Shown here piece by piece: positions 1-43,237 of a stretch of 43,237 nt of DNA (within the stretch, counting starts at the first letter, position 1; every line of letters starts with the position of its first letter). The notes beneath the pieces are model-generated. The model did no database searches. It was given only the letters and a program-made list of their open reading frames with translations, and was not told where the DNA came from. Origin of the DNA: Saprospiraceae bacterium (GTDB taxonomy: Bacteria > Bacteroidota > Bacteroidia > Chitinophagales > Saprospiraceae); contig JAQXAY010000111.1 of the NCBI GenBank assembly GCA_029252685.1, positions 1 through 43,237 of the forward strand, given 5' to 3'. The position numbers were made by a program, and so were the translations under genes.

Positions 1-9
1 AACTTACCA

Positions 10-477
10 ATGAGATTGACAACATTAATTTTGTTTGTACTTTTTCTTCCTCTTTTTTTGTTAGGGCAAAGTGAAGATGCAAAAAGGTATGCTGAGGAAT
101 ACGAAAAAAACATTCAGCAAAGTCAAATTGACGGGATTTATATTCCTAAGGATATGGCAGATGCATTCATTGAGCTGGACAGACTTACCAGTAGGGAGAA
201 TAAAGCTAAGTTTATTAGCCTAAATGAGAAAGAAGCTTCTAAGAGGTTATTCTTTAGTTTGGGTCGGTGGATTACAATTAAATGGCAATTTTATGAAGGC
301 TCTAGGTTTTCTCATTATCTTAAGACTGCTGGTTTGAAACATCCAGATGATATGACATTTTTTGTTATGATAATGTATCATAGGCATCTGACGAAAGCTC
401 CCCTTGATGTAAAGAATCTGATCGATCAGTTGAATGATAAAACTTTTTTTTCTGAAGAAAATAAAACAGATCAATAG
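10..477 (+). CDS. Secreted hypothetical protein, DUF6794-like
   Basis: A 155-residue protein of unknown function. Residues 1-19 form a clear signal peptide (basic start, a Leu/Phe-rich core, then LLGQS), so the mature protein is probably periplasmic or extracellular. The mature part is helical and charged, with an IPKDMADAFIELDRL stretch near residue 45 that resembles the small DUF6794 family seen in Bacteroidota; I recalled this from memory and did not search it. The frame stays open upstream to the window edge, but the signal peptide fixes the start at the ATG at position 10. No partner gene is visible. The next gene, topA, lies 138 bases downstream and looks independent. Confidence 0.72.
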   Translation: MRLTTLILFVLFLPLFLLGQSEDAKRYAEEYEKNIQQSQIDGIYIPKDMADAFIELDRLTSRENKAKFISLNEKEASKRLFFSLGRWITIKWQFYEGSRFSHYLKTAGLKHPDDMTFFVMIMYHRHLTKAPLDVKNLIDQLNDKTFFSEENKTDQ

Positions 478-615
478 GATGGAACCTTGCTTTTAGAGTA
501 GTTTAAGCATACATACTCTTAAAAAATGAAATCCTTTTTTGACAATTTTGCGATATATAAACATACTTTTATAATATTGTGTTTTTAAAGTTTTGCACAC
601 TACCAAATTGCACTT

Positions 616-3207
616 ATGTCTAAGCATCTTGTAATCGTGGAGTCGCCAGCTAAGGCGAAGACCATAGAAAATATATTAAAAAAGATAGATGACAACGACT
701 ATGTCGTTACATCTTCAGTAGGACACATTAGGGATCTGCCGAAGTCGGGAGATGCTATAGACATAGCCAACGGCTTTAAACCTAAATATGTCATATCTCC
801 TGAAAAAGCCAAAACCGTTAAGGAACTGAAAAGCCTAGCTAAGAAGGTTGATGAGATCTTACTAGCGACGGATGAAGATCGAGAAGGAGAAGCTATATCC
901 TGGCATTTGTGTAAGGTTCTAAAGCTGGATGAAAATACAACTAAACGTATTGTCTTTAGGGAAATTACGGCTCCTGCCATCAAAAAGGCAATTGCCAATC
1001 CCAGGACTCTAGACCTTTCTCTAGTTGATGCCCAACAAGCAAGACGTCTTTTAGATAGACTCGTTGGATTTGAACTATCGGAAGTGTTGTGGAAAAAAGT
1101 AAAAGGTAATCTATCTGCTGGTCGTGTGCAGTCTGTAGCGGTAAAGCTTATCGTGGACAAAGAACGGGAGATTCAAAAATTTGATCCAACGAACTTTTAC
1201 AAAGTAGAAGCTTTATTCAATGTTGAAAATCAACATGGCAAACAAGTAGAGCTTAAAGCTGAGTTGAAGCGTAAGATTGATAATAAGGAGGAAGCGCAAA
1301 GTTTCCTAGAGACATGTAAGCTGGCTTCTTATTCTATCAATAATATCCAGGTAAAACCTTCTAAACGTAAGCCACCAGCTCCATTTACAACATCAACCCT
1401 TCAGCAAGAAGCCAGTCGAAAGCTTGGTTTTGCTGTAAAGCGTACGATGTCAGCTGCTCAGTCTTTGTATGAGAAAGGTTTTATAACCTACATGCGTACA
1501 GATTCCATCACTTTGAGTGATGTGGCACTTAGCGCAATAGAAAAGCAAGTAGTTGCTGATTATGGTGAAAAGTATCATCAATTCAGAAGATTCAAAAATA
1601 AAAATCAGAACGCCCAAGAGGCGCACGAAGCAATTCGTCCTACCTATATCGATCGAAAAGATGCACCTACAGACAGGGATCAAAAGCGTTTGTATGATCT
1701 AATTCGTTTACGAACTTTAGCTTGTCAGATGTCTGATGCGGTTATTGAAAAAACGATAGTGGATGTTGGCATTTCAACAAACAGGGATGAAGTACTTGTA
1801 GCTGAGGGTCAAATGATAAAGTTCGATGGCTATCTTAAAATATACCTAGAGGGTAAGGATAATGACGATGAGGATACTAAAGGCATGCTTCCTCCATTGC
1901 GAGAGGGTCAGGCACTTAGTTTCACAGTTATGACTGCGAAGGAACGCTTCACAAAAGCAGCAGCAAGATTTACTGAAGCTACTTTAGTTAAGAAGTTAGA
2001 AGAACTCGGTATAGGAAGACCTTCTACTTATGCATCTACGATTGGTAAAATCATGGAGGTTGGTAGAGGATATGTTGTAAAAGACAGTAGGGAAGGGACA
2101 GATCGTCAGTTTCAGACGATTACCTTGTCCTCAGATAATTCTATAGCTGAAACTCAAAATACAGAACGTACAGGTGTCGTAAAGAACAGATTGTTCAGCA
2201 CAGACATGGGTATCGTTGTTACCGATTTCCTCGAAAAGCACTTTGATAACATAATGAACTTTGGTTTTACCAAAGAGATGGAAGAGCGTTTTGACTTGAT
2301 TGCTTCAGGTAAAGAAAATTGGGTTGAAATGCTAGAAGGTTTCTATCATTCATTCCATAATACAGTATTAGAGACTATAGAGAAGGCCGATCGTGCTTCT
2401 GGAGAACGTATCTTAGGAAAAGATCCTGAAACAGGTAGAACAGTGCTCGTTCGAATGACCAAGTTCGGTAGACCAGTCGTGCAGATTGGTAAGCCAGAAG
2501 AACTAGGGGAGGAGGAGAAGCCAAAATATGCAAACTTGAAAGCAGGACAGTCCATGGAAGAGTTAACTGACCTAGAAGAAGCGCTAGATCTTTTCCAACT
2601 GCCTAAGTCTTTAGAGCCCTATAAAGGAATGGAGGTAACTGTTGCCTCTGGAAGATTTGGACCATATATCCGATTCGGAGAAAAGTATGTTTCAATTCCA
2701 AGGACAATAGATCCTATGACTATTGGGCAGGATAAAGCAGAGGAATTGATTGAACTAAAGATACAAGAAGATGCTCCAGTAGCCATCTATCAAGAACTAC
2801 CAGTAACTCAAGGTAAAGGACGATTTGGGCCTTTCTTGAAATGGAATAAGATGTTCATCAACATATCTAAGAAGTATGATCCTGACAATTTAAGTACGGA
2901 TGATATAAATGAGCTGATATCTGCAAAAGTAGAGAAAGAGGCAAATCGTTATATCCATCGTTGGGCCGATATAGACTTAGCAGTCGAAAATGGCAGATGG
3001 GGACCTTTTATTCGATTCAAAAAGAAGAGTATAAAACTTCCTAAAAATGCAGAAGGTAAGCGAATGACAGCAGAAGAGGCAGTAGACCTTACTTTAGATG
3101 CAGTTAAAGCATATGTATCGGAGGAGATTCCTAATGCATTTGGCAAAAAGAAAGCAGCGCCTAAGAAAAAGGCTCCTGCAAAGAAGAAAACGACAACTAA
3201 AAAATAA
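616..3207 (+). CDS. topA: DNA topoisomerase I (type IA)
   Basis: Relaxes negatively supercoiled DNA by cutting and rejoining one strand. The 863 residues start with a TOPRIM domain (VIVESPAKAKTIE at 6-18; acidic DEDREGE motif with D86, D88 and E90). The type IA core carries the catalytic tyrosine in GFITYMRTDS, about Tyr292. The C-terminal part lacks the Cys4 zinc fingers of E. coli TopA. It has repeated GRFGPYIRF / GRFGPFLKW / GRWGPFIRF units (TopoI_C type) and a lysine-alanine tail over about the last 20 residues, a common form in Bacteroidota. The gene stands alone between a 138-base gap and a strong terminator that it shares with the convergent methyltransferase gene. Confidence 0.97.
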   Translation: MSKHLVIVESPAKAKTIENILKKIDDNDYVVTSSVGHIRDLPKSGDAIDIANGFKPKYVISPEKAKTVKELKSLAKKVDEILLATDEDREGEAISWHLCKVLKLDENTTKRIVFREITAPAIKKAIANPRTLDLSLVDAQQARRLLDRLVGFELSEVLWKKVKGNLSAGRVQSVAVKLIVDKEREIQKFDPTNFYKVEALFNVENQHGKQVELKAELKRKIDNKEEAQSFLETCKLASYSINNIQVKPSKRKPPAPFTTSTLQQEASRKLGFAVKRTMSAAQSLYEKGFITYMRTDSITLSDVALSAIEKQVVADYGEKYHQFRRFKNKNQNAQEAHEAIRPTYIDRKDAPTDRDQKRLYDLIRLRTLACQMSDAVIEKTIVDVGISTNRDEVLVAEGQMIKFDGYLKIYLEGKDNDDEDTKGMLPPLREGQALSFTVMTAKERFTKAAARFTEATLVKKLEELGIGRPSTYASTIGKIMEVGRGYVVKDSREGTDRQFQTITLSSDNSIAETQNTERTGVVKNRLFSTDMGIVVTDFLEKHFDNIMNFGFTKEMEERFDLIASGKENWVEMLEGFYHSFHNTVLETIEKADRASGERILGKDPETGRTVLVRMTKFGRPVVQIGKPEELGEEEKPKYANLKAGQSMEELTDLEEALDLFQLPKSLEPYKGMEVTVASGRFGPYIRFGEKYVSIPRTIDPMTIGQDKAEELIELKIQEDAPVAIYQELPVTQGKGRFGPFLKWNKMFINISKKYDPDNLSTDDINELISAKVEKEANRYIHRWADIDLAVENGRWGPFIRFKKKSIKLPKNAEGKRMTAEEAVDLTLDAVKAYVSEEIPNAFGKKKAAPKKKAPAKKKTTTKK

Positions 3208-3241
3208 AATAAAGCCGGTCCTGAACCGGCTTTATTTTTTT
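3208..3241. terminator. Bidirectional intrinsic terminator, topA / methyltransferase
   Basis: Perfect 12-bp stem (3208-3219 with 3225-3236, core AAAGCCGGT/ACCGGCTTT) and a 5-base loop, followed by T8 on the plus strand and a T-rich run on the minus strand. It starts right after the topA stop codon, and the minus-strand gene's stop lies in its right arm, so it can serve both converging genes. Confidence 0.92.
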
Positions 3242-4026
3242 TGGGCAACAAGTGCAAATACGTGCGGAAAGTTTTCCTGTGTAATTCCATATACATATCT
3301 ACCAGGGACACGCTCAAACATATTCTCAAAACAGTTGTACGGCGAATAGTCGTACTCTTTGATTGTATTTAAGTCAAGACCCCTATTTATTAAAGCCTGT
3401 ATAACCTCTGAAAGCGAATGAGTCCAGAAATACTCTTTGAATTCAATGGCAGATTCGGTATCCGCATAAGTCCCTTTTATTGTCTCCTCATAGGGCACTC
3501 CTTTATTGAAATAACTATATTCTAATTTGTGATTTTCCCAATTGTACATGTAGATGACCGGATGGAATTCTGCCAAAATTAGTATACCATCTTTTTTTAG
3601 GCAATTTGAAATGACGGATGCCCATTTGTCTAGGTCAGGGAGCCAACAGATCGCACCATATGATATAAACACAAAGTCATATTTTTCATCAAGATAGTCA
3701 GGGGTGTCGTAAACATTTGCACAAATGAACTTTGCGTTAAGGCCAAGCTTATCATTCAACTCTTTTGCTTTTGCTATGCTTGTTTCTGATATATCTACTC
3801 CAGTAACTTTTGCGCCCATTCTAGCAAGACTCAGGCTATCTTGACCAAAGTGACATTGCAGGTGTAAAATGGATTTATCTTTGACATTAGGCAGCAATTC
3901 AAGTTCAATTTCTTTAAGACTGTTTTTTCCACGAAGAAAGGCATCCATTTCATAGAATTCAGATGCTATATGGACCTTTGTGCGACTATCCCATAAAATC
4001 TTATTCGTTTCGAAGTATTTTTTCAT
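3232..4026 (-). CDS. Class I SAM-dependent methyltransferase
   Basis: A 264-residue soluble protein with a Rossmann methyltransferase core. The SAM-binding motif I is ILHLQCHFGQDS (about 53-64), followed by the acidic loop VTGVDIS (about 74-80) and a YDFVFISYGAICWL post-motif strand near 140. The HLQCHFGQD variant of motif I is typical of an uncharacterised bacterial methyltransferase group. The substrate cannot be read from the sequence; a small molecule is a guess. It is a single gene, divergent from the DUF3467 gene across 75 bases, and its stop codon lies inside the terminator shared with topA. Confidence 0.85.
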   Translation of the reverse strand: MKKYFETNKILWDSRTKVHIASEFYEMDAFLRGKNSLKEIELELLPNVKDKSILHLQCHFGQDSLSLARMGAKVTGVDISETSIAKAKELNDKLGLNAKFICANVYDTPDYLDEKYDFVFISYGAICWLPDLDKWASVISNCLKKDGILILAEFHPVIYMYNWENHKLEYSYFNKGVPYEETIKGTYADTESAIEFKEYFWTHSLSEVIQALINRGLDLNTIKEYDYSPYNCFENMFERVPGRYVYGITQENFPHVFALVAQKK

Positions 4027-4101
4027 GTTTTCTTGTGAATTATTTAACCAATTGGGTATTTATGCATTTACAATATAGTATAGAATCAAAACTTAAAAGA
4101 T

Positions 4102-4416
4102 ATGGCAGACGAAAAACAAGGTAATAAGTTAAATATTGAGATACCGGAGGATATAGCAGAAGGAACCTATTCCAATCTGGCTATAATATCCCATTCAAAT
4201 TCAGAATTTGTTGTTGATTTTGTGAGATTGGTGCCTAATGTACCAAAGGCTAAGGTGAAATCAAGAGTGATTCTTACACCTGTACATGCTAAGAAATTGC
4301 TTCAGGCCTTAACAGATAATGTAAATAAGTTTGAGGCTCAATTTGGAGAAATTGATGCAAACAAGGGAGGAAATGTACCTCCATTTAATTTTAATACGCC
4401 TAAAGCAAAGGCATAA
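4102..4416 (+). CDS. DUF3467 domain protein
   Basis: A 104-residue soluble protein that matches the DUF3467 family as I know it: an NIEIPEDIAEGTYSNLAIISHS start, then FVVDFVRLVPN, and a SRVILTPVHAKKLLQAL segment before a short polar tail. Family members are small and widespread in Bacteroidota, with no firmly established role. Here it is a single gene, divergent from the methyltransferase and closed by its own strong terminator, which it shares with convergent ruvB. No signal peptide or membrane segment is present, so it should be cytoplasmic. Confidence 0.85.
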   Translation: MADEKQGNKLNIEIPEDIAEGTYSNLAIISHSNSEFVVDFVRLVPNVPKAKVKSRVILTPVHAKKLLQALTDNVNKFEAQFGEIDANKGGNVPPFNFNTPKAKA

Positions 4417-4451
4417 AAAAATCAGCTTACCAATTTGGTAAGCTGATTTTT
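4417..4451. terminator. Bidirectional intrinsic terminator, DUF3467 gene / ruvB
   Basis: Near-perfect inverted repeat centred on 4434 (AATCAGCTTACCA paired with TGGTAAGCTGATT), flanked by an A-run on the left and T8 on the right. It lies directly between the stop codons of two converging genes. Confidence 0.93.
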
Positions 4452-4452
4452 T

Positions 4453-5478
4453 TTAAAATAAACCATGTTGGTTTGGAGGTTGAGCAATTTTAAGGTGCTC
4501 GTATGCTTTTGGAGTTACTATTCTACCACGAGTGGTTCGCTGAATAAATCCCTCCATGATCAAGAAGGGCTCATGTACCTCTTCTATTGTTCCAGCTTCT
4601 TCTCCAACAGCTGTTGCGATGGTTGATATTCCTACAGGGCCACCATTGAATTTATTTATGATAGCTTTCAGTATTTTGTTGTCCATCTCGTCCAGGCCAT
4701 AGTTGTCCACGTTAAGTGCTGTCAGACCAATCTGAGAAATTTCTTGATCAATGGTTCCATTTCCTTTGATCTCTGCAAAATCTCTAACTCTTCTGAGAAG
4801 TGCATTCGCTATTCTTGGAGTTCCACGGCTTCTGCCTGCTATCTCATTTGCTCCGGCTTCCTCAATAGGTACTTTTAGTATATTTGCGGATCTAAATATG
4901 ATCTTCTTAAGCGTTTCTTTATCGTAGTAATCCATGTGGCAGTTAATGCCAAATCGTGCACGCATAGGTGCCGTCAATAGCCCCATTCTGGTGGTTGCGC
5001 CAACAAGTGTAAATGGGTTTAAAGCAATTTGGATGCTTCTGGCAGAAGGTCCATTGTCAATCATGATATCTATCTTGTAGTCTTCCATAGCCGAATACAA
5101 ATATTCTTCGACAACGGTATTTAGACGATGGATTTCATCTATAAACAGAACATCTCCAGGGTCCAGATTGGTGAGTAGTCCCGCTAAGTCCCCTGGTTTT
5201 TCTAAAACAGGTCCAGAAGTAGTCTTCATATCAGAGCCAAGTTCATTGGAAATGATATGGGATAATGTTGTCTTTCCTAATCCTGGAGGTCCGTGCAGTA
5301 AGACATGATCCAGAGCCTCCTCTCTTTGGATGGCAGCCTTGATAAAAATTTCAAGGTTACTGACAATTTTAGGTTGACCAGAAAAGTCCTCAAGGCTAAG
5401 TGGTCTTAAGGCCTTGTCTTCTCTTTTTTCCTCTGTATTCAGATTTTCACCTGAAGGATCCAGATTTGGATTAATCAT
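4453..5478 (-). CDS. ruvB: Holliday junction branch migration ATPase RuvB
   Basis: Motor subunit of the RuvAB complex, which drives branch migration of Holliday junctions in recombination repair. The 341 residues show the AAA+ signatures in order: Walker A GPPGLGKT (63-70), Walker B LFIDEIH (111-117), sensor 1 VGATTR, the arginine region RARFGI, and sensor 2 [12 protein letters not shown]. The C-terminal winged-helix domain contains [10 protein letters not shown] and ends in [15 protein letters not shown]. Length is normal for the family. The ATG at 5478 leaves a variable, acidic N-terminal extension of about 25 residues. ruvA and ruvC are not adjacent, so the gene stands alone. Confidence 0.97.
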
Positions 5479-5661
5479 ATATTCTAACCGTTTAGATTAT
5501 AAAGGAAACAATTTTTAATTGAAATCGTATACCTCATTAACTAAATAAAAAAAAATGTTGTTCCATCTAGTTTCGTGTAAAAAAATGGGATTATTAAGCC
5601 TTTGTGTAGAATGATAACTAAACTTTAGGCTTTAGCCTTTAATAAATAGCTCTGAAATTCC

Positions 5662-5669
5662 TACATTTG
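5662..5669 (+). promoter_or_regulatory. Candidate promoter core (TACATTTG) for icd
   Basis: Exact match to the Bacteroidota primary-sigma -7 element TAnnTTTG, 62 bases before the icd start codon. No good TTG -33 element sits at the usual distance. A short inverted repeat (AGGCT-TT-AGCCT, near 5627-5638) lies just upstream, where a regulator could bind; that role is inferred. Confidence 0.55.
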
Positions 5670-5731
5670 TGCGGATTTTTTATTGAAAAGTGTGTTTTCA
5701 TCATAATAATTGTAAAAATCAGAAATAAAAG

Positions 5732-6997
5732 ATGAGTGGAACAAAAATTACCATCGAAGGGGGTAAACTAAATGTACCTAATGATCCAATAATCCCATTT
5801 ATAGAAGGTGACGGTATTGGGCCGGATATTTGGGCTTCAGCTGTTCGTGTATTGGATGCTGCTGTGGAAAAAGCATATAATGGCGATCGTAAAATCGTTT
5901 GGAAAGAAGTACTTGCAGGTCAAAAAGCATTTGATAAAACGAACGAATGGTTGCCACAGGAAACACTTGATTCAATCGAGGAATATCTTGTTGCTATCAA
6001 AGGACCTCTTACGACTCCTGTAGGTGGTGGTATCCGTTCATTGAATGTAGCACTTAGACAAAAACTTGACCTTTATGCATGTGTTCGTCCTGTGACTTAT
6101 TTCCAGGGAGTACCTTCACCGGTTAAAAAGCCAGAACTTGTTGACATGGTTATTTTCCGTGAAAACACCGAAGATATATATGCAGGTATTGAATACTTGA
6201 ATGGAACAGAAGAAGTTGAAAAGCTTAAGAAATTCCTTATCGAGGAGTTAGGTGTAACACAAATTCGCTTCCCTGATACAGTTTCTCTAGGTGTTAAGCC
6301 AGTATCTGTTGAAGGTACAGAACGTTTGGTTCGTGCTTCTATTGAGTATGCTATTGAAAATAAACTTCCATCAGTAACTCTTGTACACAAGGGTAACATC
6401 ATGAAATTTACTGAAGGTAAATTCAAAGAATGGGGTTATGAGCTTGCAGAGCGTGAGTTTGGCGATCATGTATTTACTTGGGCACAGTATGATAGGATTG
6501 CTGCTGAATCAGGTAAGGATGCTGCAAATAAAGCACAGGATGATGCAATGGCAGCAGGAAAGATTCTTGTTAAAGATGCGATTGCAGATGCATTCCTTCA
6601 GCAAATCTTGACACGTCCAGCGGATTATTCAGTGATTGCAACACTTAACCTAAACGGTGATTATGTTTCAGATGCACTAGCAGCAAATGTTGGAGGTATC
6701 GGTATAGCACCAGGAGCAAATATCAATTACGTATCAGGTAAAGCTATTTTTGAAGCAACACACGGTACTGCACCAAAGTACACAGGTCTTGATAAGGTGA
6801 ACCCTTCATCAGTGATTCTTTCAGGTGAGATGATGTTGCGTTATATGGGTTGGCCAGAAGCTGCTGATCTTGTAGTAAAAGGCGTAGAGGGAGCAATCTC
6901 TGCTAAGCAAGTTACTTACGATTTTGAGCGTCTTATGGACGGTGCAACTCTACTTAAGTGTTCAGAATTCGGAACAGAAATTATCAACAGAATGTAA
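5732..6997 (+). CDS. icd: NADP-dependent isocitrate dehydrogenase
   Basis: Oxidatively decarboxylates isocitrate to 2-oxoglutarate in the TCA cycle. The 421 residues match the homodimeric E. coli-type enzyme: [12 protein letters not shown] at 23-34, the substrate site [10 protein letters not shown] with Ser103 (equivalent to the regulated Ser113 of E. coli), CVRPVTYF, the [15 protein letters not shown] segment and the metal-binding region. [15 protein letters not shown] carries the Lys-Tyr pair that gives NADP specificity. No isocitrate dehydrogenase kinase gene (aceK) is nearby. It is a single gene with a perfect TAnnTTTG promoter core upstream and an intrinsic terminator downstream. Confidence 0.96.
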
Positions 6998-7024
6998 ATC
7001 ATACATTCTGAGCTAATATAAATT

Positions 7025-7053
7025 GGAAGTCCTTTGGGGCTTCCTTTTTTTAT
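7025..7053 (+). terminator. Intrinsic terminator after icd
   Basis: Stem GGAAGTCC (7025-7032) with GGGCTTCC (7037-7044), one G-T wobble and loop TTTG, followed by T7. It lies 27 bases after the icd stop codon. Confidence 0.88.
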
Positions 7054-7114
7054 TTTTATTCTTACGAAAGGAAATCGGATTAGAGCCGACTAATTTATTT
7101 TACCAACTCGAATT

Positions 7115-7936
7115 ATGCTTAGAAGTTATCTGTTTTTGTCAATAATTGTTTTCACTTGTATTTATCAAAACCAAGCCTATTCACAGGGTGCATTTGATGG
7201 CTACATGAAGCCTCAAGGAAATACAGACCTTGTGCTTTCTTACACCCATGAATCTTATGATACGTATAAGTTTGGAAATACAGCCCAAGAAATCAGTAAT
7301 ACCACTTACACAGGCTCGTTTTTTATGGCTATGGGGCTCAAGGGAGATCGTAATTTGATACTATCGCTTCCATATATTTCATTGAATAAGGTGAATGCAG
7401 GATTCCAGGATGCTATACTTGGAGTAAAGAAGTTATCAAAAAAGCAAGTTAAAGGAGATTGGACTATTAAACGTATTGGTGCTGTTGGACTTTCATTTCC
7501 TATGTCTAACTATTCTACTTCTGTAGCTAATCCGATTGGTCAGAAAGCTGTGAGTTTTCAACCAAGAGGAATTGTACAGTTTGACAATAAAACTGGAGCA
7601 TTCTTTATGTTTCAGACAGGTGCCGACGTTCGATTTATTCCTGATTTCCAGGTAGGTGGGACAATAATTTCAAAAGTAGGTTTTGCTGCCTCAAAAATAT
7701 ATTTTGACCTATGGGTAGACTATTTCCATACCTTCGAGCAAGGAGTGGATGTTTCGGTAGGAGCCGGTCAGGGTTCTTCCTGGCTAAAAGCAGGATTTAA
7801 CCTATATGCACCTTTGAAGAAAGGATTTGGTCTTATCGCTGGAGGAGGAAATTATTTTTATGGAAGAAATATAGGACTTGCCTGGCATTTGAAAGGTGGC
7901 ATTGTCTATAGTTTTATAAAAAAGGGTGGTTCTTAA
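7115..7936 (+). CDS. Predicted outer-membrane beta-barrel protein
   Basis: A 273-residue protein with a signal peptide (about residues 1-23, ending near QAYSQG). The rest shows the alternating polar/hydrophobic pattern and the glycine and aromatic content of an outer-membrane barrel, for example TDLVLSYTHESYDTY, GSFFMAMGLKG and GLAWHLKGGIVYSF at the C-terminus, which is a plausible barrel-insertion end. It recalls the loosely defined 'transporter / phenol-degradation MetA-like' barrel group, but I cannot assign a substrate. The gene is single and its stop codon lies inside the terminator shared with the convergent operon. Confidence 0.7.
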   Translation: MLRSYLFLSIIVFTCIYQNQAYSQGAFDGYMKPQGNTDLVLSYTHESYDTYKFGNTAQEISNTTYTGSFFMAMGLKGDRNLILSLPYISLNKVNAGFQDAILGVKKLSKKQVKGDWTIKRIGAVGLSFPMSNYSTSVANPIGQKAVSFQPRGIVQFDNKTGAFFMFQTGADVRFIPDFQVGGTIISKVGFAASKIYFDLWVDYFHTFEQGVDVSVGAGQGSSWLKAGFNLYAPLKKGFGLIAGGGNYFYGRNIGLAWHLKGGIVYSFIKKGGS

Positions 7937-7955
7937 GAACCACCCTCTTTTTATA
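7919..7955. terminator. Bidirectional terminator overlapping a stop codon
   Basis: Perfect 22-bp palindrome (7924-7945, arms GGGTGGTTCTT / AAGAACCACCC) flanked by an A-run and a CT5 tract. The TAA of the upstream barrel gene (7934-7936) is at the centre of the palindrome, and the minus-strand gene stops at 7951. Confidence 0.9.
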
Positions 7956-8307
7956 CAAAATCTGAATCTTTATATCTTGAATCCATTTGTTTAAGTTCAA
8001 GCTTTTCGTCTATATCCGGGCTCGAGGAACTCGATCCTGTTTTGTGCTTTTTCATTTTTTTCAACTCTCTTTCAACTTCTTTCTCTTCCCATTCGGTACT
8101 TCCTTTACCCGAGCCAGGTATCCCCCAAATTGAGAAATAGTGAGATACTATACCAATGCCCCAGAACATTGCAGGAAACCTCCAGCTCCAGCCTGCAACA
8201 AAAAAGAAGATGATGTTTACAGCCAAGTACGATTGTAAGTGTTTGTAAAAGTCTTTTTTCTGCTTAACGCGCTTTCTAGCCTTGTTGATTTCACTTTCGG
8301 AATACAT
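7951..8307 (-). CDS. 2TM domain protein
   Basis: A 118-residue protein with the layout of the bacterial 2TM family: a basic N-terminal helix (ARKRVKQKKDFYKHLQSYLAV), two short membrane segments (about 27-42 and 46-64) joined by WSWRFPAMFW, then a WEEKEVERELKKMKK helix. Beyond this is a low-complexity Ser-rich tail. In this family such modules also occur fused to sensor kinases; alone their role is unknown. It is the last gene of the minus-strand operon that starts at 11628, 14 bases after the preceding gene. Confidence 0.82.
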   Translation of the reverse strand: MYSESEINKARKRVKQKKDFYKHLQSYLAVNIIFFFVAGWSWRFPAMFWGIGIVSHYFSIWGIPGSGKGSTEWEEKEVERELKKMKKHKTGSSSSSPDIDEKLELKQMDSRYKDSDFV

Positions 8308-8321
8308 GTTTGAGTTGTAAT

Positions 8322-8669
8322 TTATTTTTTAAAAATTTGTTTAAAACTGTGCCCACTTGCAGCGGATAAACCCATGAATAGTCCAGCAATAAGTCCAGTA
8401 ACAAGAATTAGAGCTGTTCCGCTTATGTTCAATATTCCTCCAACGCGTTCTGCGAGGATCATATCGTTTGGAATTGCTATCATTGCTGCTGCTCCACTCC
8501 AAGTCAAGAACGAAAATAAAAAGCTATATGCAAAACTACTAATTGTTTTCCTGTATGGTATGAAAAATCCGACCAACGCACCTAAAGGCGCCATGTAGAG
8601 CCAATTAGAGTACATCGGCACTAGTAAACAGATAAGTACAAATAGTATTAGGTGTATAGTGAATTTCAT
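8322..8669 (-). CDS. Small integral membrane protein of unknown function
   Basis: A 115-residue protein made almost entirely of three or four hydrophobic helices: about 4-20, 25-40, 44-65 and 82-103, with a short basic C-terminus (HSFKQIFKK). I recognise no family. It starts only 2 bases after the penicillin acylase gene ends, so the two are almost certainly co-transcribed and perhaps translationally coupled. It could be an accessory membrane protein of that operon, but nothing in the sequence gives a function. Confidence 0.7.
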   Translation of the reverse strand: MKFTIHLILFVLICLLVPMYSNWLYMAPLGALVGFFIPYRKTISSFAYSFLFSFLTWSGAAAMIAIPNDMILAERVGGILNISGTALILVTGLIAGLFMGLSAASGHSFKQIFKK

Positions 8670-8671
8670 AC

Positions 8672-11095
8672 TTATATTTTTTTAAAGGTCAGGGTATTAT
8701 AATCTGAGCCAAATCTATCATCCTCAGGGCTTTTCATAAATTGAAGCTCGTAATAGTCACCTTTGGTCCAAGCGTCTAGGTTTGAGTCATATAATTTTGA
8801 AGCAGGATTCCCAGATTGACCACCAGGATAAACACCATAAGCCTTCGGATAATCATCCAGCTCTACTATCATCCTCCAAGAAGGACCATGACTTCCTCTA
8901 ATTGCATTCAATGCGTATTTAAAGCCACTTACCTCAATATTAGGATGAGAAAGTGCTGGCAATTTACTGAGGTGCAAGACCTGTGCAGACCAATATTTTC
9001 CCCAATCATAAGCTTCTTCATTTATTCTGCCTTCTAGCTCTTGGTAGGTCTTTTCAAAAGCTAAATTTATGATATCTGAAGCTTTCTCTTTTGCTTCGCT
9101 TTCCAGAATGTCAAAGTATTTACTGGAGGAATCCTCTTTGATCATTTCAATAGTTCGCCAATCGCCTGGTTTGTATACTGCTCTGTCTTTTGCTAGGACA
9201 TCAATCTCATCCCAGGTTAATTTATGAATATTTGTCCACCAGCTATAAAATAGAATTGGAGCTTTTGATGTCTTATCAAATTTCATATCCCAATCTCTAA
9301 GCATTTGAAGCATGCTCTTTTTTAGAGCGTTGAAATCACCTTCATCAACCATTGCAGTTAGTGTAGGTAAGATGTCTTTGGCTATTAATGATTCTGAGTC
9401 ATTTTGTAATGCCATCATGTCCTCTGCACTAATATCGTCCATCTTTGATAGTTTCTGATGTAGTATTCTACCTCTATAGTGGTCAAAGCGTCCATTGTAA
9501 TAGTAGGGGTAGTTGGGAGAAGTTGAGTGCTGGTTTGCTGATCCGACAAAGCCATTGCTTGGATTGTATGCATGCGGAAGGCTGTCAAAAGGAATATAGC
9601 CCTTCCAGAGATTGTTTTCTGTTATTTCTTCATAAATGAATTTCCCTTGGCCTTCTTCTTTTACGGGAAACTTACCAGTGACTGTGATAGCTATATCTCC
9701 ACTGTTATCTGCAAATACAAAGTTTTGTGCTGGGTTTGAATATTTACTCAAAGCCGCTCGATATTCTTTATAGTTTTTTGCTTTACATAGATCTATAAAT
9801 GTGCTTAGCTCAAAGTTTGTAGGATCCTCATTGACTAGCCATCGCATGATAAGATCCTGTTCTGGATGTTCCGCCTCGGAATATACGATAGGACCAAGTT
9901 CAGTGTACTTTAGACTGTGTATATACGGCTCTTCTCCAAGTATATTTATAGTATCCTGTATTTCTTCGATTGCTTTTACTTCCCCTAAATAATTATACTT
10001 AGTTTTTGCTTTATCTGCCCAGTCTACCTTGTAAAAGTCTGTTACATCGTGCGATACGTTAGTTACACCCCAAGCAATGTTTTCGTTAAAACCAATAATT
10101 ACTCCTGGTATACCTGGTAAGGTTACACCATAGACATTCATTGTCGGAGTATGTATTTGTATTTCATACCACACAGAAGGTAAAGTCATGCCTAAATGTG
10201 GGTCATTTGCTAGAATTGGTTTTCCTGATCGAGTTTTATCCCCAGAAACAGCCCAATTATTCGATCCATTCGAAGGATTGGGTTTTTCAAAAGGCTCATG
10301 GTCATAAAATGAGACAGTCTGCTCTGCTGAAGCAGACCCCTTAGGATATGAAACCTGATTAGTGTCAGCGACAATAGGTGATTGAGCTTTATTATAATCA
10401 GGATATAGATAATCAAATGCTTCAGCACCGAGTGCGGCGAGAAGATTTGTCTTTTCTAGGTCTTCCTCTCTTCCGCAAAGTCTTTGCGCCATTTTAGTAA
10501 CTATTAGAGTAGCATGTAATGACTGAAAGGCTTCAGGTTTGTGGTTGAATAGTTTATACTCAAATGGTAGGCTACTGTCATCCAGTGTTTCTATGTATGC
10601 GTTGACTCCTTTTGCGTATTGACTTAGAAAGATTTTTTCATCTCCCACAGCATATTCATCCCATTTTTGACCTCGTTTTTTTGCATAATGTTCATTGCCT
10701 ATTTTTCGATTTTGGATATCTGATTTGAGGGCTCTCTTGCCAAAAATTTCAGAAAGCCTCCCGCTTGCAGATCGGTGCGTTATTTCCATCTGCCAAAGCC
10801 TGTCTTGAGCAGTCAAGTATCCTTGAGCAAAAATAGCATCAGACATGTTTTGAGCAAAAATATGAGGAACCCCTCGAACATCTATTTTTACTTGGACGTC
10901 TTCTTGAAGTACTGGAAATGTTGCGGCATCTAGGGAGATCGGCTTAGTTTTCGCATTAGACCAGAAGCCTTCAAAGGGATTGAAGAAATTGCCTAAGGCT
11001 GGTAGCTGAGTGTCTTTTACCTGAAGAGGATTACTAAGTAGGTAAACAAAGCCTAGGCTAAGTGCACTGAGAATTAGGAATTTTATTGATTTCAT
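8672..11095 (-). CDS. Penicillin acylase family protein (Ntn hydrolase)
   Basis: A member of the penicillin/cephalosporin/acyl-homoserine lactone acylase family, which cleaves amide bonds after self-processing in the periplasm. The 807 residues begin with a hydrophobic signal or anchor (about 4-21), then the alpha-chain region (IDVRGVPHIFAQNMSDAIFAQGYLTAQDRLWQME is split here as key parts RGVPHI and QDRLWQM, about 74-103). The self-processing site is NGSNNW, so the catalytic nucleophile of the beta chain is about Ser278. NDPHLGMTLPSVWYE follows. The natural substrate is unknown: acyl-homoserine lactones, N-acyl amino acids and beta-lactams are all possible. It is second in a four-gene operon, 11 bases after a DUF7935-like gene. 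Confidence 0.92.
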   Translation of the reverse strand: MKSIKFLILSALSLGFVYLLSNPLQVKDTQLPALGNFFNPFEGFWSNAKTKPISLDAATFPVLQEDVQVKIDVRGVPHIFAQNMSDAIFAQGYLTAQDRLWQMEITHRSASGRLSEIFGKRALKSDIQNRKIGNEHYAKKRGQKWDEYAVGDEKIFLSQYAKGVNAYIETLDDSSLPFEYKLFNHKPEAFQSLHATLIVTKMAQRLCGREEDLEKTNLLAALGAEAFDYLYPDYNKAQSPIVADTNQVSYPKGSASAEQTVSFYDHEPFEKPNPSNGSNNWAVSGDKTRSGKPILANDPHLGMTLPSVWYEIQIHTPTMNVYGVTLPGIPGVIIGFNENIAWGVTNVSHDVTDFYKVDWADKAKTKYNYLGEVKAIEEIQDTINILGEEPYIHSLKYTELGPIVYSEAEHPEQDLIMRWLVNEDPTNFELSTFIDLCKAKNYKEYRAALSKYSNPAQNFVFADNSGDIAITVTGKFPVKEEGQGKFIYEEITENNLWKGYIPFDSLPHAYNPSNGFVGSANQHSTSPNYPYYYNGRFDHYRGRILHQKLSKMDDISAEDMMALQNDSESLIAKDILPTLTAMVDEGDFNALKKSMLQMLRDWDMKFDKTSKAPILFYSWWTNIHKLTWDEIDVLAKDRAVYKPGDWRTIEMIKEDSSSKYFDILESEAKEKASDIINLAFEKTYQELEGRINEEAYDWGKYWSAQVLHLSKLPALSHPNIEVSGFKYALNAIRGSHGPSWRMIVELDDYPKAYGVYPGGQSGNPASKLYDSNLDAWTKGDYYELQFMKSPEDDRFGSDYNTLTFKKI

Positions 11096-11106
11096 CTTTA
11101 TTTATC

Positions 11107-11628
11107 TTAGATCATAAGAGCTGCTTCTTGGCGTATTGCCATCAATGCAGTTTGGGTAGCTGATTTATTCATAGAAGAAAATACTGCTATGAGTGCATTA
11201 GCTAATTCATCTGAATCAGCTTTAGGGTCTATCTTTTCGGATACGGAGTTGACTAGCTCTATGGTTTCTGTACGTGCTAGTTTTATGATTTCCCATAATT
11301 GATCAGAAATATAGATTTGCTGTGAAATGTTATGTTCAAATTCTTGTTGAACGGCCATTAATAGACTTACACGCAATGCTGCAGAAGATGCACCCTTAGT
11401 TTTTATCCTTAAGACAAGGTTAGGGATGGAGATCCTCTCACAAAACAAAGACAGCCTTTCGTAGGACTGCAATTTTAAAGGAGTAGTCGTGTTTTTTCGA
11501 TCTTTTTTGAAGTCTAGGAGTTGCAACTGATATTGCTGATCCAGATATTTCTTCATTATGAAATATACAGAAAGGAAAACAACTAGAGCAGGGATCGTGA
11601 TTTTGACGATTTCAAGGAATGTATCCAT
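11107..11628 (-). CDS. Membrane-anchored protein, DUF7935-like
   Basis: A 173-residue protein with one N-terminal membrane helix (about 9-27), a KKYLDQQYQLQLLDF juxtamembrane helix, then a helical soluble domain that includes LKLQSYERLSLFCERISIPNLVLRI and VQQEFEHNISQQIYIS. This pattern is frequent in Bacteroidota and, from memory, is catalogued as DUF7935; no function is known. The domain probably faces the cytoplasm, because the helix comes first with few basic residues before it. It is the first gene of the operon with the penicillin acylase. The 145-base region upstream, shared with the divergent Fe-S gene, should hold both promoters. Confidence 0.75.
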   Translation of the reverse strand: MDTFLEIVKITIPALVVFLSVYFIMKKYLDQQYQLQLLDFKKDRKNTTTPLKLQSYERLSLFCERISIPNLVLRIKTKGASSAALRVSLLMAVQQEFEHNISQQIYISDQLWEIIKLARTETIELVNSVSEKIDPKADSDELANALIAVFSSMNKSATQTALMAIRQEAALMI

Positions 11629-11747
11629 TGATTTTTCTTTATTTAGTTAAGTCTTAAATTGTTCTTAAAAGTGTACTTTTATAAACTTTGGAAAAGTTTT
11701 TTATGTTTTGTTGTTAATTTGAGGTTATACTATATCAAAGAAAAGAC

Positions 11748-11755
11748 TATTTTTG
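11748..11755 (+). promoter_or_regulatory. Candidate promoter core (TATTTTTG) for the HesB/IscA gene
   Basis: Exact TAnnTTTG match, 19 bases before the start codon. It implies a very short 5' leader. No convincing TTG -33 element is seen at 19-21 bases. Confidence 0.45.
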
Positions 11756-11773
11756 TAAAAAAATTAATTTGAG

Positions 11774-12121
11774 ATGAGTGAAAATCAACAAATGGCTCCG
11801 ATCTCGCTTACAGCAGGAGCTATTGATGCATTGAGAAGGATAAAAAATGAACAGCAGATTCCTGATTCCCACGGAGTACGTGTGGGTGTAAAAGGTGGAG
11901 GATGTTCGGGTTATACATATATATTGGGATTTGACGAAAGTAAGGAGAAAGACGATGTTTATAGACTCGACGATTTCTCAATCTTTATTCAAAAGGCTCA
12001 TGCGCTATACTTGATAGGAATGGAGATTGATTGGGAGGAAGGATTAAACAACAGGGGTTTTACCTTTAATAATCCAAATGCAAAAGAAACTTGCGGATGT
12101 GGGACTTCGTTTTCCGCATAA
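11774..12121 (+). CDS. HesB/IscA-family iron-sulfur cluster assembly protein
   Basis: A-type carrier protein that binds and passes on Fe-S clusters. The 115 residues contain the three conserved cysteines: C44 in GGGCSGYTY and C107/C109 in the C-terminal CGCGTSF. The length and the GVRVGVKGGGCSGYTYILGF core are standard. The SUF or ISC genes are not in this window, so its partner system cannot be named; the Bacteroidota usually use SUF. It is a single gene, divergent from the penicillin acylase operon, with a terminator downstream. Confidence 0.94.
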   Translation: MSENQQMAPISLTAGAIDALRRIKNEQQIPDSHGVRVGVKGGGCSGYTYILGFDESKEKDDVYRLDDFSIFIQKAHALYLIGMEIDWEEGLNNRGFTFNNPNAKETCGCGTSFSA

Positions 12122-12146
12122 CAAATATTAAAATTATTATTACATT

Positions 12147-12176
12147 AGGGTTTTCTTAGTAAAGGAAGCCCTTTTT
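12147..12176 (+). terminator. Intrinsic terminator after the HesB/IscA gene
   Basis: Stem of 11 pairs (12147-12157 with 12162-12172, including G-T wobbles), loop AGTA, then T5. It lies between the Fe-S gene and the glycosyltransferase gene. Confidence 0.8.
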
Positions 12177-12212
12177 AAGTCCGGTTGACCGATTTATCTT
12201 AAAAATCAAATC

Positions 12213-12962
12213 TTGACAACACAGACAACTATATCCACTTCTAGGTTGGTCATAATACCAACTTACAATGAGATCGAGAATATCGAACGTATGTTAGAGA
12301 AAGTATTAAGCCTTTCTCCTGAATTTGATATTCTTATTGTGGATGATGGTTCGCCGGATGGCACGGCATCCATTGTTAAGCAAAAAATAGAACAGCTCCC
12401 AAAACGTATACACTTGATCGAGCGCTCTGGAAAACTTGGATTAGGCACTGCCTATATTGCTGGTTTTGAGTGGGCACTTAAAAATAATTATGATCATATC
12501 TTTGAAATGGATTGTGATTTTTCACATAATCCAGACGATCTTATTCGCCTAGATGCTCAATTGTTAGAAGGATCAGATCTTGCAGTTGGATCGAGATATG
12601 TACGAGGTGGCAAGTTGAAAAATTGGCCTTTATCGAGGATACTAATCTCTTTTGGTGCTTCTGTATATGTGCGTTTGATTACATTCATGCCTGTGAAAGA
12701 TCCAACTGCTGGTTTTGTAGCCTACAAGAAAGAGGTCTTATCCGCTATCGATTTTAAAAAGATTAAGTTTATAGGTTATGCTTTTCAGATTGAGATGAAG
12801 TTTGCGACCTACCTTCTTGGTTTCAAGATAAAAGAGATTCCCATTTTGTTTTCTGATCGAGAGGAGGGGGTCTCTAAAATGTCCGGAGGTATTGTAAGAG
12901 AGGCAGTTATGGGAGTTTTGCAAATGCGGTTTTGGGCATTTTCAAACTCATATTCGAGGTAA
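12213..12962 (+). CDS. Polyprenol monophosphomannose synthase-like glycosyltransferase (GT2)
   Basis: Family 2 glycosyltransferase of the dolichyl/polyprenyl-phosphate mannose synthase (DPM1) type, which transfers a sugar from a nucleotide donor to a polyprenyl phosphate at the inner membrane. The 249 residues show VIIPTYNEIENI, the donor-binding ILIVDDGSPDGTA, the metal-binding DCDFSHNPDD, VGSRYVRGG and FSDREEGVSKMSGGI. There is no C-terminal membrane domain, as in the short DPM1 form. The start is TTG: the frame has a stop at 12186 and no ATG before the first conserved strand. It is separated from mraZ by two hairpins, so it probably does not belong to the dcw operon. Confidence 0.9.
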   Translation: MTTQTTISTSRLVIIPTYNEIENIERMLEKVLSLSPEFDILIVDDGSPDGTASIVKQKIEQLPKRIHLIERSGKLGLGTAYIAGFEWALKNNYDHIFEMDCDFSHNPDDLIRLDAQLLEGSDLAVGSRYVRGGKLKNWPLSRILISFGASVYVRLITFMPVKDPTAGFVAYKKEVLSAIDFKKIKFIGYAFQIEMKFATYLLGFKIKEIPILFSDREEGVSKMSGGIVREAVMGVLQMRFWAFSNSYSR

Positions 12963-12983
12963 AAAATAAAGAAATATAGAAAA

Positions 12984-13011
12984 GTGGGAAAAATTTCCCA
13001 TTTTTTCCCAC
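12984..13011 (+). terminator. Alternative hairpins, weak terminator
   Basis: GTGGGAAAAA (12984-12993) can pair with either of two downstream arms: TTTCCCA (12994-13000, leaving a T6 tail) or TTTTTCCCAC (13002-13011). The first form looks like a weak intrinsic terminator, and the two are mutually exclusive. It sits just before the strong terminator at 13014. Confidence 0.5.
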
Positions 13012-13013
13012 AG

Positions 13014-13056
13014 ATGGGCGCTTTTAGGTTTAAATGACCTGAAGCGCCCATTTTTA
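13014..13056 (+). terminator. Strong intrinsic terminator before the dcw cluster
   Basis: Long stem (ATGGGCGCTTT-AGGT, 13014-13029, with ACCTGAAGCGCCCAT, 13037-13051, one bulged T), a 7-base loop and then T5. It insulates the dcw cluster from the upstream glycosyltransferase. Confidence 0.9.
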
Positions 13057-13108
13057 TTGGGTTTTTCAAATTATTTGCACCTTTTTAATGTCGGCTCAAT
13101 AGCCAAAT

Positions 13109-13124
13109 AGGTGTAAATACACCT
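13109..13124. promoter_or_regulatory. Inverted repeat upstream of mraZ
   Basis: AGGTGTA-AA-TACACCT, perfect 7-bp arms around 2 bases. Another short repeat, GGCT-CAAT-AGCC, lies at 13093-13104. Both lie between the upstream terminator and the MraZ-type boxes. The dyad shape suggests a regulator site, but no T-run follows, so it is not a terminator. The role is inferred. Confidence 0.4.
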
Positions 13125-13131
13125 TGATTTT

Positions 13132-13175
13132 GTGGAAAAATGAAAGTTTTTGTGGTAAAAAGTGGTAAAAAGTGG
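13132..13175 (+). promoter_or_regulatory. MraZ-type operator: GTGG direct repeats on a 10-bp period
   Basis: GTGG occurs at 13132, 13152, 13162 and 13172, all in the same 10-bp phase; the last three are consecutive (GTGGTAAAAA, GTGGTAAAAA, GTGGCGAAA). MraZ proteins are known to bind tandem direct repeats upstream of their own gene: TGGG boxes spaced by about 5 bases in E. coli and AAAGTGG-type boxes in Mycoplasma. These repeats match the second form closely and lie just upstream of the promoter core at 13186, as expected for autorepression. Confidence 0.75.
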
Positions 13176-13185
13176 CGAAATAGTA

Positions 13186-13193
13186 TATTTTTG
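13186..13193 (+). promoter_or_regulatory. Candidate dcw promoter core (TATTTTTG)
   Basis: Exact TAnnTTTG match, 25 bases before the mraZ start and 10 bases after the last GTGG box. No TTG -33 element is visible at the normal distance, because that position is taken up by the repeats, so the promoter may be weak or controlled through them. Confidence 0.55.
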
Positions 13194-13218
13194 AATTATA
13201 GAACGTATATAACTATTA

Positions 13219-13677
13219 ATGAGACAACTGCTAGGAGAATATGAATGTAAGATAGATGCGAAGGGAAGAATGCGAATTCCTTCTGGTCTTCTCGGTCAAT
13301 TCGAGCGAAGTGGAGTTTCATTTGTAATTAATAGAGGGTTTGAAAATTGTTTGATGATATATCCTGAAAATGTTTGGGATAAGATTACCGAAGAAGTTAA
13401 TAGTCTGAATCAGTACGATAAGAGGAATAGGGATTTTGTTCGATATTTCTACCGAGGTGCTCAGAAACTTGACCTAGATGCGGCTGATAGAGTTTTAGTT
13501 TCAAAAAGACTCTTAGAATATGCAGAGGTAAAGAAAGATGTTATTTTAGCGGCCGTAAATGACCGGATTGAGCTATGGGCTAAAGATAAGTATGATTTTA
13601 TGCTTGACGAAGAGCCTATGGATTTCTCAGATCTAGCACAAACGGTATTAGGTAACAAACTTGAGGGAGGTAATTAA
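13219..13677 (+). CDS. mraZ: Transcriptional regulator MraZ
   Basis: DNA-binding regulator that usually opens the dcw cluster and represses it. The 152 residues hold two SpoVT/AbrB-like repeats: GEYECKIDAKGRMRIPSGLL (about 6-25) and the second one, AQKLDLDAADRVLVSKRLL (about 82-100). The protein forms a ring that reads tandem repeats, and such repeats are found directly upstream (13132-13175). The ATG at 13219 puts the first domain at the very N-terminus, as usual. The TAA overlaps the rsmH ATG by one base (TAATG), so the two are translationally coupled. Confidence 0.96.
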   Translation: MRQLLGEYECKIDAKGRMRIPSGLLGQFERSGVSFVINRGFENCLMIYPENVWDKITEEVNSLNQYDKRNRDFVRYFYRGAQKLDLDAADRVLVSKRLLEYAEVKKDVILAAVNDRIELWAKDKYDFMLDEEPMDFSDLAQTVLGNKLEGGN

Positions 13678-14594
13678 TGGAATATCATTTGCCAGTATTG
13701 GCTAGAAAATCGATAGAAGAAATGTCCATCAAAAGTGATGGCATATATGTAGACGCGACATTTGGAGGAGGAGGACACAGTAGGTTGATTCTTGAACAAC
13801 TAGGACCGAAAGGCAGGTTGTTTTGTTTCGATCAAGATCCAGACGCTAGAGAGAATCTCTGGGAAGATGATCGGTTGACTTTCTTTCCTGCTAATTTCAG
13901 ATATATCGAACGATTTCTGAAAATGGAAGGAATTAAGAAAGTTGATGGTATCCTTGCAGACCTTGGCGTTTCATCCCATCAGTTTGATACAGCGGAGAGA
14001 GGATTTTCTTTTCGCTTTGATGCAAACTTAGATATGCGGATGAGCCAGAATGGAGAGGTTACAGCGGCTACAGTTCTGAATAAATATTCAGAATCAGAAT
14101 TGCAAAAGATGTTCAGTTCATATGGAGAGGTCCGGAATTCTAAAACCCTTGCCCAAGCAATAGTGGCAGCAAGAAATTCAAGAGCTTTAGAAACCATACA
14201 GGATCTCTCTATAATTTTAGATTCAGTTGGACGTGGACCAAAAAATAGATATTACGCTCAGGTCTTTCAGGCGATAAGAATGGAGGTTAACGAGGAAGTG
14301 GCAGTTTTGGAAGATTTATTAAGCGCAAGTGTCAATGTTTTAAAAGAGGGAGGGAGGCTAGTAGCAATCTCATACCATAGTATTGAAGACCGTCTGGTTA
14401 AAAAGCTCATTAAAACGGGTAATGTAGATGGTGATGTAGAGAAAGATTTTTATGGGAACATTTATCGTCCCTTTAGACTAATAAGCAAGAAAGCAATCAT
14501 CCCAGATGATGCTGAAATAAAACAAAACCCCAGAGCAAGATCCGCAAAGATGCGCGTTGCAGAACGTACGTCCGATTTGGCTTTGGAGAAATAG
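13677..14594 (+). CDS. rsmH: 16S rRNA (cytosine-1402 N4)-methyltransferase
   Basis: Methylates the N4 position of C1402 in 16S rRNA, in the decoding centre. The 305 residues show YHLPVLARKSIEEM at the start, the SAM motif DATFGGGGHSRLIL (26-39), the ILADLGVSSHQFDTAERGFSFR core (key part DLGVSSHQ) and the late RLVAISYHSIEDRLVKK motif. C-terminal NPRARSAKMRVAER is also diagnostic. It starts inside the mraZ stop codon. Its constant place in the dcw cluster is a family feature, not evidence for a direct division role. Confidence 0.97.
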   Translation: MEYHLPVLARKSIEEMSIKSDGIYVDATFGGGGHSRLILEQLGPKGRLFCFDQDPDARENLWEDDRLTFFPANFRYIERFLKMEGIKKVDGILADLGVSSHQFDTAERGFSFRFDANLDMRMSQNGEVTAATVLNKYSESELQKMFSSYGEVRNSKTLAQAIVAARNSRALETIQDLSIILDSVGRGPKNRYYAQVFQAIRMEVNEEVAVLEDLLSASVNVLKEGGRLVAISYHSIEDRLVKKLIKTGNVDGDVEKDFYGNIYRPFRLISKKAIIPDDAEIKQNPRARSAKMRVAERTSDLALEK

Positions 14595-14600
14595 CAAGTG

Positions 14601-14912
14601 ATGGCAAAGTTTAACAAGTTAGGTAATTACAATGTTTTGTGGGAGCAAAGCGCTGCTTGGGTTATCAAGAACCTAGTATTCGTCCTATTCTTAGGATTCC
14701 TTGCCGTTATTTACATCGCAAATTACAAGTACGCAAAAAAGAGCATGCACCAGGTGCGTGTGCTTAAAGAAGAAGTGATGACACTTGAACGAATGCATAA
14801 TTCGATAGAATCTAGTATAGGTGCTCAATCGAGATATACAGAAGTTTCAAAGAATATAAAGGAAAAAGGAATTGGTGAAAATGGTTCAGAGCCATTGGTA
14901 ATCAAAGAATAA
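14601..14912 (+). CDS. ftsL: FtsL-like cell division protein
   Basis: A small bitopic membrane protein expected to form the FtsQ(B)L subcomplex that activates FtsW-FtsI. It has 103 residues: a short cytoplasmic part, one membrane helix (about 25-43, NLVFVLFLGFLAVIYIA), then a basic KYAKKSMHQVRVLKEEVMTLERMHN helix, a likely coiled coil. Sequence conservation in this family is weak, so the call rests on the shape and the place between rsmH and ftsI. A GTG three bases upstream (14598) is an alternative start; the ATG is preferred. No ftsB is seen. Confidence 0.85.
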   Translation: MAKFNKLGNYNVLWEQSAAWVIKNLVFVLFLGFLAVIYIANYKYAKKSMHQVRVLKEEVMTLERMHNSIESSIGAQSRYTEVSKNIKEKGIGENGSEPLVIKE

Positions 14913-14935
14913 AAATTGACGAGTTAACTAGCTTT

Positions 14936-17059
14936 ATGGCAACCTTTAAAAATGAAGTACTGATCAGAGTTTATATCGTAGTGTTTGCGGTAGTGCTTGT
15001 AGCGGTTGCTATATTTGCAAAGGCTGTTCGTATTTCTGTGCTTGAAGGAAAAGATTGGAGAGCCAAGATTGAAAACCAGTATTTTCAGGTTCGTAAAGTA
15101 GAAGCGGGAAGAGGAAATATTCTTGCAGCTAATGGTGGCTTATTAGCAACATCTCTTCCATTCTTTGAGCTTGCCTTTGACCCGAGTTCATCGGGTATGT
15201 CAGAAGAAGACTTTGAATTAAATATAGATTCTCTAGCTTATTGTTTGTCGACATTTGTTGATAATTCATTTACGCCGGAGGGTATGCGCGAATATCTAGT
15301 CTCCATGAGAAAAGATAAAAAGCAGTATGTACCAATCAAAAAGCAAGCCAGTTATGAAGAGTATGAGATGATCAGTAATTTCCCGCTCTTTAGAATGGGA
15401 CAATTCAAAGGTGGTTTCATAGCTATTCCAAGATTCAAGCGTAATAATCCTTATGGGATGTTAGCTAGTAGGACACTTGGTTATAATCGGGAGAACTCCA
15501 GGTCAATAGGTTTGGAGGGCTATTTTGATGAAAATCTTACTGGTGAGCAAGGGGAACAATTAATGCGCAGACTGACTAGTAATATCTGGATCCCAGTAAA
15601 TAACTTTTCAAAGATTGACCCGGTAGGTGGTCAAGACCTTCTAACAACAATAGATATTGATATTCAGGATGTTGCTGAAGGTAGTTTACTGAAAGCTGTT
15701 CGTAATAACAATGCAGATTATGGTGTAGCTGTAGTCATGGATGTAAAGACTGGTGCAATTCGTGCAATGGCTAATCTAGGTCGAACTAAAAAAGGAAATA
15801 TTTGGGAAACATATAATCATGCGGTGGGTTCATCCACTGAGCCTGGTTCTACATTCAAATTGGCCTCAATAATGGCACTTTTGGAGGATGGGAAGATTGA
15901 TCTTAAAGATAGTGTAGACCTCGAGCAAGGAAGTACGAAGTTTTTTGATCAGCAGATGACGGATGCTTCTAGGCATGGAATTGATTCTACAAGTATAAGA
16001 CGTGCGTTTGAGATTTCTTCTAATGTTGGTATAGCAAAATTAGTACAGCAGCATTATGGAGACGAAAAGGAAGCAAAGGAATTTATTGAACGTTTGAAGC
16101 AGTTCAATCTAGATCATAGGACGGGTATAGAAATTAATGGAGAAGTTGATCCTTACATAAAGGAGGCCTATAGCTCAGAAGATGATTGGTCAGGAATTAG
16201 TTTGCCATGGATGGCACACGGTTATGAATTGCGCATGACTCCTTTACAAATTCTTTCATTTTACAATGCTGTAGCAAATGATGGGAAGCAGATGAAGCCT
16301 TATTTGGTTTCTGAACTTCAAGAGTATGGGGAAACCCTAAAGCGCATCCCGCCAACGGTTGTAAAAAAACAAATAGCTTCTTCAAAGACAATTCGGAAAG
16401 CACAAAGTCTTTTAAAAGGAGTTGTTGAACAAGGTACTGCAAAAAAACTGAAGTCAGAACAATATACATTTGCTGGAAAAACTGGTACAGCCCAAATTAA
16501 TTATAAGCGATCGAATGGAAAAATGACAGTAGGAGGATATCAATCTTCATTTGTAGGGTACTTCCCTGCAGATGAGCCTAGGTACTCTTGTATTGTAGTT
16601 ATCTACAAACCAAAAAACGGAAGATATTACGGTTCCGATGTGGCTTTACCGGTTTTTCGCAGCATAGCAGATAAGATTTACTCTTTGAAGCCAGACTTGT
16701 TTGGACAGTTCGAATCTTCAGGATATATAGCGGGTAAAGGACTACCGCAAGGTAGTGTTGGTGAAAAGTCTGATTTTGAGATTTTGATGAAAGAGTTGGA
16801 TATAGATTTTAGGAAGAATGAACAATCTGATTTCATCGTTTTGGATACAGATACCACTGAAGTTGTAGCTATGTTGAATCGCAGAGTTAAGCTTGAAAAA
16901 GTACCAAGTGTAGTAGGAATGGGATTAAGAGATGCAGTTTATGTACTTGAAAGCTTGGGTTTGAAAGTGGAAGTGAGTGGTTCAGGGAAAGTTGTAAATC
17001 AATCTATTAGACCTGGCACCATGTTGAGGGGGCAAGCGGTTTCCTTAAGATTGAATTAG
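14936..17059 (+). CDS. ftsI: Septal peptidoglycan transpeptidase FtsI (PBP3) with PASTA domain
   Basis: Class B penicillin-binding protein that cross-links septal peptidoglycan with FtsW as partner glycosyltransferase. The 707 residues have a membrane anchor (about 9-29), a dimerisation domain containing AGRGNILAANGG, and the transpeptidase domain with all three motifs: STFK with nucleophile Ser305, SSN (361-363) and KTG (515-517). The last 60 or so residues form a PASTA domain (VPSVVGMGLRDAVYVLESLG), which is common in Bacteroidota FtsI but absent from E. coli. It starts 23 bases after ftsL and ends 4 bases before murE. Confidence 0.96.
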   Translation: MATFKNEVLIRVYIVVFAVVLVAVAIFAKAVRISVLEGKDWRAKIENQYFQVRKVEAGRGNILAANGGLLATSLPFFELAFDPSSSGMSEEDFELNIDSLAYCLSTFVDNSFTPEGMREYLVSMRKDKKQYVPIKKQASYEEYEMISNFPLFRMGQFKGGFIAIPRFKRNNPYGMLASRTLGYNRENSRSIGLEGYFDENLTGEQGEQLMRRLTSNIWIPVNNFSKIDPVGGQDLLTTIDIDIQDVAEGSLLKAVRNNNADYGVAVVMDVKTGAIRAMANLGRTKKGNIWETYNHAVGSSTEPGSTFKLASIMALLEDGKIDLKDSVDLEQGSTKFFDQQMTDASRHGIDSTSIRRAFEISSNVGIAKLVQQHYGDEKEAKEFIERLKQFNLDHRTGIEINGEVDPYIKEAYSSEDDWSGISLPWMAHGYELRMTPLQILSFYNAVANDGKQMKPYLVSELQEYGETLKRIPPTVVKKQIASSKTIRKAQSLLKGVVEQGTAKKLKSEQYTFAGKTGTAQINYKRSNGKMTVGGYQSSFVGYFPADEPRYSCIVVIYKPKNGRYYGSDVALPVFRSIADKIYSLKPDLFGQFESSGYIAGKGLPQGSVGEKSDFEILMKELDIDFRKNEQSDFIVLDTDTTEVVAMLNRRVKLEKVPSVVGMGLRDAVYVLESLGLKVEVSGSGKVVNQSIRPGTMLRGQAVSLRLN

Positions 17060-17063
17060 ACGT

Positions 17064-18530
17064 ATGCAGGAACTGAACACATTATTAAGAACAATCAATC
17101 CACTAAAAGTAGTGGGTGATACCGATAAAATGATAAGTGAATTGATTATTGATTCAAGAAAGGCTAAAAAAGATGCTTTATTCTTTGCCTGGAGCGGATC
17201 AGTAACAGACGGTCACCAGTACATTGATTCTGCTATAGAAAAAGGTGCTGTTGCCATAGTTTGCGAATCAATACCCAATGCACCAAAAGAGGGCATTGTT
17301 TATTTGAAAGTTGAAAATACCTTATCAGTAGTGGGGAGACTTGCTTCTTTTTGGTACGATCATCCGTCGAGAAAATTAAAAGTTGTAGGGGTTACAGGAA
17401 CAAATGGTAAAACATCTATTTGTACACTTCTTTTCGATTTGTATAGAAGTTTGGGTTACAAAGTGGGCCTGTTATCAACTGTTGAGAATAAAATCAATGA
17501 CAGTATCATTCCTTCAACACATACCACGCCAGATCCTGTAAGTATTCATAAGTTGATCGCAAGCATGGTTGACTCGGGCTGTGATTACGCTTTTATGGAA
17601 GTAAGTTCACATGCAGTAGATCAAAAACGGATTGGTGGTATTGAATTTGATGGAGCTTTGTTTACTAATATCTCTAGAGACCATTTGGATTACCATAATA
17701 CCTTCAAGGATTATATTAATGCCAAAAAGGCCTTTTTTGATGGGCTTAGCAAAGATGCATTTGCTCTAGTGAATAAAGACGATAAGAGGGGCATGGTGAT
17801 GTTGCAAAATTGCGTTGCTAGGCATTCTACTTTTAGTTTGCTTGGATTGGCTGATTTTAGAGGCATTCTGCGCTCAAACTCTTTGGAAGGATTAGAAATG
17901 AAAATAGAAGAATTCGATTTTCATAGTCCTATGGTTGGTGCTTATAATGCAAGCAATTTAGTTGCAACTTATGGCGTAGCAATACTCCTTGGGCAGTCTA
18001 AGGTGGAAGTGCTTACACATTTAAGCGGCTTGAAAGGAGCAAAAGGGAGATTTGAGGTTTACAAGTCTGCCGATGGGACCAAAGGAGTTGTTGACTATGC
18101 GCACACACCGGATGCACTTGAGAATGTACTGGAGGCCATAAATCAAGCAAATTCAACAGGCAGTCAGGTGATCACTGTTGTCGGTTGTGGAGGAGATCGA
18201 GATAAAGGGAAGCGTCCAATAATGGCAAAGATTGCAGCTAGTCTTTCGGACAAGGTCATTTTTACCTCGGATAATCCAAGGTCAGAAGATCCTGAAAAGA
18301 TACTAGAGGATATGTATGAAGGCGTGAAGGGGAGCTTAGAGCATAAGGTATTAGTCATTACAGATAGAGGTAATGCAATAAAAGCAGCTTTCCAGTTTGC
18401 TAAAGCAAATGACATTGTTTTGGTAGCTGGCAAGGGACATGAAAATTATCAAGAATTAAAAGATAAGCGGATTCATTTTGATGATGCAGAAGAGTTAAGA
18501 AAACATTTGAAAAACAATCACAATCACTAG
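17064..18530 (+). CDS. murE: UDP-MurNAc-L-Ala-D-Glu:meso-diaminopimelate ligase
   Basis: Cytoplasmic Mur ligase that adds the third amino acid to the peptidoglycan stem peptide. The 488 residues contain the ATP loop TGTNGKTS (111-118), the HTTPDP and EVSSHA motifs of the family, and near the end DNPR (403-406), the signature that selects meso-diaminopimelate over lysine. The cell wall is therefore of the DAP type. It starts 4 bases after ftsI and is followed by mraY after 17 bases. Length is typical. Confidence 0.97.
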   Translation: MQELNTLLRTINPLKVVGDTDKMISELIIDSRKAKKDALFFAWSGSVTDGHQYIDSAIEKGAVAIVCESIPNAPKEGIVYLKVENTLSVVGRLASFWYDHPSRKLKVVGVTGTNGKTSICTLLFDLYRSLGYKVGLLSTVENKINDSIIPSTHTTPDPVSIHKLIASMVDSGCDYAFMEVSSHAVDQKRIGGIEFDGALFTNISRDHLDYHNTFKDYINAKKAFFDGLSKDAFALVNKDDKRGMVMLQNCVARHSTFSLLGLADFRGILRSNSLEGLEMKIEEFDFHSPMVGAYNASNLVATYGVAILLGQSKVEVLTHLSGLKGAKGRFEVYKSADGTKGVVDYAHTPDALENVLEAINQANSTGSQVITVVGCGGDRDKGKRPIMAKIAASLSDKVIFTSDNPRSEDPEKILEDMYEGVKGSLEHKVLVITDRGNAIKAAFQFAKANDIVLVAGKGHENYQELKDKRIHFDDAEELRKHLKNNHNH

Positions 18531-18547
18531 TGAAAACCTAACACACA

Positions 18548-19798
18548 ATGATCTACAATTTAGCCGAATGGCTTGAGATTACTTATGATATACCTTTAAT
18601 GGGACTGTTCAAGTATATTACTTTTAGAGCAGGTCTTGCAATAGTGCTTTCACTAATTGTGAGTATGTTATTTGGTGGGAGGATCATCGAAAAATTGCGT
18701 GCCTTACAGGTGGGTGAGACAGTTCGAGATCTTGGTTTAGCTGGGCAAAAGAAAAAGGAAGGGACTCCAACGATGGGGGGTGTAATGATCATCCTATCAA
18801 TTTTGGTTCCTTGCCTTTTACTTGCCGATCTTTCAAATGTATATGTGATCCTCATGATTCTGGCAACTGTATGGATGGGAGCTATAGGGTTTGTGGATGA
18901 TTACATAAAAGTTTTCAAAAAAAATAAGGATGGTTTAAGCGGTTGGTTCAAGGTTATTGGACAGGTCGTGTTGGGTATTATTGTTGCAGTTACCATGCTC
19001 TTGAGTGATGAAATGGTGGTTCGTTTGGATTATAATGAAGCTGTAAACAATGGCTACAATATTGTTGAAACTGTTGAGGTAGAGCAAGATGATGTAGTTA
19101 TTAAATATGCCTATGTAAAGTCAACATTGACGAATATTCCCTTCCTTAAGGATAAGCGTTTTAGTTATGATCAGGTTTTATTTTTCCTTGGTGATAATGC
19201 AGAACGATTCGTTTGGGTGATTTTTATTCCAATCGTCATATTTATTGTTACGGCTGTATCGAATGCTGCCAATCTTACAGATGGCTTAGATGGTTTAGCG
19301 ACAGGTGTATCCGGTATTATAGCAGCTACTTTGCTTGTCTTTTGTTATGTCTCGGGTAATAGTATTGCCGCAGAATATCTCGGCGTTTATTTCCTTCCTG
19401 GTAGTGGTGAGTTAGTTGTGTTTACGGCCTGCTTTCTTGGAGCATGTATTGGCTTTTTGTGGCACAATTCATTTCCAGCTGCAGTATTTATGGGAGATAC
19501 CGGTAGTCTAGCTTTAGGTGGGATTATTGGAGCATTGGCTGTATTGATAAGAAAAGAATGGTTGATTCCAATATTGTGTGGGATTTTTGTAATTGAAAAC
19601 TTGTCGGTAATTCTTCAGGTTGGATATTTTAAGTATACCAAGCGAAAGTATGGTGAAGGGAGGCGTGTTTTGAAGATGTCACCTTTGCATCATCATTATC
19701 AAAAAACGGGGATGTCAGAAGTGAAGATTGTTACTCGTTTTTGGATTGTAGGTATACTGTTAGCAGTAATGACTATTCTGACTTTAAAAATCAGGTAG
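18548..19798 (+). CDS. mraY: Phospho-MurNAc-pentapeptide translocase MraY
   Basis: Integral membrane enzyme that moves phospho-MurNAc-pentapeptide from UDP to undecaprenyl phosphate, making lipid I. The 416 residues contain about ten membrane helices, the GTPTMGGVMI motif (about 73-82), the catalytic pair D117-D118 in IGFVDDYIKV, NLTDGLDGLA, FMGDTGSLALGG and HHHYQKTG. It is longer than the E. coli enzyme (360). The extra part is a soluble loop near 160-205 (rich in Glu, Asp and Val), an insertion I know from other Bacteroidota. It ends one base before the murD ATG. Confidence 0.97.
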   Translation: MIYNLAEWLEITYDIPLMGLFKYITFRAGLAIVLSLIVSMLFGGRIIEKLRALQVGETVRDLGLAGQKKKEGTPTMGGVMIILSILVPCLLLADLSNVYVILMILATVWMGAIGFVDDYIKVFKKNKDGLSGWFKVIGQVVLGIIVAVTMLLSDEMVVRLDYNEAVNNGYNIVETVEVEQDDVVIKYAYVKSTLTNIPFLKDKRFSYDQVLFFLGDNAERFVWVIFIPIVIFIVTAVSNAANLTDGLDGLATGVSGIIAATLLVFCYVSGNSIAAEYLGVYFLPGSGELVVFTACFLGACIGFLWHNSFPAAVFMGDTGSLALGGIIGALAVLIRKEWLIPILCGIFVIENLSVILQVGYFKYTKRKYGEGRRVLKMSPLHHHYQKTGMSEVKIVTRFWIVGILLAVMTILTLKIR

Positions 19799-19799
19799 T

Positions 19800-21101
19800 A
19801 TGCATAAGCGATTATTGGTTCTAGGAGGAGGTGAAAGTGGAGTTGGAGCAGCAATACTCGCTTTAAAAGAAGGATTTAATGTGTTCTTATCCGATAGTGG
19901 AAAGATTGCAGATAAATATAAGAAGAAGCTTGATGATGTGGGGATTGATTATGAAGAGGGTAAGCATTCTTTTGAAATGTTCTTTGAATTTTCGGAAGTA
20001 GTTAAGAGTCCAGGTATTCCTGATCGTTTGGATTTTATTCAAGCTTTTAAGGAGAAAAATATTCCTGTGATTTCTGAGATTGAATTTGCTTGTAGATATA
20101 CAAGGGCATATGTGATAGCGATTACAGGTTCTAATGGAAAGACAACTACAACAAATTTGGTTTATCAAATCTTGAAAGCAGCAAATAAAGATGTTGCTTT
20201 GGTTGGAAATGTTGGTCAGTCTTTTGCCCTGCGGGTAGCAGAGGAGCCAGCATCAATCTATGCTTTGGAATTGTCCAGTTTTCAGTTGGATGGAATCAAG
20301 GAATTCAGACCTGATGTGTCCATATTGTTGAATATAAGTCCGGATCATTTGGATCGATATGATCATGATTTTGATCAATATGCAGACAGTAAACTAAGGA
20401 TCTGTATGAATCAAAGCAATGGAGATAAATTTATCTTCAATGGCAATGATGAAAAAATCCTTCAACGATTGACATTGTTGCCTGAAGTCTTGAGTCGGTG
20501 CTCTGTTTCGATGGACAAGCTTGATGCTTATGTTGAAACCTTTGATTGGACAAATAAAGCGTTGCAGGGTAATCACAATAGATTCAATGCCGCCTGTGCG
20601 ATCGAAGCGGTTAGGACTTGTGGTCTAGTGGATTCAGAGATTCAATCTGGTTTGGATTTGTTTGTGAATGATCCTCATCGACTGGAATCTTTTTTAGAGG
20701 CCGATGGAATAGAGTTTATAAATGACTCAAAAGCCACTAATGTTGAAGCTGTGTACTACGCACTTGATGCGATTGAAGGACCCATACTTTGGATAGCTGG
20801 AGGGGTTGATAAGGGAAATGAATACGAGACACTCGACCATTTTGTGGAAGAAAAGGTCGCAGCTTTGATTTGTTTAGGAACAGATAATTCAAAGCTTTTA
20901 AACTACTACGAAAATAAAATAGAACAATTGGTTTCAGTGGATTCACTGGAGTTGATGATAGAAAAAATAAAAGATTGGAAAAAGGCAGGAATGAAGGTTT
21001 TATTATCTCCAGCTTGCTCAAGTTTTGATCTATTCAATAATTATATGCATCGAGGTGATGCTTTTAAGGAAATAATTTTAGAAAATTTTAGAACTAAGTA
21101 A
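19800..21101 (+). CDS. murD: UDP-MurNAc-L-alanine:D-glutamate ligase
   Basis: Mur ligase that adds D-glutamate, the second stem residue. The 433 residues have an N-terminal UMP-binding Rossmann part (LLVLGGGESGVGAA), the ATP loop TGSNGKTTT (109-117), the LELSSFQL motif and NISPDHLDR, all typical of MurD. The C-terminal NDSKATN and LSPACSSFDLF motifs are present. Its stop overlaps the ftsW ATG by one base, so translation is probably coupled. Confidence 0.97.
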   Translation: MHKRLLVLGGGESGVGAAILALKEGFNVFLSDSGKIADKYKKKLDDVGIDYEEGKHSFEMFFEFSEVVKSPGIPDRLDFIQAFKEKNIPVISEIEFACRYTRAYVIAITGSNGKTTTTNLVYQILKAANKDVALVGNVGQSFALRVAEEPASIYALELSSFQLDGIKEFRPDVSILLNISPDHLDRYDHDFDQYADSKLRICMNQSNGDKFIFNGNDEKILQRLTLLPEVLSRCSVSMDKLDAYVETFDWTNKALQGNHNRFNAACAIEAVRTCGLVDSEIQSGLDLFVNDPHRLESFLEADGIEFINDSKATNVEAVYYALDAIEGPILWIAGGVDKGNEYETLDHFVEEKVAALICLGTDNSKLLNYYENKIEQLVSVDSLELMIEKIKDWKKAGMKVLLSPACSSFDLFNNYMHRGDAFKEIILENFRTK

Positions 21102-22276
21102 TGTCATTAGGAAATAGCTTATACAAGAATTTAAAGGGAGATAAGGTGATCTGGATGATCGTAGCCTTACTATCCATTATTTCAGTGCTTGTAGTCTACA
21201 GTGCTACGGAAGCTATTGCCTTCAAGTATCGTTTAGGGAATACAGAATCTTATCTGTTTAAGCATCTTGGAACATTATTATTAGGTGGGTTTTTATTGTA
21301 TCTGTGTTATGCAATGCACTATCACAGGTTCAAAGTTGCTGCACCTTATCTTTTAGTCGTAGCAGCATTGCTATTGATTTATACACTGGTATTAGGGCCT
21401 ACGATAAATGAGGCGAGAAGATGGATTCAGGTTCCAATAATAGGCCTGACCTTCCAAACTTCTGATTTTGCGAAGATCGCTCTAGTACTTTTTGTCGCTC
21501 GGGAAATAACTAGACACAAGGACTACATAAAGGACTTTAACAAAGCCTTTAAACCAATCATTGTGCCCATAATCATCATCTGTGGGTTGATCGCACCCTC
21601 CGATCTTTCCACAGCTATAATGCTTTTTGTTACAACGGCTACGATGATGTTCGTCGGTCGGGTGGACCTAAAGTACATCGGCTTACTTTTAGTATTAGGA
21701 GTAGTTCTGTTTGCCTTTCTGATTCTTTTGGGTGATTTATTCCCAGATTTAGTACGAAGACAAACATGGATCTCCAGAATGAGAGAATTTTTACACGGAG
21801 GGGGGAATGAGTATCACTTAGAGCAATTCAAAATGGCTATTTCAAATGGAAAGGTCTTTGGAGTTGGTCCTGGTAATTCAGTGATAGCAAACACCATTCC
21901 CCACCCATATTCAGATTCTGTATATGGGACAATTATGGAAGAGTATGGACTCTTCGGAGGATTTGTAGTACTTGCACTATATGTGCTTATGTTCTTTAGA
22001 GTAGGTAGTATTATGACAAAGAGCGATAAGTCATTTGGGGCATTAGTTGTAATGGGGCTTGGATTAAGCCTGGTTATGCAAGCATTTGTAAATATGGCAG
22101 TAGCCGTGGATATGGTTCCTGTAACAGGTCAACCACTTCCTTTGGTAAGTATGGGAGGAACTTCAATTATGTTTACCTGTATATCCATAGGAATGATATT
22201 AAGTGTTAGCAAATACGTAGAACAGACGAATAAGAACAGTAAACAAGCGAATACGGATAATGAAGGTACTGATTAG
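21101..22276 (+). CDS. ftsW: Septal peptidoglycan glycosyltransferase FtsW (SEDS)
   Basis: SEDS-family polymerase that makes septal glycan strands from lipid II in complex with FtsI. The 391 residues contain about ten membrane helices. Recognisable parts are VYSATEA after the first helix, NEARRWIQVP with the QTSDFAK segment, the large extracellular loop that includes EQFKMAISNGKVFGVGPGNS, and the late TGQPLPLVSMGGTS motif shared by all SEDS proteins. The position next to murD and murG and the dcw context favour FtsW over RodA. Its last 17 bases overlap murG. Confidence 0.95.
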   Translation: MSLGNSLYKNLKGDKVIWMIVALLSIISVLVVYSATEAIAFKYRLGNTESYLFKHLGTLLLGGFLLYLCYAMHYHRFKVAAPYLLVVAALLLIYTLVLGPTINEARRWIQVPIIGLTFQTSDFAKIALVLFVAREITRHKDYIKDFNKAFKPIIVPIIIICGLIAPSDLSTAIMLFVTTATMMFVGRVDLKYIGLLLVLGVVLFAFLILLGDLFPDLVRRQTWISRMREFLHGGGNEYHLEQFKMAISNGKVFGVGPGNSVIANTIPHPYSDSVYGTIMEEYGLFGGFVVLALYVLMFFRVGSIMTKSDKSFGALVVMGLGLSLVMQAFVNMAVAVDMVPVTGQPLPLVSMGGTSIMFTCISIGMILSVSKYVEQTNKNSKQANTDNEGTD

Positions 22277-23354
22277 TGGAGGTGGTACTGGCGGCCATTT
22301 GTTTCCGGCAATGGCTATAGCTGAAAAGTTGATGGAGCATGATCCTGACACAGCCATTTTATTTGTAGGCGCTAAAGGAAAAATAGAAATGGAGCGTGTC
22401 CCGAAAGCGGGATACAATATTAAAGGTTTGTGGATTAGTGGGATAGATAGAAATCTGAAAAGTCCCAAAAATTTGCTGTTTCCTTTTAAACTCCTTACAA
22501 GTTTGGTGAAGTCATTCTGGATTGTACTTCGATTTAGACCTGATATAGGTATTGGTGTTGGAGGATTCGCCTCAGGGCCAGCCTTATTTATGGCGCGACT
22601 ATTAGGTACACCCATTTTGATACAAGAGCAAAATTCGTTTCCTGGTATTACGAATAAATTATTGGGAAAACGGGCAGATAAAGTTTGTGTATCCTATGAC
22701 GGTATGCAGCGATTTTTCGGCCAAGCAGCAATAGTAAGAACAGGTAATCCAGTGCGTAAAGTACTGCAAAGTCCTTTTTTAGATAGAGCTGCGGCAGCCA
22801 GTTATTTTGGACTTGATCCAAATAAACAAATTGTCTTTGTTTTTGGAGGAAGTCTAGGTGCAAGAAGTGTAAATAAATCTTTGATGCAATCGGTAGACTA
22901 TTTTAAAGCTAAACCGGATATACAGCTTATTTGGCAGACCGGAAAGGTTTCGTTTGCGGCTTGTTCGCAATCTGAGCTGGCAAAACTTGAAAACGTTCAG
23001 GTTAGACAATTTATTGATAGAATGGAGATGGCTTATGCACTTTCAGATGTAGTCGTTGGAAGGGCTGGTGCACTTACAATATCTGAATTATGTCTGCAAC
23101 AAAAGGCAAGTATTTTAGTGCCATTGCCGAGTGCAGCTGAAGATCATCAAACAAAGAATGCAATGGCTTTAGTTGAAAAAAATGCTGCAGTTCTAGTAAA
23201 AGATAAAGATTTAGAGGAGGGACTTGTCCCTGCAATAGAGGAACTGCTTACTAATAAAAAAATGCGAGATTCTTTAATTCGGAATATTGCAAGCTTGGGG
23301 CAAAAAGATGCCACAGCGAAAATTGTGGAAGAAATAAATGATTTGCTTAGATAG
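22260..23354 (+). CDS. murG: UDP-GlcNAc:lipid I N-acetylglucosaminyltransferase MurG
   Basis: Peripheral inner-membrane GT28 enzyme that adds GlcNAc to lipid I to make lipid II. The 364 residues start with the glycine loop ISGGGTGGHLFPA (5-17), then IGVGGFASGPALFMA, QEQNSFPGITNK, the second-domain loop FGGSLGARSVN, and the donor site VVGRAGALTISELC with PLPSAAEDHQTKNA. The start codon overlaps the end of ftsW by 17 bases. The length is standard. Confidence 0.97.
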   Translation: MKVLISGGGTGGHLFPAMAIAEKLMEHDPDTAILFVGAKGKIEMERVPKAGYNIKGLWISGIDRNLKSPKNLLFPFKLLTSLVKSFWIVLRFRPDIGIGVGGFASGPALFMARLLGTPILIQEQNSFPGITNKLLGKRADKVCVSYDGMQRFFGQAAIVRTGNPVRKVLQSPFLDRAAAASYFGLDPNKQIVFVFGGSLGARSVNKSLMQSVDYFKAKPDIQLIWQTGKVSFAACSQSELAKLENVQVRQFIDRMEMAYALSDVVVGRAGALTISELCLQQKASILVPLPSAAEDHQTKNAMALVEKNAAVLVKDKDLEEGLVPAIEELLTNKKMRDSLIRNIASLGQKDATAKIVEEINDLLR

Positions 23355-23363
23355 CCATACGTT

Positions 23364-24728
23364 ATGGGAAAAAAACAAATCAATTTAGAAGATATAAAAG
23401 TTGTCTATTTCATAGGCATCGGTGGCATTGGAATGTCAGCAATAGCTCGCTTTATGAATAAGCGGGGTATACAAGTTGCTGGCTATGACAAGACCATCAC
23501 AACACTTACCAAAACGTTGGAAAGTGAAGGTATGCAGATTCATTACAAGGAGAATATAGAGGCTTTACCGGCTGCTGTAGATCTTGTTGTTTATACACCT
23601 GCTGTTCCGAAAAATCATGTTGAATTAGAGTATTTCCAGCAAGAGACAACTCCAGTAATGAAACGTGCTGAAGTGTTAGGCTTACTCTCTCGTAGTTTGA
23701 ATTGTATCGGCATTGCAGGTACACATGGAAAAACAACCACTTCTACCTTATTAACGTATTTGTTAAAAGCGGGTGGTTTAGATGTATCAGCTTTTTTGGG
23801 TGGTATATCGAAGGATTTTCAGTCGAATTATGTTGCGGGTAATAGCGATTGGTTGGTTGTCGAAGCTGATGAGTATGATAGAAGCTTCTTGCATTTAAAT
23901 CCAAAGCTTGGTAGTATACTTTCAGCAGATGCGGATCATTTGGATATCTATGGAGATGCCGAGGAAATATTGACAGGCGGTTTTATGGCTTATGCAAATT
24001 TAGTCGAAGATCAGCTTTATGTTAATTCAGCATTTTGGGAGGATTTTTCAGGTGTTGACAAGGCCGTCAGTTACGGAATTGATTCTGGATCTTGGCGAGC
24101 TGAGCGAGTGCGAGTAGAAGAAGGTAGATTTTGTTTTGATTTTGTAGGACCAGGAGTACTTTGGAAAGATTTAATTATGGCATTGCCTGGTAGGCATAAT
24201 ATCGAAAATGCTGTTTTGGCTTTGTCGATTTGTCAGCGATTTAATCTTGATGAAAAGGCGCTGCGGAATGGCTTGGAATCATTCAAAGGAATAGCGAGGC
24301 GATTTGAACGGATTTATGAGGATGAGACGCATGTTTATATTGATGATTATGCGCATCATCCTACAGAGCTTGATGCTGCTATTCTTGCCGCAAGAGATTT
24401 GTATCCTGAACGAAGGATAACAGGAATCTTTCAGCCGCATTTATTTAGCAGGACAAAGGATTTTATTGACGGCTTTGCTCGTTCATTAGAAAAATTGGAT
24501 CAGCTTTTTTTACTGGATATTTATCCGGCAAGAGAGGCGCCTATACCAGGAGTTGATTCAGCCTTATTGTTTGAAAAAATTAAATTGGAAAATAAGGTGT
24601 TATGTACAAAAGATAGCTTATTAACCGAGTTGAAAAAAAATAGATTAGATGTTTTACTGACTTTAGGAGCTGGAGATATTGATACTCTAGTAATACCAAT
24701 TAGTAAATATTTGAAAACCAAGTTATAG
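23364..24728 (+). CDS. murC: UDP-N-acetylmuramate:L-alanine ligase
   Basis: First Mur ligase; adds L-alanine to UDP-MurNAc. The 454 residues carry the N-terminal FIGIGGIGMSAIARF Rossmann motif, the ATP loop GTHGKTTT (119-126), VVEADEYDRSF, ADHLDIYGD and the C-terminal DDYAHHPTE motif with FQPHLFSRT. All are characteristic of MurC rather than Mpl (the Mpl recycling enzyme shares the fold, but the place in the cluster and the length favour MurC). Its stop overlaps the ftsQ GTG by one base. Confidence 0.96.
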   Translation: MGKKQINLEDIKVVYFIGIGGIGMSAIARFMNKRGIQVAGYDKTITTLTKTLESEGMQIHYKENIEALPAAVDLVVYTPAVPKNHVELEYFQQETTPVMKRAEVLGLLSRSLNCIGIAGTHGKTTTSTLLTYLLKAGGLDVSAFLGGISKDFQSNYVAGNSDWLVVEADEYDRSFLHLNPKLGSILSADADHLDIYGDAEEILTGGFMAYANLVEDQLYVNSAFWEDFSGVDKAVSYGIDSGSWRAERVRVEEGRFCFDFVGPGVLWKDLIMALPGRHNIENAVLALSICQRFNLDEKALRNGLESFKGIARRFERIYEDETHVYIDDYAHHPTELDAAILAARDLYPERRITGIFQPHLFSRTKDFIDGFARSLEKLDQLFLLDIYPAREAPIPGVDSALLFEKIKLENKVLCTKDSLLTELKKNRLDVLLTLGAGDIDTLVIPISKYLKTKL

Positions 24729-25528
24729 TGAAGAATAAAATAAGGGAAATATTAGGAAACAAATCAACAATGAAAAAGCTTAAGCAGGTTGCTTATGTTT
24801 CATTCTTGTTGGTCATTGTAGTTATTTCCTTCTCTGCAAACTCGAAGAAATCAAATAAGTCAGTAGATGCTCTTATTGTAGATATAGCTGCACTTCCAAA
24901 CGGAAACAGAATGATTGACACTTCGGATGTCTTCAATATTGTTGAGCTTGCATTCGGTAGCAGATTGGAAGGAGAACGGATCAGTGAGATTGATGAAGCT
25001 CGTATAGAACGAATTATCTCTGAATACCCAATGGTTGAAGAAGCGGATGTTTATTTAAATGCTAGAGATGAGTTACAGATTAGAATCATACAGAAACAAC
25101 CACTTTTACGTGTGATTGCAGATAATGGGCTCAATTACTATATGGATAATAAAGGAGCTAGAATTCCTCTATCTAAACATGTTACGGAGCGTCTTTTAGT
25201 AGTAACAGGAAATGTTCCGCCACATGTGCCAGATTTCATGGAAACTGGTCCAGAACTCTTACAGGATGTTTTTATGCTTGGGAACATGATTTACGAGGAT
25301 AAGTTCTTTAGAACTATGATTGAGCAGATAGACGTTCAGGGGAAAGACTTTGTTCTCATCCCAAAGATTGGGCGCCAGAAGATTAAGTTTGGAACGATTG
25401 ATGATGCAAAGGGTAAGTTAGAACGCTTGAAAAGATTCTACAAAGAAGTAGTGTCTACTACAGGCTGGAACAAATATAAAATACTTGACGTACGGTTTGA
25501 TAAGCAGGTCGTATGTGAGAAAAGATAA
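24728..25528 (+). CDS. ftsQ: Cell division protein FtsQ
   Basis: Bitopic inner-membrane division protein that links cytosolic and periplasmic division proteins. It has 266 residues, with a membrane helix (about 19-36), then a POTRA-like segment (NIVELAFGSRLEGERISEIDEARIERII is part of it; key piece EYPMVEEADVYLNARDELQI) and the FtsQ beta domain. Only the fold pattern and the position between murC and ftsA identify it, as FtsQ is poorly conserved. The start is GTG inside the murC stop; an ATG at 24770, just before the membrane helix, is the alternative. Confidence 0.9.
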   Translation: MKNKIREILGNKSTMKKLKQVAYVSFLLVIVVISFSANSKKSNKSVDALIVDIAALPNGNRMIDTSDVFNIVELAFGSRLEGERISEIDEARIERIISEYPMVEEADVYLNARDELQIRIIQKQPLLRVIADNGLNYYMDNKGARIPLSKHVTERLLVVTGNVPPHVPDFMETGPELLQDVFMLGNMIYEDKFFRTMIEQIDVQGKDFVLIPKIGRQKIKFGTIDDAKGKLERLKRFYKEVVSTTGWNKYKILDVRFDKQVVCEKR

Positions 25529-25561
25529 AAATCAAAGTTAACCAGGGAAGTGAAGATCAAA

Positions 25562-25577
25562 GATTCGTTTTCGAATC
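25562..25577 (+). other. Small hairpin between ftsQ and ftsA
   Basis: GATTCG-TTTT-CGAATC, a perfect 6-bp stem, in the 83-base gap that is the longest inside the cluster before ftsA. There is no T-run, so it is not a standard terminator. It may be an mRNA processing or stability element; this is only an inference. Confidence 0.35.
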
Positions 25578-25611
25578 AGATCAACACAAAAACCACTAAA
25601 CCATTACAGTT

Positions 25612-26934
25612 ATGAAAGACGAAGGTAAAAAGGACTTAGTCGTAGCTGTGGATATCGGAACCACAAAAGTTTGTGCCGTAGCAGGGTATAAAAATGCTTA
25701 TGGCAAGCTCGAAGTAGTAGGCTTCGGGAAGGTCAAAAGCGAGGGAGTTCTTCGCGGAGTTGTTTCTAATATTGAGAAAACTGTGAATGCAATTTCTTTA
25801 GCAGTTAAGAAAGCTGAAGAGATGGCAGGGGAGAAATTTACACAAGTGCATGTCGGCATTGCTGGACAGCACATTAAAAGTCTCCAGCATCGAGGAATTC
25901 TCACTCGTGAGTCTAATCAAACCGAGATTGGCAAAAAAGATATCGAAAAGCTAATCATGGATATGCACAAGTTAGTGCTTCCGCCGGGGGATAAGATTAT
26001 TCATGTTATTCCGCAAGAGTTTACAGTTGATAATGAACAGGGTATTGTAGATCCTGTTGGTATGTCAGGTGTTCGACTCGAGGCCAATTTCCACATTATT
26101 ACTGGGCAGATATCTGCGTCAAGCAATATTTCTCGGTGTGTAGATCGTGCCGCACTTCAAGTTGCTAATATCACATTAGAGCCAATTGCATCTGCTGTTG
26201 CTGTTCTTAGTGAGGAGGAAAAAGAAGCAGGAGTTGCGCTTGTAGATATCGGTGGAGGTACCACAGATATCACTATTTTCCAAGATGGTATAATTAGACA
26301 TACTGCGGTAATTCCTTTTGGTGGCCATGTTATTACTGGCGATATAAAAGAAGGGTGTAGTGTAATGGGTGCTCAGGCAGAAAAGCTTAAGCTTAAGTTT
26401 GGTGCAGCTCTGATCGATGAGGTTTATGAGAATAGGATTATAACAATCCCTGGCCTTAAAGGGCACCAGCCTAAGGAAATTTCCGAGCGCAATTTGGCAC
26501 GGATTATTCAGGCAAGGGTTGAGGAGATTTTTGATTATGTATTATGGGAAGTTCGTCGTTCTGGATTTGAACGCAAATTAATAGGAGGAATCGTTATTAC
26601 AGGAGGAGGAGCATTACTAAAGCATGTTGATAAACTTGCTGCTTTTCATACTGGAATGAGTACACGTATAGGGGTGCCTATTGAGCATTTAGCTCATGGT
26701 TATTCCGAAGAATTAGGTTCGCCAATCTATGCTACCAGCGTTGGATTACTGATGAAAGGTATTCTGGATGTTGAGTGTGGAAAGGTAAGAAGGCCTAAGG
26801 TTCAAAACGAAGATACTACCGAAACAAACGAAGATTTTACTGTTGAAAAGACCTTGGCCGGAGGACCTTGGTACGAGCAAATTTTTAAGAAAACCAAAGA
26901 ATGGTTCGAGGCAGAGCCAGACTCGGATTTTTAA
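25612..26934 (+). CDS. ftsA: Cell division protein FtsA
   Basis: Actin-like ATPase that tethers FtsZ to the membrane and recruits later division proteins. The 440 residues show the phosphate 1 motif VAVDIGTTKVCAVAG (about 10-24), the SHS2/1C subdomain with VHVGIAGQHIKS, the phosphate 2 motif ALVDIGGGTTDITIF, and the adenosine motif IVITGGGALLKHV. The C-terminus ends in an amphipathic helix (WYEQIFKKTKEWFEA), as expected of the membrane-targeting sequence. It follows ftsQ by 83 bases and precedes ftsZ by 54. Confidence 0.96.
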   Translation: MKDEGKKDLVVAVDIGTTKVCAVAGYKNAYGKLEVVGFGKVKSEGVLRGVVSNIEKTVNAISLAVKKAEEMAGEKFTQVHVGIAGQHIKSLQHRGILTRESNQTEIGKKDIEKLIMDMHKLVLPPGDKIIHVIPQEFTVDNEQGIVDPVGMSGVRLEANFHIITGQISASSNISRCVDRAALQVANITLEPIASAVAVLSEEEKEAGVALVDIGGGTTDITIFQDGIIRHTAVIPFGGHVITGDIKEGCSVMGAQAEKLKLKFGAALIDEVYENRIITIPGLKGHQPKEISERNLARIIQARVEEIFDYVLWEVRRSGFERKLIGGIVITGGGALLKHVDKLAAFHTGMSTRIGVPIEHLAHGYSEELGSPIYATSVGLLMKGILDVECGKVRRPKVQNEDTTETNEDFTVEKTLAGGPWYEQIFKKTKEWFEAEPDSDF

Positions 26935-26988
26935 TATTAACATACATAATCCCAAACAACACACATTGGGCTAAAAAAAATAGCAGTT

Positions 26989-28485
26989 ATGAATTTTAAT
27001 TTAATCAACGAATCTGATGATTCTTCAATAATCAAAGTAATTGGTGTAGGTGGCGGTGGATCAAATGCCGTTCGACACATGTTTGATCAAGGTATTATAG
27101 GAGTCGATTTTGCTATTTGTAATACCGATTCTCAAGCTATGGAAAATAGTGAAATTCCAACTACAATCACTTTGGGTCCAACCCTTACTGAAGGTAGAGG
27201 AGCAGGTTCAAAGCCAAATATTGGTAAACTTGCCTGTGAAGAAAGTATAGAAGAAGTAAAGCAGTATCTGTCCAATGGATGTAAGATGTTGTTTATCACT
27301 GCCGGTATGGGTGGTGGTACAGGAACTGGAGCAGCTCCTATCATTGCAAAGGCTGCTCAAGAAATGGATATCCTAACAGTAGGTATAGTCACGCTGCCTT
27401 TTACATTTGAAGGCAGGAGGAGAAGTACACAAGGGTATTCTGGCCTAGAAGAATTAAAGAAATATGTCGATACTTTAATTATAATCTCAAACGATAAGTT
27501 AAGACAAATACATGGAAACCTTTCTCTATCACATGCCTTTTCACAAGCTGATGATATATTAACTACAGCAGCAAAAGGTATCGCAGAAATCATTACCGTT
27601 GCAGGTTATGTAAATGTGGATTTTGAGGATGTGAATACCGTGATGCGTAACTCAGGTGTCGCAATTATGGGTACAGCATCTGCAGAAGGTGAAGGCCGAG
27701 CTAAAAAAGCGGTCGATGAAGCTTTGAATTCTCCGCTCTTGGAGGATAATAATATACGTGGTGCTAAGCATATCTTATTGAATATAACCTCTGGGTCTAA
27801 AGAGGTAACCATGGATGAGATTTTCCAAATAACAGAGTTTGTTCAGGAAGAAGCAGGATATGGTACTGACTTGATTTGGGGTAATTGCTTTGATGAAAGT
27901 CTAGGTGATAAGATCAATGTAACTGTAATCGCAACAGGGTTTGAGAGAAATAGAAACGTCAATAGTAATGATGTAAGCGGTAAGGTAGTTGTAACACTTG
28001 AAGATGAAGAGCAGAAGCATAATTCAATGAATGCAGCACCTAAAATTGGACTCAACGATGTTATTTCAGGAATGGAAGAACACAGTGAGCCTAAAATAAA
28101 GATGGAGGAACCTGAAAAGGAACTTCCAGAGCAACAAAATAATACATTCGAGTTTAAGGATATACCTGCTCGAAATATTCAGACCGGTTATTCTTACGAA
28201 GACCCATACATGCAAGGCGAAGAAAAAGAACGTCTAATGACTGTTCAGATGAAATATGAGATGGATGAAAAGAAACGCCGAGCTAGATTAATGGAAAACA
28301 GAGTAAAATTATCTAATCCAAATTCTATTGCTAAGTTGGAAAGTGAACCGGCTTATTTGCGGAGAGAAGTGGTGTTAGACGATGTAATCGATAATACAAA
28401 TGAAGATCATTCGGAGTGGACGATCAGTGCAGATGAGCCTCAGCCGATGCGAAATAATACATTTCTACATGATAATGTAGATTAA
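26989..28485 (+). CDS. ftsZ: Cell division GTPase FtsZ
   Basis: Tubulin-like GTPase that forms the Z-ring. The 498 residues contain IKVIGVGGGGSNAVRHM (15-31), the GTP signature GGGTGTG (108-114), the NDKL segment and the T7 loop NVDFEDVNTVM. The globular core ends near 320. It is followed by a long polar linker of roughly 160 residues and a conserved C-terminal peptide ending FLHDNVD, a form I associate with Bacteroidota, which should bind FtsA. It is the last gene of the cluster, followed by a palindrome and a terminator. Confidence 0.97.
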   Translation: MNFNLINESDDSSIIKVIGVGGGGSNAVRHMFDQGIIGVDFAICNTDSQAMENSEIPTTITLGPTLTEGRGAGSKPNIGKLACEESIEEVKQYLSNGCKMLFITAGMGGGTGTGAAPIIAKAAQEMDILTVGIVTLPFTFEGRRRSTQGYSGLEELKKYVDTLIIISNDKLRQIHGNLSLSHAFSQADDILTTAAKGIAEIITVAGYVNVDFEDVNTVMRNSGVAIMGTASAEGEGRAKKAVDEALNSPLLEDNNIRGAKHILLNITSGSKEVTMDEIFQITEFVQEEAGYGTDLIWGNCFDESLGDKINVTVIATGFERNRNVNSNDVSGKVVVTLEDEEQKHNSMNAAPKIGLNDVISGMEEHSEPKIKMEEPEKELPEQQNNTFEFKDIPARNIQTGYSYEDPYMQGEEKERLMTVQMKYEMDEKKRRARLMENRVKLSNPNSIAKLESEPAYLRREVVLDDVIDNTNEDHSEWTISADEPQPMRNNTFLHDNVD

Positions 28486-28490
28486 GAAGT

Positions 28491-28510
28491 ATTGACTATC
28501 GATAGTCAAT
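28491..28510. repeat. Perfect 20-bp palindrome after ftsZ
   Basis: ATTGACTATCGATAGTCAAT reads the same on both strands and begins 5 bases after the ftsZ stop. It has no loop and no T-run, so it is a protein-site shape rather than a terminator. Its half-site ATTGACT / AGTCAAT appears again in the terminator stem at 28572-28598. Confidence 0.75.
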
Positions 28511-28571
28511 TCATTATGTACCGCTTGGTTATTATTACTTAACTAAGCCATCATAACTTGCTATTAGTTAG

Positions 28572-28602
28572 AAGCCAGTCAATTATATTGACTGGCTTTT
28601 TA
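28572..28602 (+). terminator. Intrinsic terminator of the dcw cluster
   Basis: Stem AAGCCAGTCAA (28572-28582) with TTGACTGGCTT (28588-28598), short loop, then T5. It closes the ftsZ end of the cluster, 86 bases after the stop codon. Confidence 0.9.
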
Positions 28603-28715
28603 GTTTGATTAATAACCTTAACAGGTTTTAGGAATTCTTTAACATTATTTAAATATTTAAAAGCAACTTATGCATAAAAAATTAGTTCTGTATTAGTAGA
28701 CACTACATTGAAAAT

Positions 28716-28991
28716 ATGGACAAGCGAACATTATACTCAGCATTAGCAACTTCCTTTCTCACCCTTCCAAACGGGGATGAGGTCGTTCAAATTACGAAAG
28801 ACAGTTTAGTAAATAAGCCTATGGCTGGTGACTTTCTTTCTTCATCTGTAATAGAGGAGAAGCCATATGGGAATCACGAACGCTTCAGAAAACTCAGCTT
28901 GCGTTTTCAAAAGTTGACCCTAATTTTGGATGTAGTCAATGATTATAAAAGTAACAGACAATTTGTAAATAGCTTTCAGATTGTATCATAG
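28716..28991 (+). CDS. Small hypothetical protein
   Basis: A 91-residue protein that I do not recognise. It has no signal peptide or membrane helix. The composition is ordinary and charged, with a C-terminal helix-like stretch (RFRKLSLRFQKLTLILDVVNDY) that could be amphipathic. It starts with ATG and has its own downstream terminator, and it lies between two well-closed transcription units, which supports its being a real, separately transcribed gene. Nothing suggests a function; a link with division or with typA is not supported beyond position. Confidence 0.6.
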   Translation: MDKRTLYSALATSFLTLPNGDEVVQITKDSLVNKPMAGDFLSSSVIEEKPYGNHERFRKLSLRFQKLTLILDVVNDYKSNRQFVNSFQIVS

Positions 28992-29022
28992 TGAGAATAG
29001 ATTAGTTAGTAGATTTAGTTTT

Positions 29023-29060
29023 GAAGGCATATGCATATTCGCATATGCCTTCTTATTTTA
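29023..29060 (+). terminator. Intrinsic terminator after the 91-residue gene
   Basis: Perfect 12-bp stem GAAGGCATATGC (29023-29034) with GCATATGCCTTC (29041-29052), 6-base loop, then TTATTTTA, a T-rich tail. Confidence 0.82.
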
Positions 29061-29091
29061 TGTAAAGTTTAGTTTACCTTTTAAAAAAAGC

Positions 29092-29122
29092 TTGGCTTAA
29101 TTCATTTATATTCTTACCTTTG
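29092..29122 (+). promoter_or_regulatory. Bacteroidota-type promoter of typA
   Basis: TTG (29092-29094), 20 bases, then TACCTTTG (29115-29122): both the -33 and -7 elements match the Bacteroidota consensus at the ideal spacing. Transcription should begin near 29128, about 48 bases before the typA start. This is the best promoter in the window. Confidence 0.8.
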
Positions 29123-29130
29123 CAGCGCTT

Positions 29131-29155
29131 TTCGGGCCCTGGCCTGAAATTTTTT
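29131..29155 (+). promoter_or_regulatory. Hairpin and T-run in the typA leader
   Basis: TTCGGGCC (29131-29138) pairs with GGCCTGAA (29141-29148), one G-T wobble, followed by ATTTTTT. It lies at the very 5' end of the predicted transcript. It could be a premature terminator or a 5' protecting hairpin; which of these cannot be told from the sequence. Confidence 0.5.
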
Positions 29156-29175
29156 CATACTGTAAATTATTACAA

Positions 29176-30990
29176 ATGAGTTCCTTAAGGAATATTGCTA
29201 TTATTGCCCATGTCGATCATGGTAAAACAACCTTGGTAGATTGCATGCTTCATGCTGGATCCTTATTTCAGGATCATGAGAAACCAGGAGAGTTAATCAT
29301 GGACTCCAATGATCTTGAGCGTGAGAGAGGTATTACAATCCTTTCTAAGAATGTCTCGATCAATTATAAAGGAGATAAGATAAATATTATCGATACGCCA
29401 GGGCACAGCGATTTTGGTGGAGAGGTTGAGCGTGTTTTGAACATGGCTGATGGTGTTATACTTCTTGTTGATGCGTTTGAGGGGCCTATGCCTCAGACTC
29501 GATTTGTTTTGCAAAAGGCATTAGAGTTAGGTATCAAGCCAATCGTAGTGGTTAATAAGGTTGACAAAGAAAATTGTACACCTGATGAAGTTCACGAAAT
29601 GGTCTTTGATCTAATGTTTGCATTAGATGCTGATGAGGAACAACTTGAGTTTCCTACAGTATACGGATCTGCTAAGAACGGATGGATGGCTGCTGACTGG
29701 AGTAAACCTGCAGAAGACATCACCTACCTTTTAGACAAGATCATTGAGTATGTTCCAGAGCCTAAGGTAGAGGAAGGGACTTTACAAATGCAGATCACAT
29801 CTTTAGATTATTCTAAGTACACAGGTCGTATTGCAGTTGGACGTTTGAATCGCGGCGAGCTTAAAACTGGTATGCGTGTGAATCTAGTGAAGCGCGACGG
29901 TTCACTGGTACGTACTCAGGTAAAGAGTTTGTTTACTTTTGAAGGTCTTGGTAAGATAGAAACGAATGTAGTTCACGCTGGAGATATTTGTGCAATTACA
30001 GGTATAGAAGGTTTTGATATAGGTGACACGGTAGCTGACTTTGATCAACCAGAGGGAATGTCAGCAATTACTATCGACGAACCGACGATGAGTATGACTT
30101 TCACTATTAATGATTCCCCATTCTTTGGTCAGGAAGGTAAGTTTGTTACCTCAAGACATATAAAGGATCGTTTAGAGAGTGAGCTTGAACGTAATCTTGC
30201 ATTGCGAGTAGAGCCAACTGGAAAAGGTGATTCCTTCAAGGTTTTTGGTCGTGGTGTTCTTCACTTAGCTGTGTTGATAGAAACCATGAGAAGAGAAGGA
30301 TATGAGCTTCAGATAGGCCAACCTCAGGTAATCATGAAACGCATCGATGGTGTATTGCATGAGCCAGTGGAAGAGTTAAATATAGATATGCCAGAAGAAA
30401 TAGCTGGTAAAGCTGTGGAACTAGTGACAAGAGCAAAAGGTATGCTTATGTCTATGGAGCCTAAAGCAGGAAGAACGAAGATGGTCTTCGAAATTCCTTC
30501 AAGAGGTATCATCGGTATGAGAAATCAATTGTTGACAATTTCTGCAGGTGAGGCTATAATGAACCACAGATATAAAGAGTTTCAGCCGCACAAAGGTGAT
30601 ATCCCTGGTCGCGTCAATGGATCTTTGATTTCTTTGGAGCAAGGTAAAGCCATTCCGTATTCAATAAACAACCTTCAGGATAGAGGTAAATTCTTCGTTA
30701 ATCCTAATCAAGAGATTTACGGAGGACAAGTTGTTGGTGAGAATAATCGTCAGGGTGATCTAGTGATAAACCTTACTAAAACGAAGAAGCTGACCAATAT
30801 GCGTTCATCAGGAAACGATGATAAATTGAAGATGGCTCCGCCTATCGTATTTACATTAGAAGAAGCATTGGAATATATCCAAGAGGATGAATATGTTGAG
30901 GTAACTCCGGAATCTATTCGTCTTAGAAAAATTATGCTTAGTGAGAATGAAAGAAAGCGAGCAAAGAATGCGAAAGCAGTAAATGTTTAA
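29176..30990 (+). CDS. typA: Translational GTPase TypA/BipA
   Basis: Ribosome-associated GTPase related to EF-G and LepA, involved in ribosome assembly and stress or cold adaptation in other bacteria. The 604 residues show the G1 motif AHVDHGKTT (11-19), G2 ERERGITI, G3 [16 protein letters not shown]4 NKVDKE, then the beta-barrel, EF-G-like domains and the BipA-specific C-terminal domain (with [14 protein letters not shown] and [12 protein letters not shown]). Length and order are standard. It is a single gene with a strong promoter, a structured leader and a bidirectional terminator. Confidence 0.96.
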
Positions 30991-30996
30991 ATAAAT

Positions 30997-31030
30997 AAAA
31001 AAAGCGATAGATTTTCTATCGCTTTTTTTT
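30997..31030. terminator. Bidirectional terminator, typA / small barrel gene
   Basis: Stem GCGATAG (31004-31010) with CTATCGC (31016-31022), extended by A-T pairs, loop ATTTT, flanked by A7 and T8. It serves both converging genes. Confidence 0.92.
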
Positions 31031-31032
31031 GT

Positions 31033-31479
31033 TTAATCAAGAATATATCTTGCCGATAAGCCGGCATAATCACCTCCAAAACTTCCACTTACAATACTAG
31101 GTATCCAGTCAAGTGTAAGGTTTAGTGGTATGTCATCAAAATTATATTGTAAACCTAGGTAGCCTTGTATTCCAATACCAATACTGCTGTCAAATATGTT
31201 CATTGATGCTCCCCCACCAAGATACCAGTCTAAATCTCCGGATAGTGGGAAATGTTTTTGGTATGCAGCTCCGACAGTTAAAGCTGATTCACTACGTCTG
31301 GAACTTTGTCCTGCAAATAATTCAATTGCTCCATAATCACTGATATATTTCTTATAGGATACAGCGATTGGGTATCCTAGTCTTGCACCAATTGCATGAT
31401 CAAAATAGGATTGTGCAGAAAGTTTTGAGCCAGCAAGGACGGAAAATCCCAATACTAACAATAAGATGATTCTTTTCAT
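31033..31479 (-). CDS. Small outer-membrane beta-barrel protein
   Basis: A 148-residue protein with a signal peptide (residues 1-22, ending LSAQS) and then alternating strands such as HAIGARLGYPIAVSYKKYI, AALTVGAAYQKHF-like SALTVGAAYQKHF, WYLGGGASMNI and GIQGYLGLQYNF, ending in GLSARYILD. The size fits an eight-strand barrel of the OmpW/OmpX or opacity kind common in Bacteroidota. No ligand or role can be given. A TACATTTG promoter core lies 38 bases upstream on the same strand. Confidence 0.8.
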   Translation of the reverse strand: MKRIILLLVLGFSVLAGSKLSAQSYFDHAIGARLGYPIAVSYKKYISDYGAIELFAGQSSRRSESALTVGAAYQKHFPLSGDLDWYLGGGASMNIFDSSIGIGIQGYLGLQYNFDDIPLNLTLDWIPSIVSGSFGGDYAGLSARYILD

Positions 31480-31516
31480 AGATTGCCTATTATTTAATTT
31501 TGATTTTGAGACTATT

Positions 31517-31544
31517 CAAATGTACAAAAAATATTAATAGTCAA
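31517..31544 (-). promoter_or_regulatory. Candidate promoter of the small barrel gene
   Basis: On the minus strand TACATTTG (31524-31517) is an exact TAnnTTTG match. A TTG is found at 31544-31542, 17 bases upstream, which is slightly short of the usual 19-21. The promoter overlaps the tail of the decayed frame described next. Confidence 0.6.
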
Positions 31545-31879
31545 TAATTTTAATGTTGTCTATGAAGAGATTGTTTCCATCAGGTGTGAGTTGCTCTAGA
31601 TAGATGAATGCACGTTCTGCTTGTAATCATCAATTACATAAACGATATAAGCATCTTCAAAGTCCCATTGAATGGAATATTGATTAGTTTAATTCTAGGG
31701 CTGAACTTTAAGTTTTAAAGACCGCAATTGTCGGCTAGATTACCTTGCGTTTTTCCTCTTGTATTTACTGGGTAAATAGCCTTTTCAATCAGTTTTGTTG
31801 AATGGGGGTTCAATAAATAAACAGATGTGTACCTAAAGTGTCGTTCTATACTAAAACTTGTTTTGTATATTAAAAAAAT
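31534..31879 (-). pseudogene. Decayed gene remnant (1 stop, 2 frameshifts)
   Basis: This 436-base gap between genes (31480-31915) holds a broken minus-strand reading frame of about 113 codons. From 31879 it reads ...FSIERHFRYTSVYLLNPH... ...VNTRGKTQGNLADNCGL, then TAA (31717-31715), then in the same frame NLKFSPRIKLINIPF. A one-base deletion at 31670 leads to QWDFEDAYIVYVIDDYK, and another at 31620 leads to AERAFIYLEQLTPDGNNLF and IDNIKIIDY, ending at TAA 31536-31534. Adding back one base in each of two short runs (CC and AAA) restores the frame. No start codon is present, so the front is lost. The FIDNIKI ending recalls secreted jelly-roll domains in Bacteroidota (weak inference). Confidence 0.6.
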
Positions 31880-31915
31880 CTATTTGTTTAACATCATCAC
31901 ACTTACCAATCAAGT

Positions 31916-32827
31916 ATGGCAGAGAACTGTTTAGAAATTACTCCAGTTCAGGATTATAATAAGGCTGATCCTTTTCAGTTTGTATTTGACTCTGATGTGC
32001 TTTCTTCGTCCGAAAATAAGCTCCAATTAATATTAATTACTGATCCCATTTGTTCAACAGCATGGAGCTTTGAGGGAGAGCTTCGTCGCTTAAGGTTAGA
32101 ATATGGGCACGTGATTGATTTTCGTGTGCTTATGGGAGGCTTACTGCGATCTTGGGTAGATTATGATCGTGGAGGCATCAATAAAGCTTCAGACGTGTTT
32201 TGCCATTGGAAAGATGTAGGAGATCATTTTTCTGTTCCTTTAAGTGCAGAAGTTTGGAAGAAGGATCCTCTAAGTTCCTCCTTTCCATCCAGTAAAGCTG
32301 TTATATGTGCTTTTTTGCAAGGGAATGATTTTGGCTTTAAATTACTGCGCGTGTTGAGAGAGGCCGTTTTTATCTTTGATCAGAATATTTCTAAGATGGA
32401 TATATTGATTGAGAAAGCGAACTCTATAGGGCTGGATATTGCAAAATTCATGGATGATTATAACAACTATGCATCTTTCATATTAGAGGGCGATGTCCAA
32501 AAATCAAAGGATTTGGGTATTAAGTTGCTCCCTACAGTAATATTAAGTAATAAGCTAAAGGAGCGATTTAAGATAGAGGCTAATTTGGATTACGCTTGTT
32601 TGGAGTCAATGGTCTATAAATTAATGCCGGAGGTTAGCAAGCAGCACTACGATACTTCAGTTATAAGTTTAATCTCGAGATATAATAGTCTTTCAACTAA
32701 AGAAGTAACTGTGTTATCTCAGCAAAGTTGGGCTAGGGCAGAACAAGAATTAAATCAGCTTAGAGAACTAGGTCTAGTCGATCTTATGGAATTCTCTACG
32801 GGCAATTTTTGGATTAAAAAAGGGTAA
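31916..32827 (+). CDS. DsbA-family (thioredoxin-fold) protein with a single active-site Cys
   Basis: A 303-residue cytoplasmic protein (no signal peptide). The first two thirds resemble the DsbA/FrnE-like or YjbH(SpxH)-like thioredoxin fold: a LILITDPICSTAWSFE strand-turn (Cys46), then a long helical insert, and the cis-proline strand GIKLLPTVIL. The usual CXXC is replaced by CSTA, so the second cysteine is missing. The last 60 residues (ISRYNSLSTKEVTVLSQQSWARAEQELNQL) look like a separate helical or winged-helix segment. SpxH-like adaptors present proteins to ClpXP, but that role here is only a guess. The upstream region overlaps the decayed gene. Confidence 0.75.
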   Translation: MAENCLEITPVQDYNKADPFQFVFDSDVLSSSENKLQLILITDPICSTAWSFEGELRRLRLEYGHVIDFRVLMGGLLRSWVDYDRGGINKASDVFCHWKDVGDHFSVPLSAEVWKKDPLSSSFPSSKAVICAFLQGNDFGFKLLRVLREAVFIFDQNISKMDILIEKANSIGLDIAKFMDDYNNYASFILEGDVQKSKDLGIKLLPTVILSNKLKERFKIEANLDYACLESMVYKLMPEVSKQHYDTSVISLISRYNSLSTKEVTVLSQQSWARAEQELNQLRELGLVDLMEFSTGNFWIKKG

Positions 32828-32851
32828 CAGCTCGCTGTTACCCTTTTTTAA
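32815..32851. terminator. Bidirectional terminator overlapping a stop codon
   Basis: Stem AAAAAGGGTAACAGC with GCTGTTACCCTTTTT around a TC centre, flanked by A-run and T6. The TAA of the DsbA-like gene (32825-32827) is in the left arm; the SulP gene ends just to the right at 32853. Confidence 0.93.
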
Positions 32852-32852
32852 T

Positions 32853-34421
32853 CTAGATGAAGTTCGAATTATCAGTCATTACGTAATACCTAGGATCATT
32901 TACGTCTGTCAGGATTACATTATGAAATTTCGGATTTGCTTTTGTAAGAATCGCTTTACAATCTGGACTTAGGTGACTTAGGCGAACCTGTTTACCTTCC
33001 TTTTGATATTTTAGAATCAGGCTCTGAATGGCTTCCACTCCTGAGTGATCTGAAACTCTAGATTCTATAAAATCAATTTCGATATTTTCTGGATCATTCT
33101 TTATATCAAATTTTGAATTGAAAGCTGTTATTGATCCAAAGAAAAGAGGGCCAAATATATCATATACTTTAGTACCATCTTCCTTCACGCGTTTTCTCGC
33201 ACGAATCCTAGTTGCATTTTCCCAAGAGAAAACAAGCGCAGAAACAATGATACCTGAAATAACTGCTATAGCAAGGTCAAAGAATACAGTTATTACGGTT
33301 ACAAGAACTACCACAAAGGCGTCTGCCTTCGGGATCTTTGACATCATTCTAATACTAGACCAAGCAAACGTTTTTATTACAACAATAAACATAACTCCCA
33401 CAAGCGCTGCAATAGGAATCATTTCGATTGCAGGAGAAAGGAATAATATAAATGCCAATAGAGCTAATGCAGCTACAATACCGGATAAACGTCCTCTACC
33501 TCCTGAATTCACGTTGATCATGGATTGGCCAATCATTGCACAACCACCCATACCACCAAAAAAGCCATTTACAACATTTGCTAGACCTTGAGCAAAACTT
33601 TCTTTATTAGAGCTTCCTTTAGTCTCTGTGATCTCATCTACAAGTGTAAGTGTCATCAGTGACTCAATAAGACCAATAGCGGCAAGTATAACAGCGTATG
33701 GAAGTATAAATAGGAAGGTTTCCATGTTCAATGGAACATCTGGAAGTGCGAAACTTGGTAGACCACCTTTTATGCCAGTTCCTCCTTTTGCCTGAACAAA
33801 TGACAATACACTTTCTGTTTGGACATTACCAAAGACTACGATACCAGTAATGATAAGTATAGCGGCTAGTCCAGCAGGAATTGATTTATGTAATTTAGGC
33901 AAGAAGTGCATAAGTCCCATTGTTAGGCCAACAAGTCCCAGCATCATCACAAGTTTTCCTGGTTCTAGCCATTCGCCATCCACCTGAAACATCTCTAGCT
34001 GAGCCAGAAATATTACGATCGCAAGGCCATTCACAAAGCCCAGCATAACTGGATGTGGAATTAGGCGGACGAATTTTCCAAGTTTGAGTACTCCAAAAAG
34101 CATCTGAATTACACCCATCAGCAAGAGTGTTGCAAATAGATACTGAAGTCCTGCTCCAGTAGCAATGTCGTTTCCTTCTTTTACAAGAGATACCATAACT
34201 ACAGCCAGTGCTCCTGTAGCTCCTGATATCATACCTGGTCTTCCTCCGAATAATGAAGTGATCAGACCAACCATAAAAGCGCCATAAAGACCAACTATTG
34301 GGTCTACTCCTGCTACAAAAGCAAAAGCTACTGCTTCTGGTACTAATGCAAGGGCAACAGTAAGCCCAGATAGGATGTCATCCTTCGCGTTAGCGGTTTG
34401 TTTTTTGAAAAATTCTACCAT
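32853..34421 (-). CDS. SulP family anion transporter with STAS domain
   Basis: Inner-membrane transporter of the SLC26/SulP family, which carries sulfate, bicarbonate or other anions. The 522 residues have a DDILSGLTVALALVPEAVAFAFVAG start (helix 1 region), about ten to twelve membrane helices with the SulP segments FGGRPGMISGATGA and NVVNGFFGGMGGCAMIGQS, and a C-terminal STAS domain (about 415-515). The EAVAFAF motif and the compact size fit the bacterial bicarbonate/sulfate clade, but the substrate cannot be assigned. No sulfate assimilation gene or carbonic anhydrase is nearby. Single gene. Confidence 0.92.
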   Translation of the reverse strand: MVEFFKKQTANAKDDILSGLTVALALVPEAVAFAFVAGVDPIVGLYGAFMVGLITSLFGGRPGMISGATGALAVVMVSLVKEGNDIATGAGLQYLFATLLLMGVIQMLFGVLKLGKFVRLIPHPVMLGFVNGLAIVIFLAQLEMFQVDGEWLEPGKLVMMLGLVGLTMGLMHFLPKLHKSIPAGLAAILIITGIVVFGNVQTESVLSFVQAKGGTGIKGGLPSFALPDVPLNMETFLFILPYAVILAAIGLIESLMTLTLVDEITETKGSSNKESFAQGLANVVNGFFGGMGGCAMIGQSMINVNSGGRGRLSGIVAALALLAFILFLSPAIEMIPIAALVGVMFIVVIKTFAWSSIRMMSKIPKADAFVVVLVTVITVFFDLAIAVISGIIVSALVFSWENATRIRARKRVKEDGTKVYDIFGPLFFGSITAFNSKFDIKNDPENIEIDFIESRVSDHSGVEAIQSLILKYQKEGKQVRLSHLSPDCKAILTKANPKFHNVILTDVNDPRYYVMTDNSNFI

Positions 34422-34514
34422 GTCCTTTCTTAATTTGCTGCGAAAATAAGATTCTTATTGACAAAAATCAAAGACTATTGATTTCTGTAAAGAAAGGATA
34501 GATGTGTTATTAAT

Positions 34515-34530
34515 CTATAAATTCTTATAG
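34515..34530. repeat. Inverted repeat upstream of the SulP gene
   Basis: CTATAA-ATTC-TTATAG, perfect 6-bp arms, in the 252-base region between the SulP start and the next gene. There is no T-run, so it may be a regulator site. I find no exact TAnnTTTG for the SulP gene. The rest of this gap is A+T-rich and holds nothing else that I can identify. Confidence 0.35.
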
Positions 34531-34673
34531 GTCAGGTGGTTTGTTTGGTGTATGTTTTTTTTATCTCGCGATAGTTTTGATTTTTAATTATTTGAGAAAT
34601 AATATTTGCTTTTGTTGCCTTTGTGTATTTATTGAAAAAAGCGCATCAATTGCTAATTTACAGGCTTTTACAC

Positions 34674-35738
34674 CTATGAATCTGCAATTTCTATACTAGA
34701 TTTGAATCCCGATCTAATCACATCTTCAGTTATGTTTTCCACATAGGCTTCAAGTAGATCTTGCCCTTTTTGATAATCCTCGTCGGATGGATTTAGTAGC
34801 GATAGTTTTTTAGCCTGGTCTTTTGCTTTTTTTAGGTACTTCATATCATTCAGTAGACTTATTGCCTGAGTGATTTCATTGATTGCAGATTCATCCGGGT
34901 TGTTTTTTCCGCCGAAGAAATCATTTAAGATAGCCTGAGACGCTATTAATGGCATAAAGTTGTCTAGGTTAGGTCTTTCTTTACCTGTTATTCCAACGAT
35001 TATATATGGGGTTTCGCCACTGTAAGGTTTATCAGTATCCTTGTGCACAAGTTCATAATGAGCAGTAGTAAACTCATGTTCTCTATAAGCTAATTTATAG
35101 TTTGTGAATGCATCGTGCTTGCCTGCAGGGATCTGAACTTGAACACCTGAGCTGGAGTCTTTCATAAAGTCACTGTTAATGCTTAGGTCTAGGTCTTCAT
35201 CAAAGGTGGCATTACTCTCATGAAAGAATTCTACAAGTTTACTACCAAGTTTAACCGCTTTATTAGCTGTGGCTAAATATGGACTAGCCCCAATAAAAGC
35301 AGGTATAGTGCCTGATTGTTCTATTAAAGTGCTTACATGGTTAAGAAGCTTATTGTTGATCTTATTCGCGGCAATCTTAATATTTATCTTAAGATTGAAT
35401 TGATCCAATGATCGAGTATAAAATAGGAGAGGAGAACCTTCGGAGTCCACTGTTGGCTTTAGTAATGTGTTCGGATTAGCATTATTTATTATTTGATTGA
35501 TAGCTTTAACAGGTTTGTGTACATCTTCAATGTTCTTGATTGCACTTACAATAAGCAGTTGCCTATCGTCTTTTTTGCTTAAGCGTTTTTTTTCAAACTT
35601 ACCCGTATAAAATGAAAGAATCTCTATGCTTAATGGCTTACCAATACCAATCGGGGTTGGTTTTTTTCCGGAGAGACCTGGTTTAGCCTGTGCATCATTA
35701 TTGGGAGTCAGGTCTTTTAGTTGATGTAGAACAGCCAT
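34674..35738 (-). CDS. Hypothetical protein, unrecognised
   Basis: A 354-residue cytoplasmic protein with no signal peptide or membrane helix. I recognise no family. An N-terminal section (KPLSIEILSFYTGKFEKKRL, then RQLLIVSAIKNIED) has strand-like alternation; the middle has IPAFIGASPYLATANKAVKLGSKL; the rest is mainly helical, with YIIVGITGKERPNLDNF and a charged C-terminal part. It may have a beta-rich front and a helical back. The frame is open to an ATG at 35780, but the ATG at 35738 (MAVLHQLKDL) is a better start as the first 14 residues are a low-quality extension. It is a single gene, divergent from the peroxiredoxin gene. Confidence 0.6.
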   Translation of the reverse strand: MAVLHQLKDLTPNNDAQAKPGLSGKKPTPIGIGKPLSIEILSFYTGKFEKKRLSKKDDRQLLIVSAIKNIEDVHKPVKAINQIINNANPNTLLKPTVDSEGSPLLFYTRSLDQFNLKINIKIAANKINNKLLNHVSTLIEQSGTIPAFIGASPYLATANKAVKLGSKLVEFFHESNATFDEDLDLSINSDFMKDSSSGVQVQIPAGKHDAFTNYKLAYREHEFTTAHYELVHKDTDKPYSGETPYIIVGITGKERPNLDNFMPLIASQAILNDFFGGKNNPDESAINEITQAISLLNDMKYLKKAKDQAKKLSLLNPSDEDYQKGQDLLEAYVENITEDVIRSGFKSSIEIADS

Positions 35739-35882
35739 AGTTGTTTTATTTTGTATAATAATATATGTAATTATTGTCATAATTTATTCTTCAACTATAA
35801 TTTTTGCCAGATTAAGTCCGCAAATAGAACTGATAAATACACTTGATTTTGAGAATCCGACCAAAAGTTGATTTATATCTTA

Positions 35883-35911
35883 TTGTTTTTAGAAAAAAAT
35901 AATTTTCTTTG
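35883..35911 (+). promoter_or_regulatory. Candidate promoter of the peroxiredoxin gene
   Basis: TTG (35883-35885), 18 bases, TTTCTTTG (35904-35911): one mismatch from TAnnTTTG. It lies about 75 bases before the start codon. Confidence 0.4.
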
Positions 35912-35985
35912 CAGTTCGAAGTCGTAAAGCCTTGCTATACTTAGGCTTATGGCTATTTTTTTAATTGAGTAAAAATTCTTTAAGA

Positions 35986-36621
35986 ATGAGTTTTGTTGGT
36001 AAAAAATTTCCTAATATCGCTGTTCCTGCAATAGATAGTACTGGTCAGGAACGTTCTATCAATATTTTGGAAGAAGCTACTTCTAAAAACAAAAAAGTGT
36101 TACTTTTTTGGTACCCTAAGGACTTTACTTTTGTTTGTCCTACGGAACTTCATGCTTTTCAATCTGCAATGGGGGAATTTGAGAAAAGAAATACGATGGT
36201 AATCGGTGCTTCTTGTGATACAAATGAGGTTCACTTTGCATGGTTGAATACACCTAAAAACAATGGTGGTATTGAAGGGGTTACTTACCCGATCCTTGCA
36301 GATACTGCAAGAAACTTATCTACTGTGCTAGATATTCTTGATATTGAATCTATTGATTATACAGAGGATGCAGAGGAGCATATGATCATTAAAGGATCAA
36401 ATGTTACGTTCCGTGCTACATTCCTTATTGATGAAACAGGCAAAGTATTTCATCAGAATGTAAATGATATGCCACTAGGTAGGAATGTGAACGATTTTAT
36501 TCGTTTGATCGATGCGTATTCACATGTGCAAGAAAATGGTGAAGTATGTCCTGCGAACTGGTCAGAAGGAGAGAAGGCTATGACTGCTTCTTTTGACGGT
36601 GTTAGAGACTACATGGGTTAA
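35986..36621 (+). CDS. Peroxiredoxin (AhpC/Prx1 type, 2-Cys)
   Basis: Thiol peroxidase that reduces hydrogen peroxide and organic peroxides. The 211 residues (from this start) contain the peroxidatic site FTFVCPTELHAF with Cys51, and the resolving cysteine in EVCPANW (Cys188), so it is a typical 2-Cys enzyme. The frame allows a TTG start at 35965, but the ATG used here gives MSFVGKKFPN, the normal beginning of the family. No ahpF or thioredoxin reductase lies beside it, so its reductant is not shown. It is a single gene with a terminator behind. Confidence 0.93.
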   Translation: MSFVGKKFPNIAVPAIDSTGQERSINILEEATSKNKKVLLFWYPKDFTFVCPTELHAFQSAMGEFEKRNTMVIGASCDTNEVHFAWLNTPKNNGGIEGVTYPILADTARNLSTVLDILDIESIDYTEDAEEHMIIKGSNVTFRATFLIDETGKVFHQNVNDMPLGRNVNDFIRLIDAYSHVQENGEVCPANWSEGEKAMTASFDGVRDYMG

Positions 36622-36642
36622 TCTCCAATCACACATAGAATA

Positions 36643-36680
36643 AAAAAAGGTAAGCAAATTGTTGCTTACCTTTTCTTTTT
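36643..36680. terminator. Bidirectional terminator, peroxiredoxin / desaturase
   Basis: Stem AAAGGTAAGCAA with TTGCTTACCTTT around loop ATTG, with A7 on the left and T-rich sequence on the right, between two converging genes. Confidence 0.92.
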
Positions 36681-37786
36681 TATGCTGTATGGTAATAGTC
36701 TTTTTTACCTAATTTGTAAAGCATTTTTCCGTGGTTAAGTACTGCTCTTCTGAACGTTTTAGCACTATGGTAAGGAAGATCAAATTCGTTAGCTGTTTTC
36801 TTTACGATTTTTGAAATCTTTCTATAGTGCACATGACAAATATTCGGGAAGAGATGATGCTCTATCTGATAATTCAGACCACCGATAAACCAGTTAAGAA
36901 TTCTATTCTTAGGAGCAAAGTTAGTCGTTGTTAGAATTTGATGTACTGCCCAGTTGTTTTCAACTGTACCAGAAGTTGGTTTTTCAAAATATTGTGTTTC
37001 AGGTACTACATGAGCTGGTTGAAATATGACAGCTAGGGCAAATCCACAAACTAAGTGCATAAGTACCACACCAATAGTAGTGATAAACCAAGGAGCATCA
37101 ATGACTATAATAGGTAGAATAACAAATACTGCATAATAAGCTGTCTTCAAGATAATAAGCTGACTCATAAGTTTTGAAAAAGACTGGTTGATAGTCTTTA
37201 AGAGCCCTTTTTTATTATATCTGATAAGCTGATTAAAATCTTTTGTCGTACTCCACTGTATAGTCATTAGTGAATACAATGGCCAGCAATACAAATATTG
37301 TAATTTGTGGTGTTTCTTATGTTCCTGATCAGGTGAGAACCTAAAGATTGGATCAGAATGAATATCCTCATCCATTTCGTTGATGTTTGTGTAGGAGTGG
37401 TGAAGAACATTATGCTGCAACTCCCAATTGTAGTAATAACCACCTAGAAGCACAATTGATTGTCCAATCAGTTTGTTCACAAACTTGTTTTTGGAATAGG
37501 CTCCGTGAACGGCATCGTGCATAACTGAGGTTCCAACTCCGGTCATTCCAATGCCCATGATGAACCATAGAGCTAGCATAATCCAAGGACTTGAAAAAAC
37601 ATTCAACATCAAGAGTGCGTATGGTATGAAATATATAGCAAGCATACAGACAGTCTTAACGACCATTTCTGTGTTTGCAAACTTAGATATCTTGTTTTCT
37701 TTGAAATATTCATTTACCCTTTTTCTCAGCGTATTTATGAAATCCGCATTTGCATCACGGGAGAATTTTACATGTTTAAAATCCAT
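36680..37786 (-). CDS. Membrane fatty acid desaturase (acyl-CoA / linoleoyl type)
   Basis: Di-iron membrane enzyme that introduces a double bond into an acyl chain. The 368 residues have the three histidine boxes: HDAVH (90-94), HNVLHH (125-130) and QIEHH (307-311). The glutamine in the last box is typical of front-end (delta-5/delta-6) desaturases, but there is no cytochrome b5 domain, so an electron donor must be supplied by another protein. Membrane pairs lie near 42-80 and 205-255. It lies 127 bases downstream of two SDR genes on the same strand, which may or may not be one transcript. Regiochemistry cannot be read from sequence. Confidence 0.92.
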   Translation of the reverse strand: MDFKHVKFSRDANADFINTLRKRVNEYFKENKISKFANTEMVVKTVCMLAIYFIPYALLMLNVFSSPWIMLALWFIMGIGMTGVGTSVMHDAVHGAYSKNKFVNKLIGQSIVLLGGYYYNWELQHNVLHHSYTNINEMDEDIHSDPIFRFSPDQEHKKHHKLQYLYCWPLYSLMTIQWSTTKDFNQLIRYNKKGLLKTINQSFSKLMSQLIILKTAYYAVFVILPIIVIDAPWFITTIGVVLMHLVCGFALAVIFQPAHVVPETQYFEKPTSGTVENNWAVHQILTTTNFAPKNRILNWFIGGLNYQIEHHLFPNICHVHYRKISKIVKKTANEFDLPYHSAKTFRRAVLNHGKMLYKLGKKDYYHTA

Positions 37787-37913
37787 TGTAAATTTTTTTT
37801 CTAGCAGAAAGAAACAGTTAGCTAGTGATTAAGTAAGCTTTATTAGCAGTAAAAGAACGAATTCGAAATCAAATGGTTTGTAATTGAGTTGTGATAGTTT
37901 TGTAAAAAAAGGA

Positions 37914-38735
37914 CTATTTAGAACTCAGCTCGATTTTTTTGAGGTTGAGCTTATAAATAAATCGTATCAGTCCAGGAACAAATTTAGTTAAAACTCTTAA
38001 TACTTTACCGGATAGCGTTAAAGTATTCTTGAATTTCTTTTGCTCTATTTGAGCGATAATGCGTTGGGCTACTGTGTTTCTATTCTGTTTTTGTACATTA
38101 TTTCTTTGAGGGAGAACGATAACTTTTCCATCCGTATCAAGTATCTGTTTACTGTCTTCATTCTCTGTAAAGCCTACATATGTGACACCTACAAATATAT
38201 TATGAGGTTTAAGTTCATTATGAGTGGCCTCGGCTATGGAATTGATTGCATTCTTGGTAGCACAGTATATTCCATTGAATGGAATACCATAATATGAAGC
38301 TATGGATGATATAAATTGTATTGACCCTTTGCTTTGCTTTAGGTAAGGTATTGCTGCTTTAGCAGGATAAACAGATCCCAGGATATTTACATTGATCAAC
38401 TTTTGATAGATCTCGGGGCTTAGGTTTTCCATATCTCCTCGAGTAGCAATAGCCGCATTAGTGATGACGATATCAATACCTCCAAAATGTTCCTTTGCTT
38501 TTTGACATAGGTCCACGCAGAAGTTCCAGCTAGAGACATCTCCCGCTACTGCAATTACCTCAAAGCCTGCCTCATCAAATTCTTGTTTTGTATGTTCAAG
38601 TTTTTCTGCATTTCTAGCATTAAGAACGACTTTAGCCCCCTGAGAAGCGTATAGCCATGCGATGGATTTGCCGATTCCTTGTCTAGAACCTGTAACTATG
38701 ACTACTTTTCCTTTGTATTTATTTTGCATATCCAT
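37914..38735 (-). CDS. Classical short-chain dehydrogenase/reductase
   Basis: NAD(P)-dependent oxidoreductase of the classical SDR family. The 273 residues show the cofactor loop VTGSRQGIGKS (about 13-23), the NAA motif (ITNAAIA), and the catalytic Ser-Tyr-Lys set: SSIASYY, then YCATK. The N-terminal region KVVLNARN ends strand 2 with Arg, which suggests NADP(H). The C-terminus is basic and hydrophobic (LRVLTKFVPGLIRFIYKLNLKK), perhaps touching the membrane, as in lipid-related SDRs. The chosen ATG at 38735 overlaps the end of the epimerase gene by 17 bases; the ATG at 38729 is also possible. The start at 38765 would be buried in that gene. Confidence 0.87.
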   Translation of the reverse strand: MDMQNKYKGKVVIVTGSRQGIGKSIAWLYASQGAKVVLNARNAEKLEHTKQEFDEAGFEVIAVAGDVSSWNFCVDLCQKAKEHFGGIDIVITNAAIATRGDMENLSPEIYQKLINVNILGSVYPAKAAIPYLKQSKGSIQFISSIASYYGIPFNGIYCATKNAINSIAEATHNELKPHNIFVGVTYVGFTENEDSKQILDTDGKVIVLPQRNNVQKQNRNTVAQRIIAQIEQKKFKNTLTLSGKVLRVLTKFVPGLIRFIYKLNLKKIELSSK

Positions 38736-39708
38736 TTTCTTTGAACCATTGCATAGAATCTTCAACTGCCTTTTTGATTGGAGTTTCTGGTAATTCTAAT
38801 TCCTTGCGTGCCTTAGAGGGATCATAATATTGATCTATCAGGGATATTTTAGCAACGGGGAAGGATATCTTAGGAGCTTTGCCACTAACTGTTCCTATTA
38901 ATGAACCTAGTCTACCAGCTATTTTTACTAGAAAAGAGGGTACTTTAATACTTGGAGGAGCTACTCCTGCGACTTCTGCAATTAGACTTGTCGCTTCTTT
39001 ATAACTTAAGTTTTCGTTACCAAGTATATACATCTCGCCAATTCTACCTTTGGTCAAAGCATTGGAGATACCAACAGCCACATCTTTAACGTAAACCCAA
39101 TTTTTACCGCCACTTGTAACTAATTTTAGCTCTCTATTTGCAACAGCTAGGATGACCGCACCACTTGATGGTTTTGAGTCATAAGGGCCTATCATGAAGG
39201 TTGGATTGACTATTACAGCAGGTAAGTTTCGCTCTTTTACAGCATCTAGGATTACATCTTGTGCATCTAGCTTCGAATCCACATAGTCCAAGCCAAATGC
39301 CTTAGCCATTGTTATTGTGCTTTCATTACCTGGCTGATCTTTTGGACCAAATCCAAATGCACTTGCAGAACTTACATGTATGAAACGCTGGATATTGTTG
39401 CTTAAGGCTGCCTCAATCATATTCTTGGTGCCTTCTACGTTGACCTTATAGTAGATTTCATGTCTAATAGGCCATACGTTTGTTAGTGCGGCAATATGAA
39501 TAATTGCATCACATCCTTGCACGTGCTTTATAAGACTTTCTTTATCCAAAAGATCTCCTTCTACAAATTCAATATCAAGCCCTTCCAGTGTTTTGCTCTT
39601 ACTTCCTTTCTGGATGAGGGCTTTTAATTTATATTTTCTTGAGAGTAATTCTCTAACTGTATTAGAACCTAATAGGCCATCTGCACCTGTAATAAAAATT
39701 CTTTCCAA
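38719..39708 (-). CDS. NAD-dependent epimerase/dehydratase-like protein (extended SDR)
   Basis: Extended SDR of the dihydroflavonol reductase / 3-beta-HSD-like group. The 329 residues have the GxxGxxG loop ITGADGLLGSNTV (about 5-17), the DIEFVEGDLLD acidic strand, and the catalytic YVDSK, with an upstream Ser in HVSSASAFG. The substrate may be a sterol-like or other lipid carbonyl or a sugar, but cannot be fixed. The start is TTG at 39708: there is no ATG upstream in frame after the previous stop, and the Rossmann strand begins four codons later. It lies 14 bases after the UnbV gene and overlaps the next SDR gene. Confidence 0.88.
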   Translation of the reverse strand: MERIFITGADGLLGSNTVRELLSRKYKLKALIQKGSKSKTLEGLDIEFVEGDLLDKESLIKHVQGCDAIIHIAALTNVWPIRHEIYYKVNVEGTKNMIEAALSNNIQRFIHVSSASAFGFGPKDQPGNESTITMAKAFGLDYVDSKLDAQDVILDAVKERNLPAVIVNPTFMIGPYDSKPSSGAVILAVANRELKLVTSGGKNWVYVKDVAVGISNALTKGRIGEMYILGNENLSYKEATSLIAEVAGVAPPSIKVPSFLVKIAGRLGSLIGTVSGKAPKISFPVAKISLIDQYYDPSKARKELELPETPIKKAVEDSMQWFKENGYAK

Positions 39709-39722
39709 TGGTTCAGTTTTAC

Positions 39723-42700
39723 TTAGTGATTGATTTTTCTCAGGCTAAGGTAATTGTGATTATTTGAAACAACAATAAAATCTTCACCTTCTATTGATAT
39801 TGTTTCAATTGACCTAGCATTTGCTCGTAAATTAATACCACTATTTAATACTGAACTAAAGTTTCCTCTACCATCTCCTAATAAGAGATATCCTCTATTA
39901 CCATCATATCGAATGGTTTCAATTTCTGCTTGGTGTATGGCACCTATTCCAAGAATGTCTAGATGACCATCTTTATTGAAATCCTGAATTAATGCATCTA
40001 GGGTTGGACCTGTCTGGGTAATAGACGGAAGTTCAGTCTTTTTAAATTCCCCCTGACCTGAATTAATAAACAAGGCAGTTTCAAAACTCTGTACTTCGAG
40101 GTGTTTAGATTTATCTACTTTCTCTTTACCATAAATACCTACAATGTCTGCACTTGAGAAGGCTTTATAGGTTTCAAAGTTAGTCGCTATATCTGGTACC
40201 TGCTGAGAAGAACACTCTCTTCCTCGTACCGGTAAAAACATGCCATCGCTTTCTTTGGAGAGCACGATATCATAGCTTCCATTATTATCGTAATCATTAC
40301 AATAGATATGGAATGCATTATTTTCTTTTGGATTGAATTTATTGTTCTTTCCTAAATTACCGGCAAGTAGGTCTAAGTCTCCGTCATTGTCTATATCTGC
40401 TGTATGGAGGCTATACCACCAGCCAGATTGTTCTCCGAAAGTCGAAATATCTGTTTTAAGGAATTGACCATTCTTGTTTTCAAAATAGGTGAGGGGCATC
40501 CATTCTCCAGCTGCAATAAAATCAAGATCACCGTCATTGTCTTGATCCAGCACAGCAATATCGTATATCATACCTGCTGCGCTCCAATCCGGTGCTATTT
40601 TATCTGTCAGGTCGAAAAATTCGCCAGATCTATTTTCTAGAATATATGATTTTGGTGCAAAAGGATATTTTGAAGACAGTACGTTAGCTCCTATTATGAG
40701 ATCAAAATCACCATCATTATCAAAATCAATAGGCTTTATAACTTTGGTATTTGTTTTTATATCTCCAATTGGCTTTGATGCTAAAAACTGACCCTGGCCA
40801 TCATTGATATAGAATCTATCTAATTGTTGGCTTGAGCCTTCTTTGAATTCATAGGATCCACTTCCTACTATGATATCCTGATCACCATCTTGATCTATGT
40901 CAAGGAATAGACTAGTTTGATCTTCATAGGTATTATCTAATGCGAATAGAGCTTCTTGAACAGAGGTGAACATTCCATTTTCTCCCTGAATATATAATGC
41001 AGGAGCTTGACCAGCTGCGCCTCCAATAAATAGATCTGTTCGACCATCGTTGTTTACATCTGCTGTAGCGGAGCAAGGTCCTAGGTTTGATTTTTTCTGC
41101 GGAAGCAAAAGTTGATCTCCATAATCATCATAGAATGTTTCTTTATGCAGAAAGTCAAGGCCATAGTCTGCTGCATTTGCAGTGATGAAAATATTGGATT
41201 CAGCATCAGCCTCATTTTTTTGAGCAATCTGGGTATTTAATTCTTGAATCTCTATTAATTGATTTGCATCCTGATTCTCAATGATACTTTGTCTACCCGT
41301 TGTCCAGGTTACTACGATCTTATCAACCTTTTTGCTTTGCCCGAGTCCAAAATGGATGCGGGGGTCAACGGAAGATAAGTAACCTTTTACTGGGTAGTTG
41401 TCAATCGACTGATACTTGTCATCATGATAAATTTCAACTTTCGCACCGACTCCAAAAGTGTTTTTGTTTGCACCCTTTAAGGAAACAGTGAGATGATTTC
41501 CATCATTCAGATTTCTGTAAATACCAGTTTCGTCACTTGTGTTATTTAGAATAAGATCAAGATTGCCATCATTGTCTAAATCGGCATAGGCAGCGCCACT
41601 CGTAAAGCTTGCTTGCCCAAGACCTAATTCATAGGCTTTATTCTTAAATGTAAGATCTCCTTGGTTGATATATAGATGATTTTTTTGCTTTTGAGAAGGA
41701 AGCAGTGCAATAATACTATCTAGAGATAAACTTTGCTTTTTAGCCTCCAGTTGTTTTAAGGTAATATTGGCATCTCTATTTGTTACATCTTTATATATAC
41801 CATTGCTTACAAATATGTCTTTGAGGCCGTCATTATTAAAATCAATAGCTAGAGGAGACCAAGACCAATCTGTTTTTGCTATCCCAGCCATTTGTCCAAT
41901 ATCAGTGTATGTTCCATTGCCTAGATTTAGTTGAAGCATATTAGACATGTACTGATAATTATAGCCATTGTTTACCATTTGCCAGAAATTATCTGTACTC
42001 ATGGATGCCATGTTTTCCTTGTTTCTTTTATGATCTTCTGCGAGCATATCCAATACCATCAGATCATTTTGTCCATCATTATTAATGTCGGAGTAATCAG
42101 ACCCCATTGAATAAAAGGAAGTATGTGCAAAACGATTTTGAATTTCATCCTTGAACTGTCCATTGCCCTGGTTGATATAAAGTATATCTGGATCTAAGTA
42201 ATCATTACAAACATAGATGTCAGGCCAAGAATCGTTGTTAAAGTCACCAATAGAGCAGGATAGGCCCCATGCTTTATTGGTTATCTTGGCTTGTTCTGTT
42301 ACGTTGACAAAACGGTTACCTTTATTTTCGAACAGTTGATCTGACGATTCATATTCAACATTGCTCTTGATCCTATTACTAAGTACGGTACTATTTTTAA
42401 AGTCTATTCTATGGTTTAGTTGATACATGTCAAGGTCACCATCTTTATCATAGTCAAAGAAATAGGCTTGGTTACTGTAGCCTTCAAAATCTAGCCCCCA
42501 TTGCGCAGCGCTTTCTTCAAATGTTCCGTTTTGCTTATTAATAAATAAAAGGTTTCTCCTTAAGTTTGGATCTGGCATTGGTCCTGATCGACTGACATAT
42601 ATGTCTAACCATCCATCAGCATTTACATCAGCCATACTAACACCAGTGCTCCATCCTGAGCTCGAGCTTAAACCTGCATTAGTTGTTATATCAGTAAATT

Positions 42701-43016
42701 TGAAGTCACCATTATTTAGAAATAGACGATCAGAGCCGTAATTGGATATTAGATATATATCGGTAAGTCCGTCATTATTTATATCTCCAACTGCAACCCC
42801 TGCTCCTCCATATATATAAGGATAAGAGATGAAGTTAAATTGTGGAGTTTCTATGAATTTGTTTTGAAATTTTATGCCAGTATAAATAGATTCCATTTTC
42901 TGGAATCCTTTAGTGGCATTGTCTGTTTTTTCCTGATCTTGAGTACAAGAAAATGGAATGAAACAAATAATTACAAACGAAAGAAAAATAGTTATGCTTG
43001 TAGTCTTAAAAATCAT
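39723..43016 (-). CDS. FG-GAP/VCBS repeat lipoprotein with ASPIC/UnbV domain
   Basis: A 1097-residue surface or periplasmic protein. The N-terminus is a lipoprotein signal peptide with lipobox Cys24 (IPFSC), so it is probably anchored in the outer membrane. The mature part consists of many FG-GAP/VCBS-type beta-propeller repeats with the calcium-binding core DxNxDGxxD (for example DINNDGLTD, DVNADGWLD, DYDKDGDLD, DQDNDGDLD). An ASPIC/UnbV domain lies near 520-590 (FGVGAKVEIY, RIHFGLGQ, VDKIVVTW). This is a known Bacteroidota architecture, similar to CRTAC1-like proteins, with unclear function, often linked to polysaccharide or adhesion loci. No SusCD pair is nearby. It follows the SET gene by 13 bases. 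Confidence 0.93.
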   Translation of the reverse strand: MIFKTTSITIFLSFVIICFIPFSCTQDQEKTDNATKGFQKMESIYTGIKFQNKFIETPQFNFISYPYIYGGAGVAVGDINNDGLTDIYLISNYGSDRLFLNNGDFKFTDITTNAGLSSSSGWSTGVSMADVNADGWLDIYVSRSGPMPDPNLRRNLLFINKQNGTFEESAAQWGLDFEGYSNQAYFFDYDKDGDLDMYQLNHRIDFKNSTVLSNRIKSNVEYESSDQLFENKGNRFVNVTEQAKITNKAWGLSCSIGDFNNDSWPDIYVCNDYLDPDILYINQGNGQFKDEIQNRFAHTSFYSMGSDYSDINNDGQNDLMVLDMLAEDHKRNKENMASMSTDNFWQMVNNGYNYQYMSNMLQLNLGNGTYTDIGQMAGIAKTDWSWSPLAIDFNNDGLKDIFVSNGIYKDVTNRDANITLKQLEAKKQSLSLDSIIALLPSQKQKNHLYINQGDLTFKNKAYELGLGQASFTSGAAYADLDNDGNLDLILNNTSDETGIYRNLNDGNHLTVSLKGANKNTFGVGAKVEIYHDDKYQSIDNYPVKGYLSSVDPRIHFGLGQSKKVDKIVVTWTTGRQSIIENQDANQLIEIQELNTQIAQKNEADAESNIFITANAADYGLDFLHKETFYDDYGDQLLLPQKKSNLGPCSATADVNNDGRTDLFIGGAAGQAPALYIQGENGMFTSVQEALFALDNTYEDQTSLFLDIDQDGDQDIIVGSGSYEFKEGSSQQLDRFYINDGQGQFLASKPIGDIKTNTKVIKPIDFDNDGDFDLIIGANVLSSKYPFAPKSYILENRSGEFFDLTDKIAPDWSAAGMIYDIAVLDQDNDGDLDFIAAGEWMPLTYFENKNGQFLKTDISTFGEQSGWWYSLHTADIDNDGDLDLLAGNLGKNNKFNPKENNAFHIYCNDYDNNGSYDIVLSKESDGMFLPVRGRECSSQQVPDIATNFETYKAFSSADIVGIYGKEKVDKSKHLEVQSFETALFINSGQGEFKKTELPSITQTGPTLDALIQDFNKDGHLDILGIGAIHQAEIETIRYDGNRGYLLLGDGRGNFSSVLNSGINLRANARSIETISIEGEDFIVVSNNHNYLSLRKINH

Positions 43017-43029
43017 AGCTCATTTGAGT

Positions 43030-43237
43030 TTAGTATTCGGTAAACCATAATTGGTCTGCTCCTTTTTTATCTCCCGAATAGCTGATTAGAATTTCCGCTC
43101 CAGCAGCTATATCTTTTATACATTCAATATAAATTGTACTTGCATCTGCATCTATAAGTATTTCAGCATTCGGATTTTTAGCATGATTGTAAAGAGAACC
43201 ATATCCAAGCGCAATGCATGCTGGGTTTCCTTTATCA
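43030..43237 (-). CDS. SET domain protein (C-terminal part; 5' end outside window)
   Basis: The last 68 codons of a gene that runs off the right edge. The visible protein has ALGYGSLYNHAKNPNA, then STIYIECIKDIAAGAEIL and ISYSGDKKGADQLWFTEY at the end. This matches the SET methyltransferase core: the NH(S/A)xxPNA motif that binds S-adenosylmethionine, and the following GxEIxISYG motif with the catalytic tyrosine. SET proteins methylate lysine; bacterial members of this small type are usually of unknown target. It lies 13 bases upstream of the FG-GAP gene on the same strand and probably is co-transcribed with it. Only the end is seen, so the full family cannot be judged. Confidence 0.85.
   Translation of the reverse strand, partial: DKGNPACIALGYGSLYNHAKNPNAEILIDADASTIYIECIKDIAAGAEILISYSGDKKGADQLWFTEY

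Follow-up and report, generated by a model that had tools for sequence, protein, structure and literature searches.

A predicted MraZ operator and a distal opposite-strand box array, candidates for a repression loop upstream of mraZ in many Bacteroidota

The mraZ locus and its upstream boxes

The window analysed here is a stretch of 43,237 nucleotides from a Saprospiraceae bacterium. It contains the beginning of a dcw cluster, in which mraZ is the first gene and rsmH the next. The features on which the argument depends are, in order of position:

12984–12987, plus strand: GTGG facing the distal array, the fifth match of an earlier note on this DNA; kept in both congeners, and part of a 10-bp hairpin with 13002–13011.
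12998–13011, minus strand: distal two-box array GTGGGAAAAAATGG, with an inner spacing of 141 bp to 13152; a one-mismatch match, one of five such places in the genome, kept in both congeners.
About 13014–13051, plus strand: terminator-like GC-rich hairpin past the upstream gene; the RNA fold of 13005–13062 has -30.7 kcal/mol (z -6.9).
13132–13135, plus strand: outlying GTGG that may be a fourth MraZ box or else belong to an accessory element of the TGTGGAWAA type; the register is common to both congeners and offsets vary elsewhere.
13152–13175, plus strand: predicted proximal MraZ operator of three boxes; sole match to GTGKN6GTGGN6GTGK in the genome, conserved across the phylum.
13186–13193, plus strand: putative -7 promoter element TATTTTTG; TAnnTTTG 14–16 bp past the start of the last box recurs in relatives.
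13219–13677, plus strand: mraZ, by family the repressor of the division and cell-wall cluster; TIGR00242 above cut-off, and a model that resembles MraZ structures.
13677–14594, plus strand: rsmH (mraW); TIGR00006 above cut-off.
14936–17059, plus strand: FtsI/SpoVD-type penicillin-binding protein; 257 bits against TIGR02214, under the cut-off of 688, the name being taken from family and position.

The protein encoded by mraZ belongs to the MraZ family. It scored 114.4 bits against TIGR00242, for which the curated cut-off is 98.35, and contains two PF02381 (SpoVT-AbrB-like) half-domain matches, both above cut-off. Its AlphaFold2 model (mean pLDDT 89.5) retrieved by Foldseek the chains of 1n0e, 1n0f, 9qlg, 9r4j and 9sz7, with E-values of 5e-9 or better. 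By their titles, 9r4j and 9sz7 represent MraZ bound to promoter DNA, one of them on a four-box promoter. The closest named relatives are Sphingobacteriales bacterium AM_2324 (95% MraZ identity) and a Lewinella MAG (90%), followed by Phaeodactylibacter and Saprospiraceae MAGs, and the window is therefore of the Saprospiraceae type. In the phylum sample, all eight sampled genomes of one family (f96: G226, G252, G276, G290, G294, G301, G323 and G331) were without a TIGR00242 match, as if mraZ had been lost there. A comparison of the leader RNA of the window with Rfam gave six sub-threshold matches, none of which reached the gathering score.

The earlier note had reported GTGG at 13132, 13152, 13162 and 13172, and all four are found at these positions. 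The last three form a direct array in 10-bp steps, GTGGTAAAAAGTGGTAAAAAGTGG. They had been described as copies of the same unit, which is correct for the boxes at 13152 and 13162 (both GTGGTAAAAA) but not for the one at 13172, which reads GTGGCGAAAT. The pattern GTGK-N6-GTGG-N6-GTGK (GTGKNNNNNNGTGGNNNNNNGTGK) has its single match in the whole 3.44-Mb genome at this array. By itself, the 7-mer AAAGTGG is about as common in the window as chance predicts (7 matches against 6.73 expected); GTGGKAAAAAGTGG, with up to two mismatches allowed, occurs there 4 times against 0.59 expected, and three of these four matches are at the mraZ locus. The further GTGG at 13132, 20 bp before the first box, had been counted as a fourth box on the same register. 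The window does share this register with its two congeners, but comparable upstream GTGGs in wider relatives lie at variable offsets, and it is doubtful that this GTGG is a fourth MraZ box.

Conservation of the proximal array and its place in the promoter

Three sets of mraZ-upstream regions were compared. The first, ranging from genus to phylum, began with 192 regions, of which 190 were distinct and 183 remained after removal of near copies; 180 regions were long enough for the distal scans. The second held 65 regions, including 9 near copies of the first set that were kept in the count, and was drawn largely from families of the first set. The third, named set was reduced from 80 loci to 40 by length and redundancy filters and came mostly from the family of the window. 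A re-filtered pool of 271 regions from all sets, with distal sites chosen afresh, gave slightly different counts.

The earlier note expected an MraZ-type operator to recur in related genomes with 10-bp GTGG spacing, and our comparison bears this out. The 183 regions contain 219 GTGG pairs 10 bp apart, against a shuffled mean of 0.45, and 96 pairs at a spacing of 20. Two or more in-register GTGK boxes were found in 166 of the 183 regions (17 exceptions), against about one in shuffles, and a matrix trained on these arrays recovered a proximal site in 62/65 and 39/40 regions outside the training set. The box consensus is GTGG[G/T]AAAA, and the proximal array has three boxes in 54 of 86 cases. The six inter-box bases are A-rich in the consensus and the period is 10 bp, as would also be the case if the repeats were phased A-tracts, bending the DNA or acting as an UP element, instead of operator boxes. 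We regard this as very improbable, as GTGG is constant while the inter-box bases vary, being G-rich in several genomes, and the same boxes are present in the E. coli mraZ operator.

The array can be compared with two described systems. In E. coli, mraZ is preceded by MraZ boxes (Eraso et al. 2014, as cited in PMC8475190), and the MraZ site of Mollicutes consists of direct repeats AAAGTG[T/G] (Fisunov et al. 2016, as cited in the same paper). Like the Bacteroidota arrays, the operator of E. coli K-12 has three boxes, TGGG at -43, -33 and -23, exactly 10 bp apart and before mraZ; it scores 23.0 with the Bacteroidota-trained matrix. The Mollicutes site shares the direct repeats and the GTG[T/G] core. 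Set against that published site alone, the Bacteroidota boxes are mostly GTGG[G/T]AAAA, mostly three in number and located at -33, and many genomes have in addition an opposite-strand array upstream. The earlier note held that the window's repeat is close to the Mycoplasma form; that it is closer to this than to the form of E. coli finds no support in the consensus or in the high score of the E. coli operator with the same matrix, and the Mycoplasma form is therefore not distinctive. On the basis of the conserved 10-bp pairs, the matrix matches and the score of the E. coli operator, we infer that the proximal array is the Bacteroidota version of the already known MraZ operator. The repeats at 13152–13175, which are direct GTG[G/T] repeats with 10-bp spacing upstream of mraZ, are almost certainly such an operator, one that MraZ would bind and through which it would regulate its own gene.

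Promoters of the Bacteroidetes are defined by a consensus of -7 and -33 elements. In the window, TATTTTTG follows the start of the last box by 14 bp, with mraZ beginning at 13219, which confirms that the boxes stand directly before a putative promoter core and mraZ. Across the first set, TAnnTTTG was found 14–16 bp past the start of the last box in 37 of 166 arrays, and the looser TAnnTTW in 85. Because the -7-like motif, where seen, clusters at this distance, the array covers the -33 region, in agreement with the earlier proposal that the boxes take the place of the -33 element. In many members of the phylum sample (L092–L115 and L158–L195), inspection by eye placed the array on the downstream side of a promoter of the TTGACTTT or TTGACA type. 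The E. coli array (L397), also by eye, is likewise downstream of such promoter elements, in contrast to the -33 placement in the class of the window. With either placement, a bound array would block RNA polymerase.

A further conserved element accompanies the first box. Scanning 239 regions for AAAGTTWTC[A/C]ACA gave 95 matches within 30 bp of the first box, of which 72 start at -12 or -11 (for example in L134, L146 and L147), and the reverse form TGTGGAWAA also recurs. The element (TTTTCAACA, TTATCAACA, TTATCCACA or TGTGGAWAA) bears a suggestive resemblance to a DnaA box. As regards this resemblance, AAGTTWTCAACA was rare and unclustered in 14 genomes, close same-strand pairs numbered 0–2 per genome in 14 genomes, and the flanks of dnaA in 19 genomes had no clear box cluster.

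The distal array

When GTGGKAAAAAGTGG was searched with at most one mismatch, it was found at five places in the genome: two overlapping pairs of the proximal array, the minus-strand pair at 12998–13011, and two elsewhere. One of the latter (L199) is located inside a 549-aa ORF that is carboxyltransferase-like by eye, and the other is L200. In the genome G025, several contigs have many 10-bp tandem repeats of the GTGGTTTATG type, which are probably minisatellites unrelated to MraZ. The minus-strand pair is kept in both congeners, where the inner spacing is 142 and 144 bp, compared with 141 bp in the window.

The earlier note had recorded only a fifth match, AAAGTGGG at 12981, and had assigned it to the upstream terminator. 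This match lies outside the hairpin at 13014–13051, in a separate inverted-repeat element that also carries the minus-strand array, and the conserved array beside it had been overlooked. The inverted repeat, GTGGGAAAAA/TTTTTCCCAC, forms a 10-bp hairpin (z -4.1) past the stop codon of the upstream gene and overlaps the distal site, where a minus-strand terminator-like site is also predicted. The distal element of the window could accordingly be a transcription terminator or hairpin that resembles MraZ boxes only as a by-product. However, a stronger terminator-like hairpin, which falls inside the would-be loop, is located next to it. In the more distant congener (L005/L318), moreover, the long stem is broken by eye, and yet the minus-strand boxes persist as GTGGTAAAAAATGGG, with G replaced by T in keeping with the MraZ consensus. 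The array also recurs across families without the window's hairpin, again by eye. We consider it improbable that termination accounts for the distal element, and a second MraZ array is the reading pursued below.

With a distal array counted at a matrix score of at least 11, minus-strand arrays were found in 55/180, 27/65 and 7/40 regions of the first, second and third sets, respectively; about two thirds of the genomes have none. The controls gave 0.0 per set in shuffles and 2 matches in 225 real 300-bp windows further upstream. Other plus-strand sites, some of which are extensions of the proximal array, numbered 13/180, 0/65 and 8/40, against 0 in the same 225 upstream windows, and the first and second sets thus show a bias towards the minus strand. 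Two boxes make up the distal array in 80 of 86 cases. In the Saprospiraceae, the family of the window, some distal arrays occupy the plus strand or both strands (L007, L008, L011, L321, L325, L327 and L329); several of the plus-strand ones there precede the first box by about 117, 139 or 161 bp, in steps of some 22 bp. The E. coli operator differs in having no distal reverse array, its best reverse-strand score being -4.2.

A distal array mostly on the minus strand might be the operator of a divergent promoter. The proximal array alone would then regulate mraZ, and MraZ would also control the upstream neighbour. A divergent gene, alpha/beta-hydrolase-like by eye, does lie upstream in L070, L076 and L088, and in L050 a promoter-like TACATTTG can be seen by eye past the distal array. 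Nevertheless, among the 82 distal arrays of the first and second sets, the sequence motif TAnnTTT occurs 12–18 bp past the last box in only 3, a number equal to that of the slid control (2.8), as opposed to 43 of 82 proximal arrays. By this motif, the distal array across genomes is a candidate second operator that has no promoter to itself. It is present also where the upstream gene is co-directional, the window included. We therefore find control of a divergent gene unlikely, and an accessory site acting on the mraZ promoter remains our preferred reading.

Helical phase between the two arrays and a putative repression loop

The spacing of the two arrays was taken as the distance between the inner box of the distal array and the first box of the proximal one. 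Of 82 pooled distal arrays, 48 lie at 125 bp or less, and 44 of these fall on modes at 70–73 (9), 82–86 (14), 93–96 (15), 104–105 (3) and 117–119 (3) bp, the exceptions being 99, 99, 111 and 113. The mode means climb by 11.32 bp per step. This phasing was first seen in the first set and retested in the second, with best R values of 0.63 and 0.76 (p<1/3000 each). As the second set draws largely on families of the first, the data were collapsed to one value per family, with family labels assigned by hand; the 24 families gave R 0.69 at a period of 11.35 bp (p=0.0003 relative to uniform spacings), and 29 family-by-mode values gave R 0.59 (p=0.0007). The bootstrap interval of the period is 10.96–12.30 bp. 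The third set has two short spacings, 83 and 95, both on modes.

Differing choices of the box pair within a 10-bp array could mimic a 10-bp period. Repeating the measurement with the first box, the last box or the neighbouring element as the reference gave a best period of 11.1–11.6 bp. With the conserved element beside the first box as the anchor (28 genomes), R was 0.68 at 11.3. The agreement obtained with this independent anchor indicates that the phase is not an artefact of box choice. From the -7 motif (29 genomes) the phase was weak, being significant in the first set and in the pool but not in the second set alone; from the start codon, neither set was significant alone, and the pool gave p=0.04 at 11.25 only. 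Within families, spacings jump by about one turn: 72/83.5 in f23, 84/93 in f30 and 73/82 in f25. One alignment within f30 places a 10-bp difference in mid-spacer. Off-phase values also occur, one per family: f25 also has 99, and f39 has 111 beside 104.5. The phasing is confined to spacings of up to 125 bp; longer ones (n=41), the range of the window, have no 11-bp phase and a weak best fit at 9.6 bp (p=0.03).

The clustering of the short spacings at whole turns of about 11.3 bp makes a repression loop the most likely function of the distal array, and a separate operator for a divergent gene does not predict helical phase. A promoterless second site and a phase repeat above 10.5 bp would be expected if supercoiled DNA formed a short repression loop. 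For lac loops in vivo, PMC1762422 gives fitted helical repeats of 11.60 and 11.08 bp per turn. The lac repressor with its auxiliary operators is likewise a system in which two operators of one repressor stand at a phase-dependent spacing, with about 11.3 bp found here. It is, however, an unrelated protein, the Bacteroidota sites are arrays of tandem boxes on opposite strands, and the evidence for the latter is comparative only.

On this basis, a mechanism can be proposed. The MraZ ring would place one DNA-binding head on each GTGG box, the boxes being one helical turn apart. By occupying the -33 region immediately before the -7 element, the ring would deny RNA polymerase access to the dcw promoter. 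The second array upstream, in many Bacteroidota mostly of two boxes, generally on the other strand and lacking any recognisable promoter, would be gripped together with the first by one ring or by two interacting rings, and the resulting repression loop may tighten autoregulation. With its several heads, an MraZ ring could engage two arrays in this manner. Alternatively, MraZ may sit side by side on both arrays, or a helper such as HU may wrap them, so that the phase would reflect a compact complex and not a free loop. The strict phase of the short spacings and the conserved extra element 11–12 bp before the first box are in keeping with such a complex, but spacers of 70–119 bp are long for direct contact on unbent DNA. 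No observation made here tells the compact complex from looping; we hold the former to be rather unlikely.

Taken over many Bacteroidota, the combination of a proximal autoregulatory MraZ operator with a distal array engaged in a repression loop appears likely to us. That Bacteroidota MraZ represses the cluster through a phased loop, between a proximal direct array, mostly of three boxes, and an upstream array on the opposite strand, mostly of two, we would call somewhat more probable than its contrary. For the window itself, the chances that its 141-bp pair would form a loop are about even, and they are higher for the shorter pairs of other genomes. Among the matches listed from the open-licence literature, no title concerned MraZ looping or a Bacteroidota MraZ operator, and a phased opposite-strand distal array for MraZ is, as far as these searches show, undescribed there.

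MraZ is widespread in bacteria, yet there is no evident reason for a multi-subunit ring to recognise just a few short boxes. With a second array in helical phase in many families, the ring would have a task, that of bridging two sites, and MraZ would, if the proposal is true, be a bridging repressor. The variety of spacings from family to family would then serve as an evolutionary readout of the in vivo helical repeat (about 11.3 bp) in the phylum, and the control of the division cluster would become directly testable by half-turn and full-turn insertions in the spacer.
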